NCBI GenBank assembly: GCA_946414095.1
Contig: CAMKNB010000005.1
Span: 1-57,957, forward strand
Direction: 5' to 3'
Source of the DNA: an uncultured Mycoplasmatota bacterium
GTDB lineage: Bacteria > Bacillota_I > Bacilli_A > RF39 > UBA660
Length of the DNA: 57,957 bases
Position numbers and translations under genes: made by a program. This document shows, one piece after another, positions 1 to 57,957 of this stretch (position 1 is its first letter; each line of letters starts with the position of its first letter). The notes beneath the pieces are model-generated. The model had not been told where the DNA came from. It worked only from the letters and a program-made list of their open reading frames with translations, and searched no databases.

Positions 1-1
1 T

Positions 2-1363
2 ACTTCAGCAAGTGGAGGAACAGAAGTAACAAGTGCAACAAAAGTAACAAATCCAGATAATCATTCAATATATGCACACTGGAAAGATGCAACTAAACCA
101 ACAGTAAAAATAACAGCATATAATCATGATACAAGTCAAGCAAACAATGTTGGATTAACGACATTAAAATCGCAATCAACATTTACATCAGATGGAACAT
201 ATACAGTAAGTAGTGATTGGTTAAATAGTGGAGTAACATTTAAAATTGAATCATCAGATAATGACTCTGGTATTGAAAAAATCGTGTGGAAGTGGAATGT
301 AACTGGTAGTTTGATAGATACAGGAAGTGAATATAATGGCTCAAGTAGTCCAAGTACTTATACTACTGATTTGGCAATAAAATATCCGACATTTACAGGA
401 AATGGATATAGAAAAGGACAATGGGTAGTAACAGACAATGAAGGTAATGTATTAACAGTAACAATAGTAGCCAAAGTAGATACAACAAAACCAACAGCAA
501 CATATACAACAACAACTACACAAGCTTCATTAAAATGTGAGGATAATATTGGACTTTCTGGATACTATTTTGGAACAAAAAGTTCACCAGCAGCTAGTGA
601 TTATACTTCAGCAAGTGGAACAAGTAAATCTTGGACAAGTAATATAACAACTGCTGGAACATATTATTTATTCTGTAAGGATGTTGCAGGAAATATATCA
701 GGTTCCATTGGAGGAACTTCAAATTTAAGTAAAACATACTATTCAGTAGCATACAATGCCAATGGAGGAACTGGAGCTCCAGCTACACAATTAAAAATAC
801 ATGGAGAAAATTTAACATTGTCAAGTACTAAACCTACAAAATCAGGTCAAACTTTTGAGAAATGGAACACTAAATCTGATGGATCTGGAACTGACTATGC
901 TTCTGGTGGAACATATACTGGTAATTCAAACATAACTCTTTATGCGAAATGGAAACAAGCTTGCCCAACAATAACTTGTCCTACTGGTACTTATGAAGAA
1001 GGATTTATGTATTCACCTACTTATCCTGGTAATAGTGGTTCTCATGGGGTTAGCATTTCTGGTGGTAAAGTTAAATGTAAAATATATTCAACTCAACCTG
1101 ATGATGCAACAAAAGAGGATACTGCAACAACATATTGTGGTGTTTATGATTCTGGCGATTGGACTGCAGAAGTCACACCAGAAAATGATTCTTGTCCTGC
1201 TGTAACATGCCACTGGACAACAAAATATGCAGAAAAAGAAGGCGAAGGAGAATTTTGTGGTGGAGATTATTGGCCTAACTGTGCAACTTATTTTGATAGT
1301 TGGGATAAGTGTAAAGGAAGATGCGGATGTTATACTTCAAATTGTAAATGGGATTATAGATAA
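2..1363 (+). CDS. Cell-surface protein with InlB-type repeats, 5' end outside window
   Basis: The reading frame is open from base 2, so this is the C-terminal part of a longer gene; the first ATG at 284 is internal. The first residues end in IYAHW, the typical end of an InlB B-repeat (Listeria-Bacteroides repeat). A second full repeat (around bases 745-955) runs from YNANGGTG to ITLYAKW. Between them are Ig-like segments with TKPT and DNIGLSGYYF signatures seen in Gram-positive adhesins. The last ~130 residues are cysteine-rich (about 14 Cys) and suggest disulfides. No LPXTG motif or C-terminal membrane anchor is present, so attachment must rely on the missing N-terminus or be absent. Exact function unknown. 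The stop is followed by a strong terminator. Confidence 0.8.
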   Translation, partial: TSASGGTEVTSATKVTNPDNHSIYAHWKDATKPTVKITAYNHDTSQANNVGLTTLKSQSTFTSDGTYTVSSDWLNSGVTFKIESSDNDSGIEKIVWKWNVTGSLIDTGSEYNGSSSPSTYTTDLAIKYPTFTGNGYRKGQWVVTDNEGNVLTVTIVAKVDTTKPTATYTTTTTQASLKCEDNIGLSGYYFGTKSSPAASDYTSASGTSKSWTSNITTAGTYYLFCKDVAGNISGSIGGTSNLSKTYYSVAYNANGGTGAPATQLKIHGENLTLSSTKPTKSGQTFEKWNTKSDGSGTDYASGGTYTGNSNITLYAKWKQACPTITCPTGTYEEGFMYSPTYPGNSGSHGVSISGGKVKCKIYSTQPDDATKEDTATTYCGVYDSGDWTAEVTPENDSCPAVTCHWTTKYAEKEGEGEFCGGDYWPNCATYFDSWDKCKGRCGCYTSNCKWDYR

Positions 1364-1390
1364 TAATAAATAATATGTTGAATTTTAGAA

Positions 1391-1418
1391 AAGAGCACTA
1401 AATGTAGTGTTCTTTTTT
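1391..1418 (+). terminator. Rho-independent terminator
   Basis: A 9-bp stem AGAGCACTA/TAGTGTTCT (one G-U pair) with a 4-base loop is followed by a run of T. It ends the surface protein gene. Confidence 0.85.
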
Positions 1419-1462
1419 TGCATTAGAATACAGTTTGTGTTAAAATTATTGTGGTGAATATT

Positions 1463-2218
1463 ATGAGAGCGTTAATTACAGGTGCTTCTAATGGACTTGG
1501 TCGTGATTTTGCTTTTAAGCTTGCAAAAGAAGGTTATGACTTAGTATTAGTAGCAAGAAGTGAGGAAAAATTAGATCATATTCAAAATGATTTAAAAAAT
1601 AACGTAGAAGTAATAACTGAAGTTATGGACTTAAGCATTAAAGAAAATGTTTATAAATTATATGAGAAATATAAGGGTACTGTAGATTTGTTAATTAATA
1701 ATGCTGGTTTTGGAGAATGTGGATTATTCAATAAAACTAGTTTGGATAATGAACTTAATATGATAGATTTAAATATAGTTTCACTACATATATTAACTAA
1801 ACTATTTTTAATTGATTTTATTAAAGAGGATAAGGGACAAATATTAAATGTTGCTTCACTTGCAGCATTTGAACCTGGACCATTAATGGCAACATATTAT
1901 AGTACAAAATCATATGTTTATAACTTAACAATGGCTATTTATGAAGAACTAAGGCGTAAAAAAAGTCATGTTAAAATTAGTGTATTATGTCCAGGACCTA
2001 CTGATACTGGATTTAATACACGTGCTAAAGTTCACTTTGGAGTAAAGTCATTAACTAGTGATTATGTAACTAGTTATACAATAAAAAAATTGAAAAGAAA
2101 TAAATTATTAATAATACCTAGTTTTAGGATGAAATTAGCTGTTTTTGGTGTTAGATTTATGCCAAGAAAACTTTTATTAAAAATGATTTATAATATTCAA
2201 GAAAGGAAGAGTAAATAA
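1463..2218 (+). CDS. Short-chain dehydrogenase/reductase (SDR)
   Basis: A cytoplasmic NAD(P)-dependent oxidoreductase of 251 residues. The classical SDR marks are visible: cofactor motif TGASNGLG (residues 6-13), NNAG (79-82), catalytic Ser132 and YYSTK with Tyr145 and Lys149, then PGPTDTGF after the active site. An in-frame GTG at 1451 lies within the ribosome binding site region (GTGGTGA), so the ATG at 1463 is preferred. An extended -10 box (TGTTAAAAT) sits at 1438-1446. It overlaps the next gene by one base, so it is co-transcribed with the two redox genes that follow. The substrate cannot be read from sequence; the length and C-terminal hydrophobic tail resemble the DltE/YqjQ-like SDR group. 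Confidence 0.88.
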   Translation: MRALITGASNGLGRDFAFKLAKEGYDLVLVARSEEKLDHIQNDLKNNVEVITEVMDLSIKENVYKLYEKYKGTVDLLINNAGFGECGLFNKTSLDNELNMIDLNIVSLHILTKLFLIDFIKEDKGQILNVASLAAFEPGPLMATYYSTKSYVYNLTMAIYEELRRKKSHVKISVLCPGPTDTGFNTRAKVHFGVKSLTSDYVTSYTIKKLKRNKLLIIPSFRMKLAVFGVRFMPRKLLLKMIYNIQERKSK

Positions 2219-2460
2219 TGAAAATAGTAAAAATATCATCATTGGGATGCCCATCTTGTATTATTATGAATAAAGTTTTTAATCAAATTAAAAGTGAATA
2301 TGATTTTGAATTAGAAGAATATGATTATGATTTTGATGATATAGAAAGGTTTAATTCTGGAAAAATTATGCCAGTTTATATATTTTATAAAGATGAAAAA
2401 GAAGTTGGTAGATTAATTGGTGAACATAAGAAGGAAGAATTTGAAAGGATGTTAAAATAA
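2218..2460 (+). CDS. Small thioredoxin-like protein (CPSC)
   Basis: An 80-residue thioredoxin-fold protein. The N-terminal beta strand is followed directly by CPSC (Cys11, Cys14), and a cis-Pro strand (IMPVYIF) lies near residue 53, as in thioredoxins and glutaredoxin-like proteins. There is no signal peptide, so it should be cytoplasmic. Its ATG overlaps the stop of the SDR gene, and its stop overlaps the start of the DsbD-like gene, so all three are likely translationally coupled. A natural inference is that it feeds electrons to the membrane protein encoded next; this is not proven by the sequence. Confidence 0.8.
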   Translation: MKIVKISSLGCPSCIIMNKVFNQIKSEYDFELEEYDYDFDDIERFNSGKIMPVYIFYKDEKEVGRLIGEHKKEEFERMLK

Positions 2461-3659
2461 TGAAGAAGTTTATTTATATATTATTATTTACTTTTTTATT
2501 TGTTCCATTATTTGTTAGTGGAAGTGAAAATGAAGTAAATATGTATTTATTTTATGGAAATGGTTGTCCACATTGTGCAGCACTTGAAAAATTTTTAGAT
2601 CCATATTTAAAAGAAAATGATGATGTAAATTTATATAAATATGAAGTTTGGTTTAATGAAGAAAATCAAAAAAAATATGCTGAAGTTCATAAAATATTAA
2701 AAGATGATACGAGTGGAATTCCATATTTAATAATAGGTAAAAATGCAATAACTGGATTTGCAGAAAATACTCCTGAAAAAATTAAAAATACAGTTAATTA
2801 TTATAGAAAAGTAAAAATTAAAGATGATATTGGAATTTATTTGGGCGTAGTTAGCGAAACAGATGAGAAAGTAGAAGAACCAGAAAAATATGAAGATGAT
2901 ATAGTTGATATTCCTATTCTTGGAAATATGAATGGTAAAGAAGTTCCACTATTATTGTCAACGATTATTATTGGTCTTGTTGATGGATTTAATCCATGTG
3001 CAATGTGGATACTTATTTTCTTAATATCTATGTTACTTGGTATGAGTAATAAAAAAAGAAAATGGATACTTGGTATAATTTTCTTATTTGCATCAGCAGC
3101 AACATATTTCTTATTTTTAATATCTTGGTTAAATCTTGCAGTATTTTTAAATAATATTATTTATGTAAGACTTGCTATTGCATTTATAGCAATAGTATTT
3201 GGTACTTATTCTGTACTTAAATTTTTAAAAAATCTAAGTAATAAAAATGATGATGGTTGTGAAGTAGTAGATTCTAAAAACAGAAAAAGAATTATTAATT
3301 CAATTAAAAAGATAGTAAAGGAAAAATCATTTATTTTAGCACTTCTTGGTATTGTATTACTTGCAGTATCAGTTAATATAATAGAACTTTTATGTTCATT
3401 AGGACTTCCAGTTATGTTTAGTGAAATTTTAACATTAAATAATGTTTCTAATACTGAAAAAATCATTTATTCATTGATATATGTATTATTCTTTTTAATA
3501 GATGATATTATAGTGTTTATTATAGCAATGAAAACATTAGAAATAAAAGTTGTATCAAATAAATTTGGAAAATATTCACATTTAATTGGTGGACTTATTA
3601 TGTTACTTATTGGTTTATTAATTATGTTGAAGCCTGAATGGTTAATGTTTAATTTTTAG
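2460..3659 (+). CDS. DsbD/CcdA-like membrane redox protein with N-terminal thioredoxin domain
   Basis: A 399-residue protein. A signal peptide (residues 1-21) leads into an extracytoplasmic thioredoxin-like domain with CPHC (Cys36, Cys39) and a cis-Pro region (SGIPYLIIG, 85-93). A polytopic membrane domain follows from about residue 163, with one cysteine in GFNPCAMW (Cys180) and one in NIIELLCSLGLP (Cys312). This spaced pair matches the electron-carrying cysteines of the DsbD/CcdA transmembrane domain. The predicted role is moving reducing equivalents from the cytoplasm to extracytoplasmic thiols. It is the last gene of a three-gene unit with an SDR and a small thioredoxin-like protein. The order, thioredoxin domain first, differs from E. 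coli DsbD. Confidence 0.85.
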   Translation: MKKFIYILLFTFLFVPLFVSGSENEVNMYLFYGNGCPHCAALEKFLDPYLKENDDVNLYKYEVWFNEENQKKYAEVHKILKDDTSGIPYLIIGKNAITGFAENTPEKIKNTVNYYRKVKIKDDIGIYLGVVSETDEKVEEPEKYEDDIVDIPILGNMNGKEVPLLLSTIIIGLVDGFNPCAMWILIFLISMLLGMSNKKRKWILGIIFLFASAATYFLFLISWLNLAVFLNNIIYVRLAIAFIAIVFGTYSVLKFLKNLSNKNDDGCEVVDSKNRKRIINSIKKIVKEKSFILALLGIVLLAVSVNIIELLCSLGLPVMFSEILTLNNVSNTEKIIYSLIYVLFFLIDDIIVFIIAMKTLEIKVVSNKFGKYSHLIGGLIMLLIGLLIMLKPEWLMFNF

Positions 3660-3702
3660 GTCAAAAAAATATATATCACATATAATAAATTAGGTGATAT
3701 AT

Positions 3703-3939
3703 TTGAACGATAATTTATTAAATAGGATAGAAGAAAAAACAAAAGTAGATAAAGACACAATAATTAATCTAGCAGGTAAACTTCAAAGAGGGGACTATAA
3801 AAATGAAAATACTCTAAGAGAAATCATTCATGAGTTATCTAATATTACAGGAAGAGAAGTTAGTGAGGAAAAAGAAAATAAAATAATCAGTATGATAGTT
3901 AATGATAAAGTTCCTGCAGATTTAGAAAAATATGTATAA
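3703..3939 (+). CDS. SpoVIF-like sporulation protein
   Basis: A 78-residue soluble protein resembling stage VI sporulation protein F of Bacillus. Shared features from memory of the family are an N-terminal helix with IEEKTKVDKD, then NLAGKLQ, a TLREIIHELSN segment, and a KENKIISMIVN helix near the C-terminus. A TTG start at 3703 is preferred because AGGTGA lies 5 bases upstream; an in-frame GTG at 3694 falls inside that ribosome binding site. It is monocistronic and ends at a bidirectional terminator shared with femX. If correct, it suggests a spore-forming lineage or a relic of one. The family call rests on similarity recalled by eye. Confidence 0.6.
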   Translation: MNDNLLNRIEEKTKVDKDTIINLAGKLQRGDYKNENTLREIIHELSNITGREVSEEKENKIISMIVNDKVPADLEKYV

Positions 3940-3940
3940 G

Positions 3941-3970
3941 AAAAGTAGAATAACAATTATTCTACTTTTT
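3941..3970. terminator. Bidirectional terminator between convergent genes
   Basis: AAAAGTAGAATAA pairs with TTATTCTACTTTT around a short CAA loop. T runs lie on both sides, so it can end both the spoVIF-like gene (+) and femX (-); the femX stop codon lies inside it. Confidence 0.85.
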
Positions 3971-5216
3971 TTACTGCTGGTTTATAAAACTCTTTTTGTA
4001 TTTTATTAGTTGACCATAATATTTGATGGAATGGTTTATTTACTATTAAATCTAGTTCACCAATATATTCATAAACATTTGGTTTAAATTTTAGTTTAAA
4101 TTTATTTAATTCTTTATATGGATTATTATCTGTAAAATCAGCTGTAATTCCATATAAGTCTAAGTATAAATAATGAGCATTTTTATAACTTTCAATTATT
4201 TTATAGAACATAAATGTTTTAATATCTATTCCTTCAAATTCTTTTTTGTTTCCTGTTATGTAAATAGTTATTCTACCTTGATGTTTAATAATAAAGGCTG
4301 CTCCTAAAATTTCCTTAATATTATTTTCTTGCATTTTAGTATTTGACATTGCAATTTGAGCAGAAATTTTAGCCATTAATTGATCTGACCTCATCTTTCT
4401 ATTATAAGTATCAACACTATTAGGATTTTCTTCAAATTCCTCATTTATTTTTTCGTTTTTTTCTTGTTCATAAATGTATTGTTTTTGTAAGTATTTAACA
4501 TAATTATCATAGTTTAATTCAACTAGCAATAAATCAACCATATTACTTTTTTTGAAGATATCATAGAAGTATTTATAATAAGCTTCAGTTTTATTATTTT
4601 TATCTTCTATAAATGAATAAAGTGTTGGTATATCTTTTTCATCACCACTAATTAATCTAATACCACCAAGTTCAGCATCTTTAACATTGTTAATAATACT
4701 TTGATCAAGTAAACTAAAATTATAAGTAGGCAAATAAATTACTGGTGTATATTTTGGAAGTAATGACTCAAAATATAAGTTATCTTTTAATTTATCATAG
4801 CCAAGTCTTTTTAACTCTTCTATAAGTTTTTTATTTCTAGAATTTATCACTTTACTTTTACTAGCAAAATCAATAGTTGAATAAGTTATTTCTGGGTTTA
4901 TTTTTATAAAGGCAAATCCTTTTTTAAAAAAGAAATCTTTAACTCCTTTTGTAAATTTAGTTAATTGTTCAAGATCATAATAATCAACCAAAAAACCTCT
5001 TGGTGCATAGCCATATTTCATACTTGGACCAATTGATTTATATAATATTAAACTTCCAGCTACCATTGTTTCATTAATATATCCGCCAATATACATAGAT
5101 GAAAAATCACTATGAGACATTAGTTCACCATATTCATATGTTTGATAAAAGTTTTTGAGTACGTGATTATTTGCAAATTCATTAAAGGTATTACCATCTA
5201 TTTCTTTTATTATCAT
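3957..5216 (-). CDS. FemA/FemB/FemX-family aminoacyltransferase
   Basis: A 419-residue cytoplasmic protein of the FemABX family, which uses aminoacyl-tRNA to build the interpeptide bridge of peptidoglycan. The N-terminus has the family pattern F-x-x-F...NFYQTYEYGELMSH, followed by segments such as YAPRGFLVDY and FAFIKINPE. A charged, helical insertion near residues 240-310 (EQEKNEKINEEFEENPNS) matches the tRNA-synthetase-like coiled-coil arm. The C-terminus has the second GNAT-like domain (YLYLDLYGITADF, NPYKELNKFKLKF). The start at 5216 has GGAG 8 bases upstream; the next in-frame ATG at 5222 is only 2 bases from it. Transcribed divergently from enolase. Which amino acid is added cannot be read. 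Confidence 0.88.
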   Translation of the reverse strand: MIIKEIDGNTFNEFANNHVLKNFYQTYEYGELMSHSDFSSMYIGGYINETMVAGSLILYKSIGPSMKYGYAPRGFLVDYYDLEQLTKFTKGVKDFFFKKGFAFIKINPEITYSTIDFASKSKVINSRNKKLIEELKRLGYDKLKDNLYFESLLPKYTPVIYLPTYNFSLLDQSIINNVKDAELGGIRLISGDEKDIPTLYSFIEDKNNKTEAYYKYFYDIFKKSNMVDLLLVELNYDNYVKYLQKQYIYEQEKNEKINEEFEENPNSVDTYNRKMRSDQLMAKISAQIAMSNTKMQENNIKEILGAAFIIKHQGRITIYITGNKKEFEGIDIKTFMFYKIIESYKNAHYLYLDLYGITADFTDNNPYKELNKFKLKFKPNVYEYIGELDLIVNKPFHQILWSTNKIQKEFYKPAVKKVE

Positions 5217-5241
5217 ATTCATATCTCCATTCTTTAAGAAT

Positions 5242-5274
5242 ATTATAGCATAATTATCTAAAAAATAGTATAAT
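5242..5274. promoter_or_regulatory. Divergent promoters for femX and enolase
   Basis: On the + strand TATAAT lies at 5269-5274, 28 bases before the enolase ATG. On the - strand TATAAT (5247-5242) is preceded by TGC, giving an extended -10 for femX. The -35 boxes are weak on both strands. Confidence 0.65.
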
Positions 5275-5301
5275 GTAATTATAAATAATGGAGATGAGTA
5301 T

Positions 5302-6543
5302 ATGAGCAAGATTACTGATATATATGCAAGAGAAATATTAGATTCTAGAGGGTATCCAACTGTAGAAGTAGAAGTTACAACTGAAAAAGGTTTTAAAGGC
5401 ATTGCTAGTGTACCATCAGGAGCATCTACTGGAACTAGAGAAGCTCTTGAACTTAGAGATAATGATGAAAGATATTTTGGAAAAGGTGTATTAAAAGCAG
5501 TAAATAATGTTAATACAATTATTAAAGATGCAATAATAGGTATGGAAATATTTCATCAAAAAGAAATAGATACTAAATTAATTGAATTAGATGGAACAAG
5601 TAATAAAAGTAAACTTGGAGCAAATGCTACTCTCGGTGTAAGTATAGCTTGTATAAAAGCTGCTGCATTAGAGTCAAAAAAAGAAATATATGAATATTTA
5701 AATCCAAGAGAAAAGAAAATTCCAAGACTTATGTTTAACATAGTTAATGGTGGTATGCATGCTAAAAATAATTTAGATATTCAAGAATTTATGATTGTTC
5801 CAAAAAGAGAAAATTTTAAAGAATCATTAAGATGTGCTAGTGAAGTATTTCATGCTCTTAAAAAAATATTAGATGATGAAAATTTAGCAACATCAGTAGG
5901 TGATGAAGGTGGCTTCGCTCCAAATTTAGATAATAATAAAAGTGCATTAAACTATATTATAAAATCTATAGAGACTGCAGGATATAAGCCAGGAAAAGAT
6001 GTATTTTTAGCTTTAGATGTAGCAGCCTCATCTTTTTATAACAAAGCAAATGATAAATATAAAATTGAAGATAAATTTTTAACAAGAGAAGAACTATTAG
6101 ATTATTATATTGATTTATTAAAAAATTATCCAATTATATCTATAGAAGATCCTTTCGATGAAGATGATTATGAAGGATTTAAAATTATGACAGAAAAACT
6201 TGGAAAAGGATTAAATATAGTTGGTGATGATTTATTTGTTACTAACAAGAAAGAATTACAAAATGGAATAGATAATAAATTATGTAATTCAATTTTAATA
6301 AAACCAAATCAAATTGGTACATTTTTAGAGACTTTAGAAACAGTAGTTCTTGCTAAAAAGAATCATTATACAACTATTATGTCACATAGAAGTGGAGAAA
6401 CAACAGATACATTTATAATTGATATGGCAGTGGCATTAAATATACCTTTTGTTAAAACTGGATCTGTTTCAAGAGGAGAAAGAATTTGTAAGTTTAATAG
6501 ACTTTTAAAGATAGAAGAAGACTTGAATAAAATTGGTAGATAA
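5302..6543 (+). CDS. eno: Enolase
   Basis: Phosphopyruvate hydratase, which interconverts 2-phosphoglycerate and phosphoenolpyruvate in glycolysis. The 413 residues are close to the usual ~430. Recognisable blocks are REILDSRGYPTVEVEV at the N-terminus, SVPSGASTG, the catalytic-loop region VGDEGGFAPN, the metal-binding IEDPFDEDD, the lysine-containing LIKPNQIGT, and SHRSGETTDTFI near the C-terminus. The ribosome binding site GGAGATGAG lies just upstream. A hairpin formed by the last codon and stop region terminates it. It stands alone here, away from other glycolytic genes. Confidence 0.97.
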   Translation: MSKITDIYAREILDSRGYPTVEVEVTTEKGFKGIASVPSGASTGTREALELRDNDERYFGKGVLKAVNNVNTIIKDAIIGMEIFHQKEIDTKLIELDGTSNKSKLGANATLGVSIACIKAAALESKKEIYEYLNPREKKIPRLMFNIVNGGMHAKNNLDIQEFMIVPKRENFKESLRCASEVFHALKKILDDENLATSVGDEGGFAPNLDNNKSALNYIIKSIETAGYKPGKDVFLALDVAASSFYNKANDKYKIEDKFLTREELLDYYIDLLKNYPIISIEDPFDEDDYEGFKIMTEKLGKGLNIVGDDLFVTNKKELQNGIDNKLCNSILIKPNQIGTFLETLETVVLAKKNHYTTIMSHRSGETTDTFIIDMAVALNIPFVKTGSVSRGERICKFNRLLKIEEDLNKIGR

Positions 6544-6558
6544 AATCTACCTTTTTTT
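6535..6558 (+). terminator. Terminator of eno
   Basis: GGTAGAT and ATCTACC form a tight hairpin that includes the stop codon, followed by seven T. Confidence 0.85.
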
Positions 6559-6591
6559 ATAATATGTGTTCTTTTAATATATTATAATTTA

Positions 6592-6600
6592 TGCTATAAT
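6592..6600 (+). promoter_or_regulatory. Extended -10 promoter of the giant surface protein gene
   Basis: TGC-TATAAT lies 18 bases before the preferred ATG at 6618. No good -35 box is seen 17 bases upstream. An in-frame ATG at 6606 would lie at or before the expected transcription start. Confidence 0.65.
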
Positions 6601-6617
6601 TTATAATGAGGAAGACT

Positions 6618-9600
6618 ATGAGTAGAAGATACATAAAAATAAATAATAAATTTCTATTAATAGCAATAGTACTATTGATGATATTATCAATATCAATAGG
6701 TTTTTCTGCGTTTCAAAATAAACTATACATTAGTGATACACAACTTAAGATAAGACTCCATGAAAATGTTAGAGTTTCAAATGTAAGTATAGGTAAAACA
6801 AACGCTAATGCTGTGTCTAATTATGAAGATTTTAATGTATCAAGATTAGTTGGTAATGTTACATTACCAAGTACTAGTTCATATGTTTTATATAAAGTTG
6901 ATTTAACAAATTACGGAAATGTTAAATCTGGTTTATTAAAAATCAATAACAACAATACAAATGTCAAATATAGTATATGTAATAGTAGTGGTGGAAATTG
7001 TTCTTCAAATCCTAAAACTTCTATTTGTAATAATAGTGAGTGTACTTTAGGTGCAACAAAAGAGATTTTTGTTAAAATATATTCAAGTTCAACAGGTACA
7101 TATGATGTGAACTTAGACTTTGATTTTGAGCCATATAATAGTATTACATATATAAATTTTTTAGAAAATACTACTGGTTTTCCTAATGAGATACTATCAG
7201 GAGATACATATTCTTACACTTTTACTTCAAAGCCTGACAGTGTTGAAATAAGTGGAGCAAGCAATTACACATATAATAAAACAAGTGGATTACTTACAAT
7301 GACTAATGTTGATTCTGATATAACAATATATGCTAAGTATCAAGATAATTATATTGTTGAAAATTCTGATGATACAACTGATTCTATATATACTGAAAGT
7401 AATTCAAAAAATTATGTTTTATTTAATGATAATTTATATAGAATAATAGGAATATATACTATTGATGATGGTTATGGAAATCAAGAATCAAGAACAAAAA
7501 TAATAAAAGATGAGTCTATAGGTAATTTAGCTTTTGATAGTATAACTAACGACTTCAATAATTCTGCATTAAAAACCACATTAAATACAACTTTTTATAA
7601 TACATTAAGTGATACATCTAAACAAATGATTGATTATTCTTTATGGAATATTTCTGATAGTAATAGTTTTACAGGAATAGTAGGTTTGATATCTTCTAGT
7701 GATTATTCATCATCAAGTGCTTGGCTTAATAACAATCAGTTTACAATTAATAGTGCTTCTAATAACAAAGTTGTTGCTATTAACAATAACAATTTAATAG
7801 ATGAAAATATAACTGCATTATATTCTACATATCCTGTTATGTATTTAAAAAGTGATATTCTAATAGTTGGTGGTACAGGTGAAAGAACAAATCCATTTAT
7901 ACTAGAAAGTGCTGGAAGTGCTCTTCAAAGTAATCCAACAATAATTACTGGTAAGAACTTAACTGTAAATGGAAATCAACAAGAATTAGTTGAAGTACAA
8001 AATAGAATTGGAACTGTATATTATAGCGTTGACAGCGAAATAAATTCTTCAAATTATAGTAGTGGTAGTACAACAATTCCAAAGATGGCAAGTGTTGGAA
8101 CATATTCAGTTTATTATTACATTCCCGCAGGAGAAACATATAAGTCTAAATCAGGAAGGGTAACAACTAGAATAAATGGTATAACATATACTGCATCATT
8201 TGCTATTGGAACGAATGTCAGTTCAATTGGTAAAACAAATGATAGTTGTACAACTACTGGTACTAGTTTAACGTGTAGTGTTGTATTACCAAGTATAACT
8301 CCAAATACAGGATATAAAGTAGTTGGATGGAATGATGGGTCACAGATTAAAAATGTTAATACTTCTTATACATTATCAACTGACAAATCATTTACATCAG
8401 TAGTAGAAGAAGATGATTTTACAGCATCATTTAATGGAAATGGTGGAAGTAATGGAAACTCTATAACAAAGAAATATGGTCAGCCATTAGGAACTCTACC
8501 AACAAGTTCAAGAGATGGATATGATTTTATTGGATGGTTTACTAGCGCAACTGGTGGAACACAAATCACATCTTCAACAACAATGCCACCAAATAACATA
8601 GAATACTTCGCTCATTGGGCTGATGTAACAAATCCAGTAATAACAGTATCTCCAGATAGTTCAACTGTAGCCAAAACAAAGTCTGTTAAAATCACTGTAA
8701 GTGATAACGAGGCATTATCAAATAATAATTCTTATCAATATTATTTGTCTACATCAAGTAATTCTCTTTCTGGCGGTTCGTGGACAAATTATACTTCCAA
8801 TAATTCATTTACAATTGGAACAAGTAAGACAGGAACATATTATTTATTTGTTAAGAGAGTAAAAGACACAAGCAATAATGAAAGTACAACAAATGGTACA
8901 CCAACAACAATTAGTTCAGTAACTTATCAAAGATTTGGAACATATATTTTCGATAATACAAAACCTACATGTACTGTTAGTGCACCATCTAGTTTAACAG
9001 TTGGTGAAACAGGAACATTTATTGTTAGTTGTACTGATTCAAACTCAGGTATGAATAGTCAAACTTTAACAACTTCGAAGTTCTCATTAAGTAATACAAA
9101 TGCAACAATTCAATCAGTTAGTTCTCCAATTGCAATTACTAATGGTTATAAATATAATGTTGTTGTATCAGGAGTTAGTACTGGTAGTGTAGTTTTAAGT
9201 ATTAATGCTAATGCAATACAAGATAAGGTTGGAAACTATAATGCCAAAACAAATTCTTCTTCAACAACAATAAATGGAAAAACATTTACTGCCACTTTTG
9301 TTAAACAAGGATTAGGAGTATCAAGTATTAGTAAGACAAGTGATAGTTGTACAACTACTGGAAGTAATACTTCTTGTAGTGTTGAAACCCCAAGTATTAC
9401 AGTTAACAGTGGATATACAGCAGTTGGATGGAATACATCCTCAACTGCAACAACTGGACAAACTGGTTCAATTAATATATCAAGTAATTCAACATATTAT
9501 TCAATAAGTTATAAAAATGCAATAACATTGGTGGCAAATTTTAATGCAAATGGAGCTAGTTTATCAAGCACATCTCAAATTTCTTGTGAATTGCCCAAAG

Positions 9601-12600
9601 CTTATAATAATGATGAACAAAGTACTTCTTGTCAAATAAATGCACCAACAATATCTAGAAGTGGATTTATGGTACATGGCTATAATACTTCTTCTAATGC
9701 ATCTGGTTCTAATATTAGTTATGATATTGCAACTGGTAAATTAACACTAACAGCTAGCAATAATAGTCAAACTTGGTATGCAATAACTTCTAAAACAGTT
9801 AATATAGTTTTTGATAAGAATGGAAATACAAGTCAAAAACCATTTGGTGGAAGTACAAATACTAATAATACAGTAACTGAGACATGTACTATATGGAATG
9901 TTGATACTGATTGCGATATAACTAGTCCAACAATAACAGCACCTACTGGGTTTACAGTTTTAGGTTATTCTAATGGTGCGACAGATAGGACTATAAGTTT
10001 AAATCATAATACTCAAATTGTAGTATCAGCAAATAAAACATATTATGCACAATCTGAAAAACCAGCAATCGATAGAACAATAACTTTTTATAAAAATGGA
10101 AATACAAGTTTTAAATACAATTCAACAACTTATACTAGTGAGTCAGAAACATTTGTTGCTTGTACAATACCTGCTGTATATAATGGAGCAACTCAGGCCA
10201 CTAGTTGTACAAAAAGTACGCTAGTTTACCCAATAATAAACGCTCCAAATGGATTTACAGTATTAGGATGGTCGGATGCAGCAACAAATAGAACAATTTT
10301 ACATACTTCTGGTCAAACTCGTCAAAATGTTGTATTTTCTTCAAATGTAACATTTTATGCACAATCATATATTCCAGAAGACACATATTATGTACAATTT
10401 TTCGCTAATGGTTCAAATACAGTTGAAAGTCAAGAAGAATGCACAATACCTGCTGTATATAATGGTGACGTTCAACAGACAAGTTGCACTGTAACTCCTC
10501 CTACTATTACAAGAACAGGATATGAAATAATTGGTTGGGCATTTGAAAATCCTAATGCTACACAAAACGATCCAAACTATAATATTTCAACTAATAAATT
10601 AACTCTTACTAGTGAAAATAGCCAAGCAGCTTGTTATGCAATTACGAAGAAAGATATTTCACTAGTATTTAATAAAAATAGTAACTTAAGTCAAACTCCT
10701 AGTGGTGGAAGTGCTAGTGCTGCAAATACAGTAACTGAAAGTTGTACAATGTGGAATCAAATGACTTCGTGTAGTATTACAACGCCAACAATTAATACTT
10801 TTTCAGGATTTACTGCTTTAGGTTATTCAAGTAGTTCATCAAGTAGAGAAATTATTTTGAATCATAATACAAGTATTAATGTATCAGCTGATGCTTACTA
10901 TTATGCTCAATCAGAAAAAGTAATAACATTAACTTTTGAAAAAAATGGAGCAACAAGTATAGGAGCAAATTCATTATCTTGTAGTATATATAACACAGGT
11001 TCTTCTTGTGATATTACTTTGCCAGCTATTTTTAGAGATGATTACATTGTATCAGGCTGGTCAACTAATGCTAATAGTCAAATTGCAGATATTAGAAGAT
11101 TAGGATCTGGAATGAATATTACTCTAATTCGTTTTACTCCTGGAACAACAATATCATTTAGTAATAATGCTACATATTATGCTATAACATTTAAAGATAT
11201 TACTTGGACATATTATTATAATGCTTACGATGAAACTGATGATGAAACGTATATAGACACAATTTCAACTATTTGTTCAATAATTAATACTGAAACATAT
11301 TGTGCTATGGAAGATATTCCAGAAGAAGTAACTAATAGTTTTGGCCCTTATGGAAATGATTATGCTAATATAGCTGATTCAATGCAATCTATGACAGTGG
11401 CTTCTATTGATAATAATATGCAAAATGAAATTGTAGCTACAAGCGATAGAACTTTCTATGCATATTATAGCCAAGAAGTAACTTTGTATTATTATAATGG
11501 TACAGATAATGTAGAGGAGACAATATATAGAAATTCATACTTCGCTGCAAATGATGAAATAGTAAATGTATTATCATTTGCAACAAATGGATTAACTAAC
11601 TATACCCCTCAAACAGGAACTGGTAGTTCAGTTTGGTCAGGACTTGGAATAATGGCTGGCACAATTATTGAATTTGAAAGCGTTGAAGATGCTGCAAATT
11701 CTGATGCTGATATTCTTTATACTATTTATAGATTTGATATTAATTATGAAATTGGTCAGAATGTTGATGCAATATCAGCAGTAGAAGATTCATGTTACAT
11801 TTTTTCAGATCTTAATATAGCAAGTATTTGTTCAGTTACTCTTCCAAATATTACTCCAACATCTGGTTATGCTGTAAATGGTTGGTCTCAATATAGTACT
11901 TATCCAGGAAGTACTGGTGTGTTCTTTCAACCAGGTACAAGTTATTCAATAATTATGAATAATACTACATTATATGCTTATGCTAGCGTGTCAAATCAAA
12001 TAAATGTTACCTTTTATGCGGAACGTTCATCAAGTCTAGCTGCAACAACTGATACTATTTCATATAAAGTTGAAGGATTAAATAAAACATTTTCCACTAA
12101 TACGTCACTAGATACAGTTTCGTATAATGAAACTCAGGACTTTTATGAAACTCTTGAGACAATAGGCGGTGAAGCATTTTATAATAAAATTTATGAAATA
12201 AAAGCATCTAGAGCAGGAGGTTTATCAGTTCAAACATTTACGTTCCTAGGTTGGTATACAGCTTCTACTGGTGGAGTAAAAGTTATGAATGAATTTGGAT
12301 ATTTAATACCTTCAGTAAGCGGATATACTGATAGTTCTGGTAATTGGTCTACATCACAAACTAATATAACATTATATCCGCATTATAATACCACTGGTGG
12401 AGGAGGAGAAGTATCCAGTACAGACCCAATACTTGATGAATTAAACTCACAATTACTAACAAAAAAATCAATATCAAATAAGAATATTGTTAGTAATACA
12501 GATAACACAATTGTAAATGACAATATTATGGATATTTCATCCACATCATATTTCTTAGGTACAAATATTTTAAGAGGTGAAATAAACAGTATTAGATTTT

Positions 12601-13133
12601 CTGATTCTTTAAATAATCATACATCGAGTGAAAAAAATGTATGGGATGTTTCTAGTAATAAAGATGGAAGTATTTTACTTTGGATAGATGATTATTCTAA
12701 TAATCTTTATGATATAGTAATAGGACAAAATGGTGGAGTTAAAGCAGGATCAGATATTTCTTATATGTTTGCATATTTAAATAGTTTGACATCTATAAAC
12801 TTTGATAATTTTGATACAAGTAATGTTTTTGATATAAGTAGTGCATTTTATGGTTGTGATAAGTTAACTGACATTGATTTTAGTAAAATCATAAATGAGA
12901 ATATTATCAATATATCACTTATAATCGACGGATGTAATAACTTGAGTAATAATAGTCTAAATCAATTGATTGGTATTTCATCAACATTAGAAAAAATACT
13001 TAGTAACAAAACTATGAAAGGTTTAGGTTTCTCTATAATACAAGCTGAAAATAGTACTTGTTTATCTAATTATGATAAGTTTATTAAATCAGGATGGCAA
13101 ATTGGATATGATAATATAAATGGAAAATGTTAA
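6618..13133 (+). CDS. Giant surface protein (2171 aa) with SipW-type signal, InlB/MucBP-like repeats and BspA-like C-terminus
   Basis: The N-terminus is MSRRYIKINNK, a hydrophobic segment, then SIGFSAFQNKLYIS, like the signals of the TasA-like proteins downstream; it is probably exported. Next comes a domain with YVLFNDNLYRIIGI and KIIKDESIGNLAFD, common in Bacilli surface proteins. Then InlB-type (FNGNGGSNG to YFAHW), Ig-like and at least nine ~80-residue beta repeats, most holding two cysteines 7-12 residues apart (CTTTGTSLTC, CTIWNVDTDC). Near the end, SYMFAYLNSLTSINFDNFDTSNV and FYGCDKLTDIDFS match BspA-like (DUF285) repeats. No LPXTG anchor. The ATG at 6618 has GAGGAA upstream. Likely an adhesin or matrix protein; ligand unknown. 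Confidence 0.82.
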   Translation: MSRRYIKINNKFLLIAIVLLMILSISIGFSAFQNKLYISDTQLKIRLHENVRVSNVSIGKTNANAVSNYEDFNVSRLVGNVTLPSTSSYVLYKVDLTNYGNVKSGLLKINNNNTNVKYSICNSSGGNCSSNPKTSICNNSECTLGATKEIFVKIYSSSTGTYDVNLDFDFEPYNSITYINFLENTTGFPNEILSGDTYSYTFTSKPDSVEISGASNYTYNKTSGLLTMTNVDSDITIYAKYQDNYIVENSDDTTDSIYTESNSKNYVLFNDNLYRIIGIYTIDDGYGNQESRTKIIKDESIGNLAFDSITNDFNNSALKTTLNTTFYNTLSDTSKQMIDYSLWNISDSNSFTGIVGLISSSDYSSSSAWLNNNQFTINSASNNKVVAINNNNLIDENITALYSTYPVMYLKSDILIVGGTGERTNPFILESAGSALQSNPTIITGKNLTVNGNQQELVEVQNRIGTVYYSVDSEINSSNYSSGSTTIPKMASVGTYSVYYYIPAGETYKSKSGRVTTRINGITYTASFAIGTNVSSIGKTNDSCTTTGTSLTCSVVLPSITPNTGYKVVGWNDGSQIKNVNTSYTLSTDKSFTSVVEEDDFTASFNGNGGSNGNSITKKYGQPLGTLPTSSRDGYDFIGWFTSATGGTQITSSTTMPPNNIEYFAHWADVTNPVITVSPDSSTVAKTKSVKITVSDNEALSNNNSYQYYLSTSSNSLSGGSWTNYTSNNSFTIGTSKTGTYYLFVKRVKDTSNNESTTNGTPTTISSVTYQRFGTYIFDNTKPTCTVSAPSSLTVGETGTFIVSCTDSNSGMNSQTLTTSKFSLSNTNATIQSVSSPIAITNGYKYNVVVSGVSTGSVVLSINANAIQDKVGNYNAKTNSSSTTINGKTFTATFVKQGLGVSSISKTSDSCTTTGSNTSCSVETPSITVNSGYTAVGWNTSSTATTGQTGSINISSNSTYYSISYKNAITLVANFNANGASLSSTSQISCELPKAYNNDEQSTSCQINAPTISRSGFMVHGYNTSSNASGSNISYDIATGKLTLTASNNSQTWYAITSKTVNIVFDKNGNTSQKPFGGSTNTNNTVTETCTIWNVDTDCDITSPTITAPTGFTVLGYSNGATDRTISLNHNTQIVVSANKTYYAQSEKPAIDRTITFYKNGNTSFKYNSTTYTSESETFVACTIPAVYNGATQATSCTKSTLVYPIINAPNGFTVLGWSDAATNRTILHTSGQTRQNVVFSSNVTFYAQSYIPEDTYYVQFFANGSNTVESQEECTIPAVYNGDVQQTSCTVTPPTITRTGYEIIGWAFENPNATQNDPNYNISTNKLTLTSENSQAACYAITKKDISLVFNKNSNLSQTPSGGSASAANTVTESCTMWNQMTSCSITTPTINTFSGFTALGYSSSSSSREIILNHNTSINVSADAYYYAQSEKVITLTFEKNGATSIGANSLSCSIYNTGSSCDITLPAIFRDDYIVSGWSTNANSQIADIRRLGSGMNITLIRFTPGTTISFSNNATYYAITFKDITWTYYYNAYDETDDETYIDTISTICSIINTETYCAMEDIPEEVTNSFGPYGNDYANIADSMQSMTVASIDNNMQNEIVATSDRTFYAYYSQEVTLYYYNGTDNVEETIYRNSYFAANDEIVNVLSFATNGLTNYTPQTGTGSSVWSGLGIMAGTIIEFESVEDAANSDADILYTIYRFDINYEIGQNVDAISAVEDSCYIFSDLNIASICSVTLPNITPTSGYAVNGWSQYSTYPGSTGVFFQPGTSYSIIMNNTTLYAYASVSNQINVTFYAERSSSLAATTDTISYKVEGLNKTFSTNTSLDTVSYNETQDFYETLETIGGEAFYNKIYEIKASRAGGLSVQTFTFLGWYTASTGGVKVMNEFGYLIPSVSGYTDSSGNWSTSQTNITLYPHYNTTGGGGEVSSTDPILDELNSQLLTKKSISNKNIVSNTDNTIVNDNIMDISSTSYFLGTNILRGEINSIRFSDSLNNHTSSEKNVWDVSSNKDGSILLWIDDYSNNLYDIVIGQNGGVKAGSDISYMFAYLNSLTSINFDNFDTSNVFDISSAFYGCDKLTDIDFSKIINENIINISLIIDGCNNLSNNSLNQLIGISSTLEKILSNKTMKGLGFSIIQAENSTCLSNYDKFIKSGWQIGYDNINGKC

Positions 13134-13144
13134 AGGAGGTATTA

Positions 13145-13771
13145 ATGATAAAAAAAATAATTAGTAATAAAAGAATAATTTTATTGAGTGTAATTATAGT
13201 AACCTTAATACTTCTTTTAATCATTTTTAAAATAATTAACTTAAAAAATAAAAATGATAAAAATATAAATTTTGTAGAATTATTTAGTGTTCAAAATATA
13301 GATGATTTAAAAAAAATAAATGTCATTGAAAATAATGAAATAGTAATATCTAATAAATATAAAGTTAGTTCTGTGAAAAAATATGAATCTATTGAAGAAT
13401 TAAAGTTAGATAATCTTCATGGAAAATTAATATATGTTAGAGGTAAAGAAATGAATGCTAATATATATAGAATTGAATTTTTTAAAGATGGTTATATAGA
13501 GGAAATTCCAATCATTGTTCAAATAGATCAATATATAAAGTCGTTCACAAGTAAAATATTAGATGAACTAAGTATTCCACAAGATTTAAAACCTATAGAA
13601 GATAACTTATCTGGTAAAACAAAGTATAAGTTTGAAATACCAGTTGAAGAAGCAATTTATAAATATAAAATGTTATATACAAAAACGTATGAGTATAAGA
13701 ATAAAAAATATGAATTTAATTATTATATGAATGGAAAAAATTTTATTTGTGAAATCGTAAATAAAAAATAA
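13145..13771 (+). CDS. Hypothetical single-pass membrane protein
   Basis: 208 residues, not recognised. A basic N-terminus (MIKKIISNKR) precedes one strong membrane segment (IILLSVIIVTLILLLIIFKII), then a lysine-rich extracytoplasmic region of mixed alpha/beta character. The ATG at 13145 has AAGGAGG upstream, and the gene begins 11 bases after the giant surface protein ends, so the two are probably one transcription unit. The position suggests an accessory role in the export or display of that protein, but nothing in the sequence proves this. It has one cysteine near the C-terminus. Confidence 0.75.
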   Translation: MIKKIISNKRIILLSVIIVTLILLLIIFKIINLKNKNDKNINFVELFSVQNIDDLKKINVIENNEIVISNKYKVSSVKKYESIEELKLDNLHGKLIYVRGKEMNANIYRIEFFKDGYIEEIPIIVQIDQYIKSFTSKILDELSIPQDLKPIEDNLSGKTKYKFEIPVEEAIYKYKMLYTKTYEYKNKKYEFNYYMNGKNFICEIVNKK

Positions 13772-13874
13772 ATAAATATTTATTATTTATTTTGTTTGTG
13801 ATATATTATATGTGTAATATTGAAGATAAATAAGCAATATTTAAAATGTTTTATAATGTTAGGAGATGATAATA

Positions 13875-14498
13875 ATGGAAAAAAACAATAAAACACTAAA
13901 ATATTTAGCAATTATTTCTTTACTTGTTTCTGTAATAGGAATTTCTCTTGGTTTTGCAGCTTTTTCTAGTACTCTTAGAATTGTTGCTACTGCAGATGTA
14001 AGTCCAAGTTCTACATTATATAGTGGGGGAACTTTATCAATTAATTCTAATACAGTTACAACAGGGAATGTTACTGCTACAACTACAGGAGGAGCAACAG
14101 CAGATGTTGCTACATTAACAGAAAGTAATATTCAAAATATTAATGCTCATTTTACTGAGCCAGGTCAAACAGCTACGTATTCATTTTATAGTATAAATGG
14201 AAGTGAATTTAATTCATATTTGAATAGTATAGTATTTGGAACAAAAACATGTACTCCTGCTAGTGGAACAACAGCAGAATATGCTCAAGCAGCATGTGAT
14301 GATATTACTATGACTGTTAGTGCTGGAAGTTCTTCATTTACTGAAACAAATAATAACATATCAAGCCATGCTATAACATCTGGTAGCTATGAACCAATTG
14401 CTGTAACTATCACATATGCTCCAGATGGTGCTGTTGCTGATGGTGATTTTTCAGTAAATTTTGGAACTACTTCACTTACATATGGAACAGTTGATTAA
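13875..14498 (+). CDS. TasA/camelysin-like secreted protein, copy 1
   Basis: 207 residues. The N-terminus has a charged stretch, a hydrophobic core and then LGFAAFSSTLRI, matching SipW-dependent signal peptides (B. subtilis TasA has WAAFND at the same place). The mature part is Thr/Ser/Ala-rich beta protein with one cysteine pair (TCTPASGTTAEYAQAAC) and ends VADGDFSVNFGTTSLTYG. TasA-family proteins form extracellular fibres in biofilm; a similar structural role is inferred. The ATG at 13875 has AGGAG 9 bases upstream; the ATG at 13866 overlaps that site. It is a tandem paralogue of the next gene and is close to the signal peptidase gene. Confidence 0.78.
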   Translation: MEKNNKTLKYLAIISLLVSVIGISLGFAAFSSTLRIVATADVSPSSTLYSGGTLSINSNTVTTGNVTATTTGGATADVATLTESNIQNINAHFTEPGQTATYSFYSINGSEFNSYLNSIVFGTKTCTPASGTTAEYAQAACDDITMTVSAGSSSFTETNNNISSHAITSGSYEPIAVTITYAPDGAVADGDFSVNFGTTSLTYGTVD

Positions 14499-14512
14499 TG
14501 TAGGAGGGTGAA

Positions 14513-15127
14513 ATGAGAGATACAAACAAAACAAAAATAATAATAATAATTGCATTATTAATTTCAGTTGCAACATTATCACTTGGTTTTGCAGCTTTTA
14601 GTAGCACATTAACTATTAAATCAAGTGCAAGTGTAAAGCCAAATTCAAGTACATTTAATGTATCATTATCAACATCAAGTACTGCTGCACAAACTGGATC
14701 AGTTACTCCAACTACTACAGGAGCTACTGGTGAAGCTGCTACATTAACAGCATCAACTATATCAGGATTAAAAGCTAATTTTACAGCTCCTGGTCAATCA
14801 GTAAAGTATAGTTTTTATGCTTATAATGCTGGTTCATTTAATGGATATTTAAACAGCGTTAGCATAGGTAGTAAAACATGTACAGCAGCAAGTGGAACAA
14901 ATCAAACATATGTTAATTCTGCTTGTAATGGAATAAGTATTTCAGTTAAAGTTGGTACAAATACATATAATTCATCAAATACTAATATATCTTCACATAC
15001 ACTTAATAAAGGTGCTTCTGAAGCAGTTGAAGTTACTATTAGTTATGCAGCAAATGCAGCAGTTGCCGATGGTGATTTTTCAGTTTCCTTTGGTGATACT
15101 GTATTGACATATGGATCAGCTGATTAA
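14513..15127 (+). CDS. TasA/camelysin-like secreted protein, copy 2
   Basis: 204 residues, clearly paralogous to the preceding gene: same SLGFAAFSSTLTI signal motif, same cysteine pair (KTCTAASGTNQTYVNSAC), same FTAPGQSVKYSFYAYN core and same VADGDFSVSFGDTVLTYG end. AGGAGGGTGAA precedes the ATG. The genes are 14 bases apart and most likely co-expressed, followed 35 bases later by the SipW-type peptidase expected to process both. The divergence of the copies argues for a real old duplication. Role inferred: major and minor fibre subunits, as TasA and TapA are in Bacillus, though this is not TapA. Confidence 0.78.
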   Translation: MRDTNKTKIIIIIALLISVATLSLGFAAFSSTLTIKSSASVKPNSSTFNVSLSTSSTAAQTGSVTPTTTGATGEAATLTASTISGLKANFTAPGQSVKYSFYAYNAGSFNGYLNSVSIGSKTCTAASGTNQTYVNSACNGISISVKVGTNTYNSSNTNISSHTLNKGASEAVEVTISYAANAAVADGDFSVSFGDTVLTYGSAD

Positions 15128-15162
15128 TAATTAATTAAATATCAAAACTATTTGGAGGAAAG

Positions 15163-16296
15163 ATGAAGAAGGGTGTTAGGAGATTGTTAATTTTTGAATT
15201 ATTACTTCTTTTAATTCTAGTAATAAATAGTTTTATTTATAATATTTTAATTGGATTAATAATGTCATTATTTATGGCATTTGTATTGTTAATATTTAAA
15301 TTAATATTTGGCTTTGAAAAAAGTAAATATAGGGTAACTAAAAATATTATTTTAGATACTATTATTTATGTGCTTGTATTTTTAATAATTTATTATTTGT
15401 TTGGAATAATAATAGGATTTGCTAAGGTTGGAAATTACTTTACTTTAGCTGGAATAAGAGACTATATTGCTCCTATAATAACATTGGTTATTATTAGGGA
15501 AGTATTAAGATATAATTTGTTAAAAAAATCAGAAAATAGTAAAATGCTAATATATTTAAGCGTAGTAGTATTTATTATGTTAGATATTACAAATTCAATT
15601 TATTATGGTATTATTAATGATACAATGCATATATTCAAATTTATAGCACTTATTGTTTTACCTTCTATAAGTTATAATATATATGCAACATACGTTAATA
15701 TAAAAGCTGGTTATTTACCAGTTATAATATATTCTTTAGTTATATATTTGTATGCTTATATTATTCCTATTATTCCTAATGCAAATGAATATTTAACCTC
15801 AATAGTTAATTTTCTATTGCCAATTGTTCTAACATTAAAGGTATATAGCACAGTAAAAAATGAAAATGATGAATATTTATCTCGTAATTATAATAAAAAA
15901 GGATATTTAGGAATAATAGTAAGTGCAATTATAGTTATGGTATTAGTATATTTTTCATCTGGATATTTTAGTTATAGCGCAGTAGCTATAGCGACAGGTA
16001 GTATGTCACCTGCAATTGATAGGGGTGATATAGTAATAGTTCACAAAACTGAAGATTATGATAATATTAATGTTGGTGATGTTATAGTTTATAATTATCA
16101 TAATGTTATCGTAGTTCATAGACTTGCAAATAAAATTAAAATTGATAATGAATATTATTTTTATTCAAAGGGGGATGCTAATAAGGAAGTTGACAATTAC
16201 ATAATTGAACAAGATATGATAGTTGGATTAGTAAAATATAGAATTCCATATCTTGGAATGCCAACTGTATGGCTAAATGAATTATGGGAGGAATAA
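15163..16296 (+). CDS. SipW/ER-type signal peptidase I with N-terminal multi-pass domain
   Basis: 377 residues. About seven membrane segments fill the first 230 residues, far more than the one or two of ordinary SipW. A further anchor (250-265) leads into an S26 peptidase domain: TGSMSPAIDRGD with nucleophile Ser280, then VIVVHR with His319 in place of the lysine of the usual bacterial enzyme, and SKGDANKEVD as the third box. A Ser-His pair is the mark of the archaeal/ER/SipW class. The neighbouring TasA-like proteins are the expected substrates. GGAGG precedes the ATG. The stop lies just before the next gene, so translation is probably coupled. Confidence 0.88.
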   Translation: MKKGVRRLLIFELLLLLILVINSFIYNILIGLIMSLFMAFVLLIFKLIFGFEKSKYRVTKNIILDTIIYVLVFLIIYYLFGIIIGFAKVGNYFTLAGIRDYIAPIITLVIIREVLRYNLLKKSENSKMLIYLSVVVFIMLDITNSIYYGIINDTMHIFKFIALIVLPSISYNIYATYVNIKAGYLPVIIYSLVIYLYAYIIPIIPNANEYLTSIVNFLLPIVLTLKVYSTVKNENDEYLSRNYNKKGYLGIIVSAIIVMVLVYFSSGYFSYSAVAIATGSMSPAIDRGDIVIVHKTEDYDNINVGDVIVYNYHNVIVVHRLANKIKIDNEYYFYSKGDANKEVDNYIIEQDMIVGLVKYRIPYLGMPTVWLNELWEE

Positions 16297-16297
16297 A

Positions 16298-18130
16298 ATG
16301 GGAGAAAGGAAGAAAAAGGGATTAACTAGTAAGACTACAGAATCAGATAGTTCTAATGATTTTAAATATCCTGATATTCAATCTATTTATGATAGTCAAA
16401 AAGTAGATGAATCAAATGTTTCTAATCATATAAATTTACCATCTTCTGATACAAATGTAGATGTTACTTTTAATTATTTTGATAGTCAAAATGGGTCAAC
16501 AAATACTTCTAATTTGGTGGATATACCTATAGATGCACCAGTGATTAAAAATGACTCTATTAATGATGATTCTAATCAAATAAAAGAATCAATATTTGAA
16601 GATGGTTTATCAAATACATTGGAAGATATACAAGTTATAGATGACAACTCAATTAATGAAAATACTGATGATAATCAAATAAAAGAATCAATAGTTGAGT
16701 CTGATTCACCAAAATCATTAGAAAATTTACAATTAGATAATAATTCAATGAATGAAACTATTTGTGATAATCAAATAAAAGAATCAATATTTGAAGTTGA
16801 TTCACCAAAATCATTAGAAAACTCACCATTAGATAATAATTCAATGAATGAAACTATTGATAATAGTGAATTAAAAGAATCAATAGTTGAGTCTGATTCA
16901 TCAAATACAATAGATGATTCACTAGTTAATAAAGAAAATTCTATAACTGAAATAATTGATGATAATAAAAATATAGAATCATCAAATGTTTTATATGAAT
17001 CAAAAAATGATAATTTGATGGTTGAAAAGTCAAATGAAAAAATAGATAATATTTCTATTGATTATACGCCTCATAATTCTATTAATAATAAAAAATATAT
17101 TAGTTATGAAAGAAGATTGTTAAGATTTTCAGTTGTATTTATTTTATCTTTTGCAATAGGGGTAATACTTTTATATCAATCATTAATAATTAAAAATGAA
17201 GAATATATTAATTATACTGAAAAGAGTAACCTTGATTATAGAGTCTTCTTAAAAGAAAATGATTTTTATGAAGATAAATTTTTAAATAAAGATATGCTAT
17301 ATGTTGCAAGTTTAATTGATTATATTGATATAGATTATTTATATAATTTCAATATAAGTGAAAAAGTGGATTTAGATTTTAATTATAATATTAGTGCAAA
17401 ACTAAGTATTATGGATTCTGAAGGTAAAAAAATATATTTAACTAAAGACTATAAACTTTCTGAAGATAAAAACTTTTCTTTAAAAGGTAGTCAAGATCAC
17501 ACAATAATTGAACACATATCAATAGATTATGATGAATATAATAAAATTGCTAATTCATTTAAATCTACATATGGTTTAGAAACTACAAGTAAATTGAGTG
17601 TTTATTTAAATATTGATAAGAAGTCTAATGATGATAAAATTAAAGAATTATCACCAACAAATAATATGTTAATTGAAATACCATTGTCTGAAAAGTCTAT
17701 TTCAATTCAAATGGATTATAAGGATATAAATAATAATAGCAATATTATTAAACAAAAGAGTATTTCTATAAGTAATTATATATTGGCTATAGTTGCTGGT
17801 ATTTTATTAATAATATCATTGTATGCTGTAATATCATTGCTTAGATTAATTGGACTCTTAAGTCCTAAAAAGAGTAAATATGATAAATATATTAGTAAAA
17901 TTATGAGACAATATGATAGGTTGATTGTAAATAGTTATACATGTCCAAATTTGAGAAATTATAATGTTGTTAAAATAAAAGAATTTAATGAATTATTAGA
18001 TATGAGAGATAACTTAAAATTACCAATAATGTATTATTCTATTATTGAAAATCAGAAGTGTTATTTTTACATAGTTAATAATACTGACTTATATTTATTT
18101 ATACTAAAAGCTGTTGATTTTGATAAATAA
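16298..18130 (+). CDS. Repeat-bearing two-TM protein next to SipW (DUF5305-like region)
   Basis: 610 residues. The first ~265 are acidic, Asn/Ser-rich and probably disordered, with four imperfect 32-33-residue repeats centred on NQIKESIFE/VE. A membrane segment near 280-300 precedes an outside domain starting YTEKSNLDYRVFLKENDFYE, which resembles DUF5305 proteins (recalled similarity; uncertain). A second membrane segment (ISNYILAIVAGILLIISLYA) leads to a ~90-residue cytoplasmic tail. The ATG at 16298 is just after the peptidase stop with GGGAGG upstream. It is in the SipW/TasA operon, so a role in assembly or regulation of that system is likely but unproven. Confidence 0.72.
   Translation: MGERKKKGLTSKTTESDSSNDFKYPDIQSIYDSQKVDESNVSNHINLPSSDTNVDVTFNYFDSQNGSTNTSNLVDIPIDAPVIKNDSINDDSNQIKESIFEDGLSNTLEDIQVIDDNSINENTDDNQIKESIVESDSPKSLENLQLDNNSMNETICDNQIKESIFEVDSPKSLENSPLDNNSMNETIDNSELKESIVESDSSNTIDDSLVNKENSITEIIDDNKNIESSNVLYESKNDNLMVEKSNEKIDNISIDYTPHNSINNKKYISYERRLLRFSVVFILSFAIGVILLYQSLIIKNEEYINYTEKSNLDYRVFLKENDFYEDKFLNKDMLYVASLIDYIDIDYLYNFNISEKVDLDFNYNISAKLSIMDSEGKKIYLTKDYKLSEDKNFSLKGSQDHTIIEHISIDYDEYNKIANSFKSTYGLETTSKLSVYLNIDKKSNDDKIKELSPTNNMLIEIPLSEKSISIQMDYKDINNNSNIIKQKSISISNYILAIVAGILLIISLYAVISLLRLIGLLSPKKSKYDKYISKIMRQYDRLIVNSYTCPNLRNYNVVKIKEFNELLDMRDNLKLPIMYYSIIENQKCYFYIVNNTDLYLFILKAVDFDK
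16574..16960 (+). repeat. Four imperfect coding repeats, period 96-99 bases
   Basis: The block AATCAAATAAAAGAATCAAT recurs at about 16574, 16673, 16769 and, degenerate, 16865, with similar sequence between copies. It encodes the acidic N-terminal repeats of the protein after the signal peptidase. The multiple-of-three period keeps the frame, so copy number can vary without breaking the gene. Confidence 0.85.
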
Positions 18131-18160
18131 TTAATTCATTTTTGGTATTTTATAATTAAA

Positions 18161-18190
18161 TTGACATAAATGTGAAAAGTATAGTATAAT
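18161..18190 (+). promoter_or_regulatory. Consensus promoter of secG
   Basis: TTGACA at 18161-18166 and TATAAT at 18185-18190 with an 18-base spacer. It is one of the few perfect -35 boxes in the window. Confidence 0.85.
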
Positions 18191-18209
18191 ATCTTGGCGA
18201 GGGATGAAA

Positions 18210-18443
18210 ATGGAAGAAATATTAATGAAAGTATTAATTGGTATTGCAATTGCATTAATAATTATAGTTTTGTTACAAAGTAATAAAGCTAGTGATTCAA
18301 GTCAAATAATCACTGGTGGTAATGCTATGTTACTTGGTAAGACAAAAGAAAGAGGAGCAGAGAAGTTTATAACTAGACTTACTTATGCTTTAGGTTTTGC
18401 ATTTATTATAGTTGCATTTGTGTTATCAGTTGTTTTAAAATAA
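18210..18443 (+). CDS. secG: Preprotein translocase subunit SecG
   Basis: 77 residues, usual size for SecG, which associates with SecYE in the membrane and aids translocation. Two membrane segments are seen (VLIGIAIALIIIVLLQS and LTYALGFAFIIVAFVLSVV) separated by the typical SSQIITGGNAMLLGKTKERGAEKF loop region. The ATG at 18210 has GAGGG 6 bases upstream; the ATG at 18204 overlaps it. Strong consensus promoter upstream and a terminator downstream. Followed by rnr and smpB, the usual secG-rnr-smpB order of Firmicutes. Confidence 0.93.
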   Translation: MEEILMKVLIGIAIALIIIVLLQSNKASDSSQIITGGNAMLLGKTKERGAEKFITRLTYALGFAFIIVAFVLSVVLK

Positions 18444-18454
18444 TTAATAATTAT

Positions 18455-18481
18455 AAGTTCATAAATTTTATGAACTTTTTT
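18455..18481 (+). terminator. Terminator of secG
   Basis: AAGTTCATAA pairs with TTATGAACTT and is followed by a T run. An extended -10 (TGATAAAAT) for rnr lies directly after it. Confidence 0.8.
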
Positions 18482-18515
18482 AATTTATATGATAAAATAA
18501 TTGCGAGGGATAATT

Positions 18516-20861
18516 ATGAGAGATGAAATATTAAAAATATTAAATAGTACTAATAAAAAATTAAATCCAATAGAAATAATGGATATGATAAAAGAAAATA
18601 GCACTAGGGAAGAACTTCGTGAATTAATTCATGAGCTTGATTTGATGTGTAGAGATGGAATTTTAAGGTGTTCTACAGGTAATACATATATATTAAACGA
18701 TTTAATTGTTGGTACAGTTGATTTACATGAAAAAGGTAATGCACACATTATTATACCTAATCATGAAGATGTATTTATTAGAAGAGATTTAATGAAGGGT
18801 GCTCGTGATAAAGATACTGTTTCAATTGAAATAACTGATAAATATAAAAATGAAGGTAAGATTGTTAATATTCTAAAAAGATCTCTTGGTAAATCTATTG
18901 GTGAAGTAGTAGATGATAATGGAAGAGTTTATGTCAAAATATTAGAAGAAGGTTTACCTTTTGAAGTAGAAGTAGAAAATCCAAAAGAAATAAACTTAGT
19001 AGATGGTTTAATAGTACATTTAGAATATGTAAGAGATGTAAGTAAAAGAAAAGTGCTTGCATATATAGATTATGCTATTGGACATAAGAATGCTGTTGGT
19101 AATAGTACACAGTTAGCAATAATTGGTAGTGAGTTTGGAAGACGTTCTGTTTTCCCAGAAGAAGTACTTGAAGAAGCTAAAAAATTTAGAACTAATGAAA
19201 GACCTGAAGATGTAGAAAAAGCTATTAAAGAAGGTAGAGTAGACCAAAGAGGGGAAACTATTATTACAATAGATGGTAAAGATACAAAAGATATTGATGA
19301 TGCTATTAATACAATAATTTCACCAAATGGGAATTACTTAGAAACTGTAGCTATTGCTGATGTAAGTGATAAAGTTAAAATGGGTAGTGCTATTTGGAAA
19401 TATGCAGAAGAAAAGGGTAATTCAGATTATTGGGGTAATAAAGTTGCTCCAATGCTTCCAATAGAACTTTCAAATGGTATTTGTTCATTAAATCCTAATG
19501 AAGATAGATTTGCAGTAAGTGTAGAATATGAACTAGATCATTCTGGTAAAATAATAAATCCAAATGTATTTATTTCAGTAATTAGATCAAAGCAAAAAAT
19601 GAATTATGATGCAGTACAAGATATTATTGATGATAAAGAAACAGAAGATACAAAAGATTATGTTACTTTAAAATACACAGTTAAAGATGATGAAACTATT
19701 GATGATATAGCATTTAAATATAATCTTACTACTGATGAATTACTTAAATTTAATAATATAGAAGATTTTAAATGTGGAAATGAAATAAATATTCCTACAA
19801 GAAAATATATAAAGAATCATTATGTGACTTATAAAATAATGGAAGATGCCTTAAGAAGAAGAGGTAAAATCAATTTTGAAGGCAAAGAACCAAAACATAT
19901 ATTTGATGAAAATGATAATGTTATAGATATTGTTCCAAGAGTACAAAGAGAAGCAGAGAAAATAATTGAATGTAAAATGATTTATGCTAATGAAGCTTTT
20001 GCTTCATTTATGGTAGGAAAATTATCCGAAATAACAAGTGGTTTAGTTCCATTCGTATTTAGAACACATGGAAATCCAAATCCAAAGAAAATAGAAGAAT
20101 TTTTGGATATGTTAGAAGTTTATGGAATTAAATTACCATTTAACATAGATCCTGATAATATTTCAAGTAAACAAGTAGCACAAATAGTTGAATATTTGAG
20201 AGATAAAAATAACTTTAGTGCATTCAATGATAAATTATTAAGATGTATGCAAAAAGCTCGTTATACTCCTGAAAACTATGGACATTTTGGTATAGCAAGC
20301 CCATTATATTGTCATTTTACTTCTCCAATTAGAAGAATGGCTGATTTACTTGTTCATACATTATTTAAAGTATTTGTTGTTGAGAAAAATCATGATTCTA
20401 ATACATTAAAATTCTGGGGTAATTATCTAAATGATATTTGTGAAAAAATATCTATGTGTGAGGTAGACACGGAAAAATGTGAATATGCAGTTAATGATTA
20501 TTTAAATGCTTTATATATGGAAAAAAGAATCGGTACTATAGAGGAAGCAACTATTGATAATATGTTTCCTGGTGGTTTCTTTGCAAGTACAGAAAAACTT
20601 GTTGATGGTAGAGTAGATTTCTTCTTAACTGAACAAGATGCTAATGAATTAATGAAATTAACTGATAAAGATGAAATATTTGCTTTTGTAGAGGAACATA
20701 AAAAAGTATTTAGTGGATACTATGATTACAATGAAAAATTATATGGTTATTCAAGAAATGGAAGAATGGTTTTAAGATTTGGAGATAAAGTTTTAGTTTG
20801 TTGTACAGGTGCATATCCAGATAGAAGAGAAGTGGATTATGCATTAGTAAGGAAGTTATAA
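18516..20861 (+). CDS. rnr: Ribonuclease R with an inserted LysM-like domain
   Basis: 781 residues, a 3'-5' exoribonuclease for structured RNA and tmRNA-linked decay. In order: N-terminal helix-turn-helix (1-60), cold-shock OB domains (about 62-190), RNB catalytic domain with TIDGKDTKDIDDAI (251-264) and MLPIELSNGICSLNP (313-327), FRTHGNPNPKK, and CHFTSPIRRMADL, then an S1 domain ending VCCTGAYPDRREVDYA. Residues about 386-428 (YTVKDDETIDDIAFKYNLTT through INIPTR) match a LysM fold and interrupt the RNB domain between MNYDAVQDIIDD and the KIMEDALRRRGKINFE helix. The usual basic C-terminal tail is absent. Start ATG 18516 has GAGGGAT upstream. smpB begins one base after the stop. Confidence 0.93.
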   Translation: MRDEILKILNSTNKKLNPIEIMDMIKENSTREELRELIHELDLMCRDGILRCSTGNTYILNDLIVGTVDLHEKGNAHIIIPNHEDVFIRRDLMKGARDKDTVSIEITDKYKNEGKIVNILKRSLGKSIGEVVDDNGRVYVKILEEGLPFEVEVENPKEINLVDGLIVHLEYVRDVSKRKVLAYIDYAIGHKNAVGNSTQLAIIGSEFGRRSVFPEEVLEEAKKFRTNERPEDVEKAIKEGRVDQRGETIITIDGKDTKDIDDAINTIISPNGNYLETVAIADVSDKVKMGSAIWKYAEEKGNSDYWGNKVAPMLPIELSNGICSLNPNEDRFAVSVEYELDHSGKIINPNVFISVIRSKQKMNYDAVQDIIDDKETEDTKDYVTLKYTVKDDETIDDIAFKYNLTTDELLKFNNIEDFKCGNEINIPTRKYIKNHYVTYKIMEDALRRRGKINFEGKEPKHIFDENDNVIDIVPRVQREAEKIIECKMIYANEAFASFMVGKLSEITSGLVPFVFRTHGNPNPKKIEEFLDMLEVYGIKLPFNIDPDNISSKQVAQIVEYLRDKNNFSAFNDKLLRCMQKARYTPENYGHFGIASPLYCHFTSPIRRMADLLVHTLFKVFVVEKNHDSNTLKFWGNYLNDICEKISMCEVDTEKCEYAVNDYLNALYMEKRIGTIEEATIDNMFPGGFFASTEKLVDGRVDFFLTEQDANELMKLTDKDEIFAFVEEHKKVFSGYYDYNEKLYGYSRNGRMVLRFGDKVLVCCTGAYPDRREVDYALVRKL

Positions 20862-20862
20862 T

Positions 20863-21291
20863 ATGGAAATTGTTAATAGAAAAGCTCATCATGACTATTT
20901 TATTAAAAGTACATATGAAACTGGAATAGAATTAAAAGGCACTGAAATAAAAAGTATTAGATCTGGTTCTTGTAATATAAATGATGCATATGCAAGAATA
21001 AAGAATAACGAAGTATATTTAACAAATATGTATATTGCCAAATATGAAGAAGGCAATAGATTTAATCATGATGAAAGAAGAGAAAGAAAGCTTTTACTTC
21101 ATAAAAAAGAAATAATAAGAATAAATCATGAAATAACTACTAATAAGTTTACATTAATCCCATTAAAATTATATTTCAAAAAAAATAAAGTTAAAATAGA
21201 ACTTGGTATATGTCAAGGGAAAAAACTTTATGATAAAAGGGAATCATTAAAAGAAAAGGATATTAAAAGGCAAGAATATTTAAGGTTATAA
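20863..21291 (+). CDS. smpB: SsrA-binding protein SmpB
   Basis: 142 residues, tmRNA-binding protein for rescue of stalled ribosomes. Family blocks are visible: NRKAHHDYFI at the start, TYETGIELKGTEIKSIRSGS, DAYARIKNNEVYL, the RRERKLLLHKKEI segment, and KKLYDKRESLKEKDIKR at the C-terminus. The start lies one base after rnr, so the two are coupled, matching the shared role of RNase R and SmpB/tmRNA in trans-translation. Confidence 0.96.
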   Translation: MEIVNRKAHHDYFIKSTYETGIELKGTEIKSIRSGSCNINDAYARIKNNEVYLTNMYIAKYEEGNRFNHDERRERKLLLHKKEIIRINHEITTNKFTLIPLKLYFKKNKVKIELGICQGKKLYDKRESLKEKDIKRQEYLRL

Positions 21292-21307
21292 CACATATAA
21301 TATTTAT

Positions 21308-21622
21308 ATGAAGAAAGAAATACCTAAAATATATGTAAATAATATAAGTAAAATACACAATAATAAAGAGGTATTTTATTCATATAAAGAAAATAATTTA
21401 GAAAAAAAAGAAATAGTGGAGTATCCAGATATTTATGAATTGCAAGATAGAATAGATGAAATTTTTAGATCTAAAGATTTTATATATAAAAAGAAACTAT
21501 TTATTAAAACTAAATATGGAGAAGGATACTATACTATAATATCTAAAAGTTATGATTATTTGCTTACAATAGATGGAGAAAAAATATATATTCAAAACAT
21601 ATTAGATATCAAAGATAATTGA
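21308..21622 (+). CDS. Hypothetical protein, 104 aa
   Basis: Not recognised. A lysine-, tyrosine- and isoleucine-rich soluble protein without signal peptide or membrane segment. It begins 16 bases after smpB and has no clear terminator between them, so it may be the end of the secG-rnr-smpB unit. It is one of very few genes here ending in TGA. The ribosome binding site is poor (ATATAATATTTAT region), so the start is uncertain. Confidence 0.55.
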   Translation: MKKEIPKIYVNNISKIHNNKEVFYSYKENNLEKKEIVEYPDIYELQDRIDEIFRSKDFIYKKKLFIKTKYGEGYYTIISKSYDYLLTIDGEKIYIQNILDIKDN

Positions 21623-21647
21623 TTTTTTATCGATTTTGTGGTATAAT
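21619..21647 (+). promoter_or_regulatory. Promoter of the manganese-type riboswitch
   Basis: TTGATT at 21619-21624 and TATAAT at 21642-21647 with a 17-base spacer and a TGG extended -10. Transcription should begin near 21654, just before the aptamer. Confidence 0.8.
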
Positions 21648-21656
21648 ATATACCGT

Positions 21657-21740
21657 TAAAAGGGAGTAGTTCTCATAATAATGATCTATATTTCGTCAAT
21701 ACGATTTCTTATCCGAATATAGTTTAGAACAAGACTTTTA
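21657..21740 (+). ncRNA. yybP-ykoY (manganese) riboswitch aptamer
   Basis: The 5' part reads AAAAGGGAGTAGTT and the 3' part GTTTAGAACAAGACTTTT, matching the conserved ends of the yybP-ykoY class (GGGGAGUAG...CAAGACC). P1 pairs 21657-21662 with 21735-21740, P2 pairs GTTCT (21669-21673) with AGAAC (21726-21730), and an upper stem pairs CTATATTTCG (21686-21695) with CGAATATAG (21714-21722) below a CAATACG loop. Family members sense Mn2+ and usually control exporters such as MntP or YoaB-type proteins. Here the downstream gene is a small unknown membrane protein. The class call is by eye. Confidence 0.72.
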
Positions 21741-21765
21741 CATGAAAATGTACAAGTCTTTTTTG
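21731..21765 (+). terminator. Expression-platform terminator of the riboswitch
   Basis: AAGACTTTTACAT pairs with ATGTACAAGTCTT (one mismatch) around GAAA and is followed by six T. The 5' arm reuses the 3' strand of aptamer helix P1, so ligand-stabilised P1 would block the terminator: an ON switch. Confidence 0.8.
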
Positions 21766-21798
21766 TTAGACTTGTAATAAAAAGGGGGAAATTTATAT

Positions 21799-22107
21799 AT
21801 GTGGCAAAAAAATGAAACATTATTAAAAGAAACTCGCTATAAGGAAATAGCTTGTTTAGCTGCATCTCTTGTTTCTACTTTACTTGCATATTTGAATTTA
21901 GCAGCATTATCACCAGAATCAATTAATCCAGAAACTGAAAAAATAATTGAGCAATTAGTCCTTACTATCAGTAAATTACCTGATTGGGTAAAAAATACTA
22001 CAATGATTGCTTCTGCAATTAGTGCTTTAGGTACAATTGGTATAGCTTTTGAGTATGAAGATAAATATAATGAATTAAAAAAACATAGTTATAAATTAAA
22101 ATTCTAA
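21799..22107 (+). CDS. Small two-TM protein under riboswitch control
   Basis: 102 residues, not recognised. Two hydrophobic segments (CLAASLVSTLLAYLNLAAL and TTMIASAISALGTIGIAFEY) flank a hydrophilic middle (SPESINPETEKIIEQL), with charged ends. AAAGGGGGAAAT precedes the ATG. The layout recalls small holin-like or SLATT-like proteins, but no known Mn exporter family is evident. Its control by a manganese-type riboswitch points to a role in metal homeostasis or in coping with Mn excess. This is inference only. Confidence 0.72.
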   Translation: MWQKNETLLKETRYKEIACLAASLVSTLLAYLNLAALSPESINPETEKIIEQLVLTISKLPDWVKNTTMIASAISALGTIGIAFEYEDKYNELKKHSYKLKF

Positions 22108-22124
22108 TAACAAAAAAAATATAA

Positions 22125-22190
22125 AAAAACACTTGAATTAATTAGAATATTATGATAATATCTAATTAACACAACGAAGTGTTTTTTTTT
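22125..22190 (+). promoter_or_regulatory. secE promoter inside nested inverted repeats
   Basis: TTAATTAGA...TCTAATTAA forms an inner palindrome around ATATTATGATAATAT, and AACACTT (22129-22135 area) can pair with AAGTGTT before a run of nine T. A promoter with -35 TTGAAT (22133-22138), 17-base spacer and TGA-TAATAT (22153-22161) lies inside. After the start site, AACAC-AACGAA-GTGTT plus T9 forms a short terminator-like hairpin directly before the secE ribosome binding site, so it may act as a terminator for the upstream gene and as an attenuator for secE. Confidence 0.55.
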
Positions 22191-22202
22191 GGAGGGATTT
22201 TT

Positions 22203-22379
22203 GTGAAGGCAATTAAAAAATTCTTTAAGGGAGTTAAAAAAGAAAGTAAGACTGTTAGATGGCCAGATGGAAAGGGATTAGTTAAGTATTCATGCATTAC
22301 TATTATAATGCTTGTATTCTTTGGATTATTCTTTTATGGACTTGATGCATTATTTGCATTTCTAGGGAGGTTATTCTAA
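22203..22379 (+). CDS. secE: Preprotein translocase subunit SecE
   Basis: 58 residues, single-membrane-segment SecE of the SecYEG channel. The amphipathic region FFKGVKKESKTVRWPDGKGL carries the conserved K-E-x-x-x-V-x-W-P pattern, followed by the membrane helix YSCITIIMLVFFGLFFYGLD. The GTG at 22203 is preferred over an upstream in-frame start because GGAGGG lies 7 bases before it. The stop overlaps the nusG ATG by one base. Confidence 0.95.
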   Translation: MKAIKKFFKGVKKESKTVRWPDGKGLVKYSCITIIMLVFFGLFFYGLDALFAFLGRLF

Positions 22380-22918
22380 TGGAAGAAAAGAAATTATGGT
22401 ATGTTGTTAATGCATATTCTGGACATGAACAAAAAGTTAAAGATTATTTAGAATCTAGACGTGAAAGCATGGGAATGGAAAATAATATTTTTAGAGTTAT
22501 TATTCCAGAAAGAACTGAAGTAGAGATTAAAGATGGCGTTAAAAAAGAAAAAGTTCGTAAAATGTTTCCAGGATATGTTCTAATAGAAATGGTTATGAGT
22601 GATGAAGCTTGGTATGTTGTTCGTAATACTCCAGGAGTTACAGGATTTATAGGTTCATCTGGAAAAGGAGCTAAACCAATTCCATTATCACCAGAAGAAG
22701 TTAAGAAATTTATTGGCGATGGTGAAGAAAAAGCTAAACCAATTAATACAAATGTTGAAGTTGGAGATATGGTATCTATTATAGATGGTCCATTCAAAGG
22801 TATGTCTGGTAAGATTGAAAGTGAAGATAAAGAAAATGAAAAACTTACTGTTCTTATTGACTTATTCGGACAAGAAACTCCAGTTGAAGTTGACTTAATA
22901 CAAGTTACAAAAATGTAA
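22379..22918 (+). CDS. nusG: Transcription termination/antitermination factor NusG
   Basis: 179 residues. NGN domain with WYVVNAYSGHEQKVK at the start and FPGYVLIEM, WYVVRNTPGVTGFIGS, then the KOW domain VGDMVSIIDGPFKGMSGKIE near 126-145 and QETPVEVDLIQV at the end. It binds RNA polymerase and tunes pausing and coupling to translation. Usual secE-nusG pairing, but the rplK gene that normally follows is 5.7 kb away. A strong terminator lies directly after the stop. Confidence 0.97.
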   Translation: MEEKKLWYVVNAYSGHEQKVKDYLESRRESMGMENNIFRVIIPERTEVEIKDGVKKEKVRKMFPGYVLIEMVMSDEAWYVVRNTPGVTGFIGSSGKGAKPIPLSPEEVKKFIGDGEEKAKPINTNVEVGDMVSIIDGPFKGMSGKIESEDKENEKLTVLIDLFGQETPVEVDLIQVTKM

Positions 22919-22919
22919 T

Positions 22920-22948
22920 AAAGACGTTTCAATTTGAAACGTCTTTTA
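22920..22948 (+). terminator. Terminator of secE-nusG
   Basis: AAAGACGTTTCAA pairs with TTGAAACGTCTTT, a long perfect hairpin, followed by TTTT. Confidence 0.88.
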
Positions 22949-22998
22949 ATTGTTTATAGTTATATAATGTGTTATACTTTTTATAGTAGGTGAGTAGC

Positions 22999-25900
22999 AT
23001 GAAAAATAAGTTGCTATATATAACAGTATTTTTAGTAATTTTTACTATATTAGGTTTTAGTTATATATCAAGTAATAATAAAAGCCTTACTTTAAGTGCT
23101 GATACAACCTCTTCATTAAGAACAAAATATGAAGAAGCAGTCGTTGAAACAGCATATCAATACTATTATAGAGGTAGAGCTCTTCAATATGATGCTATTA
23201 ACTTGAATTATGAATATAGTTCTAATGCTAAATATACAGGTCAATTTCTTATTAGTAAAAATTATAAAACACAAGTATATAAAACAAATGGAATGAATCC
23301 ATTAGGTATGTATAGTCCAGAACAAGCAACAGATCAGGATTATCACTTTTTGGTTTGCTCTCATTTTACATTTAATGTTTATGCTGAAACATTTGTACAT
23401 AGTAATAATGAAAAGTATCAAATAACTAGTAAAAGCGGGGCAGTTAAAATGTATACCGCTGAATTAAATGCAATAGCAAATAAAGATGATACTACAAATT
23501 ATAGAAAAGATATTACTATATTATCACTTAGAGAAACAGACTCATATAAATTTAAAGATCATGCTGATAGTGTACAAAAACAAATAATTGACGCTATAAG
23601 ACCTGGAGATTTATTTGTTTATGGAAGTGGGGATAATTCAAGCGGACATGTTATGTTGTATGTTGGAGATGATACGATACTTCATTCAAGTGGTGGAGCA
23701 CCTAAAGCATATAGTTCAGTTGGAACCAAAATAAATGATTATGGTGTATCAGGAGCAAAATACCATCTTGAATCAAAGGCAGATATGATTGATACTGAAA
23801 GTGGAACATTTGAAGTAGATACTGATAAAACTGGAACAGTTAAAAAGAGTGCACTTAGTACTTATATAAAAAAATATGTTACAAATAATGCTAGTAATAA
23901 AGTGTTATCAGTTTTAAGACCATTAAATGAAATAATAAGTAATAGTGATATTAAATTATCATCAAACTCTGAAAATAGATTAAAGAAGAAAGGCCTTTCA
24001 CTAACTAAAAAAGCATCTGTTGAGAAATATGATAGTGTTAATTTAGGTGATTCAATAAAATATACTATTACAGTAGAAAATAAATCAAATACTAATTATA
24101 GTAATATTTCAATATATGATGAAGTTCCAAAATATACTTCATTAAAATCATTAAGTGAGACTTGTAAAGAAAGTAATGGAAAAATTACATGCTCAGTAAA
24201 TGTGAATGCGGGTCAAAAAGTATCAATTTATTACAATGTTAGTGTAATAAAAAATATGAATTATTTAGGCAAAACAATTGAGAGTAATAAAGGTAAAGTT
24301 AACAATATTCCGTTGAAAGAAATAAATACGAAAATTAATAAAACTTTAACAAATACTGAAAGATCTAATATATCTAGATTTGCAAAAGAAGAAAAGGGTA
24401 AATCATATCAAAGTATAGAATCTTTCATATTAACTATTTATAAAAAGTTAAACTACAATATTAATATTTTAAGTCCAGAAGAATTATTTAATAATTTTTA
24501 TGTTAAGTCTAATTATAAATTAACAAAATCAAATAATGCATTTAATAAAAGAACTTTACATAATGAAGGAGATATAATTCAAACTTATGATTTAAAGAAA
24601 AATGAAAACATAAGTGAAAATTATAAGTCATACTATAACACTTTTGTTGAAGGATTGTTTGGTGGGGTAGCAACAACATATCAAAATGAAAAAGGCGCTA
24701 TTCATTATAGAAATGTAGCTTATACTACAAAGACTCTAATTCCTGGAGATGTATTATATGTATATGACTCAAATATTGCAAATGATAATATTTCTCTAAA
24801 AGGTGGATATGTTATTGAAGAAAAAAATGCATATTTATATTTAGGAGATGGTGAATTTGCGACGCTAGATAATGGAAAGGTATACATTTATGATAAAAGT
24901 GCAAGTTTTAATTATTATATGTATACTCCAGATAGAAGTAAAACAGAAAAAATAGATTTTACGGGAATTAGAAAAGTGTCTATAGGTGAAAGACTTCTTA
25001 CAAGTTTAATTGGTCAAGATAGTTTCATAGTTCTTAGACCAAGCTATAATATTAGTGAAAAATTGACTGATATTGAAGTTACAACAATGCCTACAAAAAC
25101 AAGTTATATCCAAAATGCTGAAGATATTGTATTAACAGGTGGTAAATTAAAATTAATATATGGCTCATATGGAACAAAAACAATTGATTTGGATAATAAA
25201 GATGTGACTGTAACAAATTTTGACAATAGTAAAATAGGAAAAACTACAGCAACAATTAATTATAAAGGATTAAAAACTACTATTAGTGTGAATATAGTAG
25301 CAAAGAGTTTAGTAAGTGTATCTGTTAAGAAAAAGCCAACTAAGATAAACTATGTTCAAAATAGTGAAGAATTAGATTTAACAGGCGGAATATTACTTGC
25401 TAAATATGATGATAATTCTACTAGTGAAATAAGTATGACATCTTCAAGTGTTAATTCAAGTGGATTTAGTAATACAAAAGTTGGAGTAGTTAAAGTTACT
25501 TTAGATTATCTTGGTAAAAAAACAACGATTGAAATAAATGTTATTTCACAAAGCGTAGAATCAATTAATTTAATTAGCAAACCAAATAAGATAGAATATT
25601 TAGAAAAAAAAGAAACTCTTGATTTAACTGGAAGTACATTAAGATTAAAATATAATGATGGTACAATAAAAGATATTAAATTGCCAAATAATGATGTTAA
25701 TGTAATTGGATTTGATAATAGTAAAGTAGGAACTAATACTATTACATTATCATATGGTATTAAGTCTACTAAATTTGAAGTAACTATATTATCTAAATCA
25801 TTAGTTAACATTTCTATCAATGAGTTACCTCAAAAACTATCATATATTCAAAATAGTGAAAACTTAGATTTAACAACAGGAAGTATTAAATTAAAATATG

Positions 25901-26712
25901 ATAATGACGAATATGAAATTATTAATTTATCTTCTCCAAATATTAAAATAAGTGGATTTGATAATAGTACAGTAGGAACAAACTCAATTAATGTTAATTA
26001 TCTTGGTAAGGTGACAACATTTGAAGTAAATATTATTTCTAATAATAACAGAAAAGTAAATAAAATAGAAATCGACAAGTTGCCAACAAAAATAAATTAT
26101 ACTCAAAATAAAGAAATATTAGATTTAAGTGGCGGTAAGATTAGAGTAGAATATAGTGATGGTACTAGTGAAATAGTAAGTATGAAATCATCAAATGTTA
26201 TAGTATCTGGTTTCAATAATAGTAATTCTGGAAAAAATAAGATAACAATTAGTTATTTAAATAATAAGACATCATTTGAAGTTAATATTAAAAAAAGAAG
26301 TGTTAAAAAAGTTAAGATAAAAGAAGAACCAACAAAAGTAACATATAGTGATAATGAAGAATTAGATTTAAGTGGTGGATTAGTTGAAGTTCAATACACA
26401 GATAATACAAAAGAAGAGATTTCATTAGATTCACCTAACATAAAAGTATCAAATATCAATACTGAAAACGAGGAAGATACAATAGTAGTGGATTATTATG
26501 GTGAAAAAGACTCATTTAAAGTAAAAGTAACAAAAATATTAAGTATATTTGATGAATTAATGGATACAGATGATGATTTCGATGTAAATTATAGTGAATA
26601 TGGTGAATTCTATGATGCAGTTAAGATGAAACCAAATGAAGTATTGGTTTCTATTGGAATAATTTTTGGGTTAAGTATAATTCTTTATTTCATGATGAGA
26701 AAAGTTAAGTAA
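22999..26712 (+). CDS. Giant NlpC/P60-like surface protein with Ig-like (Big_3) repeats
   Basis: 1237 residues. Signal segment (1-25), then an NlpC/P60-like peptidase region with Cys120 in HFLVCSHFTFN, His217 in SSGHVMLYVGDD and His229 in LHSSGG. A DUF11-like domain follows (YTITVENKSNTNYSNISIYD). A second, degenerate NlpC/P60-like copy (LIPGDVLYVYD, YLYLGDGEFATLDNG) lacks the cysteine and histidine. Six ~78-residue Ig-like repeats follow (KKPTKINYVQNSEELDLTGG type), then a C-terminal membrane anchor (VSIGIIFGLSIILYFMM). Predicted peptidoglycan hydrolase or remodelling enzyme displayed on a long stalk. Start at 22999 has AGGTGAG upstream. Monocistronic, between nusG and a rubrerythrin. Confidence 0.82.
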   Translation: MKNKLLYITVFLVIFTILGFSYISSNNKSLTLSADTTSSLRTKYEEAVVETAYQYYYRGRALQYDAINLNYEYSSNAKYTGQFLISKNYKTQVYKTNGMNPLGMYSPEQATDQDYHFLVCSHFTFNVYAETFVHSNNEKYQITSKSGAVKMYTAELNAIANKDDTTNYRKDITILSLRETDSYKFKDHADSVQKQIIDAIRPGDLFVYGSGDNSSGHVMLYVGDDTILHSSGGAPKAYSSVGTKINDYGVSGAKYHLESKADMIDTESGTFEVDTDKTGTVKKSALSTYIKKYVTNNASNKVLSVLRPLNEIISNSDIKLSSNSENRLKKKGLSLTKKASVEKYDSVNLGDSIKYTITVENKSNTNYSNISIYDEVPKYTSLKSLSETCKESNGKITCSVNVNAGQKVSIYYNVSVIKNMNYLGKTIESNKGKVNNIPLKEINTKINKTLTNTERSNISRFAKEEKGKSYQSIESFILTIYKKLNYNINILSPEELFNNFYVKSNYKLTKSNNAFNKRTLHNEGDIIQTYDLKKNENISENYKSYYNTFVEGLFGGVATTYQNEKGAIHYRNVAYTTKTLIPGDVLYVYDSNIANDNISLKGGYVIEEKNAYLYLGDGEFATLDNGKVYIYDKSASFNYYMYTPDRSKTEKIDFTGIRKVSIGERLLTSLIGQDSFIVLRPSYNISEKLTDIEVTTMPTKTSYIQNAEDIVLTGGKLKLIYGSYGTKTIDLDNKDVTVTNFDNSKIGKTTATINYKGLKTTISVNIVAKSLVSVSVKKKPTKINYVQNSEELDLTGGILLAKYDDNSTSEISMTSSSVNSSGFSNTKVGVVKVTLDYLGKKTTIEINVISQSVESINLISKPNKIEYLEKKETLDLTGSTLRLKYNDGTIKDIKLPNNDVNVIGFDNSKVGTNTITLSYGIKSTKFEVTILSKSLVNISINELPQKLSYIQNSENLDLTTGSIKLKYDNDEYEIINLSSPNIKISGFDNSTVGTNSINVNYLGKVTTFEVNIISNNNRKVNKIEIDKLPTKINYTQNKEILDLSGGKIRVEYSDGTSEIVSMKSSNVIVSGFNNSNSGKNKITISYLNNKTSFEVNIKKRSVKKVKIKEEPTKVTYSDNEELDLSGGLVEVQYTDNTKEEISLDSPNIKVSNINTENEEDTIVVDYYGEKDSFKVKVTKILSIFDELMDTDDDFDVNYSEYGEFYDAVKMKPNEVLVSIGIIFGLSIILYFMMRKVK

Positions 26713-26735
26713 TATCGATTGATATTACTTTTTTT
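26709..26735 (+). terminator. Terminator
   Basis: GTAATATC and GATATTAC form a perfect 8-bp hairpin with seven T; it overlaps the stop of the preceding gene. An extended -10 (TGT-TATAAT, 26739-26747) for rubrerythrin follows. Confidence 0.85.
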
Positions 26736-26770
26736 GCATGTTATAATTTATTTAGAAAAGAGGTATTGTT

Positions 26771-27313
26771 ATGGAATTAAAAGGAAGTAAAACAGAACAA
26801 AATTTAATGACTGCATTTGCAGGAGAAAGTCAAGCAAGAAATAAATATACTTATTATGCTTCAAAAGCTAAAAAGGATGGTTATGAACAAATTGCTGCTA
26901 TATTTGAAGAAACAGCAAATAATGAAAAAGAGCATGCTAAATTATGGTTTAAACAACTTCATAATGGAGAAGTACCAGAAACATTAACTAATTTAAAAGA
27001 TGCTGCTAGTGGAGAAAACTATGAATGGACAGATATGTACAAAGAATTTGAAGAAACTGCAAAAGAAGAAGGATTCAAAGAAATAGCTTCATTATTTAAA
27101 ATGGTTGGTGAAATTGAGAAACATCATGAAGAAAGATTTATGAAATTAGTTGATAACATTGAAAATAATTTAGTATTTGAAAAAGGTGAAGAAAAGATTT
27201 GGATTTGTAGAAATTGTGGACATGTATATAAAGGAAAGAAAGCGTTAAAAGTATGTCCAGTATGTAAACATCCAGAAAGTTATATGGAAGTAAAAGCAGA
27301 TAATTATATGTAA
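26771..27313 (+). CDS. Rubrerythrin
   Basis: 180 residues, non-haem di-iron peroxidase that reduces hydrogen peroxide in anaerobes. The four-helix domain shows [26 protein letters not shown] and [11 protein letters not shown] with the Glu/His ligands. The C-terminal rubredoxin-like domain has two CxxC knuckles (CRNCG and CPVCK). AAGAGG precedes the ATG. Own promoter and terminator. It suggests an anaerobic or oxygen-sensitive lifestyle. Confidence 0.96.
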
Positions 27314-27339
27314 AATGCATTATTATTAATGCATTTTTT
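27312..27339 (+). terminator. Terminator of the rubrerythrin gene
   Basis: AAAATGCATTA pairs with TAATGCATTTT around TTAT and is followed by T residues. Confidence 0.88.
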
Positions 27340-27381
27340 ATTTTTAATATGGTAAAATAATTAGAGAATAGAGGGATGTAT

Positions 27382-28431
27382 ATGAGATGTGTAGCAATAA
27401 GTGGACCAAAGAAATTAACACTTGAAAATAGAGAACCTAAAGTTGGAAAACGAGGATATATTTTAATAGATGTAATAAAGGCTGGAATATGTGGTTCAGA
27501 CATTCATTATTGGGTTTCTGGTGAGCCAAAGGGGCTTGTTATGGGGCATGAATTTAGTGGAATAGTAATTGATAATGGTGGAAGTAAAAACTTTAAAGAA
27601 GGAGATAGAGTTACAGCATTACCAATATCACCATGTAACGAATGTGCTGAATGCAAAAGTGGAGAAGTGCAAATATGTAGCCATACTTGGGAACAAGCAA
27701 TAGGTCTTTCACTTGATAATCCTGGTGCTTTTGGTGGAAGAGTACTTGTACGTGAAGATATGGTAAGACATTTACCAGATACAGTAAGTTATGAAAGTGG
27801 AGCTATGATAGAACCTGCTTCAGTTGCACTTAGAGCTGCAAATATATCGGGTATAAAAAAAGGAGATAAAGCTCTTGTTATAGGTGGTGGAATAATTGGA
27901 TTATTAACAGCATACTTTTTAAAAGTTAAAGGAGCTTCATATGTAGCATTAACAGAAACAAATCCTGCAAGAGGACAAAAAAGTGTTAAACTTGGTGTTG
28001 CAGATGAATGGTTTAATGCAATGGATGCAAAGATTTCAGAAAAATTAATGAGTAAAACAACTAATGGAAATGGATTTGATGTTGTATGTGATTGTGTAGG
28101 AAATAGTCCAGCTCTTAGTAGTGCTATTATGTATACAAAACCAAATGGTTATTTAACAATGGTTGGCATTTCATTAGGAAGTGTTAATGTTCCATTGGTT
28201 AGCGCTGTATTAAAAGAAATCAATATAAAAGGTTCAATTGCATATAAACCAATTGAATTTGATGCTGTTATAAAATTTGTAGCTGATAAAAAAATAAATC
28301 TAGAAAAGTTTATTGATGATATTGTAACTTTAGAAGATGTACAAGCATCATTTGAAAGATTGACTAGTGGTGTAGATGATGCAGTTAAAATATTAGTTGA
28401 TCCTAATAAACATAAGATTGTTGAAATATAA
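27382..28431 (+). CDS. Zinc-dependent alcohol/polyol dehydrogenase (MDR family)
   Basis: 349 residues. The catalytic-zinc region AGICGSDIHYW and GHEFSGIV is followed by the structural zinc knuckle CNECAECKSGEVQIC. The Rossmann part has VIGGGIIGLLTAYFLK. The pattern fits the threonine/sorbitol/butanediol dehydrogenase group of NAD(P)-dependent enzymes; the substrate cannot be read. The ATG at 27382 has GAGGG 6 bases upstream; the in-frame ATG at 27376 overlaps it. Extended -10 (TGGTAAAAT) upstream, terminator downstream, so it is monocistronic and inserted between nusG and rplK. Confidence 0.9.
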   Translation: MRCVAISGPKKLTLENREPKVGKRGYILIDVIKAGICGSDIHYWVSGEPKGLVMGHEFSGIVIDNGGSKNFKEGDRVTALPISPCNECAECKSGEVQICSHTWEQAIGLSLDNPGAFGGRVLVREDMVRHLPDTVSYESGAMIEPASVALRAANISGIKKGDKALVIGGGIIGLLTAYFLKVKGASYVALTETNPARGQKSVKLGVADEWFNAMDAKISEKLMSKTTNGNGFDVVCDCVGNSPALSSAIMYTKPNGYLTMVGISLGSVNVPLVSAVLKEINIKGSIAYKPIEFDAVIKFVADKKINLEKFIDDIVTLEDVQASFERLTSGVDDAVKILVDPNKHKIVEI

Positions 28432-28452
28432 GAGTAATTTTTACTCTTTTTA
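28431..28452 (+). terminator. Terminator
   Basis: AGAGTAA and TTACTCT form a short hairpin over TTT with a following T run; it ends the dehydrogenase gene. Confidence 0.8.
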
Positions 28453-28463
28453 TTTGTTTTTGC

Positions 28464-28492
28464 TTGATTTTATGGGACTTGTGTGTTATTAT
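28464..28492 (+). promoter_or_regulatory. Promoter of rplK-rplA
   Basis: TTGATT (28464-28469) and TATTAT (28487-28492) with a 17-base spacer. Transcription should start near 28499, giving a leader of about 100 bases. Confidence 0.75.
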
Positions 28493-28501
28493 GTACTAGT
28501 C

Positions 28502-28570
28502 GATTTATATTTTTAATATAAATTAGAAGTGGGAGATTATATGGATTATCGCGAACCACTCGCGGAAAAA
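28502..28570 (+). promoter_or_regulatory. Structured rplK leader, possible L1 autoregulatory site
   Basis: Two elements are visible: a perfect hairpin ATTTATATT/AATATAAAT, then AGTGGGAG...CCACT with a competing CGCG...CGCG pairing. Leaders of the L11-L1 operon commonly carry an L1-binding site. The match to that motif is not strong enough to be sure. Confidence 0.4.
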
Positions 28571-28601
28571 AATATCTAAAATTATATAGGAGGTGTTTTT
28601 C

Positions 28602-29219
28602 GTGGCAAAGAATGTTGTAAAGAAAATCAAATTACAAATTCAAGCAGGTAAAGCTACACCAGCTCCACCAGTTGGAACTGTATTAGGTCCTGCAGGAATT
28701 AACTTACAAGAATTTTGTACTAAGTACAATGAAGCAACTAGAGAAAAAATGGGAGATATAGTACCAGTTGAAATTTCTATTTATGAAGATAGAACATTTG
28801 ATTTTGTACTAAAAACTCCACCAACTGCTTCTTTAATTTTAAAAGCAGCTGGAATTGAAAAAGGAAGTACAAAAGGTGCTAATCATATTGTTGCTACTAT
28901 TAGTAAAGATGAAATAAGAAAGATTGCTGAAATTAAAATGCCAGATTTAAATGCATATGATATTGAATCTGCAATTAAAATCGTAGCAGGAACAGCAAGA
29001 AATATGGGAATTGCTGTTAAAGGTCTTAATGATTCTGAATTAGAAGCACAAGAAAAAGAAGCAGAAAGAGCAGAAGCTCAAGCAGCTAAATTAGAAGCTG
29101 AACTTGAAGAAGCTGAAGAGAGTGCTAAAGCTATGGCTGAAGGTGCTAATGTTGAAGTAGAAACAACACATCAAGATAAAGAAGATACTGAATCAGAAGA
29201 AAAAGAAAGCGAAGAATAA
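28602..29219 (+). CDS. rplK: 50S ribosomal protein L11 with a C-terminal acidic extension
   Basis: 205 residues instead of the usual ~141. Residues 1-141 are standard L11: [47 protein letters not shown] and [20 protein letters not shown]. Residues 142-205 are a Glu/Ala-rich predicted helix ([20 protein letters not shown]) followed by an acidic disordered tail ([13 protein letters not shown]). The GTG at 28602 has AGGAGGT 7 bases upstream. L11 forms the GTPase-associated centre with 23S rRNA; the tail would extend from the stalk base. Codon use in the tail is like the rest, and no frameshift is seen. Confidence 0.95.
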
Positions 29220-29279
29220 AATTTAAATTATTAATCGTGAGAAATAGATAATCCAAACACCACATAAGGAGGTAAGTTT

Positions 29280-29969
29280 ATGAAGAAACATAGTAAGATG
29301 TATGTGGAAGCACAAGCTAGCGTTGAAAAGAATAAAGAATATGACGTTAGTGAAGCGATCAAATTACTTAAGAGTCTTAAAACTAGAAAATTTGATGAAA
29401 CTGTAGATTTAGCATTAAATTTAAATATTGATGCTAAGAAGACTGATATGAATGTTAGAGGAAGCTTTGTTTTACCAAATGGAACTGGAAAGACAAAAAG
29501 AGTATTAGTTGTTACTAAAACTAAAGCAGATGAAGCAAAAGATGCTGAATTTGTTGGAGCAGAAGATATGTTAGAAAAAATCGAAAAAGAAAATTGGTTC
29601 GAATTCGATACTATCGTAGCTACTCCAGAAATGATGCCTGCATTAGGAAAACTTGGTAAAATTTTAGGTCCTAAAGGTTTAATGCCAAACCCAAAATTAG
29701 GAACAGTTACTACTAATGTTAAAGATGCTATTAGTAACATCAAAAAAGGTATGGTTGAATATAAAAACGATTCTTATGGAAATGTTCATGTTTCAATTGG
29801 TAAATTATCATTTACTGAAGCAAAACTTGAAGAAAACTTAAGAGCAATTATTAATGAAATCGTTAAAAACAAACCTACAGGTGTAAAAGGTACATTCATT
29901 AAGAGTGTAAATTTATCATCAACTATGAGTCCTGGAATAAAAATTGATAGAAATTCTTTAGGATTATAA
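29280..29969 (+). CDS. rplA: 50S ribosomal protein L1
   Basis: 229 residues, standard length. Blocks include ASVEKNKEYDVSEAIKLLK, the RNA-binding FDETVDLALNLNID, VVTKTKADEAKDAEFVG, KLGKILGPKGLMPNPKLGTV and the C-terminal YGNVHVSIGKLSF. Binds the L1 stalk of 23S rRNA and commonly represses its own operon. It begins 60 bases after rplK with GGAGG upstream. A terminator follows, and rplJ-rplL, which usually come next, are absent. Confidence 0.97.
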   Translation: MKKHSKMYVEAQASVEKNKEYDVSEAIKLLKSLKTRKFDETVDLALNLNIDAKKTDMNVRGSFVLPNGTGKTKRVLVVTKTKADEAKDAEFVGAEDMLEKIEKENWFEFDTIVATPEMMPALGKLGKILGPKGLMPNPKLGTVTTNVKDAISNIKKGMVEYKNDSYGNVHVSIGKLSFTEAKLEENLRAIINEIVKNKPTGVKGTFIKSVNLSSTMSPGIKIDRNSLGL

Positions 29970-29979
29970 TTTAGTAATT

Positions 29980-30003
29980 AAAGTAGAGAAATCTACTTTT
30001 TTT
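29980..30003 (+). terminator. Terminator of rplK-rplA
   Basis: AAAGTAGA and TCTACTTT pair around GAAA and are followed by T residues. Confidence 0.85.
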
Positions 30004-30049
30004 ATTTTATTTTTAATGATATAATATACAATTATTTTTGAGGTGTACT

Positions 30050-30811
30050 ATGGAATATTTATTAAATGGTGATATATACTTAAAAGTAAAACCTGATATT
30101 TTACATGAAACTAATGAAGAAAAAATAAGTATTATAGATAAAATAATTATGTATATTAATGCACAAACTGGTTATGAAATAAAAATACCTGATGAAATTA
30201 TATCAGATGAAGTATCTTCACTAAACTATATTATTGCTGAAATAAATGATTTAGATGAAAGTGTAAAGTCATTAATTAGTGATGGAACAAAAAGACTAAT
30301 TAATAGTACTTGTAAATATGTTCTTAATGGTGGGTATGAAGAATTACTTGGTATTAGTGGTGAATCTATTATTGATTATAGTGGTTGTGATAGTTTTTGG
30401 ATTTTATTAACAAATGGATATAATTCAGCATTAGTACAAAGCAATAATCCAAACAATGTTAAATTATGTAATAATAAACCTGGTAATAAATTTGTTAGAT
30501 TATTTGATTTTTTAATGTCCTCCACATTTATTGGAATGAATTTTAGAAGAACAATACCATTAATACATAAAAATGATAGAGATTATTCATTTGTTAATCC
30601 TAAATATTATAATTATCTAATTTTATATGGAAGCAATGATTTATTATTAGCTAAAGAATTAACAGAAAATGAATACTTTTTAATAGATAGAAAATACTTT
30701 CAAGATGGAAATTATGAACTTTATGGTCAAAAGAATACTGAATACACAATTGAAAGAGTATATAAAGAGATAATTGATCAATTATCAAATAATAACAAAA
30801 AGACATTATAA
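30050..30811 (+). CDS. Hypothetical protein, 253 aa
   Basis: Not recognised. A soluble, acidic protein with no signal peptide, membrane segment or obvious catalytic motif. The N-terminal half is mostly helical (EEKISIIDKIIMYINAQ, LNYIIAEINDL), the C-terminal half has aromatic strands (YYNYLILYGSNDLLL, YFLIDRKYFQDGNYELYG). Single gene with its own extended -10 (TGA-TATAAT, 30017-30025) and a terminator downstream. The ATG at 30050 has GAGGTG upstream. Confidence 0.7.
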   Translation: MEYLLNGDIYLKVKPDILHETNEEKISIIDKIIMYINAQTGYEIKIPDEIISDEVSSLNYIIAEINDLDESVKSLISDGTKRLINSTCKYVLNGGYEELLGISGESIIDYSGCDSFWILLTNGYNSALVQSNNPNNVKLCNNKPGNKFVRLFDFLMSSTFIGMNFRRTIPLIHKNDRDYSFVNPKYYNYLILYGSNDLLLAKELTENEYFLIDRKYFQDGNYELYGQKNTEYTIERVYKEIIDQLSNNNKKTL

Positions 30812-30812
30812 A

Positions 30813-30835
30813 AGCCGAATAATCGGCTATTTTTA
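30813..30835. terminator. Bidirectional terminator
   Basis: AGCCGA-ATAA-TCGGCT with A and T runs on both flanks, between two convergent genes. Confidence 0.8.
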
Positions 30836-30849
30836 TTATATTAAAACCA

Positions 30850-31056
30850 TTAGTCATGGTGTTCATCTAATGGTTTCAATAATAGTCCTGTACATATTAG
30901 GCCACTAATACCAACAAGAGCATATACAATGTTAGATAGAACTGAGTCTTCTCCGAATAATAGTGTAACTAAATTCACGTCAAAAAGACCTATCATACCC
31001 CAGTTAACGGCCCCAATTATTATGAGTGTTAAACATACTTTGTATAATGTATTCAT
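30850..31056 (-). CDS. DUF378-family small membrane protein
   Basis: 68 residues with two membrane segments. The family pattern is clear: LIIIGAVNWGMIGLFDVNLVTLLFG followed by LSNIVYALVGISGL. DUF378 proteins are widespread in Firmicutes, of unknown function. AAGGAGGAATC precedes the ATG on the minus strand. The last codons form a hairpin (AAACCATTAG...CTAATGGTTT) that could help end transcription. Monocistronic and convergent with its left neighbour. Confidence 0.85.
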   Translation of the reverse strand: MNTLYKVCLTLIIIGAVNWGMIGLFDVNLVTLLFGEDSVLSNIVYALVGISGLICTGLLLKPLDEHHD

Positions 31057-31154
31057 GATTCCTCCTTACTTATTAATATTTTGTGCGTTTTTATAAATAA
31101 TATTCATATAAAATTAAAAATTAAAATATAATTTATCAAGAAGGGGGAATTAAT

Positions 31155-32135
31155 ATCAAAAAAATTATATTATTATTAATGTCATGTCTTATGTTAGTAG
31201 GATGTAATAAAATGGATAGTAAGAGTGCTATTGAGAAATTTAAAACAAATATAGAAAATAGTAAATCTTACACGTTAACTGGTCAAATGGATATAGTTAG
31301 TAATGAAGATGTATATTCATATGATGTGGTAGTTGATTATTTAAAAGATGATTACTATAAAGCTAGTTTAAAAAATAAAGATACTAACCATGAACAAATA
31401 ATACTTAAAAATAAGTCAGGTGTTTATGTAATTACTCCAAGTTTAAATAAAAGTTTTAAATTTCAGAGTGAATGGCCATTTAATAGTAGTCAAGCATATA
31501 TATTATCATCTTTATTAAAAGATTTAGAAAATGATTCAAATGTTATATTTGAAGAAAAAGATGATAAATACTTATTATCATCTACAGTAAATTATCCAAA
31601 TAATACTAATTTATTAAGTCAAAAAATTACATTTAATAAGGATATGGTACCAGAACTTGTTCAAGTTCTTGATAGAAACGGTGAAGAAAATATAACATTT
31701 AAAATATCTAAAGTAGAATTTGATAATAAGATAAATAGTGATTATTTTGAAATTGAAAATATGGAAATTTCAAATAATGATGAAAGTGTTAGTAAGTTAG
31801 ATGAAGTAGTATATCCAATGTATTTACCAAATGGAACAAAATTCAAGAGTGAGGAAACTGTTAAAACTGATTCTACTGAGAGAGTAATACTAACATTTAG
31901 TGGAGATAAATCTTTTATATTAATAGAGGAGGCTTCAAAAAATCCAGAAGATTTTGAAGTAACAACTACATCAGGTGAACTTGTATTTTATGAAAATGTT
32001 TTAGGTAATTTGAATGATTCATCACTTAATTGGTCTATGGATGGTAAAGATTATTACTTAATTGGAACTAATCTTACAAGTGAGGAATTATTAAAAGTAG
32101 CATCTTCAACATCAGCTGTAGCTATCGTTAAATAA
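31155..32135 (+). CDS. LolA/YdcC-like lipoprotein, possible AUC/AUU start
   Basis: About 326 residues if translation starts at the ATC at 31155, giving xKKIILLLLMSCLMLVGCNK, a normal lipoprotein signal with basic n-region, hydrophobic core and lipobox LVGC. AAGGGGG lies 7 bases before it. The first ATG (31179) is inside the hydrophobic core and would remove the positive charge. The mature protein has the repeated beta pattern of LolA/RseB-like folds (SYTLTGQMDIVSN, YDVVVDYLKDDYYKASLKN) followed by a domain with VYPMYLPNGTKFKSE and LTFSGDKSFILIEEAS like DUF4367 and Bacillus YdcC. Likely an anchored lipoprotein of the cell surface. Exact role unknown. Confidence 0.75.
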   Translation: MKKIILLLMSCLMLVGCNKMDSKSAIEKFKTNIENSKSYTLTGQMDIVSNEDVYSYDVVVDYLKDDYYKASLKNKDTNHEQIILKNKSGVYVITPSLNKSFKFQSEWPFNSSQAYILSSLLKDLENDSNVIFEEKDDKYLLSSTVNYPNNTNLLSQKITFNKDMVPELVQVLDRNGEENITFKISKVEFDNKINSDYFEIENMEISNNDESVSKLDEVVYPMYLPNGTKFKSEETVKTDSTERVILTFSGDKSFILIEEASKNPEDFEVTTTSGELVFYENVLGNLNDSSLNWSMDGKDYYLIGTNLTSEELLKVASSTSAVAIVK

Positions 32136-32164
32136 GTATTAGTAAAAAAACTAATGCTTTTTTT
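32135..32164 (+). terminator. Terminator
   Basis: AGTATTAG and CTAATGCT pair (one wobble) around an A-rich loop and are followed by seven T. It ends the lipoprotein gene. Confidence 0.8.
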
Positions 32165-32205
32165 GTGTAATTGTGGTATTATTTTAATAGAATGGAAGGG
32201 TGTTA

Positions 32206-32700
32206 ATGAAGAATACTTTAAAATATATAATTTTATTAATTCTATCAATTATATTAGTAGTAAGTATTACATTCACATATTTGGATTTGCATTATTCAGA
32301 AAAAGGTACAATAAAAATAAATAATGGATACTATGATATCGTATTTAGTAATGTACTAGTAGAAAATGATGATGCAAAAGTTAAAATTAATAATGATGAA
32401 GATAGTATTCATATTGGAGTAAATAATATAATAGAAAATAAAGAAATTGAATTATCATTAGATTTAAAGAATATTGGTTCTAAAGATGTTTTTGTTGATA
32501 ACTTTTCATATGCTAATATTGATAGTAATGTTGACTTATCTAAAATAGAAATAATTAGTTCATTAGAAAAGAATACAATTATTAAAGGTGGAGAAAGTAA
32601 AAAATTATTTGTTAAAATAAAATATAATGGTAAAGAAAAAATAGAAGATTCATATTATAATTTTAATATTAATTATGTATTTCAAGAAGTTAAACTTTAA
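32206..32700 (+). CDS. Hypothetical membrane-anchored beta-domain protein
   Basis: 164 residues, not recognised. A signal anchor (YIILLILSIILVVSITFTYL) precedes an extracytoplasmic domain rich in beta strands, with IELSLDLKNIGSKDVFVDNFSYANID resembling Ig/CARDB-type or camelysin-type folds. The ATG at 32206 has GGAAGGG upstream. It lies directly upstream of ftsA, which has its own extended -10 box (TGA-TATAAT, 32716-32724), so there is no need to assume an operon. Confidence 0.7.
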   Translation: MKNTLKYIILLILSIILVVSITFTYLDLHYSEKGTIKINNGYYDIVFSNVLVENDDAKVKINNDEDSIHIGVNNIIENKEIELSLDLKNIGSKDVFVDNFSYANIDSNVDLSKIEIISSLEKNTIIKGGESKKLFVKIKYNGKEKIEDSYYNFNINYVFQEVKL

Positions 32701-32749
32701 AAAAAATATTAATTTTGATATAATAAAAAATAGATTGTAAGGAGGATAC

Positions 32750-33985
32750 ATGAAAGAAATAATATCAAGTTTAGATATTGGTTCATCTACAGTAAAGTTA
32801 GTAGTAGGCGAAGTGTATAAAAATGAAGTACATGTCTTATGTGTATCTGAGGTGAAATCTAAAGGCGTAAAAAAAGGAATTATAACTAATCCTGAAGAAG
32901 CATTAATATCAATAAAAGAATTGTTTTCAAGAAGTGAAGAAATGCTAAACATTAAGATTAATAAAGTAATATTAATAGTTCCTTCATACTATGCTGAATT
33001 TATAGTAACAGAGGGTGTAAGTACAATAACAAATCCAGAAGGTATAGTTGACAGTCCAGATATAGTAAGATGTTTACAAGCGTGTGTATATAATAAAGTT
33101 CCAAATAATAAGGAATTTATATCTATAATGCCAATAGAATTTCTAGTTGATGAAGACAAAAAAACTAAAGATCCTAAAGGTATGAAAGCAGAAAAACTTA
33201 GATGTAAGGCAGTACTTAGTTTAGCTCCAAAGAGAAATGTTTATACTGCTATATCATTGCTTGAAAATATAAATGTTAGTGTAGTAGATATTAATTTTGG
33301 ATGTGTTTGTGATTACTATGAATTTAAGAATAATGAACTTGATAAAAAGAATACAGCTGTTATTAACATAGGAGATGAAAAGACAGAGGTAAGTATATTT
33401 AAAAAAGGTATACTTGTTGAAACAGAAAATATAGAACTAGGAAGTAAAAATATAGATAGAGATATATGTTATATATATGATATAAGTAGAACTAGAGCAA
33501 GGGAATTAAAAGAAAAATTTGCACTTGCTCATAAGAGAAATGCTTCAACATCATGGAGTGAAGAAGTTGTAACTAATCAAGAAGAGGATATAAAGATAAA
33601 TCAATATGAAATAAGTGAAATAATTTATTCAAGAATTAGAGAGATATTGGAACTATCTAAAAAGCAAATTAACCTCTTAACAAAGCTTGAAATTAGTTAT
33701 ATAATAGTTACAGGGGGAGTAAGTGAAGCAAACGACTTTAATTTAGTAGTCGATGAAGTGTTTGGAAGAGAAATTGAAATTTACAAAGTAAAAGAAATTG
33801 GCTGTAGACATAATAAGTATTCAAGTGCTTTAGGATTTATTAAATATTATCATGAAAAGTTATCATTTAGAAATAAATTAGCTTATACAGTTGATGAAGA
33901 AAGTCAAAATGAATTAGTAAATACAAAAAAATCAAATAATAATACAATACTCGGAAAAGTATATGGATACTTTTTCAACAATTAA
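32750..33985 (+). CDS. ftsA: Cell division protein FtsA
   Basis: 411 residues, actin-like protein that tethers FtsZ to the membrane. The first phosphate loop SSLDIGSSTVKLVVGEV is clear, as is INIGDEKTEVSIFKKG for phosphate 2 and IIVTGGVSE for the adenosine region. The 1C-type domain between them (EGIVDSPDIVRCLQA) is present. The C-terminal ILGKVYGYFFNN is the amphipathic membrane-targeting helix typical of FtsA. Ribosome binding site AAGGAGG. Followed by ftsZ after 10 bases, the conserved order. Confidence 0.95.
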   Translation: MKEIISSLDIGSSTVKLVVGEVYKNEVHVLCVSEVKSKGVKKGIITNPEEALISIKELFSRSEEMLNIKINKVILIVPSYYAEFIVTEGVSTITNPEGIVDSPDIVRCLQACVYNKVPNNKEFISIMPIEFLVDEDKKTKDPKGMKAEKLRCKAVLSLAPKRNVYTAISLLENINVSVVDINFGCVCDYYEFKNNELDKKNTAVINIGDEKTEVSIFKKGILVETENIELGSKNIDRDICYIYDISRTRARELKEKFALAHKRNASTSWSEEVVTNQEEDIKINQYEISEIIYSRIREILELSKKQINLLTKLEISYIIVTGGVSEANDFNLVVDEVFGREIEIYKVKEIGCRHNKYSSALGFIKYYHEKLSFRNKLAYTVDEESQNELVNTKKSNNNTILGKVYGYFFNN

Positions 33986-33995
33986 GGAGTGAAAT

Positions 33996-35072
33996 ATGAA
34001 TAACAAATTAGAAATGGATCAAATAGCAGATATTAAAGTTATTGGTGTTGGTGGCGGTGGATGTAATGCTGTTAATAGAATGATTGATTCTGGACTTAGA
34101 GGAGTTGAATTTATTGTTGCTAACACTGATCAACAAGTACTAAATGTTTCTCATGCCGAACACAAAATCCAACTTGGTGAAACTATCACTAAAGGAAGAG
34201 GCGCTGGAACAAGACCAGAAGTAGGTAGAGAAGCTGCTCTTGAAGCAAAACAAGAAATTGAAGATGCTTTACGTGGAGCAGATATGGTATTTATTACTTG
34301 TGGACTTGGTGGTGGAACTGGTACTGGAGCTGCCCCTGTAATTGCAGAAATAGCGCAAAATTTGGGATGCTTAACAGTAGCAATTGTAACAAAACCATTC
34401 AAATTCGAAGGCAAAAAGAGAATGGATTATGCTTTAGTTGGTTTGGATGAACTTAGAAAACATGTTGATACAATTGTTGTAATTCCAAATGATAGATTAA
34501 GAGATTTAATTGATAGATCTACACCACTTAACTTAGCATTCCAAGAAGTTGATAATGTGTTAAGACTTGGTGTTCAATCAATATCTGACTTAATTAGTGT
34601 TCCCGGTCTTGTTAACTTAGATTTTGCAGATGTAAGAACAATAATGGAAGAAAAAGGAGATGCACTAATTGGTATTGGTGTAGGATTTGGTGATAATAGA
34701 GCTGTAGAAGCTGCTAAACAAGCTGTAAATAGTCCATTATTAGAGCAAACAATAAATGGAGCCACAGATTGTATTGTAAATATAACTGGTGGAAATTCAA
34801 TGGGACTTTTCGAAGCAGAAGATGCTGTTGAAGTTGTTAGAGCAGCTGCTAATACAGATGTTAACATCATATTTGGTGCAGTTATTAACGAATCATTAAC
34901 AGATGAAATTATTGTTACAGTAATAGCAACAGGTTTTGAAGATTCAACTGAGCCACTTTATCGTTCAATTGAAGGTGAAAGAGAAACAAGAGAAAAGAGA
35001 ATTACTGAAAAAGAAGTAGAAGATGATGAAGAATTAGAACTTCCTTCTTTCTTAAGAAATAGAGATTTTTAG
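33996..35072 (+). CDS. ftsZ: Cell division protein FtsZ
   Basis: 358 residues, tubulin-like GTPase of the division ring. The GTP-binding blocks are [16 protein letters not shown] at the N-terminus, [16 protein letters not shown] (tubulin signature) and the T7 loop region [11 protein letters not shown]. The C-terminal peptide is [11 protein letters not shown], which fits the conserved tail that binds FtsA (consensus x-IPxFLR). The linker is short, about 25 acidic residues. Immediately downstream of ftsA; strong terminator follows. Confidence 0.98.
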
Positions 35073-35097
35073 AAGTTAGAGATAACTTCTTTTTTTT
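35071..35097 (+). terminator. Terminator of ftsA-ftsZ
   Basis: AGAAGTTA and TAACTTCT pair around GAGA and are followed by eight T. Confidence 0.88.
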
Positions 35098-35141
35098 GTC
35101 TATATTTTAATAGCAATTTTACAAAAAATTTACACAAAATA

Positions 35142-35170
35142 TTGATTTATAAAAATAAGACTACTATAAT
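35142..35170 (+). promoter_or_regulatory. Promoter with a leader hairpin
   Basis: TTGATT (35142-35147) and TATAAT (35165-35170) are 17 bases apart. The leader holds a small hairpin, GTAAGC-GGGT-GCTTAC (35185-35200), just before the ribosome binding site AAAGGAGGG of the next gene. Confidence 0.75.
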
Positions 35171-35214
35171 GATTATTAGAGTAGTAAGCGGGTGCTTACA
35201 TAAAGGAGGGTTAT

Positions 35215-36675
35215 ATGAAAGAAGGTAAGACTACAAAGACTACTGCTAAAAAGAAGACATATAATAATTCTCGTAATCATACTTCTAGTGGCGTTAAAGA
35301 ACAACCAAGAGTAAGAGAGGTTAAAGCTGAAGAAGTAGAAGAAAACTTCTTAGAAGAAGATGGAGATAAGAGATTAATTGTATTCATAGCAATAGCAATT
35401 TTAGTCATCGTTGGAACTGTTATTGGTTTACTAGTTGGATGTCAAAAAGAGAAGACACCAGAACCAGAAAAACCAGTAGATGATACAGTAGTTCCAAATG
35501 AGAAAAAAGATGATAAGAAGGAAGAATCACATAATTATAATTATGATTATGAAAAGCCTTTACCAGTAGTTAGAAAAGTAACTAAGAAAACTAAAGCTAC
35601 TAAAGAAGATACAACAGAAAATACTACAGATGAAACTGGTGAAGATACAACAACTCATATGGTAACATTTATTGTAAATGATACAAATGAAATTGTTAGT
35701 GTTGAAGATGGAACTTCAGCAGAAAAATATGAACCTACAGGATATACTAGTTGCAAATATTATAGCGATGAAGAAATGACTACTGAGTATGAATTTAATG
35801 CTGTAACAGAAAATACTAATATTTATATGGTATGTGAATTGGTTGAATATACAGTTGTCTATGATGTAGAAGTTGAAGGAAATCCTACAACTTACACTGT
35901 GGAAGATGAGATAACAGCTTTAAATCCAGCTCAAAGTGATGAGGGTGTATTTGATGGATGGTATACTGCAAAAGAAAATGGCGATAAAGTAGCAACACTT
36001 GATAAAAATATTGTTAATTATGCAAATAGTGATAATGTAATTAATCTATACGCTGTATTTACTACTAATAATGATGAAGTAGTAGCAGATGAAGAAAATA
36101 CTGAAGAAGAAACAATAGTTGATAGAAATGAAACAACTGAACCTGTGGTAGGCCAAGGTTCAACTGATGAAACCGGAGAAAATGAAGAAGGAAATGAAAC
36201 AGTGGTAGATAATCCTACAACTGAAACTGAAAATGATAAAGTTGGTAGTGAGTCAGGAGATAACAGTCAAGATTCAACTGAACCAACAATTACAACTCCA
36301 GAAGGTAATAGTAATGAAGGAACTGAAGGACAAGAAGGCAACACTGGTTCTAATGAAAGTGGAACTGAAGAATCAACACCAGTAGATCAAGAACAACCAG
36401 AAAATCCAGCAAGTGGTGATGAGTCAACAGAGCCATCAGAACCAAGTAAACCTACTACAAACGAAGAAGTAGTTGAAACTCCATCTGTTCCAACAACTCC
36501 AGTAGTTGAAAATCCTACTCCTGAAACAGTAGAACCAACTGAAAGTGAAGAACCAAAAGCTGAAACTGTTAAACCAGAAGTAGAAGAACCAAAGACTGAA
36601 AAAGAGGAAGATGAAACTCCTGCTCCAGTAACTCCAGTAGTAGTTCCTGAAGTAGAAGAAGAAACAGGTGAATAA
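35215..36675 (+). CDS. Single-pass membrane protein with InlB-like domain and Pro/Glu-rich tail
   Basis: 486 residues. A basic cytoplasmic N-terminus (~60 residues), a membrane helix (RLIVFIAIAILVIVGTVIGL near 54-73), a spacer, then two beta-grasp-like repeats (MVTFIVNDTNEIVSVEDGTS and YTVVYDVEVEGNPTTYTV) ending in GWYTAKENGD and NLYAVF, close to InlB B-repeats. The last ~190 residues are Glu/Pro/Thr/Ser-rich low complexity (EEPKAETVKPEVEEPKTEKE), likely spanning the cell wall. No LPXTG. Probably displayed on the cell surface; function unknown. Own promoter and terminator. Confidence 0.78.
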   Translation: MKEGKTTKTTAKKKTYNNSRNHTSSGVKEQPRVREVKAEEVEENFLEEDGDKRLIVFIAIAILVIVGTVIGLLVGCQKEKTPEPEKPVDDTVVPNEKKDDKKEESHNYNYDYEKPLPVVRKVTKKTKATKEDTTENTTDETGEDTTTHMVTFIVNDTNEIVSVEDGTSAEKYEPTGYTSCKYYSDEEMTTEYEFNAVTENTNIYMVCELVEYTVVYDVEVEGNPTTYTVEDEITALNPAQSDEGVFDGWYTAKENGDKVATLDKNIVNYANSDNVINLYAVFTTNNDEVVADEENTEEETIVDRNETTEPVVGQGSTDETGENEEGNETVVDNPTTETENDKVGSESGDNSQDSTEPTITTPEGNSNEGTEGQEGNTGSNESGTEESTPVDQEQPENPASGDESTEPSEPSKPTTNEEVVETPSVPTTPVVENPTPETVEPTESEEPKAETVKPEVEEPKTEKEEDETPAPVTPVVVPEVEEETGE

Positions 36676-36680
36676 AATTA

Positions 36681-36706
36681 AGAAGTTCAATTGAACTTCT
36701 TTTTTT
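36681..36706 (+). terminator. Terminator
   Basis: AGAAGTTCAATTGAACTTCT is a perfect palindrome followed by seven T. An extended -10 (TGA-TATAAT, 36720-36728) for the next gene follows. Confidence 0.88.
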
Positions 36707-36746
36707 ATGTAATTAAAAATGATATAATTTTTGTAGAGGTTAAATT

Positions 36747-37382
36747 ATGCAAATAGAACTTGGTGGTAAAGTATTCAATGTTTATATAACTCGTAAAAAT
36801 AATAAGAACATGTATTTAAGAGTTAAACCAGATGGTATATATATATCTTGTAATTATTTTGTTACTAAAGGTATGATTTTATCATTTATTACTGCTAATG
36901 AAGATAGCATAATTGAAAGTGATAATAGGTTACAAAAGAAAGAACAAAAAAAGGAAGAGTTTTATTATTTAGGTAAAAAGTATGATGTTATAATACTAAA
37001 TACAGTATCTAAAATTGAATTTGTAGATGATAGAGTATTTGTAAAAAATAAGACTTATTTAAATACTTTTTTAAAAAATGAAGCATCAAGAATATTTAAT
37101 GAAAGAGTTAAAGTGTGTTATGACTTATTTGAGGAAAATATTCCTTATCCAAAAGTATTAATTGGTAAAATGACAAGAAAGTGGGGATATTGTAATAAAA
37201 GACAAAAATTAATTAAATTAAACTTTGAATTAATAAAATATAGTATAGATGAAATAGATTATGTAATAGTACATGAATTATGTCATTTGATTGAATTTAA
37301 TCATTCTAAAGCATTTTGGAAATATGTTAAAAAATATAAACCAAATTATAAAGAAAATCAAAAAGTCCTAAAGGAGGAATAA
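36747..37382 (+). CDS. YgjP-like (DUF45/WLM) metallopeptidase
   Basis: 211 residues. The C-terminal domain has the zinc motif VIVHELCHLIEFNHSKAFW (HExxH with a third His six residues on) and the family signature MTRKWGYCNKRQKLIKLN (R-W-G-x-C). The N-terminal part is mixed alpha/beta (YITRKNNKNMYLRVKPDG). Family members are cytoplasmic proteins of uncertain function, thought to be metal-dependent peptidases. First gene of a tight cluster with the TrmH-family methylase, rimM and trmD; it ends 2 bases before the next start. Confidence 0.9.
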   Translation: MQIELGGKVFNVYITRKNNKNMYLRVKPDGIYISCNYFVTKGMILSFITANEDSIIESDNRLQKKEQKKEEFYYLGKKYDVIILNTVSKIEFVDDRVFVKNKTYLNTFLKNEASRIFNERVKVCYDLFEENIPYPKVLIGKMTRKWGYCNKRQKLIKLNFELIKYSIDEIDYVIVHELCHLIEFNHSKAFWKYVKKYKPNYKENQKVLKEE

Positions 37383-37384
37383 TT

Positions 37385-38113
37385 ATGATAATAACTTCAA
37401 AAGATAATTCTAAAATTAAACATATAAGAAAATTATTAAATAAAAAAGATTCGATGAATGAGGGACTTTTCGTAATAGAGGGAGAGAATCTTGTAGAAGA
37501 AGCAATAAAAAATAATTTGTTAGTTGAATTATATGTGTTAGATGGAACAGTAGTGAAATATGATTTTCCATATACATATGTTACTAGTGAAGTAATGAGA
37601 AGTATAAGTGATATGAAAAGTACCCCAAGATTAATTGGAATATCTAAATATATAAATAAAAATACACTTGGTAAAAAAATAGTTTTATTAGATGATATTC
37701 AAGATCCTGGAAATGCTGGTACTATTATTAGAAATAGTGTTGCTTTTGATGTGGATACTGTAGTTTTTTCTAAAAATAGTGTTAGTCCATACAATGAAAA
37801 AGTTTTAAGAAGCACTGGTGGAATGATATATAACATAAATATAATAATAGCTGATTTAGATAATGTTATAGATACAATTAAGAATGAAAATATAAAATTA
37901 TATGGTACATCATTAAAATCATCTATTTCACTTTTAAATGTTGAAAAAACAAATGAGTTTGCTATAATATTTGGTAATGAAGGTAATGGAGTTAATAATA
38001 AATATTTAGAATTATGTGATTTAAATATTAGAATAGATATGAATAATAAATGTGAAAGTTTAAATGTTGGAGTATCTAGTGGAATTGTTTTATATCATAT
38101 GTATAAGAGGTAA
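37385..38113 (+). CDS. TrmH/SpoU-family RNA 2'-O-methyltransferase
   Basis: 242 residues, a SAM-dependent enzyme with a trefoil-knot (SPOUT) fold. N-terminal substrate-binding part with GLFVIEGENLVEEAI; catalytic motifs LLDDIQDPGNAGTIIRNSVAF (motif 1, Asn and Arg), FGNEGNGVNNKYLELCD (motif 2) and SLNVGVSSGIVLYHM (motif 3). The target, 23S rRNA or tRNA, cannot be fixed from sequence. AGGAGG lies before the ATG. Clustered with rimM and trmD, which suits an RNA modification/ribosome assembly unit. Confidence 0.92.
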   Translation: MIITSKDNSKIKHIRKLLNKKDSMNEGLFVIEGENLVEEAIKNNLLVELYVLDGTVVKYDFPYTYVTSEVMRSISDMKSTPRLIGISKYINKNTLGKKIVLLDDIQDPGNAGTIIRNSVAFDVDTVVFSKNSVSPYNEKVLRSTGGMIYNINIIIADLDNVIDTIKNENIKLYGTSLKSSISLLNVEKTNEFAIIFGNEGNGVNNKYLELCDLNIRIDMNNKCESLNVGVSSGIVLYHMYKR

Positions 38114-38115
38114 TA

Positions 38116-38595
38116 ATGAAATATATCAAAGTTGGAAAAATAGTTAATACTCATGCTTTAAAAGGTGAAGTAAGATTAATAAGTAATTTTGAATATAAAG
38201 ATAGAATTTTTAAAAAAGATTCTGTTCTATATATTGGTCAATTTAAAACTCCAGAAGTAATAGAAACATATAGAGTTCATAAACAATATGATATGATTAA
38301 ATTTGTAGGTATTGATTATATAAATGATGTACTTAAATATAAAGGTGAAGTTGTTTATGTTGATGAAGATAGTCTATCATTAAAAGATGATGAAATATTA
38401 GAAAGTGATTTTATAAATTATCAAGTTTATATTGATAATAATAGTATTGGTCAAATAGAAGAATATAGATGTGACAATGGAAATAAAATAATTAAATTAA
38501 ATAATAAATTTATTCCATATAATAAAGACTTTATAAGTAAAATAGATAAGGAAAATAAAATTATATATATGCATGATATAGAGGTGTTTTTATGA
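38116..38595 (+). CDS. rimM: Ribosome maturation factor RimM
   Basis: 159 residues, 30S assembly factor binding S19. N-terminal beta-barrel KVGKIVNTHALKGEVRLISN with the conserved G-K-I-V-x-x-H-x-x-K-G-E-V pattern; the PRC-barrel domain follows (DFINYQVYIDNNSIGQIEEY, NNKFIPYNKDFI). Begins 2 bases after the methylase gene. Its TGA stop overlaps the trmD ATG (ATGA), so translation is coupled; this also shows TGA acts as a stop. Confidence 0.92.
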   Translation: MKYIKVGKIVNTHALKGEVRLISNFEYKDRIFKKDSVLYIGQFKTPEVIETYRVHKQYDMIKFVGIDYINDVLKYKGEVVYVDEDSLSLKDDEILESDFINYQVYIDNNSIGQIEEYRCDNGNKIIKLNNKFIPYNKDFISKIDKENKIIYMHDIEVFL

Positions 38596-39251
38596 GAATA
38601 GATATACTAACTTTATTTCCTAATATGTTTGATGGTTTTAAAACAGAAAGTATTATTAAAAGGGCAATAGAGAAAGAAAAAGTGGAAATTAATATTATCG
38701 ATATTAGAGATTTTACACCATATAAAAACAATCAAGTTGATGATTATCAATTTGGTGGTGGTGGTGGGATGATACTAATGTGTGAGCCTGTATTTAATGC
38801 AGTAGAAAGTATTAGAACTAAAGAATCTCATGTAATACTTTTAACACCAAGAGGAAAAACATATAATGAGAAAAAAGCATATGAATTAAAAGATAAGAAA
38901 CATTTAATAATTATTTGTGGACATTATGAAGGATTTGATGAAAGAATATATACACTTGCAGATGAACTTGTAAGTATAGGTGATTTTATTTTAACTGGTG
39001 GAGAATTAGCAGCAATGATGATAAGTGATTCTGTTATTAGATTAATAGATGGTGTAATTACAAGTAATAGTTTATTATATGAAAGTTTTAATGATAATTT
39101 GCTTGATTATCCAGTATATACTAAGCCAAGAAACTTTAGAGGAATGGAAGTTCCAGAAGTATTAGTAAGTGGAAATCATAAGTTAATAAATGAATATAGA
39201 GAAAGTGAAAGAAAAAGGATAACAAAGGAATACAGAGACGATTTATTATAA
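38592..39251 (+). CDS. trmD: tRNA (guanine37-N1)-methyltransferase TrmD
   Basis: 219 residues, makes m1G37 in tRNAs and prevents frameshifting. Knot-forming motifs are clear: RIDILTLFPNMFDGF at the start, DYQFGGGGGMILMCEPV, LLTPRGKTYN, IIICGHYEGFDERI and SIGDFILTGGELAAM. Four-base overlap with rimM. rplS, often next, is absent; two hypothetical genes follow instead. Confidence 0.97.
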   Translation: MRIDILTLFPNMFDGFKTESIIKRAIEKEKVEINIIDIRDFTPYKNNQVDDYQFGGGGGMILMCEPVFNAVESIRTKESHVILLTPRGKTYNEKKAYELKDKKHLIIICGHYEGFDERIYTLADELVSIGDFILTGGELAAMMISDSVIRLIDGVITSNSLLYESFNDNLLDYPVYTKPRNFRGMEVPEVLVSGNHKLINEYRESERKRITKEYRDDLL

Positions 39252-39261
39252 GGGTGGTAAT

Positions 39262-39714
39262 ATGAAGTACGTAATTGATAAAAACAATGATAACATGAGA
39301 CTCATGTATTATAATGTTAACATGGTTGGATTAAATGTTAATCCTAAAAATGAAGTTCCAGGTCTTAAAATAAAAGCAAAGAAAATTATTTTAATTGACG
39401 AAGAATTAAGAAAAAACTATATTAAGAAAAGAATTAATAGAAAAATAGATAAAATAATTAAATTCATGTTACGTATTTTAAACGATGAAGGAACAACTGA
39501 AGATGATACAGGTATGGTATTAGATGAAATTAATAGATTAAAAGGAATTATAATAAATAAATATAGACAATATATGTTAGATAGTGAATATAAAGAAATT
39601 CTTACAAAATTAATATTGATAGAGGAAGAATTTAAAAAAAGTTATAATGAAAAAATGCTTATGAATTATAGCAATTATTATGAAGAAGAGGTAAAAGTAG
39701 GTAGAGGTAGATAG
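39262..39714 (+). CDS. Hypothetical protein, 150 aa
   Basis: Not recognised. A very basic, Lys/Asn/Ile-rich, mainly helical cytoplasmic protein (KKIILIDEELRKNYIKKRIN, LNDEGTTEDDTGMVLDEINR). It begins 10 bases after trmD and ends 2 bases before the next gene. In a run of tightly packed genes from 36747 to 40702, so co-transcribed. The layout resembles proteins with a basic N-terminus and a helical bundle, possibly nucleic-acid associated; this is only suggestive. Confidence 0.7.
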   Translation: MKYVIDKNNDNMRLMYYNVNMVGLNVNPKNEVPGLKIKAKKIILIDEELRKNYIKKRINRKIDKIIKFMLRILNDEGTTEDDTGMVLDEINRLKGIIINKYRQYMLDSEYKEILTKLILIEEEFKKSYNEKMLMNYSNYYEEEVKVGRGR

Positions 39715-39716
39715 AA

Positions 39717-40121
39717 ATGCAAAATGAATTGTTAGACAGATTAAATGGAGAATTAAATTTTTTAACAAGTTTAAGTAGAAATGAAGTTAAAGAGTTATAT
39801 GATGAAGTAAATAATTTTGTTGTTAATAACTTTTTATTAGATGGAGAAAGTGAAAATTACTATTTAAAATATAATAATAAGTTTTATCAAGTAGGTTGTA
39901 TGTATGGTCCAGAAGTAATGTATTATGTAAGAGTTGTTAATAAAAATGAAGAAATTACAAGTTATGTAGATTATGAAAGAATGAAAAATAATGAATTAAC
40001 AGAATCTGAAGAAGAAATAAAAGGTATATTTGGTAGTATTAATAGTGAAGTTAATCTTTTGAAAGAAAAGGGAGCGTCATTAAGACTCTTAAATAAATCA
40101 TTTAAATATAGGAGGTTTTAA
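39717..40121 (+). CDS. Hypothetical protein, 134 aa
   Basis: Not recognised. No signal or membrane segment; an N-terminal helix (LLDRLNGELNFLTSLSRNEV) and an alpha/beta middle (YYLKYNNKFYQVGCMYGPEVMYYV), then a helical C-terminus. It shares its last base with the first base of rdgB, so translation is coupled. Likely part of the rimM-trmD-rdgB unit. Confidence 0.7.
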   Translation: MQNELLDRLNGELNFLTSLSRNEVKELYDEVNNFVVNNFLLDGESENYYLKYNNKFYQVGCMYGPEVMYYVRVVNKNEEITSYVDYERMKNNELTESEEEIKGIFGSINSEVNLLKEKGASLRLLNKSFKYRRF

Positions 40122-40702
40122 TGAAAGATTTAATAATAGCTAGTAACAATAAAGGAAAAATAAAAGAATATAAATTTATACTTGAGCCATTAGGATTTAA
40201 TGTTTTAAGTCAAAGTGAAGCTGGTATTGATATTGAAGTAGATGAGACTGGAACTACATTTGAAGAAAACTCATTATTAAAAGCAAAAGCAATATATGAA
40301 ATTACACATAAAAATGTTATAGCAGATGACAGTGGTCTAGAAATCAGTTATTTAAATAATGAACCTGGAGTTTATTCTGCAAGATATAAAGGAATTAAAA
40401 CTCCAGAAGAAAGAAATGAATATGTATTAGAACATTTAAAGAATGCAGAAGATAGAAGTGCTAGATTTATTTGTACAATATGTTATATTGATTCTTCTGG
40501 TCATGAAGAAATGTTTAAAGGTATTTGGAATGGAACAATTGCAGAAAGTATATCAGGCAAAAATGGATTTGGTTATGATCCAATATTTATTGGAGAAGGT
40601 CAAAAAGTTACAACAGCTAATTTAAGCGAAGAAGAAAAAAATAAAATATCTCATAGAGCTAGAGCTACTAAGAAATTATTAGAGTATTTAAAAAGTAAAT
40701 AG
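40121..40702 (+). CDS. rdgB: XTP/dITP diphosphatase (HAM1/RdgB)
   Basis: 193 residues, cleaves non-canonical purine triphosphates (dITP, XTP). Family blocks: LIIASNNKGKIKEYKFILEP at the start, DIEVDETGTTFEENSLLKAKA, VIADDSGLEISYLNNEPGVYSARY, GFGYDPIFIGEG and SHRARATKKLLEYL at the end. Usual length and active-site residues. AGGAGG before the ATG; a compact terminator follows. Confidence 0.96.
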   Translation: MKDLIIASNNKGKIKEYKFILEPLGFNVLSQSEAGIDIEVDETGTTFEENSLLKAKAIYEITHKNVIADDSGLEISYLNNEPGVYSARYKGIKTPEERNEYVLEHLKNAEDRSARFICTICYIDSSGHEEMFKGIWNGTIAESISGKNGFGYDPIFIGEGQKVTTANLSEEEKNKISHRARATKKLLEYLKSK

Positions 40703-40722
40703 TCATCTGGTGATGACTTTTT
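40701..40722 (+). terminator. Terminator of the rimM-trmD-rdgB unit
   Basis: AGTCATC and GATGACT pair around TGGT and are followed by five T. Confidence 0.85.
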
Positions 40723-40769
40723 GTTTGTTTTATGGTATAATATGACAAATTTATTTAGGGGGTTATGTC

Positions 40770-41387
40770 ATGATTGGAAGTAATATAACAAATATTGATG
40801 AAGTTAAAAGTATTAATTTTTCTGGTACCTGTGGGAAACTTATTGTACATGAAGATGATATAAAGTCTCCAACTATAAAATGCAAACGTGGTTTATTTTC
40901 TTATCACAATAGTGGAAAAGTAGAGATTGTTAGTTTTTTAGATGAATTAAAGATACCCACAACAAGTGGTTCTGCAGAATTACTTCTTCCACGCGGTTTT
41001 AAAATGGAAGAAATAAATGTAAGTGGAACTTCTTTTGATATAGATATTTCTGATGTATCTATAAAAAAGATAAATGTTAGAGCAACTGATGTAAAGATGC
41101 TTTTATCAAGGTTAAGATTAGAAGAACTTAGAAGTGTATCTACTTCTGGGATTATTACTTTAAAAGATTATGATTCTATTAAAACTTATTTATCCATAGT
41201 AGGTGGTTATATAAATGCTGAAATATTAAACTACTATCAAAATTATAGGATGAATGTTAATAGTGATGCTAAAGTTGTAATAGAACATGGTGAATATGAA
41301 AATGATTTTAATGATACATTTATAAATGAGTTTGAAGCACATGAAGTAGGTGGAAAAGTTAGAGTATTATTTAAAGGACTAAGGTAA
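40770..41387 (+). CDS. DUF4097-like beta-strand repeat protein
   Basis: 205 residues. A repetitive beta pattern (ITNIDEVKSINFSGTCGKLIV, EINVSGTSFDIDISDVSIKKINVRATDV, LRSVSTSGIITLKDYDSIKTYLSIVGG) suggests a right-handed beta-helix/solenoid as in DUF4097 or DUF4098 proteins. No signal peptide or membrane segment, so it is probably cytoplasmic. Own extended -10 (TGG-TATAAT, 40733-40741). Convergent with two tRNA genes. Function unknown; the call is structural. Confidence 0.65.
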   Translation: MIGSNITNIDEVKSINFSGTCGKLIVHEDDIKSPTIKCKRGLFSYHNSGKVEIVSFLDELKIPTTSGSAELLLPRGFKMEEINVSGTSFDIDISDVSIKKINVRATDVKMLLSRLRLEELRSVSTSGIITLKDYDSIKTYLSIVGGYINAEILNYYQNYRMNVNSDAKVVIEHGEYENDFNDTFINEFEAHEVGGKVRVLFKGLR

Positions 41388-41407
41388 TACATATTTTTGA
41401 AATAATA

Positions 41408-41437
41408 AAAAAACCACTCATAAGAGTGGTTATTTTT
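41408..41437. terminator. Bidirectional terminator
   Basis: AACCACTC-ATAA-GAGTGGTT is flanked by A and T runs, so it can end both the beta-repeat protein gene (+) and the two tRNAs (-). Confidence 0.88.
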
Positions 41438-41441
41438 CTAA

Positions 41442-41517
41442 TGGTGACCCGTACGGGATTTGAACCCATAAATGCACGCGTGAAAGGCGTGTGTGTTAAC
41501 CGTTTCACCAACGGGCC
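41442..41517 (-). tRNA. tRNA-Glu (UUC)
   Basis: 76 bases including an encoded CCA. The acceptor stem GGCCCGT/ACGGGTC pairs with one G-U; D-arm GGTGAAACGGTTAACAC, anticodon stem CACGC/GCGTG with loop CTTTCAC (anticodon UUC), and T-arm GGGTTCAAATCCC. Second of two tRNAs read from the minus strand. Confidence 0.95.
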
Positions 41518-41523
41518 ATAAAA

Positions 41524-41600
41524 TGGTGGGCCTGAATGGACTTGAACCATCGACCTTTCGCTTATCAGACGAACGCTCTAACCAGCTGAGCTACAAGCCC
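41524..41600 (-). tRNA. tRNA-Ile (GAU)
   Basis: 77 bases including encoded CCA. Acceptor GGGCTTG with CAGGCCC (one G-U pair); D-arm with AGCTCAGCTGGTTAGAGC, anticodon loop CTGATAA (anticodon GAU) on a TTCGT/GCGAA stem, T-arm with GGTTCAAGTCC. Six bases upstream of tRNA-Glu. Confidence 0.95.
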
Positions 41601-41629
41601 ACAACACCGATATTCCGGCTGTCTTCATC

Positions 41630-41658
41630 ATTGTATAATATTTTTTTTGTTTTTGCAA
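41630..41658 (-). promoter_or_regulatory. Promoter of the tRNA-Ile-tRNA-Glu unit
   Basis: On the minus strand TTGCAA (41658-41653) and TACAAT (41635-41630) are separated by 17 bases, about 30 bases before tRNA-Ile. Confidence 0.6.
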
Positions 41659-41750
41659 CACTTTTTTTGAAAAAAAGCTAATTTTGAATAAATAATTGCA
41701 AAAAAACATTTAATATAGTATTATTAATATGATACTAGGAGGTTATTAAT

Positions 41751-42467
41751 ATGTTTAGTAATATGTCACTTACAACAACGTCAAAAGTATTAACAATTGT
41801 GCTTATTATATGGTTATTAACATTGGGTAGATCATTATTAATTATGATAGGTGGGAGTAGAATTTTTAAAAAAGCTTCTAAAAATGAAAAAACCGCAATG
41901 TATCCAATTATTAATTTATTTACTATGTTAGAAGTTGTTGATATATCTACATTCTTTGGAATATTATTATTTGTACCAGGAATAAATGTATTAATACTTT
42001 TATGGATGTCATATAAACTTGGATTTGTTTTTAATACAGGAATTGGATATAGAATAGGACTTATGATACTTCCAATTATATTTTATCCAGCACTAGCTTT
42101 TAGTAATAAAAGTTATAAATTAACTGATGAAGAATATTTTAAAGCACTTGACAATACAAGATCAAAAATAACAAGTTTAGAAACTGAAGAAACAATTGAT
42201 ATTCCAGAACCAACAGATAATTTAGAACAGTTTGAAGAGAAAGAAGAAGTAGTAGATTCAGTATTTAAATCAAATTTTGAACAAGCTGAAAAAGCTGCTC
42301 CATATAAAGCAGTTAAAATAGATTTACTTGGAATGGAAAAATTAAAAGAAAATGATGGTATTGATGATGTCTTTAAACCAGAAGAAAATGAACATGTTAA
42401 AAAAGAATCAGTCGAACCTCAAAAAAATGAAGAAAAAAAGAAAGAATTTGAAATGGTTGACTTATAA
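41751..42467 (+). CDS. DUF5684-like membrane protein with acidic tail
   Basis: 238 residues. Three or four membrane segments (VLTIVLIIWLLTLGRSLLIM; FFGILLFVPGINVLILLWMS; IGLMILPIIFYPALAF) with a cytoplasmic loop IFKKASKNEKTAMYPIINLFTMLEV. This K-A-x-x-x-x-x-A-x-x-P-I-x-N pattern is typical of DUF5684 membrane proteins. The last ~95 residues are Glu/Lys-rich and probably disordered. AGGAGG 6 bases before the ATG. Function unknown. Single gene ahead of parE. Confidence 0.75.
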   Translation: MFSNMSLTTTSKVLTIVLIIWLLTLGRSLLIMIGGSRIFKKASKNEKTAMYPIINLFTMLEVVDISTFFGILLFVPGINVLILLWMSYKLGFVFNTGIGYRIGLMILPIIFYPALAFSNKSYKLTDEEYFKALDNTRSKITSLETEETIDIPEPTDNLEQFEEKEEVVDSVFKSNFEQAEKAAPYKAVKIDLLGMEKLKENDGIDDVFKPEENEHVKKESVEPQKNEEKKKEFEMVDL

Positions 42468-42496
42468 AAGTGTAAAGTGATTGTTTACACTTTTTA
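42467..42496 (+). terminator. Terminator
   Basis: AAAGTGTAAA and TTTACACTTT pair and are followed by T residues; it overlaps the end of the membrane protein gene. Confidence 0.85.
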
Positions 42497-42536
42497 TTTA
42501 ATTTTGTATAATTAAAAATGGAGATAAGGTGAATGT

Positions 42537-44441
42537 ATGGCAAAATATGATGAATCATCGATTAAAATATTAGAAGGCTTAGAGGCAGTAAGAAAAAGAC
42601 CAGGTATGTATATAGGTTCTACTGATAAAAGAGGTCTTCATCATTTAGTATGGGAAATTGTAGATAATGCAATTGACGAAGCAATAAATGGATATGGTAA
42701 TAAAATAACTGTAACTCTTACTAAAAAAGGTAGTGTTATTGTTAGTGATGAAGGACGTGGTGTACCAACAGGACGTCATGCTTCTGGTAAAAGTACTCCA
42801 GAAGTTATTTACACTGTATTACATGCTGGAGGTAAATTTGAAAATTCTGGATATAAAGTATCTGGTGGACTTCATGGTGTAGGTTCTTCTGTAGTTAATG
42901 CCTTATCTAAATGGATGAAAGTTACTATTTGTAGAGAAGGTAAAATACATGAAATAACATTTAAAGATGGAGGACATGTTGATTCTGATTTAAAGCAAAT
43001 AGGTACAACTAAACAAACAGGAACTACTGTTGAATTTTATCCAGATGCAGAAATATTTGGTAATGCAAGATTTAGTTATACTACTATATGTGAAAGGATG
43101 CAAGAAAGTGCATTTTTAATAAATGATCTTACAATGGAAGTTATAGATGAAGAAGATGGTAAGAAAAGTATATTCCATTATGAAAATGGTTTAGTATCTT
43201 TTGTTGAATATATTAATGAAGGAAAAGAACCACTTCATAAAGTAATTAGTTTTAGTGGAGAAAAGAATGGAATTATTGTTGATATAGCTATGCAATATAC
43301 AGATACATATAATGAAAATATTATGTCATTTGTAAACAATGTCAAAACAATAGATGGTGGTACTCATGAAGTAGGATTTAAAACAGGCCTTACTAAAGTA
43401 TTTAATGAATATATTAAAAAGAATAATCTACTTAAAGGAAATGATACACTAGATGGTAGTGATGCAAGAGAAGGTTTAAGTGCAATTGTAAGTTTAAAAG
43501 TACCTGAGAGTCTACTTCAATTTGAAGGACAAACAAAAGGAAAACTTGGAACTCCTCAAGCAAGAAATGTTGTTGAAAGTTTAGTATATGAGAAACTATC
43601 TTATTATTTAGAAGAAAATAAAGAAACAGCAAGTACAATAATGGATAAAGCATTAAAGAGTAAACTCGCTCGTGAAGCTGCTAGAAAAGCTAGAATGGAA
43701 GCAAGAAATGGTAAAAACAAGAGTAAAGTAGAGAAAAACTTATCTGGTAAACTTGCTCCAGCTGGTAGTAAAAATCCTAAAATAAATGAATTGTTTATAG
43801 TCGAGGGAGATAGTGCCGGTGGTTCTGCTAAAAGTGGTAGAGATAGAAAATTTCAAGCAATATTACCACTTAGAGGAAAAGTTTTAAATACAAGTAAAGC
43901 AACAATGGATGAAGTATATAAAAATGAAGAATTAAATACTCTTATATATACAATAGGAGCAGGAGTTGGTCAAAGTTTTGATGCAGATGATTCAAACTAT
44001 GACAAAGTAATAATAATGACAGATGCTGATGTTGATGGAGCACACATTCAAATACTTTTATTAACATTCTTCTATCATTATATGAGACCACTTATTGAAG
44101 AAGGTAAACTATATATCGCACTTCCTCCATTATATAAAGTTGATTATGGTAAAGGAAAAAGATATTATGCTTACTCTGATGATGAACTAAATGAAATAAG
44201 AACAAAGAATACTGGTAAAGCATCTATTCAAAGATATAAAGGTTTAGGTGAAATGAATGCAGATCAATTATGGGAAACTACAATGAATCCTGAATCAAGA
44301 AGTTTAATTAGAGTAAATATTACAGATGCTGCTCTTGCTGAAAAAAGAGTTAATGTTTTAATGGGAGATAAAGTCGAACCAAGAAAAGAGTGGATTAATG
44401 AAAATGTTGAATTCACTATGGAAGACGATTATAGGAATTAG
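42537..44441 (+). CDS. parE: DNA topoisomerase IV subunit B
   Basis: 634 residues, the ATPase subunit that with ParC decatenates chromosomes. GHKL motifs EIVDNAIDEAINGYG, DEGRGVPTGRH and GGLHGVGSSVVNAL are in the N-terminus; TOPRIM has IVEGDSAGGSAKSGRD and MTDADVDGAHIQIL; QRYKGLGEMNADQLWET is near the end. The phrase RDRKFQAILPLRGKVLN favours ParE over GyrB, and the next gene is ParC-like. Adjacent to parC with a 12-base gap. Confidence 0.93.
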   Translation: MAKYDESSIKILEGLEAVRKRPGMYIGSTDKRGLHHLVWEIVDNAIDEAINGYGNKITVTLTKKGSVIVSDEGRGVPTGRHASGKSTPEVIYTVLHAGGKFENSGYKVSGGLHGVGSSVVNALSKWMKVTICREGKIHEITFKDGGHVDSDLKQIGTTKQTGTTVEFYPDAEIFGNARFSYTTICERMQESAFLINDLTMEVIDEEDGKKSIFHYENGLVSFVEYINEGKEPLHKVISFSGEKNGIIVDIAMQYTDTYNENIMSFVNNVKTIDGGTHEVGFKTGLTKVFNEYIKKNNLLKGNDTLDGSDAREGLSAIVSLKVPESLLQFEGQTKGKLGTPQARNVVESLVYEKLSYYLEENKETASTIMDKALKSKLAREAARKARMEARNGKNKSKVEKNLSGKLAPAGSKNPKINELFIVEGDSAGGSAKSGRDRKFQAILPLRGKVLNTSKATMDEVYKNEELNTLIYTIGAGVGQSFDADDSNYDKVIIMTDADVDGAHIQILLLTFFYHYMRPLIEEGKLYIALPPLYKVDYGKGKRYYAYSDDELNEIRTKNTGKASIQRYKGLGEMNADQLWETTMNPESRSLIRVNITDAALAEKRVNVLMGDKVEPRKEWINENVEFTMEDDYRN

Positions 44442-44453
44442 GGGGTGTAAGAA

Positions 44454-47060
44454 ATGAAAAATGACATTTTAAAAAGAATACAAGATTATGCCCTTGAAGA
44501 AATAATGGGTGATAGATTTGGCTCATATGCTAAAGAAATAATATTAGATAGAGCTATTCCAGATGTAAGAGATGGATTAAAGCCAGTTCAAAGAAGAATA
44601 TTATATGCTATGTATAAAGCAGGTAATACATGGGATAAAGGTTATATCAAATGTGCTGCTACAGTTGGAGATGTGTTAGGTAAATTCCACCCACACGGAG
44701 ATTCAAGTGTTTATGATGCTATGGTTCGTATGAGCCAATGGTGGAAACAAAATCATATATTAGTTGATATTCAAGGAAATAATGGTTCAATAGATGGTGA
44801 TGGTGCTGCTGCTTATCGTTATACAGAAGCACGTCTTGCTAAAATAAGTGGAGAGTTATTAGGAGATTTAGATAAAAATACAGTTAAATGGGCTCCAAAC
44901 TTTGATGATAGATTCTTAGAACCAACTGTACTTCCAGCAAAATTTCCAAATTTACTTGTTAATGGGTCAAATGGTATATCAGCTGGATATGCAACAAATA
45001 TTCCACCTCATAATTTAAGTGAAATAATAGATGCAACTATAAAAAGAATAGATTCACCTAATTGTAGACTAGATACAATTCTAGAAATAGTAAAAGGTCC
45101 AGATTTTCCAACTGGTGGAATAGTTGAAGGTAAACAAGGAATAATAGATGCATTTACTACTGGGCGTGGTAAAGTAATTGTTAAAAGTAAGACTGAATTT
45201 AAAAAAGAAAAAGGCAAAGAACAAATAATTATTAGTGAAATACCTTTTGAAGTAAATAAAGCTTTATTAGTCCAAAAAATAGATTCATTAAGAATAGATA
45301 AAAAAATAGATGGAATTAGTGAAGTAAGAGATGAAACTGATAGAGAAGGACTTAGAATAGTAATTGATTTAAAGAGTGGGGCAAATAAAGAATTTGTTTT
45401 AAATTACTTACTTAAAAATACTGATTTACAAGTTTCATACAATTATAATATGGTAGCTATTGTTAATAGAACACCAAAAACACTTGGTATTATTCCAATA
45501 ATAGATGCTTATGTTGATCACTTTAAAGAAGTAATTACTAAGAGAACAGAATTTGATCTTGCAGCATACAAAAAGGAATATAATATTGTTTCAGGTTTAA
45601 TTAAAGCAATTTCAATTCTTGATGAAGTAATTAAAACAATACGTGCTAGTAAAAATAAAGTTGATGCTAAATATAATTTAGTTGATAAATATAAATTCAC
45701 TGAAGAACAAGCTGAAGCAATCGTAATGTTACAATTATATAAATTAACTAATACAGATATAGTCACATTAGAAGAAAGAAGTAAAACATTACAAGAATTA
45801 ATAAAAGAATGTGAACATATTTTAGAAGATGAAAATGAACTTAAAAATGTAATGAAAAATGAACTTCGTGAAATTAAGAAAACATATGGATTACCAAGAA
45901 AAACAGTTATTAAAGATGAAATAACTGAAATTAAAATAGATGAACTAGATATGGTAAGTAAAGATAATTTTGTAGTATGTGTTTCAGGTGCTGGATATGT
46001 TAAAAAACATTCTATTAAAGCATTTACAGCAAATGAAAATGAATATCCTGCTGTTAAAGAAGGAGACTATATTGAAGGACTTTATAAAGCTAACAATTTA
46101 GATACAATATTAATGTTCACTAATCTAGGTAATTACTTATATGTTCCTGTTCATGAAATACCAGAAGCAAAATATAAAGATATAGGAGCACATATATCAA
46201 ACATTATTAAAGTAAGTGATGGAGAAAAAATAGTAAAATCTATTGCTGTTAATAAATTTGATAATTCTCCAGTTACATTATTTACAAAACTTGGTATGGT
46301 AAAAAGAGTAATGCTTAAAGATTTAGAAGTAAGTCGTTATTCAAAACCAGTTAACTGTATGAAACTAAAAGATGGTGATGAACTTGTTAGTGTAAGTAGA
46401 TGTGATTCAGAAGATACTTTAGTTATTACAAAAGATGGATATGCTCTAAAATATAGTACTTCTGAAATACCTGTTTTAGGATTAAAAGCAGGAGGCGTTA
46501 AATCAATCAAATTAAATGCTGGTAGTGAAGTAGTTAGTTCGTTCGTAGTAAGTAATCTAAAAGAATATTTATGCTTATTTACTGATAGAAATACTGCTAA
46601 GAGAATACATATAAGTGATATAGATAAAATAACTCGTGCTAAAAAAGGAACTAGTATACTAAAGAGTCCTAAATCAAAACCATATATTATTACTCATGCA
46701 TTTAATATAGGAAGTAAAAATATATTTGGAATTATTGATAAAGAAATAGGATATTTGAAATCTAGTGATATTAATATTTTAGATAAATCATCTACTGGAA
46801 CAACATTTACTAAAAAGAATGTTGATGATATATTTGTTGTTACTAAGTTTACTGATATAACTAATCAAAATAAAGAAGTTAAAGAAGAACAAGAAGAAAT
46901 AACAAAAATAGTAAATGATGAAGATATGGTTGAAGTTGAAAAAACTGAAGTTATAAAAGAAGAAAAGCCAAAAAAAGAAATAATTCAAAAAGAAGTAAAA
47001 GAAGAAAAGAAAGAAACACAACTAACAATGAGTGATTTCTTTGAAGAATTTAAGATTTAG
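44454..47060 (+). CDS. parC: DNA topoisomerase IV subunit A
   Basis: 868 residues, the breakage-rejoining subunit. Active-site region AAYRYTEARLAKIS with the catalytic Tyr; QRRILYAMYKAGNTWDKGYIKCAATVGDVLGKFHPHGDSSVYDAM is the quinolone-pocket helix region with Ser near it, and the C-terminal beta-pinwheel repeats are degenerate (SGAGYVKKHSIKAF, TKLGMVKRVMLKDL, TKDGYALKYSTSEI). The last ~75 residues are a Lys/Glu-rich tail ending in LTMSDFFEEFKI, beyond the usual ParC end. GGGGGT upstream of the ATG; terminator downstream. Confidence 0.93.
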   Translation: MKNDILKRIQDYALEEIMGDRFGSYAKEIILDRAIPDVRDGLKPVQRRILYAMYKAGNTWDKGYIKCAATVGDVLGKFHPHGDSSVYDAMVRMSQWWKQNHILVDIQGNNGSIDGDGAAAYRYTEARLAKISGELLGDLDKNTVKWAPNFDDRFLEPTVLPAKFPNLLVNGSNGISAGYATNIPPHNLSEIIDATIKRIDSPNCRLDTILEIVKGPDFPTGGIVEGKQGIIDAFTTGRGKVIVKSKTEFKKEKGKEQIIISEIPFEVNKALLVQKIDSLRIDKKIDGISEVRDETDREGLRIVIDLKSGANKEFVLNYLLKNTDLQVSYNYNMVAIVNRTPKTLGIIPIIDAYVDHFKEVITKRTEFDLAAYKKEYNIVSGLIKAISILDEVIKTIRASKNKVDAKYNLVDKYKFTEEQAEAIVMLQLYKLTNTDIVTLEERSKTLQELIKECEHILEDENELKNVMKNELREIKKTYGLPRKTVIKDEITEIKIDELDMVSKDNFVVCVSGAGYVKKHSIKAFTANENEYPAVKEGDYIEGLYKANNLDTILMFTNLGNYLYVPVHEIPEAKYKDIGAHISNIIKVSDGEKIVKSIAVNKFDNSPVTLFTKLGMVKRVMLKDLEVSRYSKPVNCMKLKDGDELVSVSRCDSEDTLVITKDGYALKYSTSEIPVLGLKAGGVKSIKLNAGSEVVSSFVVSNLKEYLCLFTDRNTAKRIHISDIDKITRAKKGTSILKSPKSKPYIITHAFNIGSKNIFGIIDKEIGYLKSSDINILDKSSTGTTFTKKNVDDIFVVTKFTDITNQNKEVKEEQEEITKIVNDEDMVEVEKTEVIKEEKPKKEIIQKEVKEEKKETQLTMSDFFEEFKI

Positions 47061-47084
47061 GAAGTAGAAATACTTCCTTTTTGT
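47060..47084 (+). terminator. Terminator of parE-parC
   Basis: GGAAGTA and TACTTCC pair around GAAA and are followed by five T. Confidence 0.85.
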
Positions 47085-47112
47085 TGACTTAAATATCTTT
47101 TTATGTTAATAT
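47084..47112 (+). promoter_or_regulatory. Promoter of tRNA-His
   Basis: TTGACT (47084-47089) and TAATAT (47107-47112) with a 17-base spacer and a TGT extension, 24 bases before the tRNA. Confidence 0.8.
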
Positions 47113-47135
47113 TAGTATCGAACTTCAAGTTATAT

Positions 47136-47212
47136 GGCGAGTTTGGTGAAGTGGTTAACACGGCGGATTGTGGTCCCGTTATGCGTGGGTTCGATTCCCA
47201 CATCTCGCCCCA
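47136..47212 (+). tRNA. tRNA-His (GUG)
   Basis: 77 bases including encoded CCA. The acceptor begins with an extra G opposite C73, the identity mark of tRNA-His. D-arm GGTGAAGTGGTTAACAC, anticodon loop TTGTGGT (anticodon GUG) and T-arm GTGGGTTCGATTCCCAC. One mismatch each in the acceptor (6:67 T-T) and anticodon stem (31:39 A-C), which is unusual but compatible with function. Confidence 0.93.
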
Positions 47213-47274
47213 TTGTGAAATCCCGTCGAAATTGTCACTTTTCAAAGTAAAAATTTTGACTGAGATACATCATT

Positions 47275-47307
47275 AAAAGTTTTTCAGAAATGAAAAGCTT
47301 TTTTTGT
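47275..47307 (+). terminator. Terminator after tRNA-His
   Basis: AAAAGTTTTTCA-GAAA-TGAAAAGCTTTT forms a long AT-rich hairpin with a T run. The ~60 bases between it and the tRNA hold no recognised gene. Confidence 0.8.
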
Positions 47308-47324
47308 ATTAAAAAAGTATGATT

Positions 47325-47352
47325 TTGACTTTTTATAAAAATATGCTATATT
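47325..47352 (+). promoter_or_regulatory. Promoter
   Basis: TTGACT (47325-47330) and TATATT (47347-47352) with a 16-base spacer and TGC extension, upstream of the hypothetical gene at 47403. Confidence 0.7.
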
Positions 47353-47402
47353 TAATTTGAAATTTAATTTCTTTTTATTAAGATATTAGGAGTTGATATA
47401 AA

Positions 47403-47891
47403 ATGGCAAAAGTTAAAAATCAAAAAATATCAAAATTAGAATTATTAAGATTAAATGAAAATGATTTAATGTTTATCACTAATCCAGGTAGAATGGGTGA
47501 CGAGGATGGATTAACATTTATTATGAGAGATAATAATGAATTTACCATTTATAGAGTTGATGGATTGTTGTATTCAAAAGAAGAAAAAGATATTTCATTA
47601 GGTGATATTGAAAGACAATTTCCAAAATGGTTTGATGCTTGGAAACATTGCAATGATAAAGAGTATAAAGGAAAATATAAGTATTTATATATGGGATTTG
47701 GTAATGGGTTAAGTATTGACAATTCTATTTATAATGAATTCAAACAATATTTAGACAGGCTAATAGAAGAGTATTTAAAAAATAGTAGTGATGGAGAAAA
47801 AGAAAGCCTTCAATATGCTGCAATATTTAATGTTTGGAAAGATGCATTTATAAATATGGCAAATGAAAAAGAATATATTTTAAAAAAATAA
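47403..47891 (+). CDS. Hypothetical protein, 162 aa
   Basis: Not recognised. Soluble, aromatic-rich, with the segments DEDGLTFIMRDNNEFTIYRVDGLLY and FPKWFDAWKHCNDKEYKGKYKYLYMGFGNGLSID and a long C-terminal helix region. Predicted alpha/beta and cytoplasmic. AGGAG upstream of the ATG. First of four unknown genes before a sigma-factor gene; two separate promoters are seen in the group. Confidence 0.75.
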   Translation: MAKVKNQKISKLELLRLNENDLMFITNPGRMGDEDGLTFIMRDNNEFTIYRVDGLLYSKEEKDISLGDIERQFPKWFDAWKHCNDKEYKGKYKYLYMGFGNGLSIDNSIYNEFKQYLDRLIEEYLKNSSDGEKESLQYAAIFNVWKDAFINMANEKEYILKK

Positions 47892-47945
47892 TTAGATTTT
47901 TTTATTAAATAAAAATGTGCTATACTTACTATAGGATGTGAAAGT

Positions 47946-48515
47946 ATGGATGGAATAAGCGAAGGTTTAAAAGAAACTTTTAAATATACATTTATCGCAA
48001 TAATAATAATTGCTTCTTTTATGATGATTTATTTTGTAAATACTGATTACAATGATAAGTTTGATATTACTATAAATGGCATTGAAATGACAGCAAGATA
48101 TGATAGTGAATATGTTAAATATATTTTAAAAAGAAATGGTGGTTCTACATATAATAGAAGCGTTAATAGTGATGATAATAGTGGATTCTTTAATAAAATA
48201 TCAAAAAGCGATTATTACTATTTAGATATTAAAGAATATGAAGCTTATAATAAATTTGGACACAGAGAAAGTTATGAACCTTTTTTTAACCAAGAATTAA
48301 GAGAAGTAATTGATGATAATAAAACGATGATGGTTCAAAAAGATGGAAAGGTAATATATGAAGGTGATTTTAAGAATGATATTACTGATATAATAAAAGA
48401 GGATGGAAGATATTATTTTCATGTATATACAAAGCAAAAAAGATCATCTTCACCATTTGCATATTCAAAAGCATCACTTCATTTTTGCTTTTTGGTAGGT
48501 GATAGTTATGAGTAA
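47946..48515 (+). CDS. Hypothetical membrane-anchored protein
   Basis: 189 residues, not recognised. One membrane segment (YTFIAIIIIASFMMIYFVNTD, residues ~14-34) precedes an extracytoplasmic alpha/beta domain (KFDITINGIEMTARYDSEYV, YYYLDIKEYEAYNKFGHRES). AGGATGTGAAAGT precedes the ATG, with an extended -10 (TGC-TATACT) just upstream. It overlaps the next gene by 8 bases, so the two are translationally coupled. Confidence 0.72.
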   Translation: MDGISEGLKETFKYTFIAIIIIASFMMIYFVNTDYNDKFDITINGIEMTARYDSEYVKYILKRNGGSTYNRSVNSDDNSGFFNKISKSDYYYLDIKEYEAYNKFGHRESYEPFFNQELREVIDDNKTMMVQKDGKVIYEGDFKNDITDIIKEDGRYYFHVYTKQKRSSSPFAYSKASLHFCFLVGDSYE

Positions 48516-48864
48516 AAAATCATTTGTTTTTATAATCTTTATAATAGTTATATTTGTAGTTGTTTATGGTTTTTATAGATATATACTATATAAAGAAAAG
48601 ATTGAATATGAAACAGTAAATTATGATTCTCAAACTAGTTGGGTAAAAGAAGTATATAATGCTCATCCAAGTATCTTTGTATTTGATTCAAATGGTATTT
48701 GCAAAATAACTGTTGAACAAATTCATACAATGCAAAATGATATTGGCAATTATATTGAACATGACAAATATGGAAATATGTGCATTGGATATTTTATAGT
48801 CAAAAAGAATGAAAATAATATTGAAGTTGATTCATCTCATATATGTGATATGATTAATTATTAA
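48508..48864 (+). CDS. Hypothetical small membrane-anchored protein
   Basis: 118 residues from the ATG at 48508, preceded by AGGTGATAG. A membrane segment (FVFIIFIIVIFVVVYGFYRYI) is followed by a ~90-residue outside domain with three cysteines. Not recognised. Overlaps the preceding gene by 8 bases; both share the single-TM plus outside-domain layout, so they may form a pair. Confidence 0.7.
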   Translation: MSKKSFVFIIFIIVIFVVVYGFYRYILYKEKIEYETVNYDSQTSWVKEVYNAHPSIFVFDSNGICKITVEQIHTMQNDIGNYIEHDKYGNMCIGYFIVKKNENNIEVDSSHICDMINY

Positions 48865-48891
48865 AACAATTCTAACTGTTTATTTAACTAA

Positions 48892-48919
48892 TTGAAATAA
48901 TATACATCTATGTTATAAT
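48892..48919 (+). promoter_or_regulatory. Promoter
   Basis: TTGAAA (48892-48897) and TATAAT (48914-48919) with a 16-base spacer and TGT extension, upstream of the gene at 48942. Confidence 0.75.
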
Positions 48920-48941
48920 AATTACTAAGGAGGTTTAGGTA

Positions 48942-49559
48942 ATGGCAAATACAAGCTTTTTAGAAATAGATGTTATAAATAATACTGAAAAAAAGTATAG
49001 AGTTTTTATAGAAAGACATTATGACAAAATTCATCATAGTGGTGGTATTTCAGATGAACCATATGATGAAATTGTTCACTATGATACTGAGATAACATCA
49101 GGAGAGAGAGTAAAAGAATATAAATCTGATCATTCTCACTATTATAATTCTTTTGATGAGCCAGCTAATGTTATTGAGGCATCTAATGAAGAATTTTTGG
49201 AAAGATATTATAATGGAGTACATTATGAAAGAGAGTTTTTAAGTTCTACTGCATTTGATAAATTAATAAGAAATACTAAAAATGGAATTGCACTATGGAG
49301 ACCATTTTTATGTTATGACAAAACACATTATGTTGATCCTAAAGAAATTAGTAATTATTTAGAAGAAATTGAAAAGCAAGGAAAAAAAGAAGAATATATA
49401 AATTATGTTAAATCTTTAGTATTAAGTTATCAAAAAGAATATATTGATATATTGACTCCATATTATGAACGCTTGCTTCAAAGAGAAAAATCTGATTCTT
49501 TGAAAAGAGAAGAAGAACAAAAAGCAATATCTCATATATTAGGATTTAGAAAAAAATAG
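48942..49559 (+). CDS. Hypothetical protein, 205 aa
   Basis: Not recognised. Soluble, rich in Tyr/His/Glu. The N-terminal half looks like beta strands with conserved-looking HSGGISDEPYDEIVHYDTEI, the C-terminal half is helical (SNYLEEIEKQGKKEEYINYV, YYERLLQREKSDSLKREEEQ). AAGGAGG before the ATG. Single gene with own promoter and terminator, next to the sigma-factor gene. Confidence 0.75.
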   Translation: MANTSFLEIDVINNTEKKYRVFIERHYDKIHHSGGISDEPYDEIVHYDTEITSGERVKEYKSDHSHYYNSFDEPANVIEASNEEFLERYYNGVHYEREFLSSTAFDKLIRNTKNGIALWRPFLCYDKTHYVDPKEISNYLEEIEKQGKKEEYINYVKSLVLSYQKEYIDILTPYYERLLQREKSDSLKREEEQKAISHILGFRKK

Positions 49560-49583
49560 TATTACTTATAATTACTGTCTTTA

Positions 49584-49611
49584 AAATATTCATTTTTATG
49601 AATATTTTTTA
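49584..49611 (+). terminator. Terminator
   Basis: AAATATTCAT-TTTT-ATGAATATTT followed by T residues. Confidence 0.8.
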
Positions 49612-49642
49612 TTGATATTTAAGTATTAAAAAATGACATAGT

Positions 49643-49671
49643 TTGACAATTATTAATAAATATGATATAAT
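49643..49671 (+). promoter_or_regulatory. Consensus promoter of the sigma-factor gene
   Basis: TTGACA (49643-49648), 17-base spacer, TGA-TATAAT (49666-49671). Near-perfect housekeeping promoter. Confidence 0.85.
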
Positions 49672-49695
49672 CAACAACAATTCTAAGGGGTTTAT

Positions 49696-50922
49696 ATGGA
49701 TAAGAAAGTTTTGGATGATATTGTTGCTTTTATTGATAAATATTTTGTCAATGGTAATAAAAAACAAAGTATTATTAATATATCTATTTTAATTAAATAT
49801 TTGAGTACTGTTGATACGAGTGATTTTGATTATGATTGTTTTTGTTATATTTTAAAAGAATCTTCAAAAATTAATAGTTTAATAGATTTTATTATTAAAA
49901 GTGAAGATAGAGATTTTTACATGAGAGATTTCTTTATTAGCAATATTGTCTATACATATGTATCAGAAAATGAATTAGATATTGATTTAGATAGTGAAAT
50001 AAAAGAAAGTAATATAATAAATGTTAGTGATTTATTTGATTATGATGATGATCCGATAGATACTAAAACAAACTCATTAGATTTAATAAAACTATATAAA
50101 AGAGATATTAAAGATGCTGTTCCTTTTACACAAGAGGAAGAAATAGAGGCTTTTAAAAGATATAAAGAAACAACGGGAAGATTAAAAGAACAAATTAAAA
50201 ATGAAATAATTTTTCATAATCTAAGATATGTTTTTAATCTAGCTTGTAAAAAACAAATTGGTATAAATATTCCACTTGGCGATTTAATTCAAGAAGGTAG
50301 TATTGGTCTTATGAAAGCTGTGGAAAGGTTTGATTTAAGCAAGGGATGTAAGTTTTCAACATATGCTAGAAGTTGGATTATTCAATCTATGAATGTTGCT
50401 ATAGCTGAACAATTAAGAAATATTACAGGTTATGGTAATGAGCAATTGGTAAAAATATATAGAGTAATTGAAGAATATAGAAGTATGTATGGAGAAGCAC
50501 CGGATGAATATTATATTGCTAATATACTTAATATTAACGTTAGTAGGGTACAAGAATTATTATTAATGTCAAATATTATTTCTTTAAATAAAAGAATAAG
50601 TGTAGATAATGATATAGAGCAACATGAACTTCAAGATTTTGTAGCAGCTGAAGAAGAAGATAATGGAATATTTGGAAGTTTAGCCGCAAGAATTGATTTT
50701 AAAGATGCAGTCTTAAGTTCTCCATATTTAACTGATAAAGAAAAGAAAGTTATTGATCTTAGATATGGTTTAAGTCTAGGTAGAATGGATACACTTGAAA
50801 ATATTGGAAAGATATTAAATATTTCACGTCAAAGGGTATTTTTACTTGAAAAAAAATCTATAAAAAAACTAATGAAAGATCCTAGAGTAAGAACATATAA
50901 TCCAAGAACTGAAAATAATTAG
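49696..50922 (+). CDS. RpoD-like alternative sigma factor
   Basis: 408 residues. Residues ~140-260 hold sigma region 2: TQEEEIEAFKRYKETTG, LGDLIQEGSIGLMKAVERFD (core binding) and KGCKFSTYARSWIIQSMNVAIAEQ (2.3-2.4). Region 3 follows and region 4 at the end has LTDKEKKVIDLRYGLS and a helix-turn-helix TLENIGKILNISRQRVFLLEKKSIKK. The first ~130 residues are not like RpoD. In region 2.4 the usual TWWIRQAITRAIADQ reads RSWIIQSMNVAIAEQ, and the RTIR-P-H-M-E stretch is replaced by RNITGYGNEQL, so it likely reads a different -10 box. Probably an alternative sigma factor, not the housekeeping one. Confidence 0.85.
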   Translation: MDKKVLDDIVAFIDKYFVNGNKKQSIINISILIKYLSTVDTSDFDYDCFCYILKESSKINSLIDFIIKSEDRDFYMRDFFISNIVYTYVSENELDIDLDSEIKESNIINVSDLFDYDDDPIDTKTNSLDLIKLYKRDIKDAVPFTQEEEIEAFKRYKETTGRLKEQIKNEIIFHNLRYVFNLACKKQIGINIPLGDLIQEGSIGLMKAVERFDLSKGCKFSTYARSWIIQSMNVAIAEQLRNITGYGNEQLVKIYRVIEEYRSMYGEAPDEYYIANILNINVSRVQELLLMSNIISLNKRISVDNDIEQHELQDFVAAEEEDNGIFGSLAARIDFKDAVLSSPYLTDKEKKVIDLRYGLSLGRMDTLENIGKILNISRQRVFLLEKKSIKKLMKDPRVRTYNPRTENN

Positions 50923-50923
50923 T

Positions 50924-50955
50924 TAAAAGATATAAATGTATTTTATATCTTTTTA
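50924..50955 (+). terminator. Terminator of the sigma-factor gene
   Basis: AAAAGATATAAA pairs with TTTATATCTTTT and is followed by T residues. Confidence 0.8.
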
Positions 50956-50997
50956 ATTTTAATAAAAAATAATATAATAAATTAAGGAGATGATAAA

Positions 50998-51555
50998 ATG
51001 AAAAAAAGAATTAAAACTACTGAAGCAATATTTCCAATGCCAGTATTAATGATTGCAACATATAATGATGATGATACTGTAAATGTTATGAATGCTGCTT
51101 GGGGAACAATGTTAGAAAGAGATGAGGTTATATTAAATTTAACTGAATCTCATAAAACAGTTAAAAATATAAGAAAGAGAAAAGCATTTACTGTGTCTAT
51201 CGCTAACGCTAAAAATGTAGTAGCTGCTGATTATCTTGGCGTTGTTTCAGGAAATAATACACCTAAGAAATTTGAAAATAGTGGTTTGACTGTTACGAAG
51301 AGTGATAATGTTGATGCTCCAATTATTAATGAATTTCCAATATGTATGGAATGCGAGTTATTAGAAGGAAAAAGTGACTGGGGTATTGTTGGAAAAGTAG
51401 TTAATACTTTAGCAGATGAAGAAGTAATGAATGGAGATAATGTAGATATTAGTTTAGTAGAAGCAATTGCATTTGATCCATATACTCATGGATATTATAA
51501 AGTAAATGAAAGAGTTGGCAATGCATTTAAAGATGGATTACAATTAAAAAAATAA
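50998..51555 (+). CDS. Flavin reductase/flavoredoxin-like protein (DIM6/NTAB family)
   Basis: 185 residues, an FMN-binding split-barrel protein. N-terminal MPVLMIATYNDDDTVNVMNAAWGTM and LNLTESHKTVKNIRKRKAFTVSIA match the family; FPICMECELLEGKSDWGIVGKV in the middle is typical. Family members reduce flavin or act as electron carriers. AAGGAGATG precedes the ATG. Single gene, probably redox related. Confidence 0.85.
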   Translation: MKKRIKTTEAIFPMPVLMIATYNDDDTVNVMNAAWGTMLERDEVILNLTESHKTVKNIRKRKAFTVSIANAKNVVAADYLGVVSGNNTPKKFENSGLTVTKSDNVDAPIINEFPICMECELLEGKSDWGIVGKVVNTLADEEVMNGDNVDISLVEAIAFDPYTHGYYKVNERVGNAFKDGLQLKK

Positions 51556-51636
51556 AAGAATTTTGAAATCAATAATATGTAAACCTTCTTTACTATTTAT
51601 TATTTTTATAATAAGACAATAAAATATTAAAATTAT

Positions 51637-51664
51637 AAAAAGATGAATAATATCATCTTTTTTA
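51637..51664 (+). terminator. Terminator
   Basis: AAAAAGATGA and TCATCTTTTT pair around ATAATA and are followed by T residues. Confidence 0.8.
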
Positions 51665-51665
51665 A

Positions 51666-51694
51666 TTGGTTAATAAAAATTGATGTGATATAAT
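51666..51694 (+). promoter_or_regulatory. Promoter of the fibronectin-III surface protein gene
   Basis: TTGGTT (51666-51671) and TGA-TATAAT (-10 at 51689-51694) with a 17-base spacer. A second TATAAT at 51700 lacks a -35 at the right distance. Confidence 0.6.
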
Positions 51695-51736
51695 TGTAAT
51701 ATAATTCATTAATAAAAATAGAAAGGAGGAATATTG

Positions 51737-53875
51737 ATGAAAAAATATCTAAAAGGGGTGTTTATTTTAATAGTACTATTTGTATTTGTTAATTATGTAA
51801 GTGCTAGTACTGAAATTGATGAAATTAGACTTACTAGTTCAACAACTTCCGTAAAAGCAGGTGTTTTGTCTAGTTATGAAGTTAGCACATCAACTCTTCA
51901 TGCTAGCGTAGAAGAATATGGATCAAATACAGGATGGTTAAAAATGGAAGAAGGGCATTCATCATGGAATGGTTTTGGCTATGATACACCAGTTGCTATT
52001 AATGATGGAAAAACAAAATATGCTCTTCGTATAAAGATTATCTTAGATGATGGTTATTCTTTTAATTCTGAAACAAAAGTGTACTTTAATGATGAAGATG
52101 TTACTAATAATGGAGATACTGAAATTAGTGTTTTTGATTGGGGTGGATATGTAAATATTGATTTAGGCAAAGCAACAGGAGAAAATATAAACGTATACAC
52201 AGTAAGTTTTAATACTGATGGTGGAAATGAAATTGATAGCCAAAAAGTTCCTGAAGGTTATACTGCAAGAAGACCATATGATCCAGTGAAAGAAGGCTAT
52301 ACGTTCGGCGGATGGTATTTAAATAGTGAATCAGAAAATGCATTTGATTTTGAAACACCAATTACAAAAAATACCACATTAATTGCAAAATGGGTTTCTG
52401 CAAAGAAAATAGAAGAATTAAGATTAAATAGTTCTACAACTAAACCTACAGAAGGTTTACTTGGAGAATTTACTGTTACAACAGCTACAGAACATATTGA
52501 ATTATCAGATTATGGCGATAATACTGGATGGATGAAATGGGGAGAAGGAAACACATCTTGGAATGGATTTGGTGATGAGAAACCAATTGCTCTAGCAGAT
52601 GGTAAAACACACTATGGACTTAGATTATGTATTAATGTTAAAGATGGATATCAAATAAATAGTGAAACTAAAGTGTTCTTTAATGGAGTGGATGTTTCTT
52701 CAAATGAAAAAACTGAAATAGATGTCTATAGTTGGGGTGCATATGTGTATATTGACTTGGGAGTAATTGAAAAGTCTAGTACTCCAGATACTCCTACAAA
52801 TCCTGAAACACCTGCAGTGTTAACTACACCAAAAATTAGTGTAGAAAAAGGTCCTAACAATACATTATATGTTAACTGGGATTTTAATGAAGCTGCTACT
52901 AGATATGAAGTATACAGGAGTACAAGTAATAATAAAAAATCAAAATGGACTAAGTTTGATACAATAGATTCAAGTAGTTATGAACAATTAAAATTAACAT
53001 ATGGAAAAACATATTATTATAAAGTTAAAGCTTGTAATGAAACTGAATGTACAGGATACTCAAATGTAGCAAGTAAGAAAGTAGTGCCAGATAAAGTAGA
53101 TTTAAGCGTTACTAGTGCTGGAGAAAAGAATGTAAAACTTTCTTGGAATAAAGTTGATGCTACAGGATATGAAGTATACATGGGTAAAAAGAAAGTAGCA
53201 ACAATCAAAAAAGCAAAAACAGTTACATATAATAAGAAAAAATTAAAAACAAATACTAAATATACATTTAAAGTACGTGCATATAAGACAGTAAAAGGTA
53301 AAAAGATATATGGTGCATGGAGTGAAGTAGTAACTACAATGACTACACCAGTAAAACCAAAAGTAAGCTTAAGTATAAAAGAATACAATGAAATGAATAT
53401 TAAGATTGCTAAGGTTAAAGGTGCAAGTAAATATGTAGTAGAAAAGAGTTTGGATGGTAAAACATATACATCAGTAGAAGAATTACCTACATATGGAACA
53501 CTAACACAAGGAGATTTAGAAGTTGGCAAAACATATTACTATAGAGTAAAAGCATGTAACGCTTATACTTGTGGAAAATGGACAACAGTAAGTAAGAAAC
53601 AAACAACACTTGCTCCAAAATTAAGTTTGGCAACTGAATCTAAGAAAGTAACTGTAACAGTAACTGCTGTAAATGGTGCTGATGGATATGAAGTATATAG
53701 AAGCACAAGTAAAAAGAAAGGTTATAAGTTACAAGGAGATACAACTGACTTAGTATTAGAAAATGCTACTAAGAAAGGAAAAACATATTATTATAAAGTA
53801 CGTTCTTACAAACTAGTAGATGGTAAGAAGGTATATAGTCCTTATAGTGGCATTAAAAAGATTAAATCTAAATAG
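51737..53875 (+). CDS. Secreted surface protein with duplicated beta domain, InlB repeat and Fn3 domains
   Basis: 712 residues. Signal peptide (1-24, VFVNYVSAST). A beta domain (~30-160) is repeated at ~245-350, sharing EYGSNTGWLKMEEGHSSWNG versus DYGDNTGWMKWGEGNTSWNG and KVYFNDEDVTNN versus KVFFNGVDVSSN. Between them lies one InlB-type repeat (YTVSFNTDGGNEIDS to TTLIAKW). The C-terminal ~350 residues have four fibronectin-III-like domains (YEVYRSTSNNKKSKWTKFD, YYYKVKACNETECTGYS, LSWNKVDATGYEVYMGKK). No LPXTG or C-terminal anchor, so it is either secreted or wall-associated. The ATG at 51737 has AAAGGAGG upstream. Likely binds a polysaccharide or host ligand; unproven. Confidence 0.82.
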   Translation: MKKYLKGVFILIVLFVFVNYVSASTEIDEIRLTSSTTSVKAGVLSSYEVSTSTLHASVEEYGSNTGWLKMEEGHSSWNGFGYDTPVAINDGKTKYALRIKIILDDGYSFNSETKVYFNDEDVTNNGDTEISVFDWGGYVNIDLGKATGENINVYTVSFNTDGGNEIDSQKVPEGYTARRPYDPVKEGYTFGGWYLNSESENAFDFETPITKNTTLIAKWVSAKKIEELRLNSSTTKPTEGLLGEFTVTTATEHIELSDYGDNTGWMKWGEGNTSWNGFGDEKPIALADGKTHYGLRLCINVKDGYQINSETKVFFNGVDVSSNEKTEIDVYSWGAYVYIDLGVIEKSSTPDTPTNPETPAVLTTPKISVEKGPNNTLYVNWDFNEAATRYEVYRSTSNNKKSKWTKFDTIDSSSYEQLKLTYGKTYYYKVKACNETECTGYSNVASKKVVPDKVDLSVTSAGEKNVKLSWNKVDATGYEVYMGKKKVATIKKAKTVTYNKKKLKTNTKYTFKVRAYKTVKGKKIYGAWSEVVTTMTTPVKPKVSLSIKEYNEMNIKIAKVKGASKYVVEKSLDGKTYTSVEELPTYGTLTQGDLEVGKTYYYRVKACNAYTCGKWTTVSKKQTTLAPKLSLATESKKVTVTVTAVNGADGYEVYRSTSKKKGYKLQGDTTDLVLENATKKGKTYYYKVRSYKLVDGKKVYSPYSGIKKIKSK

Positions 53876-53897
53876 GAATCATTGATTCCTATTTTTA
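53873..53897 (+). terminator. Terminator
   Basis: TAGGAATC and GATTCCTA pair around ATT and are followed by five T; it includes the stop codon of the surface protein gene. Confidence 0.85.
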
Positions 53898-53944
53898 ATT
53901 CATTTAAGTTTATTAAGAATTTTTTATGATATATAATTGTGAGA

Positions 53945-54141
53945 ATGATATTAACAAGTATATTAATAATGCTATCGATACTAATCGGAGCATATTTACT
54001 TTATGATATTTAGAAAAAAGATTAACTGATAGAATTTATTATCAGGAATATGTTGATGCATAATTTAAAAAAAGTGAAATATTAAAATATTATCCTTATT
54101 TGGAAGATTCTGTATTATTTGATAGTATTACTAAAAATTGA
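53945..54141 (+). pseudogene. Broken small membrane protein gene
   Basis: The ATG at 53945 opens a hydrophobic segment (MILTSILIMLSILIGAYLLYD) that stops at 54011. A change of frame near 54008-54012 continues with plausible coding sequence (LEKRLTDRIYYQEYVDA), a TAA at 54061, then FKKSEILKYYPYLEDSVLFD to a TGA at 54139. The amino-acid pattern after the break (hydrophobic anchor, charged helix, aromatic segment) looks like one original ~66-residue protein disrupted by one frameshift and one stop. This whole stretch (53876-54194) has no intact gene. A strong promoter for the next gene overlaps its end. Confidence 0.6.
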
Positions 54142-54166
54142 CTTTTTACTATTAAGATGTTATAAT
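54138..54166 (+). promoter_or_regulatory. Promoter
   Basis: TTGACT (54138-54143), 17-base spacer, TGT-TATAAT (-10 at 54161-54166), upstream of the gene at 54195. Confidence 0.85.
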
Positions 54167-54194
54167 ATGGGCACTTTAAAAAGGGGGAAATAAA

Positions 54195-54566
54195 ATGTTT
54201 GTAAGGTTGACATCTGGTGAAATATTATTAGTAAATGGTGAAAATGAATTAATGAATTATTCAGAATCTAGATATAGCAATAATATTTTAGATTTATTAG
54301 AAGAAGAAGACTTGGTTAGAATTGAATATTTTTCTCTTAGACATAATAAAAGAATTACAAGATTGTTTATAGTTGATGAAATATCTGATGATAGACGTTT
54401 CATCACAATTAATAATGGACATATGCACTTTTTAATCAGTGAAAACGATTTTTTAAGAAATGATAAGAAATTAGAACCTGTTATAGTATCTTTCATTCCA
54501 AGAGAAAAGCTATTAGAGAGTGAGTGTAATTTAAAAGAAGAGAAAGAAAAATCATTGAAGTTATAA
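54195..54566 (+). CDS. Hypothetical protein, 123 aa
   Basis: Not recognised. Soluble, acidic; begins with a small beta domain (MFVRLTSGEILLVNGENELM), has LVRIEYFSLRHNKRITRLFIVDEISDDRRFITINNG in the middle and an acidic Lys/Glu tail. AAGGGGG lies 7 bases before the ATG and the promoter is a near-consensus one, so it is probably well expressed. Neighbours give no clear clue. Confidence 0.7.
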   Translation: MFVRLTSGEILLVNGENELMNYSESRYSNNILDLLEEEDLVRIEYFSLRHNKRITRLFIVDEISDDRRFITINNGHMHFLISENDFLRNDKKLEPVIVSFIPREKLLESECNLKEEKEKSLKL

Positions 54567-54619
54567 AAAGATGGTTATGCTAATGTAATCTGTATTGATT
54601 GCTTTAGCAAACTTCTTTT
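54567..54619 (+). terminator. Probable terminator, imperfect
   Basis: An interrupted stem (AAG, GTT and TGCTAA pairing with TTAGCA, AAC and CTT) ends in a T run. The rest of the gap to 54722 holds no recognised feature except the promoter region of the next gene. Confidence 0.45.
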
Positions 54620-54722
54620 TTATTTGTTGGAGTAAATTCAACTTTAAGTTTAGCTAATTCAACTATTATTTTATATAAATATTTACTAATTTGATATATA
54701 ATGTTAACAGGAGGAAAAGAAG

Positions 54723-55391
54723 ATGAAGAAGTATTTAATAGTATTGGTTTTATTTGTTATGTTACTAGGAGTAACAGGTTGTAAAAATAATAAATATGCA
54801 TTAGAGTTTAAAGAGGAGTATGAAAGTCTAAATGGTACTACTAATAAAAGTGGTAAAGAACATAGAAAAATTAACATTTCAAAAAATAATCCTTTTCATA
54901 AAGTAGAACAAAAGGACATAGTTAAAATGATTGAAGATAAACAAACATTTTATTTATATGTTGGAGATCCATTATGTCCATGGTGTAGAAGTGTACTTGA
55001 AAAGTCAATTGAAGTTGCAAAAGAAAATAAAGTAAAAGAAATATATTATATTGATATATGGGATGATGATGGAAATGAAATATTAAGAGATAAGTACGAA
55101 TTAAAAGATGGTACTTTAGTTAAGACTGTTAATGGAACAGAAGAATACAAAAAATTATTAGAATATTTTGATATTGTTTTGACTAATTATACTGTTAGCG
55201 ATAGTGATGGAAATAAAATTGAAACTGGTGAAAAAAGAATATATGCGCCTAATTTCTTCTATATAGAAAATGGAAAAGTAATTAAACTTGTAGAAGGAAT
55301 TTCAGATAAGCAAAAAGATTCAAGAGAAGAATTAACTAAAGAAATATTAGATGATGAACAAAAAATATTTGAAGAATTTTTTAATAATTAA
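54723..55391 (+). CDS. Thioredoxin-like lipoprotein (CPWC)
   Basis: 222 residues. Lipoprotein signal peptide with lipobox GVTGC (Cys20). The mature domain has a thioredoxin-like active site LYVGDPLCPWCRSVLEKSIE, a cis-Pro-like strand IYAPNFFYIENGKVI, and helices between. Membrane-anchored on the outer face, where it may reduce or oxidise disulfides. AACAGGAGG precedes the ATG. Fits with the DsbD-like membrane protein at 2460, though they are ~50 kb apart in this window. Own terminator. Confidence 0.82.
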   Translation: MKKYLIVLVLFVMLLGVTGCKNNKYALEFKEEYESLNGTTNKSGKEHRKINISKNNPFHKVEQKDIVKMIEDKQTFYLYVGDPLCPWCRSVLEKSIEVAKENKVKEIYYIDIWDDDGNEILRDKYELKDGTLVKTVNGTEEYKKLLEYFDIVLTNYTVSDSDGNKIETGEKRIYAPNFFYIENGKVIKLVEGISDKQKDSREELTKEILDDEQKIFEEFFNN

Positions 55392-55411
55392 GTTGCTTAT
55401 GCAACTTTTTA
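55390..55411 (+). terminator. Terminator
   Basis: AAGTTGC-TTAT-GCAACTT followed by T residues; it overlaps the stop of the lipoprotein gene. Confidence 0.88.
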
Positions 55412-55462
55412 TTTTATCTTATAAATTAATTATGTTAAAATAATATTGTAGGGTGAGTTAAA

Positions 55463-56740
55463 ATGATATTATCAATATGTAGTAATGCAGATATATTATC
55501 AATATTTAGAGTAATTAGAATTGTAATAACAATAGTTAAAATAGTTGTTCCTATTATTTTAATTATTTCTCTTGCTTTAAATTATATGAATGCTGTTAAA
55601 TCCAATGATGCAGACATGCTTAGCAAAGCTAATAAAGCTTCTATTCATAAAATAATAGCTGCATTGCTTGTGTTCTTTATTCCAACTTTTGTTGGACTTT
55701 TGGCACGTGTTTCCAGTTTTGATAAAGATAGTTATTTAAATTGTATTAAGAACTCTTCTAGTGAACAAATAGATATAATTAGAATTGAAGATGCAGGAGA
55801 AAGGATTAATAATTTAGAAAGTAATCTATCATATAGTAATTATAATGCTGCTAAAATTGCTATAAATAAAATAAAAGATGAAGGTGAAAGAACTTCATTA
55901 GCAAAAAAAATAGAAGAATTAAAAAAATATGTAGATATACAAGAATTATTAAATAAATTAGAAACAAAAAAAGATAAAAATACAAGAAAAAAAGTAAAGG
56001 CTTTAGTAGATGCTTTGCCTGATAGTGATCCACGTAAGCAAGGTTTTCTAGATAAATTAAAGGAACTTGGAGTGGGAGAACCATTGAATGTTGCTGAAGG
56101 CTATAGTAAGTTTTATTATGATGGTATGGAATATTATGTATATTTTCCAAAGGATGCAACTACTAATCTACCATTATTATTGTGGCTTCATGGCGATAAT
56201 TTTAGAAGACAGTGGGCTGAAAATGTTCGTATATCAAAAACTGCTGATGAGGCTGGTTATCCTGCATTAGTACTTGTTCCTTTTGTTGGAACAGAAATGG
56301 GACATTCAGTAAGAGGATGGCATGAAGGAGGACTATTGCCAAAAGTAAAAGCACTAACTGATAAAGTTTGTGAAGACTATCAATGTGATAAAAACAATAT
56401 TAATATAGGAGGGCACTCTAGAGGTGCTACTGGTACATGGATGATGGTTACACAGTATCCAAACTATTTTCATGCCGCTTCTCCTGTAAGTTGTTGTTCA
56501 TACTTTGGAATAAGGGGAGAAAGTTTTAAGGGAATGAAAGTATGGGCAATAAGAGGAACAGGTGCAGGAGTAGATTTTAATAATGATGATAGATATGCTT
56601 GTATGCAAGAAGATGTTGATAAAGTTAAACCATATGCTAAAGAGGTAAGATATACAATTCTTCCTAATACAACTCATGGAGATGCAACAAATGAATTACA
56701 AGTTAGTAAAGAATATGTAGAATTTATGTTTGGTGATTAA
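55463..56740 (+). CDS. Two-TM pilin-like domain fused to an alpha/beta-hydrolase (esterase)
   Basis: 425 residues. The N-terminal ~90 residues have two membrane helices (IVITIVKIVVPIILIISLAL and IIAALLVFFIPTFVGLLARV), a layout like TrbC/VirB2-type or other small two-TM proteins. A charged helical linker (~100-205) leads to an esterase domain: LLLWLHGDN (oxyanion region, 238-246), INIGGHSRGATGTW with nucleophile Ser319, and TTHGDA with His405. Predicted membrane-anchored esterase, likely facing outside since there are Cys pairs (CEDYQC, SCC). Substrate unknown (carbohydrate or feruloyl-type esters are possible). GTGAG-type site before the ATG. It is directly upstream of the retron, in the same direction. 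Confidence 0.78.
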   Translation: MILSICSNADILSIFRVIRIVITIVKIVVPIILIISLALNYMNAVKSNDADMLSKANKASIHKIIAALLVFFIPTFVGLLARVSSFDKDSYLNCIKNSSSEQIDIIRIEDAGERINNLESNLSYSNYNAAKIAINKIKDEGERTSLAKKIEELKKYVDIQELLNKLETKKDKNTRKKVKALVDALPDSDPRKQGFLDKLKELGVGEPLNVAEGYSKFYYDGMEYYVYFPKDATTNLPLLLWLHGDNFRRQWAENVRISKTADEAGYPALVLVPFVGTEMGHSVRGWHEGGLLPKVKALTDKVCEDYQCDKNNINIGGHSRGATGTWMMVTQYPNYFHAASPVSCCSYFGIRGESFKGMKVWAIRGTGAGVDFNNDDRYACMQEDVDKVKPYAKEVRYTILPNTTHGDATNELQVSKEYVEFMFGD

Positions 56741-56753
56741 TTTTATAATATTG

Positions 56754-56762
56754 TGGTATAAT
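56754..56762 (+). promoter_or_regulatory. Extended -10 promoter of the retron
   Basis: TGG-TATAAT with no good -35. Transcription should begin at about 56769, the first base of the a1 repeat. Confidence 0.7.
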
Positions 56763-56766
56763 AAAA

Positions 56767-56926
56767 TTGCAGTAGTGATTGGATGTTTATCCTACTTTAA
56801 CGAGTCGTTAAGGGACTATGTTGCCTATGTTAAATAATTGTAATATTCCAAAGTACCAATCTATACTTCGTATAGCGCGCTTACGCTTGAGTACATTTCC
56901 ATATTACAATATTTAAAGTACTGCGA
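56767..56926 (+). ncRNA. Retron msr-msd RNA
   Basis: The outer a1/a2 repeat pairs TTGCAGTA (56767-56774) with TACTGCGA (56919-56926, one G-U). Inside the msr part are GGAT-GTTT-ATCC (56781-56792) and CTTTAACG-AGT-CGTTAAGG (56795-56813). The msd is a long hairpin: ATTGTAATAT (56837-56846) pairs with ATATTACAAT (56901-56910), AAAGTAC (56850-56856) with GTAC-A-TTT (56891-56898), topped by CTATAC-TTC-GTATAG (56861-56875). The priming G probably lies just after a1 (TAGTG, 56773-56777). The RT gene begins 16 bases after a2. Together this is the standard retron order msr-msd-RT. Confidence 0.85.
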
Positions 56927-56941
56927 TGGGAGGTAGTAAAA

Positions 56942-57889
56942 ATGTGGAAGTACATTGGAAAAAAAGAATGTAATGAATTTTTACTATCTCTCTTTTTAAT
57001 TGATGAAAAGGATAATAAAAAATATATAAATAAATTATATTCTATTTCAAATAATATAGATAAGAACTATAGAATATATAAAATATTAAAAAGAAATGGT
57101 AAGTATAGAACAATTTATGAACCAAGTAAAACACTAAAACACATACAAAAACAAATACTTAAAAATGTACTAGAAAAAAGACAAATATCATCATATGCAA
57201 AGGCATATCATAAAGGAGTATCTTTAAAGGATAATGCATTAGTTCATGTTAATAAAAAAATAATATTAAAATTAGATATTAAAAGTTTTTTTGATAATAT
57301 TAGTTTTTATCAAGTATATAGTTCTTGTTTTGAAATTGAATTATTTCCAAAATCAGTTGGAATGTTACTTACACAACTATGTACTTATGATGGACATTTA
57401 ACACAAGGAAGTCCAACATCATCATATATATCTAATCTAGTAATGAGAAATTTTGATGAAGAACTAGGTTCTTGGTGCAATAATCATAATATTTCTTATA
57501 CTAGATATTCTGATGATATGACTTTTTCTGGAGATTTTATTGTTTCTGATGTAATTAGACTTGTTAGAAAAATGCTATATAAACTTGGATTAGAGTTAAA
57601 CCAAGATAAAATATCTATCATAAATAATTCTAATTCTCAATATGTTACTGGGCTTGTTGTAAATGAAAAAGTGCAAGTTAGTAAAAAGTATAGAAATAAA
57701 ATTAGACAAGAAATATATTATATTAAAAAATATGGTATTTCATCCCATATTAATAGATTAAATATATCTTCAAGTGAAAAAGATTATTTAAAAAAATTGA
57801 ATGGAAGAATATTATATGTTCTTCAAATAGATGAAAATAATAAAGAATTTTTAGAATATAAAAAATATATTAGAGATTTGATAAGTTAA
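56942..57889 (+). CDS. Retron reverse transcriptase
   Basis: 315 residues, makes msDNA from the upstream RNA. In order: the retron-specific NAxxH motif as NALVH (98-102), the A motif KLDIKSFFDNI (110-120), B motif LTQGSPTSSYISNL (153-166), the YxDD catalytic box RYSDDMTFSG (188-197), and the VTG motif YVTGLVVN (234-241) that recognises the msr. Length is usual for a stand-alone retron RT. GGGAGG 7 bases before the ATG. No effector domain is fused to it; none is visible downstream before the window edge. Family members serve as anti-phage defence with an effector protein; this is known of the family, not seen here. Confidence 0.95.
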   Translation: MWKYIGKKECNEFLLSLFLIDEKDNKKYINKLYSISNNIDKNYRIYKILKRNGKYRTIYEPSKTLKHIQKQILKNVLEKRQISSYAKAYHKGVSLKDNALVHVNKKIILKLDIKSFFDNISFYQVYSSCFEIELFPKSVGMLLTQLCTYDGHLTQGSPTSSYISNLVMRNFDEELGSWCNNHNISYTRYSDDMTFSGDFIVSDVIRLVRKMLYKLGLELNQDKISIINNSNSQYVTGLVVNEKVQVSKKYRNKIRQEIYYIKKYGISSHINRLNISSSEKDYLKKLNGRILYVLQIDENNKEFLEYKKYIRDLIS

Positions 57890-57903
57890 AAATGGGAATA
57901 TTA

Positions 57904-57957
57904 TGAAGTGAACCCCATTTTGGGTACTTTATAAAAAAAGGAAAATTTGTTAAAATA
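57904..57957 (+). mobile_element. Possible end of an IS3-type insertion sequence, cut by window edge
   Basis: TGAAGTGAACCCC followed by an ATTTTGGGTAC segment resembles the terminal inverted repeats of IS150/IS3-type elements (TG...ACC CC...). It starts 14 bases after the retron RT stop. No transposase codons lie within the window, so this is a pattern match only. Confidence 0.4.

Follow-up and report, generated by a model that had tools for sequence, protein, structure and literature searches.

What does a manganese-type riboswitch control when it stands before a gene that belongs to none of the transporter families usually found behind it? This question is raised by positions 21,657 to 22,107 of a 57,957-nucleotide stretch of DNA from an uncultured Mycoplasmatota bacterium, the whole of which is called the window here. 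We propose, as the probable answer, a Mn2+ (yybP-ykoY-class) transcriptional ON switch that drives an orphan membrane protein, one of a lineage-specific and mostly envelope-related set. Without metal, the 3' strand of helix P1 would pair into a terminator, and transcription would end in the U-tract near 21760. If Mn2+ is sufficient (Ca2+ may serve too, as for streptococcal mgtA), loops L1 and L3 would dock and P1 would be held, so that the terminator could not form and the 102-residue membrane protein would be made.

The aptamer-like RNA occupies 21651-21745 on the plus strand, in the three-way-junction form of the manganese (yybP-ykoY) type. Covariance model R1, which was trained without the window, scores this RNA at 40.0 bits (E = 1.8e-7 over 110 kb, a rough value owing to shortened calibration), and the match spans all 99 model positions. 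For training, eight elements from relatives were aligned with P1, P2, a junction hairpin and P3 imposed; they lie before mntP (L049, L052, L053, L055, L060), P-type ATPases (L050, L051) and a cation exchanger, cax (L059), and, having been picked for preceding known metal genes, they are excluded as evidence on targets. The only Rfam family that matches the window sensibly is RF02617 (SSRC10), with 29.4 bits over its full length and E = 0.0017 in a 641-base search, below its gathering score of 56 bits. At the level of sequence, these matches, together with the L1 motif and the L3 adenosine described below, confirm a real Mn riboswitch-type element beyond chance resemblance and bear out the yybP-ykoY-like aptamer that a first-pass annotation had read from the letters.

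The check which that annotation had proposed, a score with RF00080, came out negative: the model gave none for the window, also at relaxed thresholds, nor across the whole assembly, and found nothing in 33 fetched loci from relatives. This silence is a limit of the model and not evidence against the element, because RF00080 also misses elements directly before classical Mn/Ca genes, namely, with the Rfam 15 model, mntP (L004, L006, L014), P-type ATPases (L010, L099, L100) and cation exchangers (L098, L101); the test is thus uninformative for the window. It also means that the Rfam Mn-riboswitch model misses such elements across part of this bacterial class. A search of the relatives with RF02617 did lead to the elements directly before mntP (L004, L006, L014) and before a P-type ATPase (L010). 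Its matches at L007-L009, L011-L013, L015 and L016 were rejected as aptamers, being terminators, tRNA or coding sequence, and an R1 match at L085 (23.9 bits) was dropped since it lies inside a coding region. The window aptamer alone is no more stable than shuffles (z = 0.25), which may be expected of an AT-rich, metal-dependent fold, yet lends no support. The parts of the element are as follows.

21619-21647, plus strand: candidate sigma-70-like promoter, TTGATT-17-TATAAT, TG ahead of the -10, matching the consensus at 10 of 12 positions
21657-21662, plus strand: P1 5' strand UAAAAG, pairing with 21735-21740
21662-21669, plus strand: L1 5' core GGGAGUAG, invariant in an 11-sequence alignment and near-invariant in a larger one
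21669-21673, plus strand: P2 5' strand GUUCU, pairing with AGAAC at 21726-21730
21686-21722, plus strand: P3 hairpin with internal loop L3, CGUCAAUACG...AUCCG
21735-21740, plus strand: P1 3' strand CUUUUA, five of its six bases paired in the predicted terminator
21733-21758, plus strand: predicted intrinsic terminator hairpin, GACUUUUACAU / AUGUACAAGUC, followed by U6 to 21764; present in the MFE fold; -9.5 kcal/mol
21768-21776, plus strand: third arm AGACUUGUA, complementary to the terminator 3' arm at 21751-21759 and just 5' of the ribosome-binding site (p = 0.003)
21780-21789, plus strand: putative ribosome-binding site AAAAGGGGGA, with GGGGG at 21784-21788
21799-22107, plus strand: orphan 102-aa protein with two predicted TM helices, ATG at 21799, 102 codons

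Read in order, a promoter-like site is followed by AAAAGGGAGTAG, two helices, the hairpin terminator, the ribosome-binding site and the ATG. Transcription is predicted to start near 21654; promoter-like matches are no commoner in this region than in shuffles, and the promoter at 21619-21647 is suggestive only. The purine-rich 3' side of L1 (RAGAC) is present as CAAGAC at 21730-21735. The strands of P3 are 21686-21695 and 21714-21722, and between them L3 reads UCAAUAC at 21696-21702. To place this loop on the L. lactis numbering, we take as its register the one given by the L. lactis sequence together with the residue names of the structure cited below. UCAAUAC then fits U39 C40 A41 .. C45 with the UCA core kept; among the L. 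lactis L3 contacts, the base differs only at U44, a phosphate contact, and A21698 would by this register be the counterpart of the Mn-coordinating A41. In the L. lactis structure, Mn2+ is held at the M_B contacts by the phosphates of G9, U39, C40, U44 and C45 and by N7 of A41 (PMC9190785).

The pairing is also found in the relatives. P1 covaries among them (helix 1, 98.9% of cells paired) and P2 varies on both sides (helix 2), with compensatory differences that can be read directly: GUUCU/AGAAC in the window, GCUG/CAGC in L050 and GUCC/GGAC in L058. Over 53 distinct elements, 91.3% of pair cells hold standard pairs and 291 cells have both sides changed, against 92 in shuffles; because the alignment had been fitted to the model, the covariation figure is inflated. 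Sliding the structures brings standard pairing down to 31-45%. Allowing for the fitted alignment, covariation argues for P1, P2 and P3.

The terminator 5' arm GACUUUUACAU includes the P1 3' strand at 21735-21740, so P1 and the terminator are mutually exclusive, which upholds the earlier reading of a terminator that shares a strand with P1. The same overlap is seen in most of the elements. A strand common to P1 and the terminator is the layout of an ON switch, and by analogy the window switch would work in the ON direction; indeed, the same arrangement is known from L. lactis (PMC9190785, PMC11087558).

Set beside known systems, the window RNA has the L1 GGGAGUAG, the L3 UCA and the docked-loop architecture of the yybP-ykoY class (RF00080), as well as a P1 switch helix common to the terminator, as in L. 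lactis yoaB (PMC9190785, PMC6754395, PMC11087558). It differs in going unscored by RF00080, in being very AT-rich, in having a target outside the known Mn genes and in its junction, where P4 is absent and only three helices meet, not four. P4 is not required of every member of the class, because the streptococcal mgtA aptamer also has a three-way junction, and it binds Ca2+ too (PMC9495176). The streptococcal mgtA Mn/Ca riboswitch thus shares with the window both the three-way junction and the shared-strand terminator (PMC9495176; PMC11434433), but its target is a P-type ATPase, whereas that of the window is an orphan 2-TM protein. In S. pneumoniae, control of the Mn/Ca ATPase gene mgtA by a yybP-ykoY riboswitch was shown experimentally (cited in PMC11434433). 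SSRC10, to which the window aligns at full length although below the gathering cut-off, was described as an S. pyogenes sRNA with a Northern signal, located between SPyM3_0439 and SPyM3_0440, a 'putative calcium transporter' (PMC3675131). It is probably the S. pyogenes counterpart of the mgtA Mn/Ca switch, and RF02617, an sRNA by its Rfam entry, seems to belong to this riboswitch class.

The surroundings of the element bear on how the gene came under its control.

21308-21622, plus strand: upstream neighbour, a 104-aa protein without known family, outside the switch
approx. 21620-22125, plus strand: insertion of about 0.5 kb with promoter, switch and gene, absent from same-genus genomes
22179-22918, plus strand: downstream neighbours secE (22179 to 22379) and nusG (22379-22918), with their own short leader hairpin

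In 10 genomes of the genus, a gene for a ~100-aa protein follows smpB and lies directly before the secE leader; one of them, G004, has a NusG that is 100% identical. In further genus genomes, the place directly before the leader is taken by smpB (one) or another gene (three), and none carries the insertion. Since genomes of the same genus lack it, promoter, switch and gene arrived as a piece of about 0.5 kb, and the cassette would have entered recently, upstream of secE-nusG; no target-site duplication was apparent. Most genomes of the genus retain the ~100-aa protein (21308-21622 in the window) between smpB and secE. A search for the origin of the window element led to contig C12 of its own genome, which carries a decayed paralogue of the aptamer without the 102-aa gene (L061, at C12:41158 in G000, minus strand). 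Its DNA is 80% identical over 103 bases; it scores 16.6 bits with R1, has no RAGAC and has lost the L1 3' side and P1. This copy has a lemA-like gene before it and, behind it, a gene for a 291-aa kinase-like protein. The genome holds three intact elements (C1, C5, C25).

The 102-aa protein is as the first reading had it, a two-helix membrane protein outside the usual regulon of MntP, YoaB/TerC and P-type ATPases. Its hydrophobic segments cover about residues 16-36 and 64-84; an ORF of at least 102 codons appears in 0 of 20,000 base shuffles of the segment, and a random origin is unlikely. Pfam, PHROG and NCBIfam yielded no family for it, and the comparison with Pfam and NCBIfam showed no resemblance to any known family of Mn transporters or chaperones. 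A search of about 430 distinct genomes from its genus, family and class found no homologue, and phages and viral contigs gave no match. A scan of GTDB species, able to detect close relatives only, returned just a 36-residue match in Methylophaga, which we read as chance, as are weak tblastn matches in G094 and G085, antisense in RNA-polymerase-like and P-type-ATPase-like genes. A single-sequence AlphaFold model has a pLDDT of 72.6, and the PDB fold search gave no match (best E 0.74).

Because it has no homologue, the role of this protein has to be judged from the company it keeps. R1 detects elements across the class. Outside the window's family, all seven clear non-training elements (L069, L070, L078, L079, L080, L084, L095) precede P-type ATPases or a cation exchanger. 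Inside the family, where L102 was left unassigned at a contig end, a usual Mn/Ca transporter follows only 4 of 38 assignable elements (L098-L101), and the other 34 stand before non-transport genes. The chance that all seven outside elements would be canonical is C(11,7)/C(45,7), about 7e-6, if all 45 are independent, and their relatedness makes this figure optimistic.

The 34 non-canonical targets divide into 15 lipoproteins, which fall into three families; SPFH (Band_7) proteins, of which there are three in three genera; one NfeD gene with an SPFH gene behind it; three orphan TM proteins, that of the window among them, and one further TM protein (L111); four deoxyribosyltransferase-like (PF15891) and two AdoMet-decarboxylase-like (PF02675) proteins; two of one shared uncharacterised family; two of a family of 240-265 residues; and one other. 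Several lipoprotein elements of the genus are near-identical copies, so part of the recurrence is duplication. Recurrence across genera is seen as well: SPFH proteins and one histidine-rich lipoprotein family in three genera each, and the PGEHI lipoprotein family behind the switch in at least two. The SPFH/NfeD loci are L103/L114, L104, L128 and L083; among them are the SPFH genes of three genera and, in another genome, the NfeD gene with SPFH behind it. In G383, two switches stand 0.6 kb apart before adjacent genes. AdoMet-decarboxylase-like genes lie behind the switch in two genera (L106, with PF02675 for its protein, and L107), where a link between Mn and polyamines is possible.

In the family expansion that we propose, the Mn switch would activate surface lipoproteins, membrane-scaffold proteins of the SPFH/NfeD kind and other genes outside transport, and an envelope response to metal or alkaline stress is the most plausible purpose; a purely envelope reading is incomplete, because the products of 11 of the 34 non-canonical targets are probably soluble. 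The window gene appears to belong to this lineage-specific set rather than to encode a dedicated Mn transporter, and our best guess for its product is a membrane protein with an accessory or stress-adaptation role. A class of riboswitch regarded as serving metal efflux may thus have been redeployed before surface and membrane-organisation proteins. The resulting list of candidate Mn-responsive genes holds SPFH and NfeD proteins, three lipoprotein families, and AdoMet-decarboxylase-like and deoxyribosyltransferase-like proteins; in the open-licence literature we found no paper describing such a regulon.

The position of the gene makes a different role possible, a new small Mn-handling protein such as an efflux helper or Mn chaperone, as the first-pass annotation had suggested, and we consider this unlikely. 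Known targets of the switch class are mostly Mn/Ca transporters, and the gene lies directly behind the terminator with its own ribosome-binding site and no second promoter. In its genome, MntP was not detectable (the assembly is 86% complete) and two Ca-type P-type ATPases both stand without such a switch, so that an exporter role could be vacant. However, the protein has no homologue in the searched collections; MntP, MntE, MgtA, YoaB/TerC and UPF0016 proteins have the same switch class upstream, but the window protein matches no family in Pfam or NCBIfam. Its predicted TM segments hold no cluster of the metal-ligand residues Asp, Glu, His and Cys, the switch within the family usually precedes lipoproteins and other non-transport genes, and the closest relatives in the genus live without the gene.

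The ligand itself could be altered in the non-canonical elements. It is improbable, in our judgement, that these, including the window's, form a variant aptamer for Ca2+, alkaline pH or another ion and not for Mn2+. Their targets are unlike the classical regulon, the streptococcal three-way-junction switch also binds Ca2+ (PMC9495176), and P2 hardly departs from GUUC/GAAC in the non-canonical group and is variable in the canonical one. Against such a change of signal, nearly all of the non-canonical elements examined retain the L1 core and the L3 UCA (L3 is CCA with the adenosine kept in L088, and L076 departs), and canonical and non-canonical elements co-occur within genera g39 and g181. Mn2+ would be the signal on our preferred reading of an ON switch for a mostly envelope-related set.

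After the U-tract and just before the ribosome-binding site, the window and many non-canonical elements carry the third arm. In the window, its hairpin has -7.8 kcal/mol, and equally stable ones arise in 0 of 200 shuffles. By an automatic parser, a third arm with p <= 0.05 occurs in 10 of 29 non-canonical against 0 of 20 canonical elements (Fisher 0.003), and one with p <= 0.01 in 8 of 29 against 0 of 20 (Fisher 0.015); parsers were tried in succession, on related elements. With an earlier one the counts were 13 of 29 against 0 of 21 below 0.01, and with a stricter terminator parser 6 of 21 against 0 of 14; we used the automatic one since the stricter discarded many real terminators. The enrichment in non-canonical elements is a lead. 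The third arm cannot act on termination itself, because it is made afterwards; a role in mRNA stability or in blocking refolding of the leader is possible. The arm and the terminator strand that it complements lie within 21751-21776 in the window, and such an arm was also seen at L081, L082, L096, L103, L105, L106, L108, L109 and L111.

A more specific picture, which we offer tentatively and would not yet expect to hold in full, is that a sub-class of Mn riboswitches, with P2 near-fixed as GUUC/GAAC and often a third arm that re-pairs the terminator 3' strand in read-through mRNA, spread in one uncultured family, possibly with an altered ligand, and there brought lipoproteins, SPFH/NfeD scaffolds and orphan membrane proteins, that of the window included, into a metal-responsive regulon.

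It is very improbable that the RNA works chiefly in trans, as a short terminated sRNA, with the downstream gene incidental: SSRC10 was first reported as an sRNA with a Northern signal (PMC3675131), the decayed copy at C12 precedes a gene with its own promoter-like sequence and some elements have a second such sequence before the gene, but an overlap of P1 with the terminator is what marks a cis switch, experiments have shown the mgtA element of S. pneumoniae to be a riboswitch (cited in PMC11434433), and the window gene follows directly with no second promoter.

The second promoter-like sequence between terminator and gene is found in L092, L093 and L094 (TTGATT-17-TATAAT in L092), where the switch may add to a basal promoter. 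At L094, a glmS ribozyme (1406-1552, minus strand, 81.5 bits) adjoins the Mn-type switch and is divergent from it.
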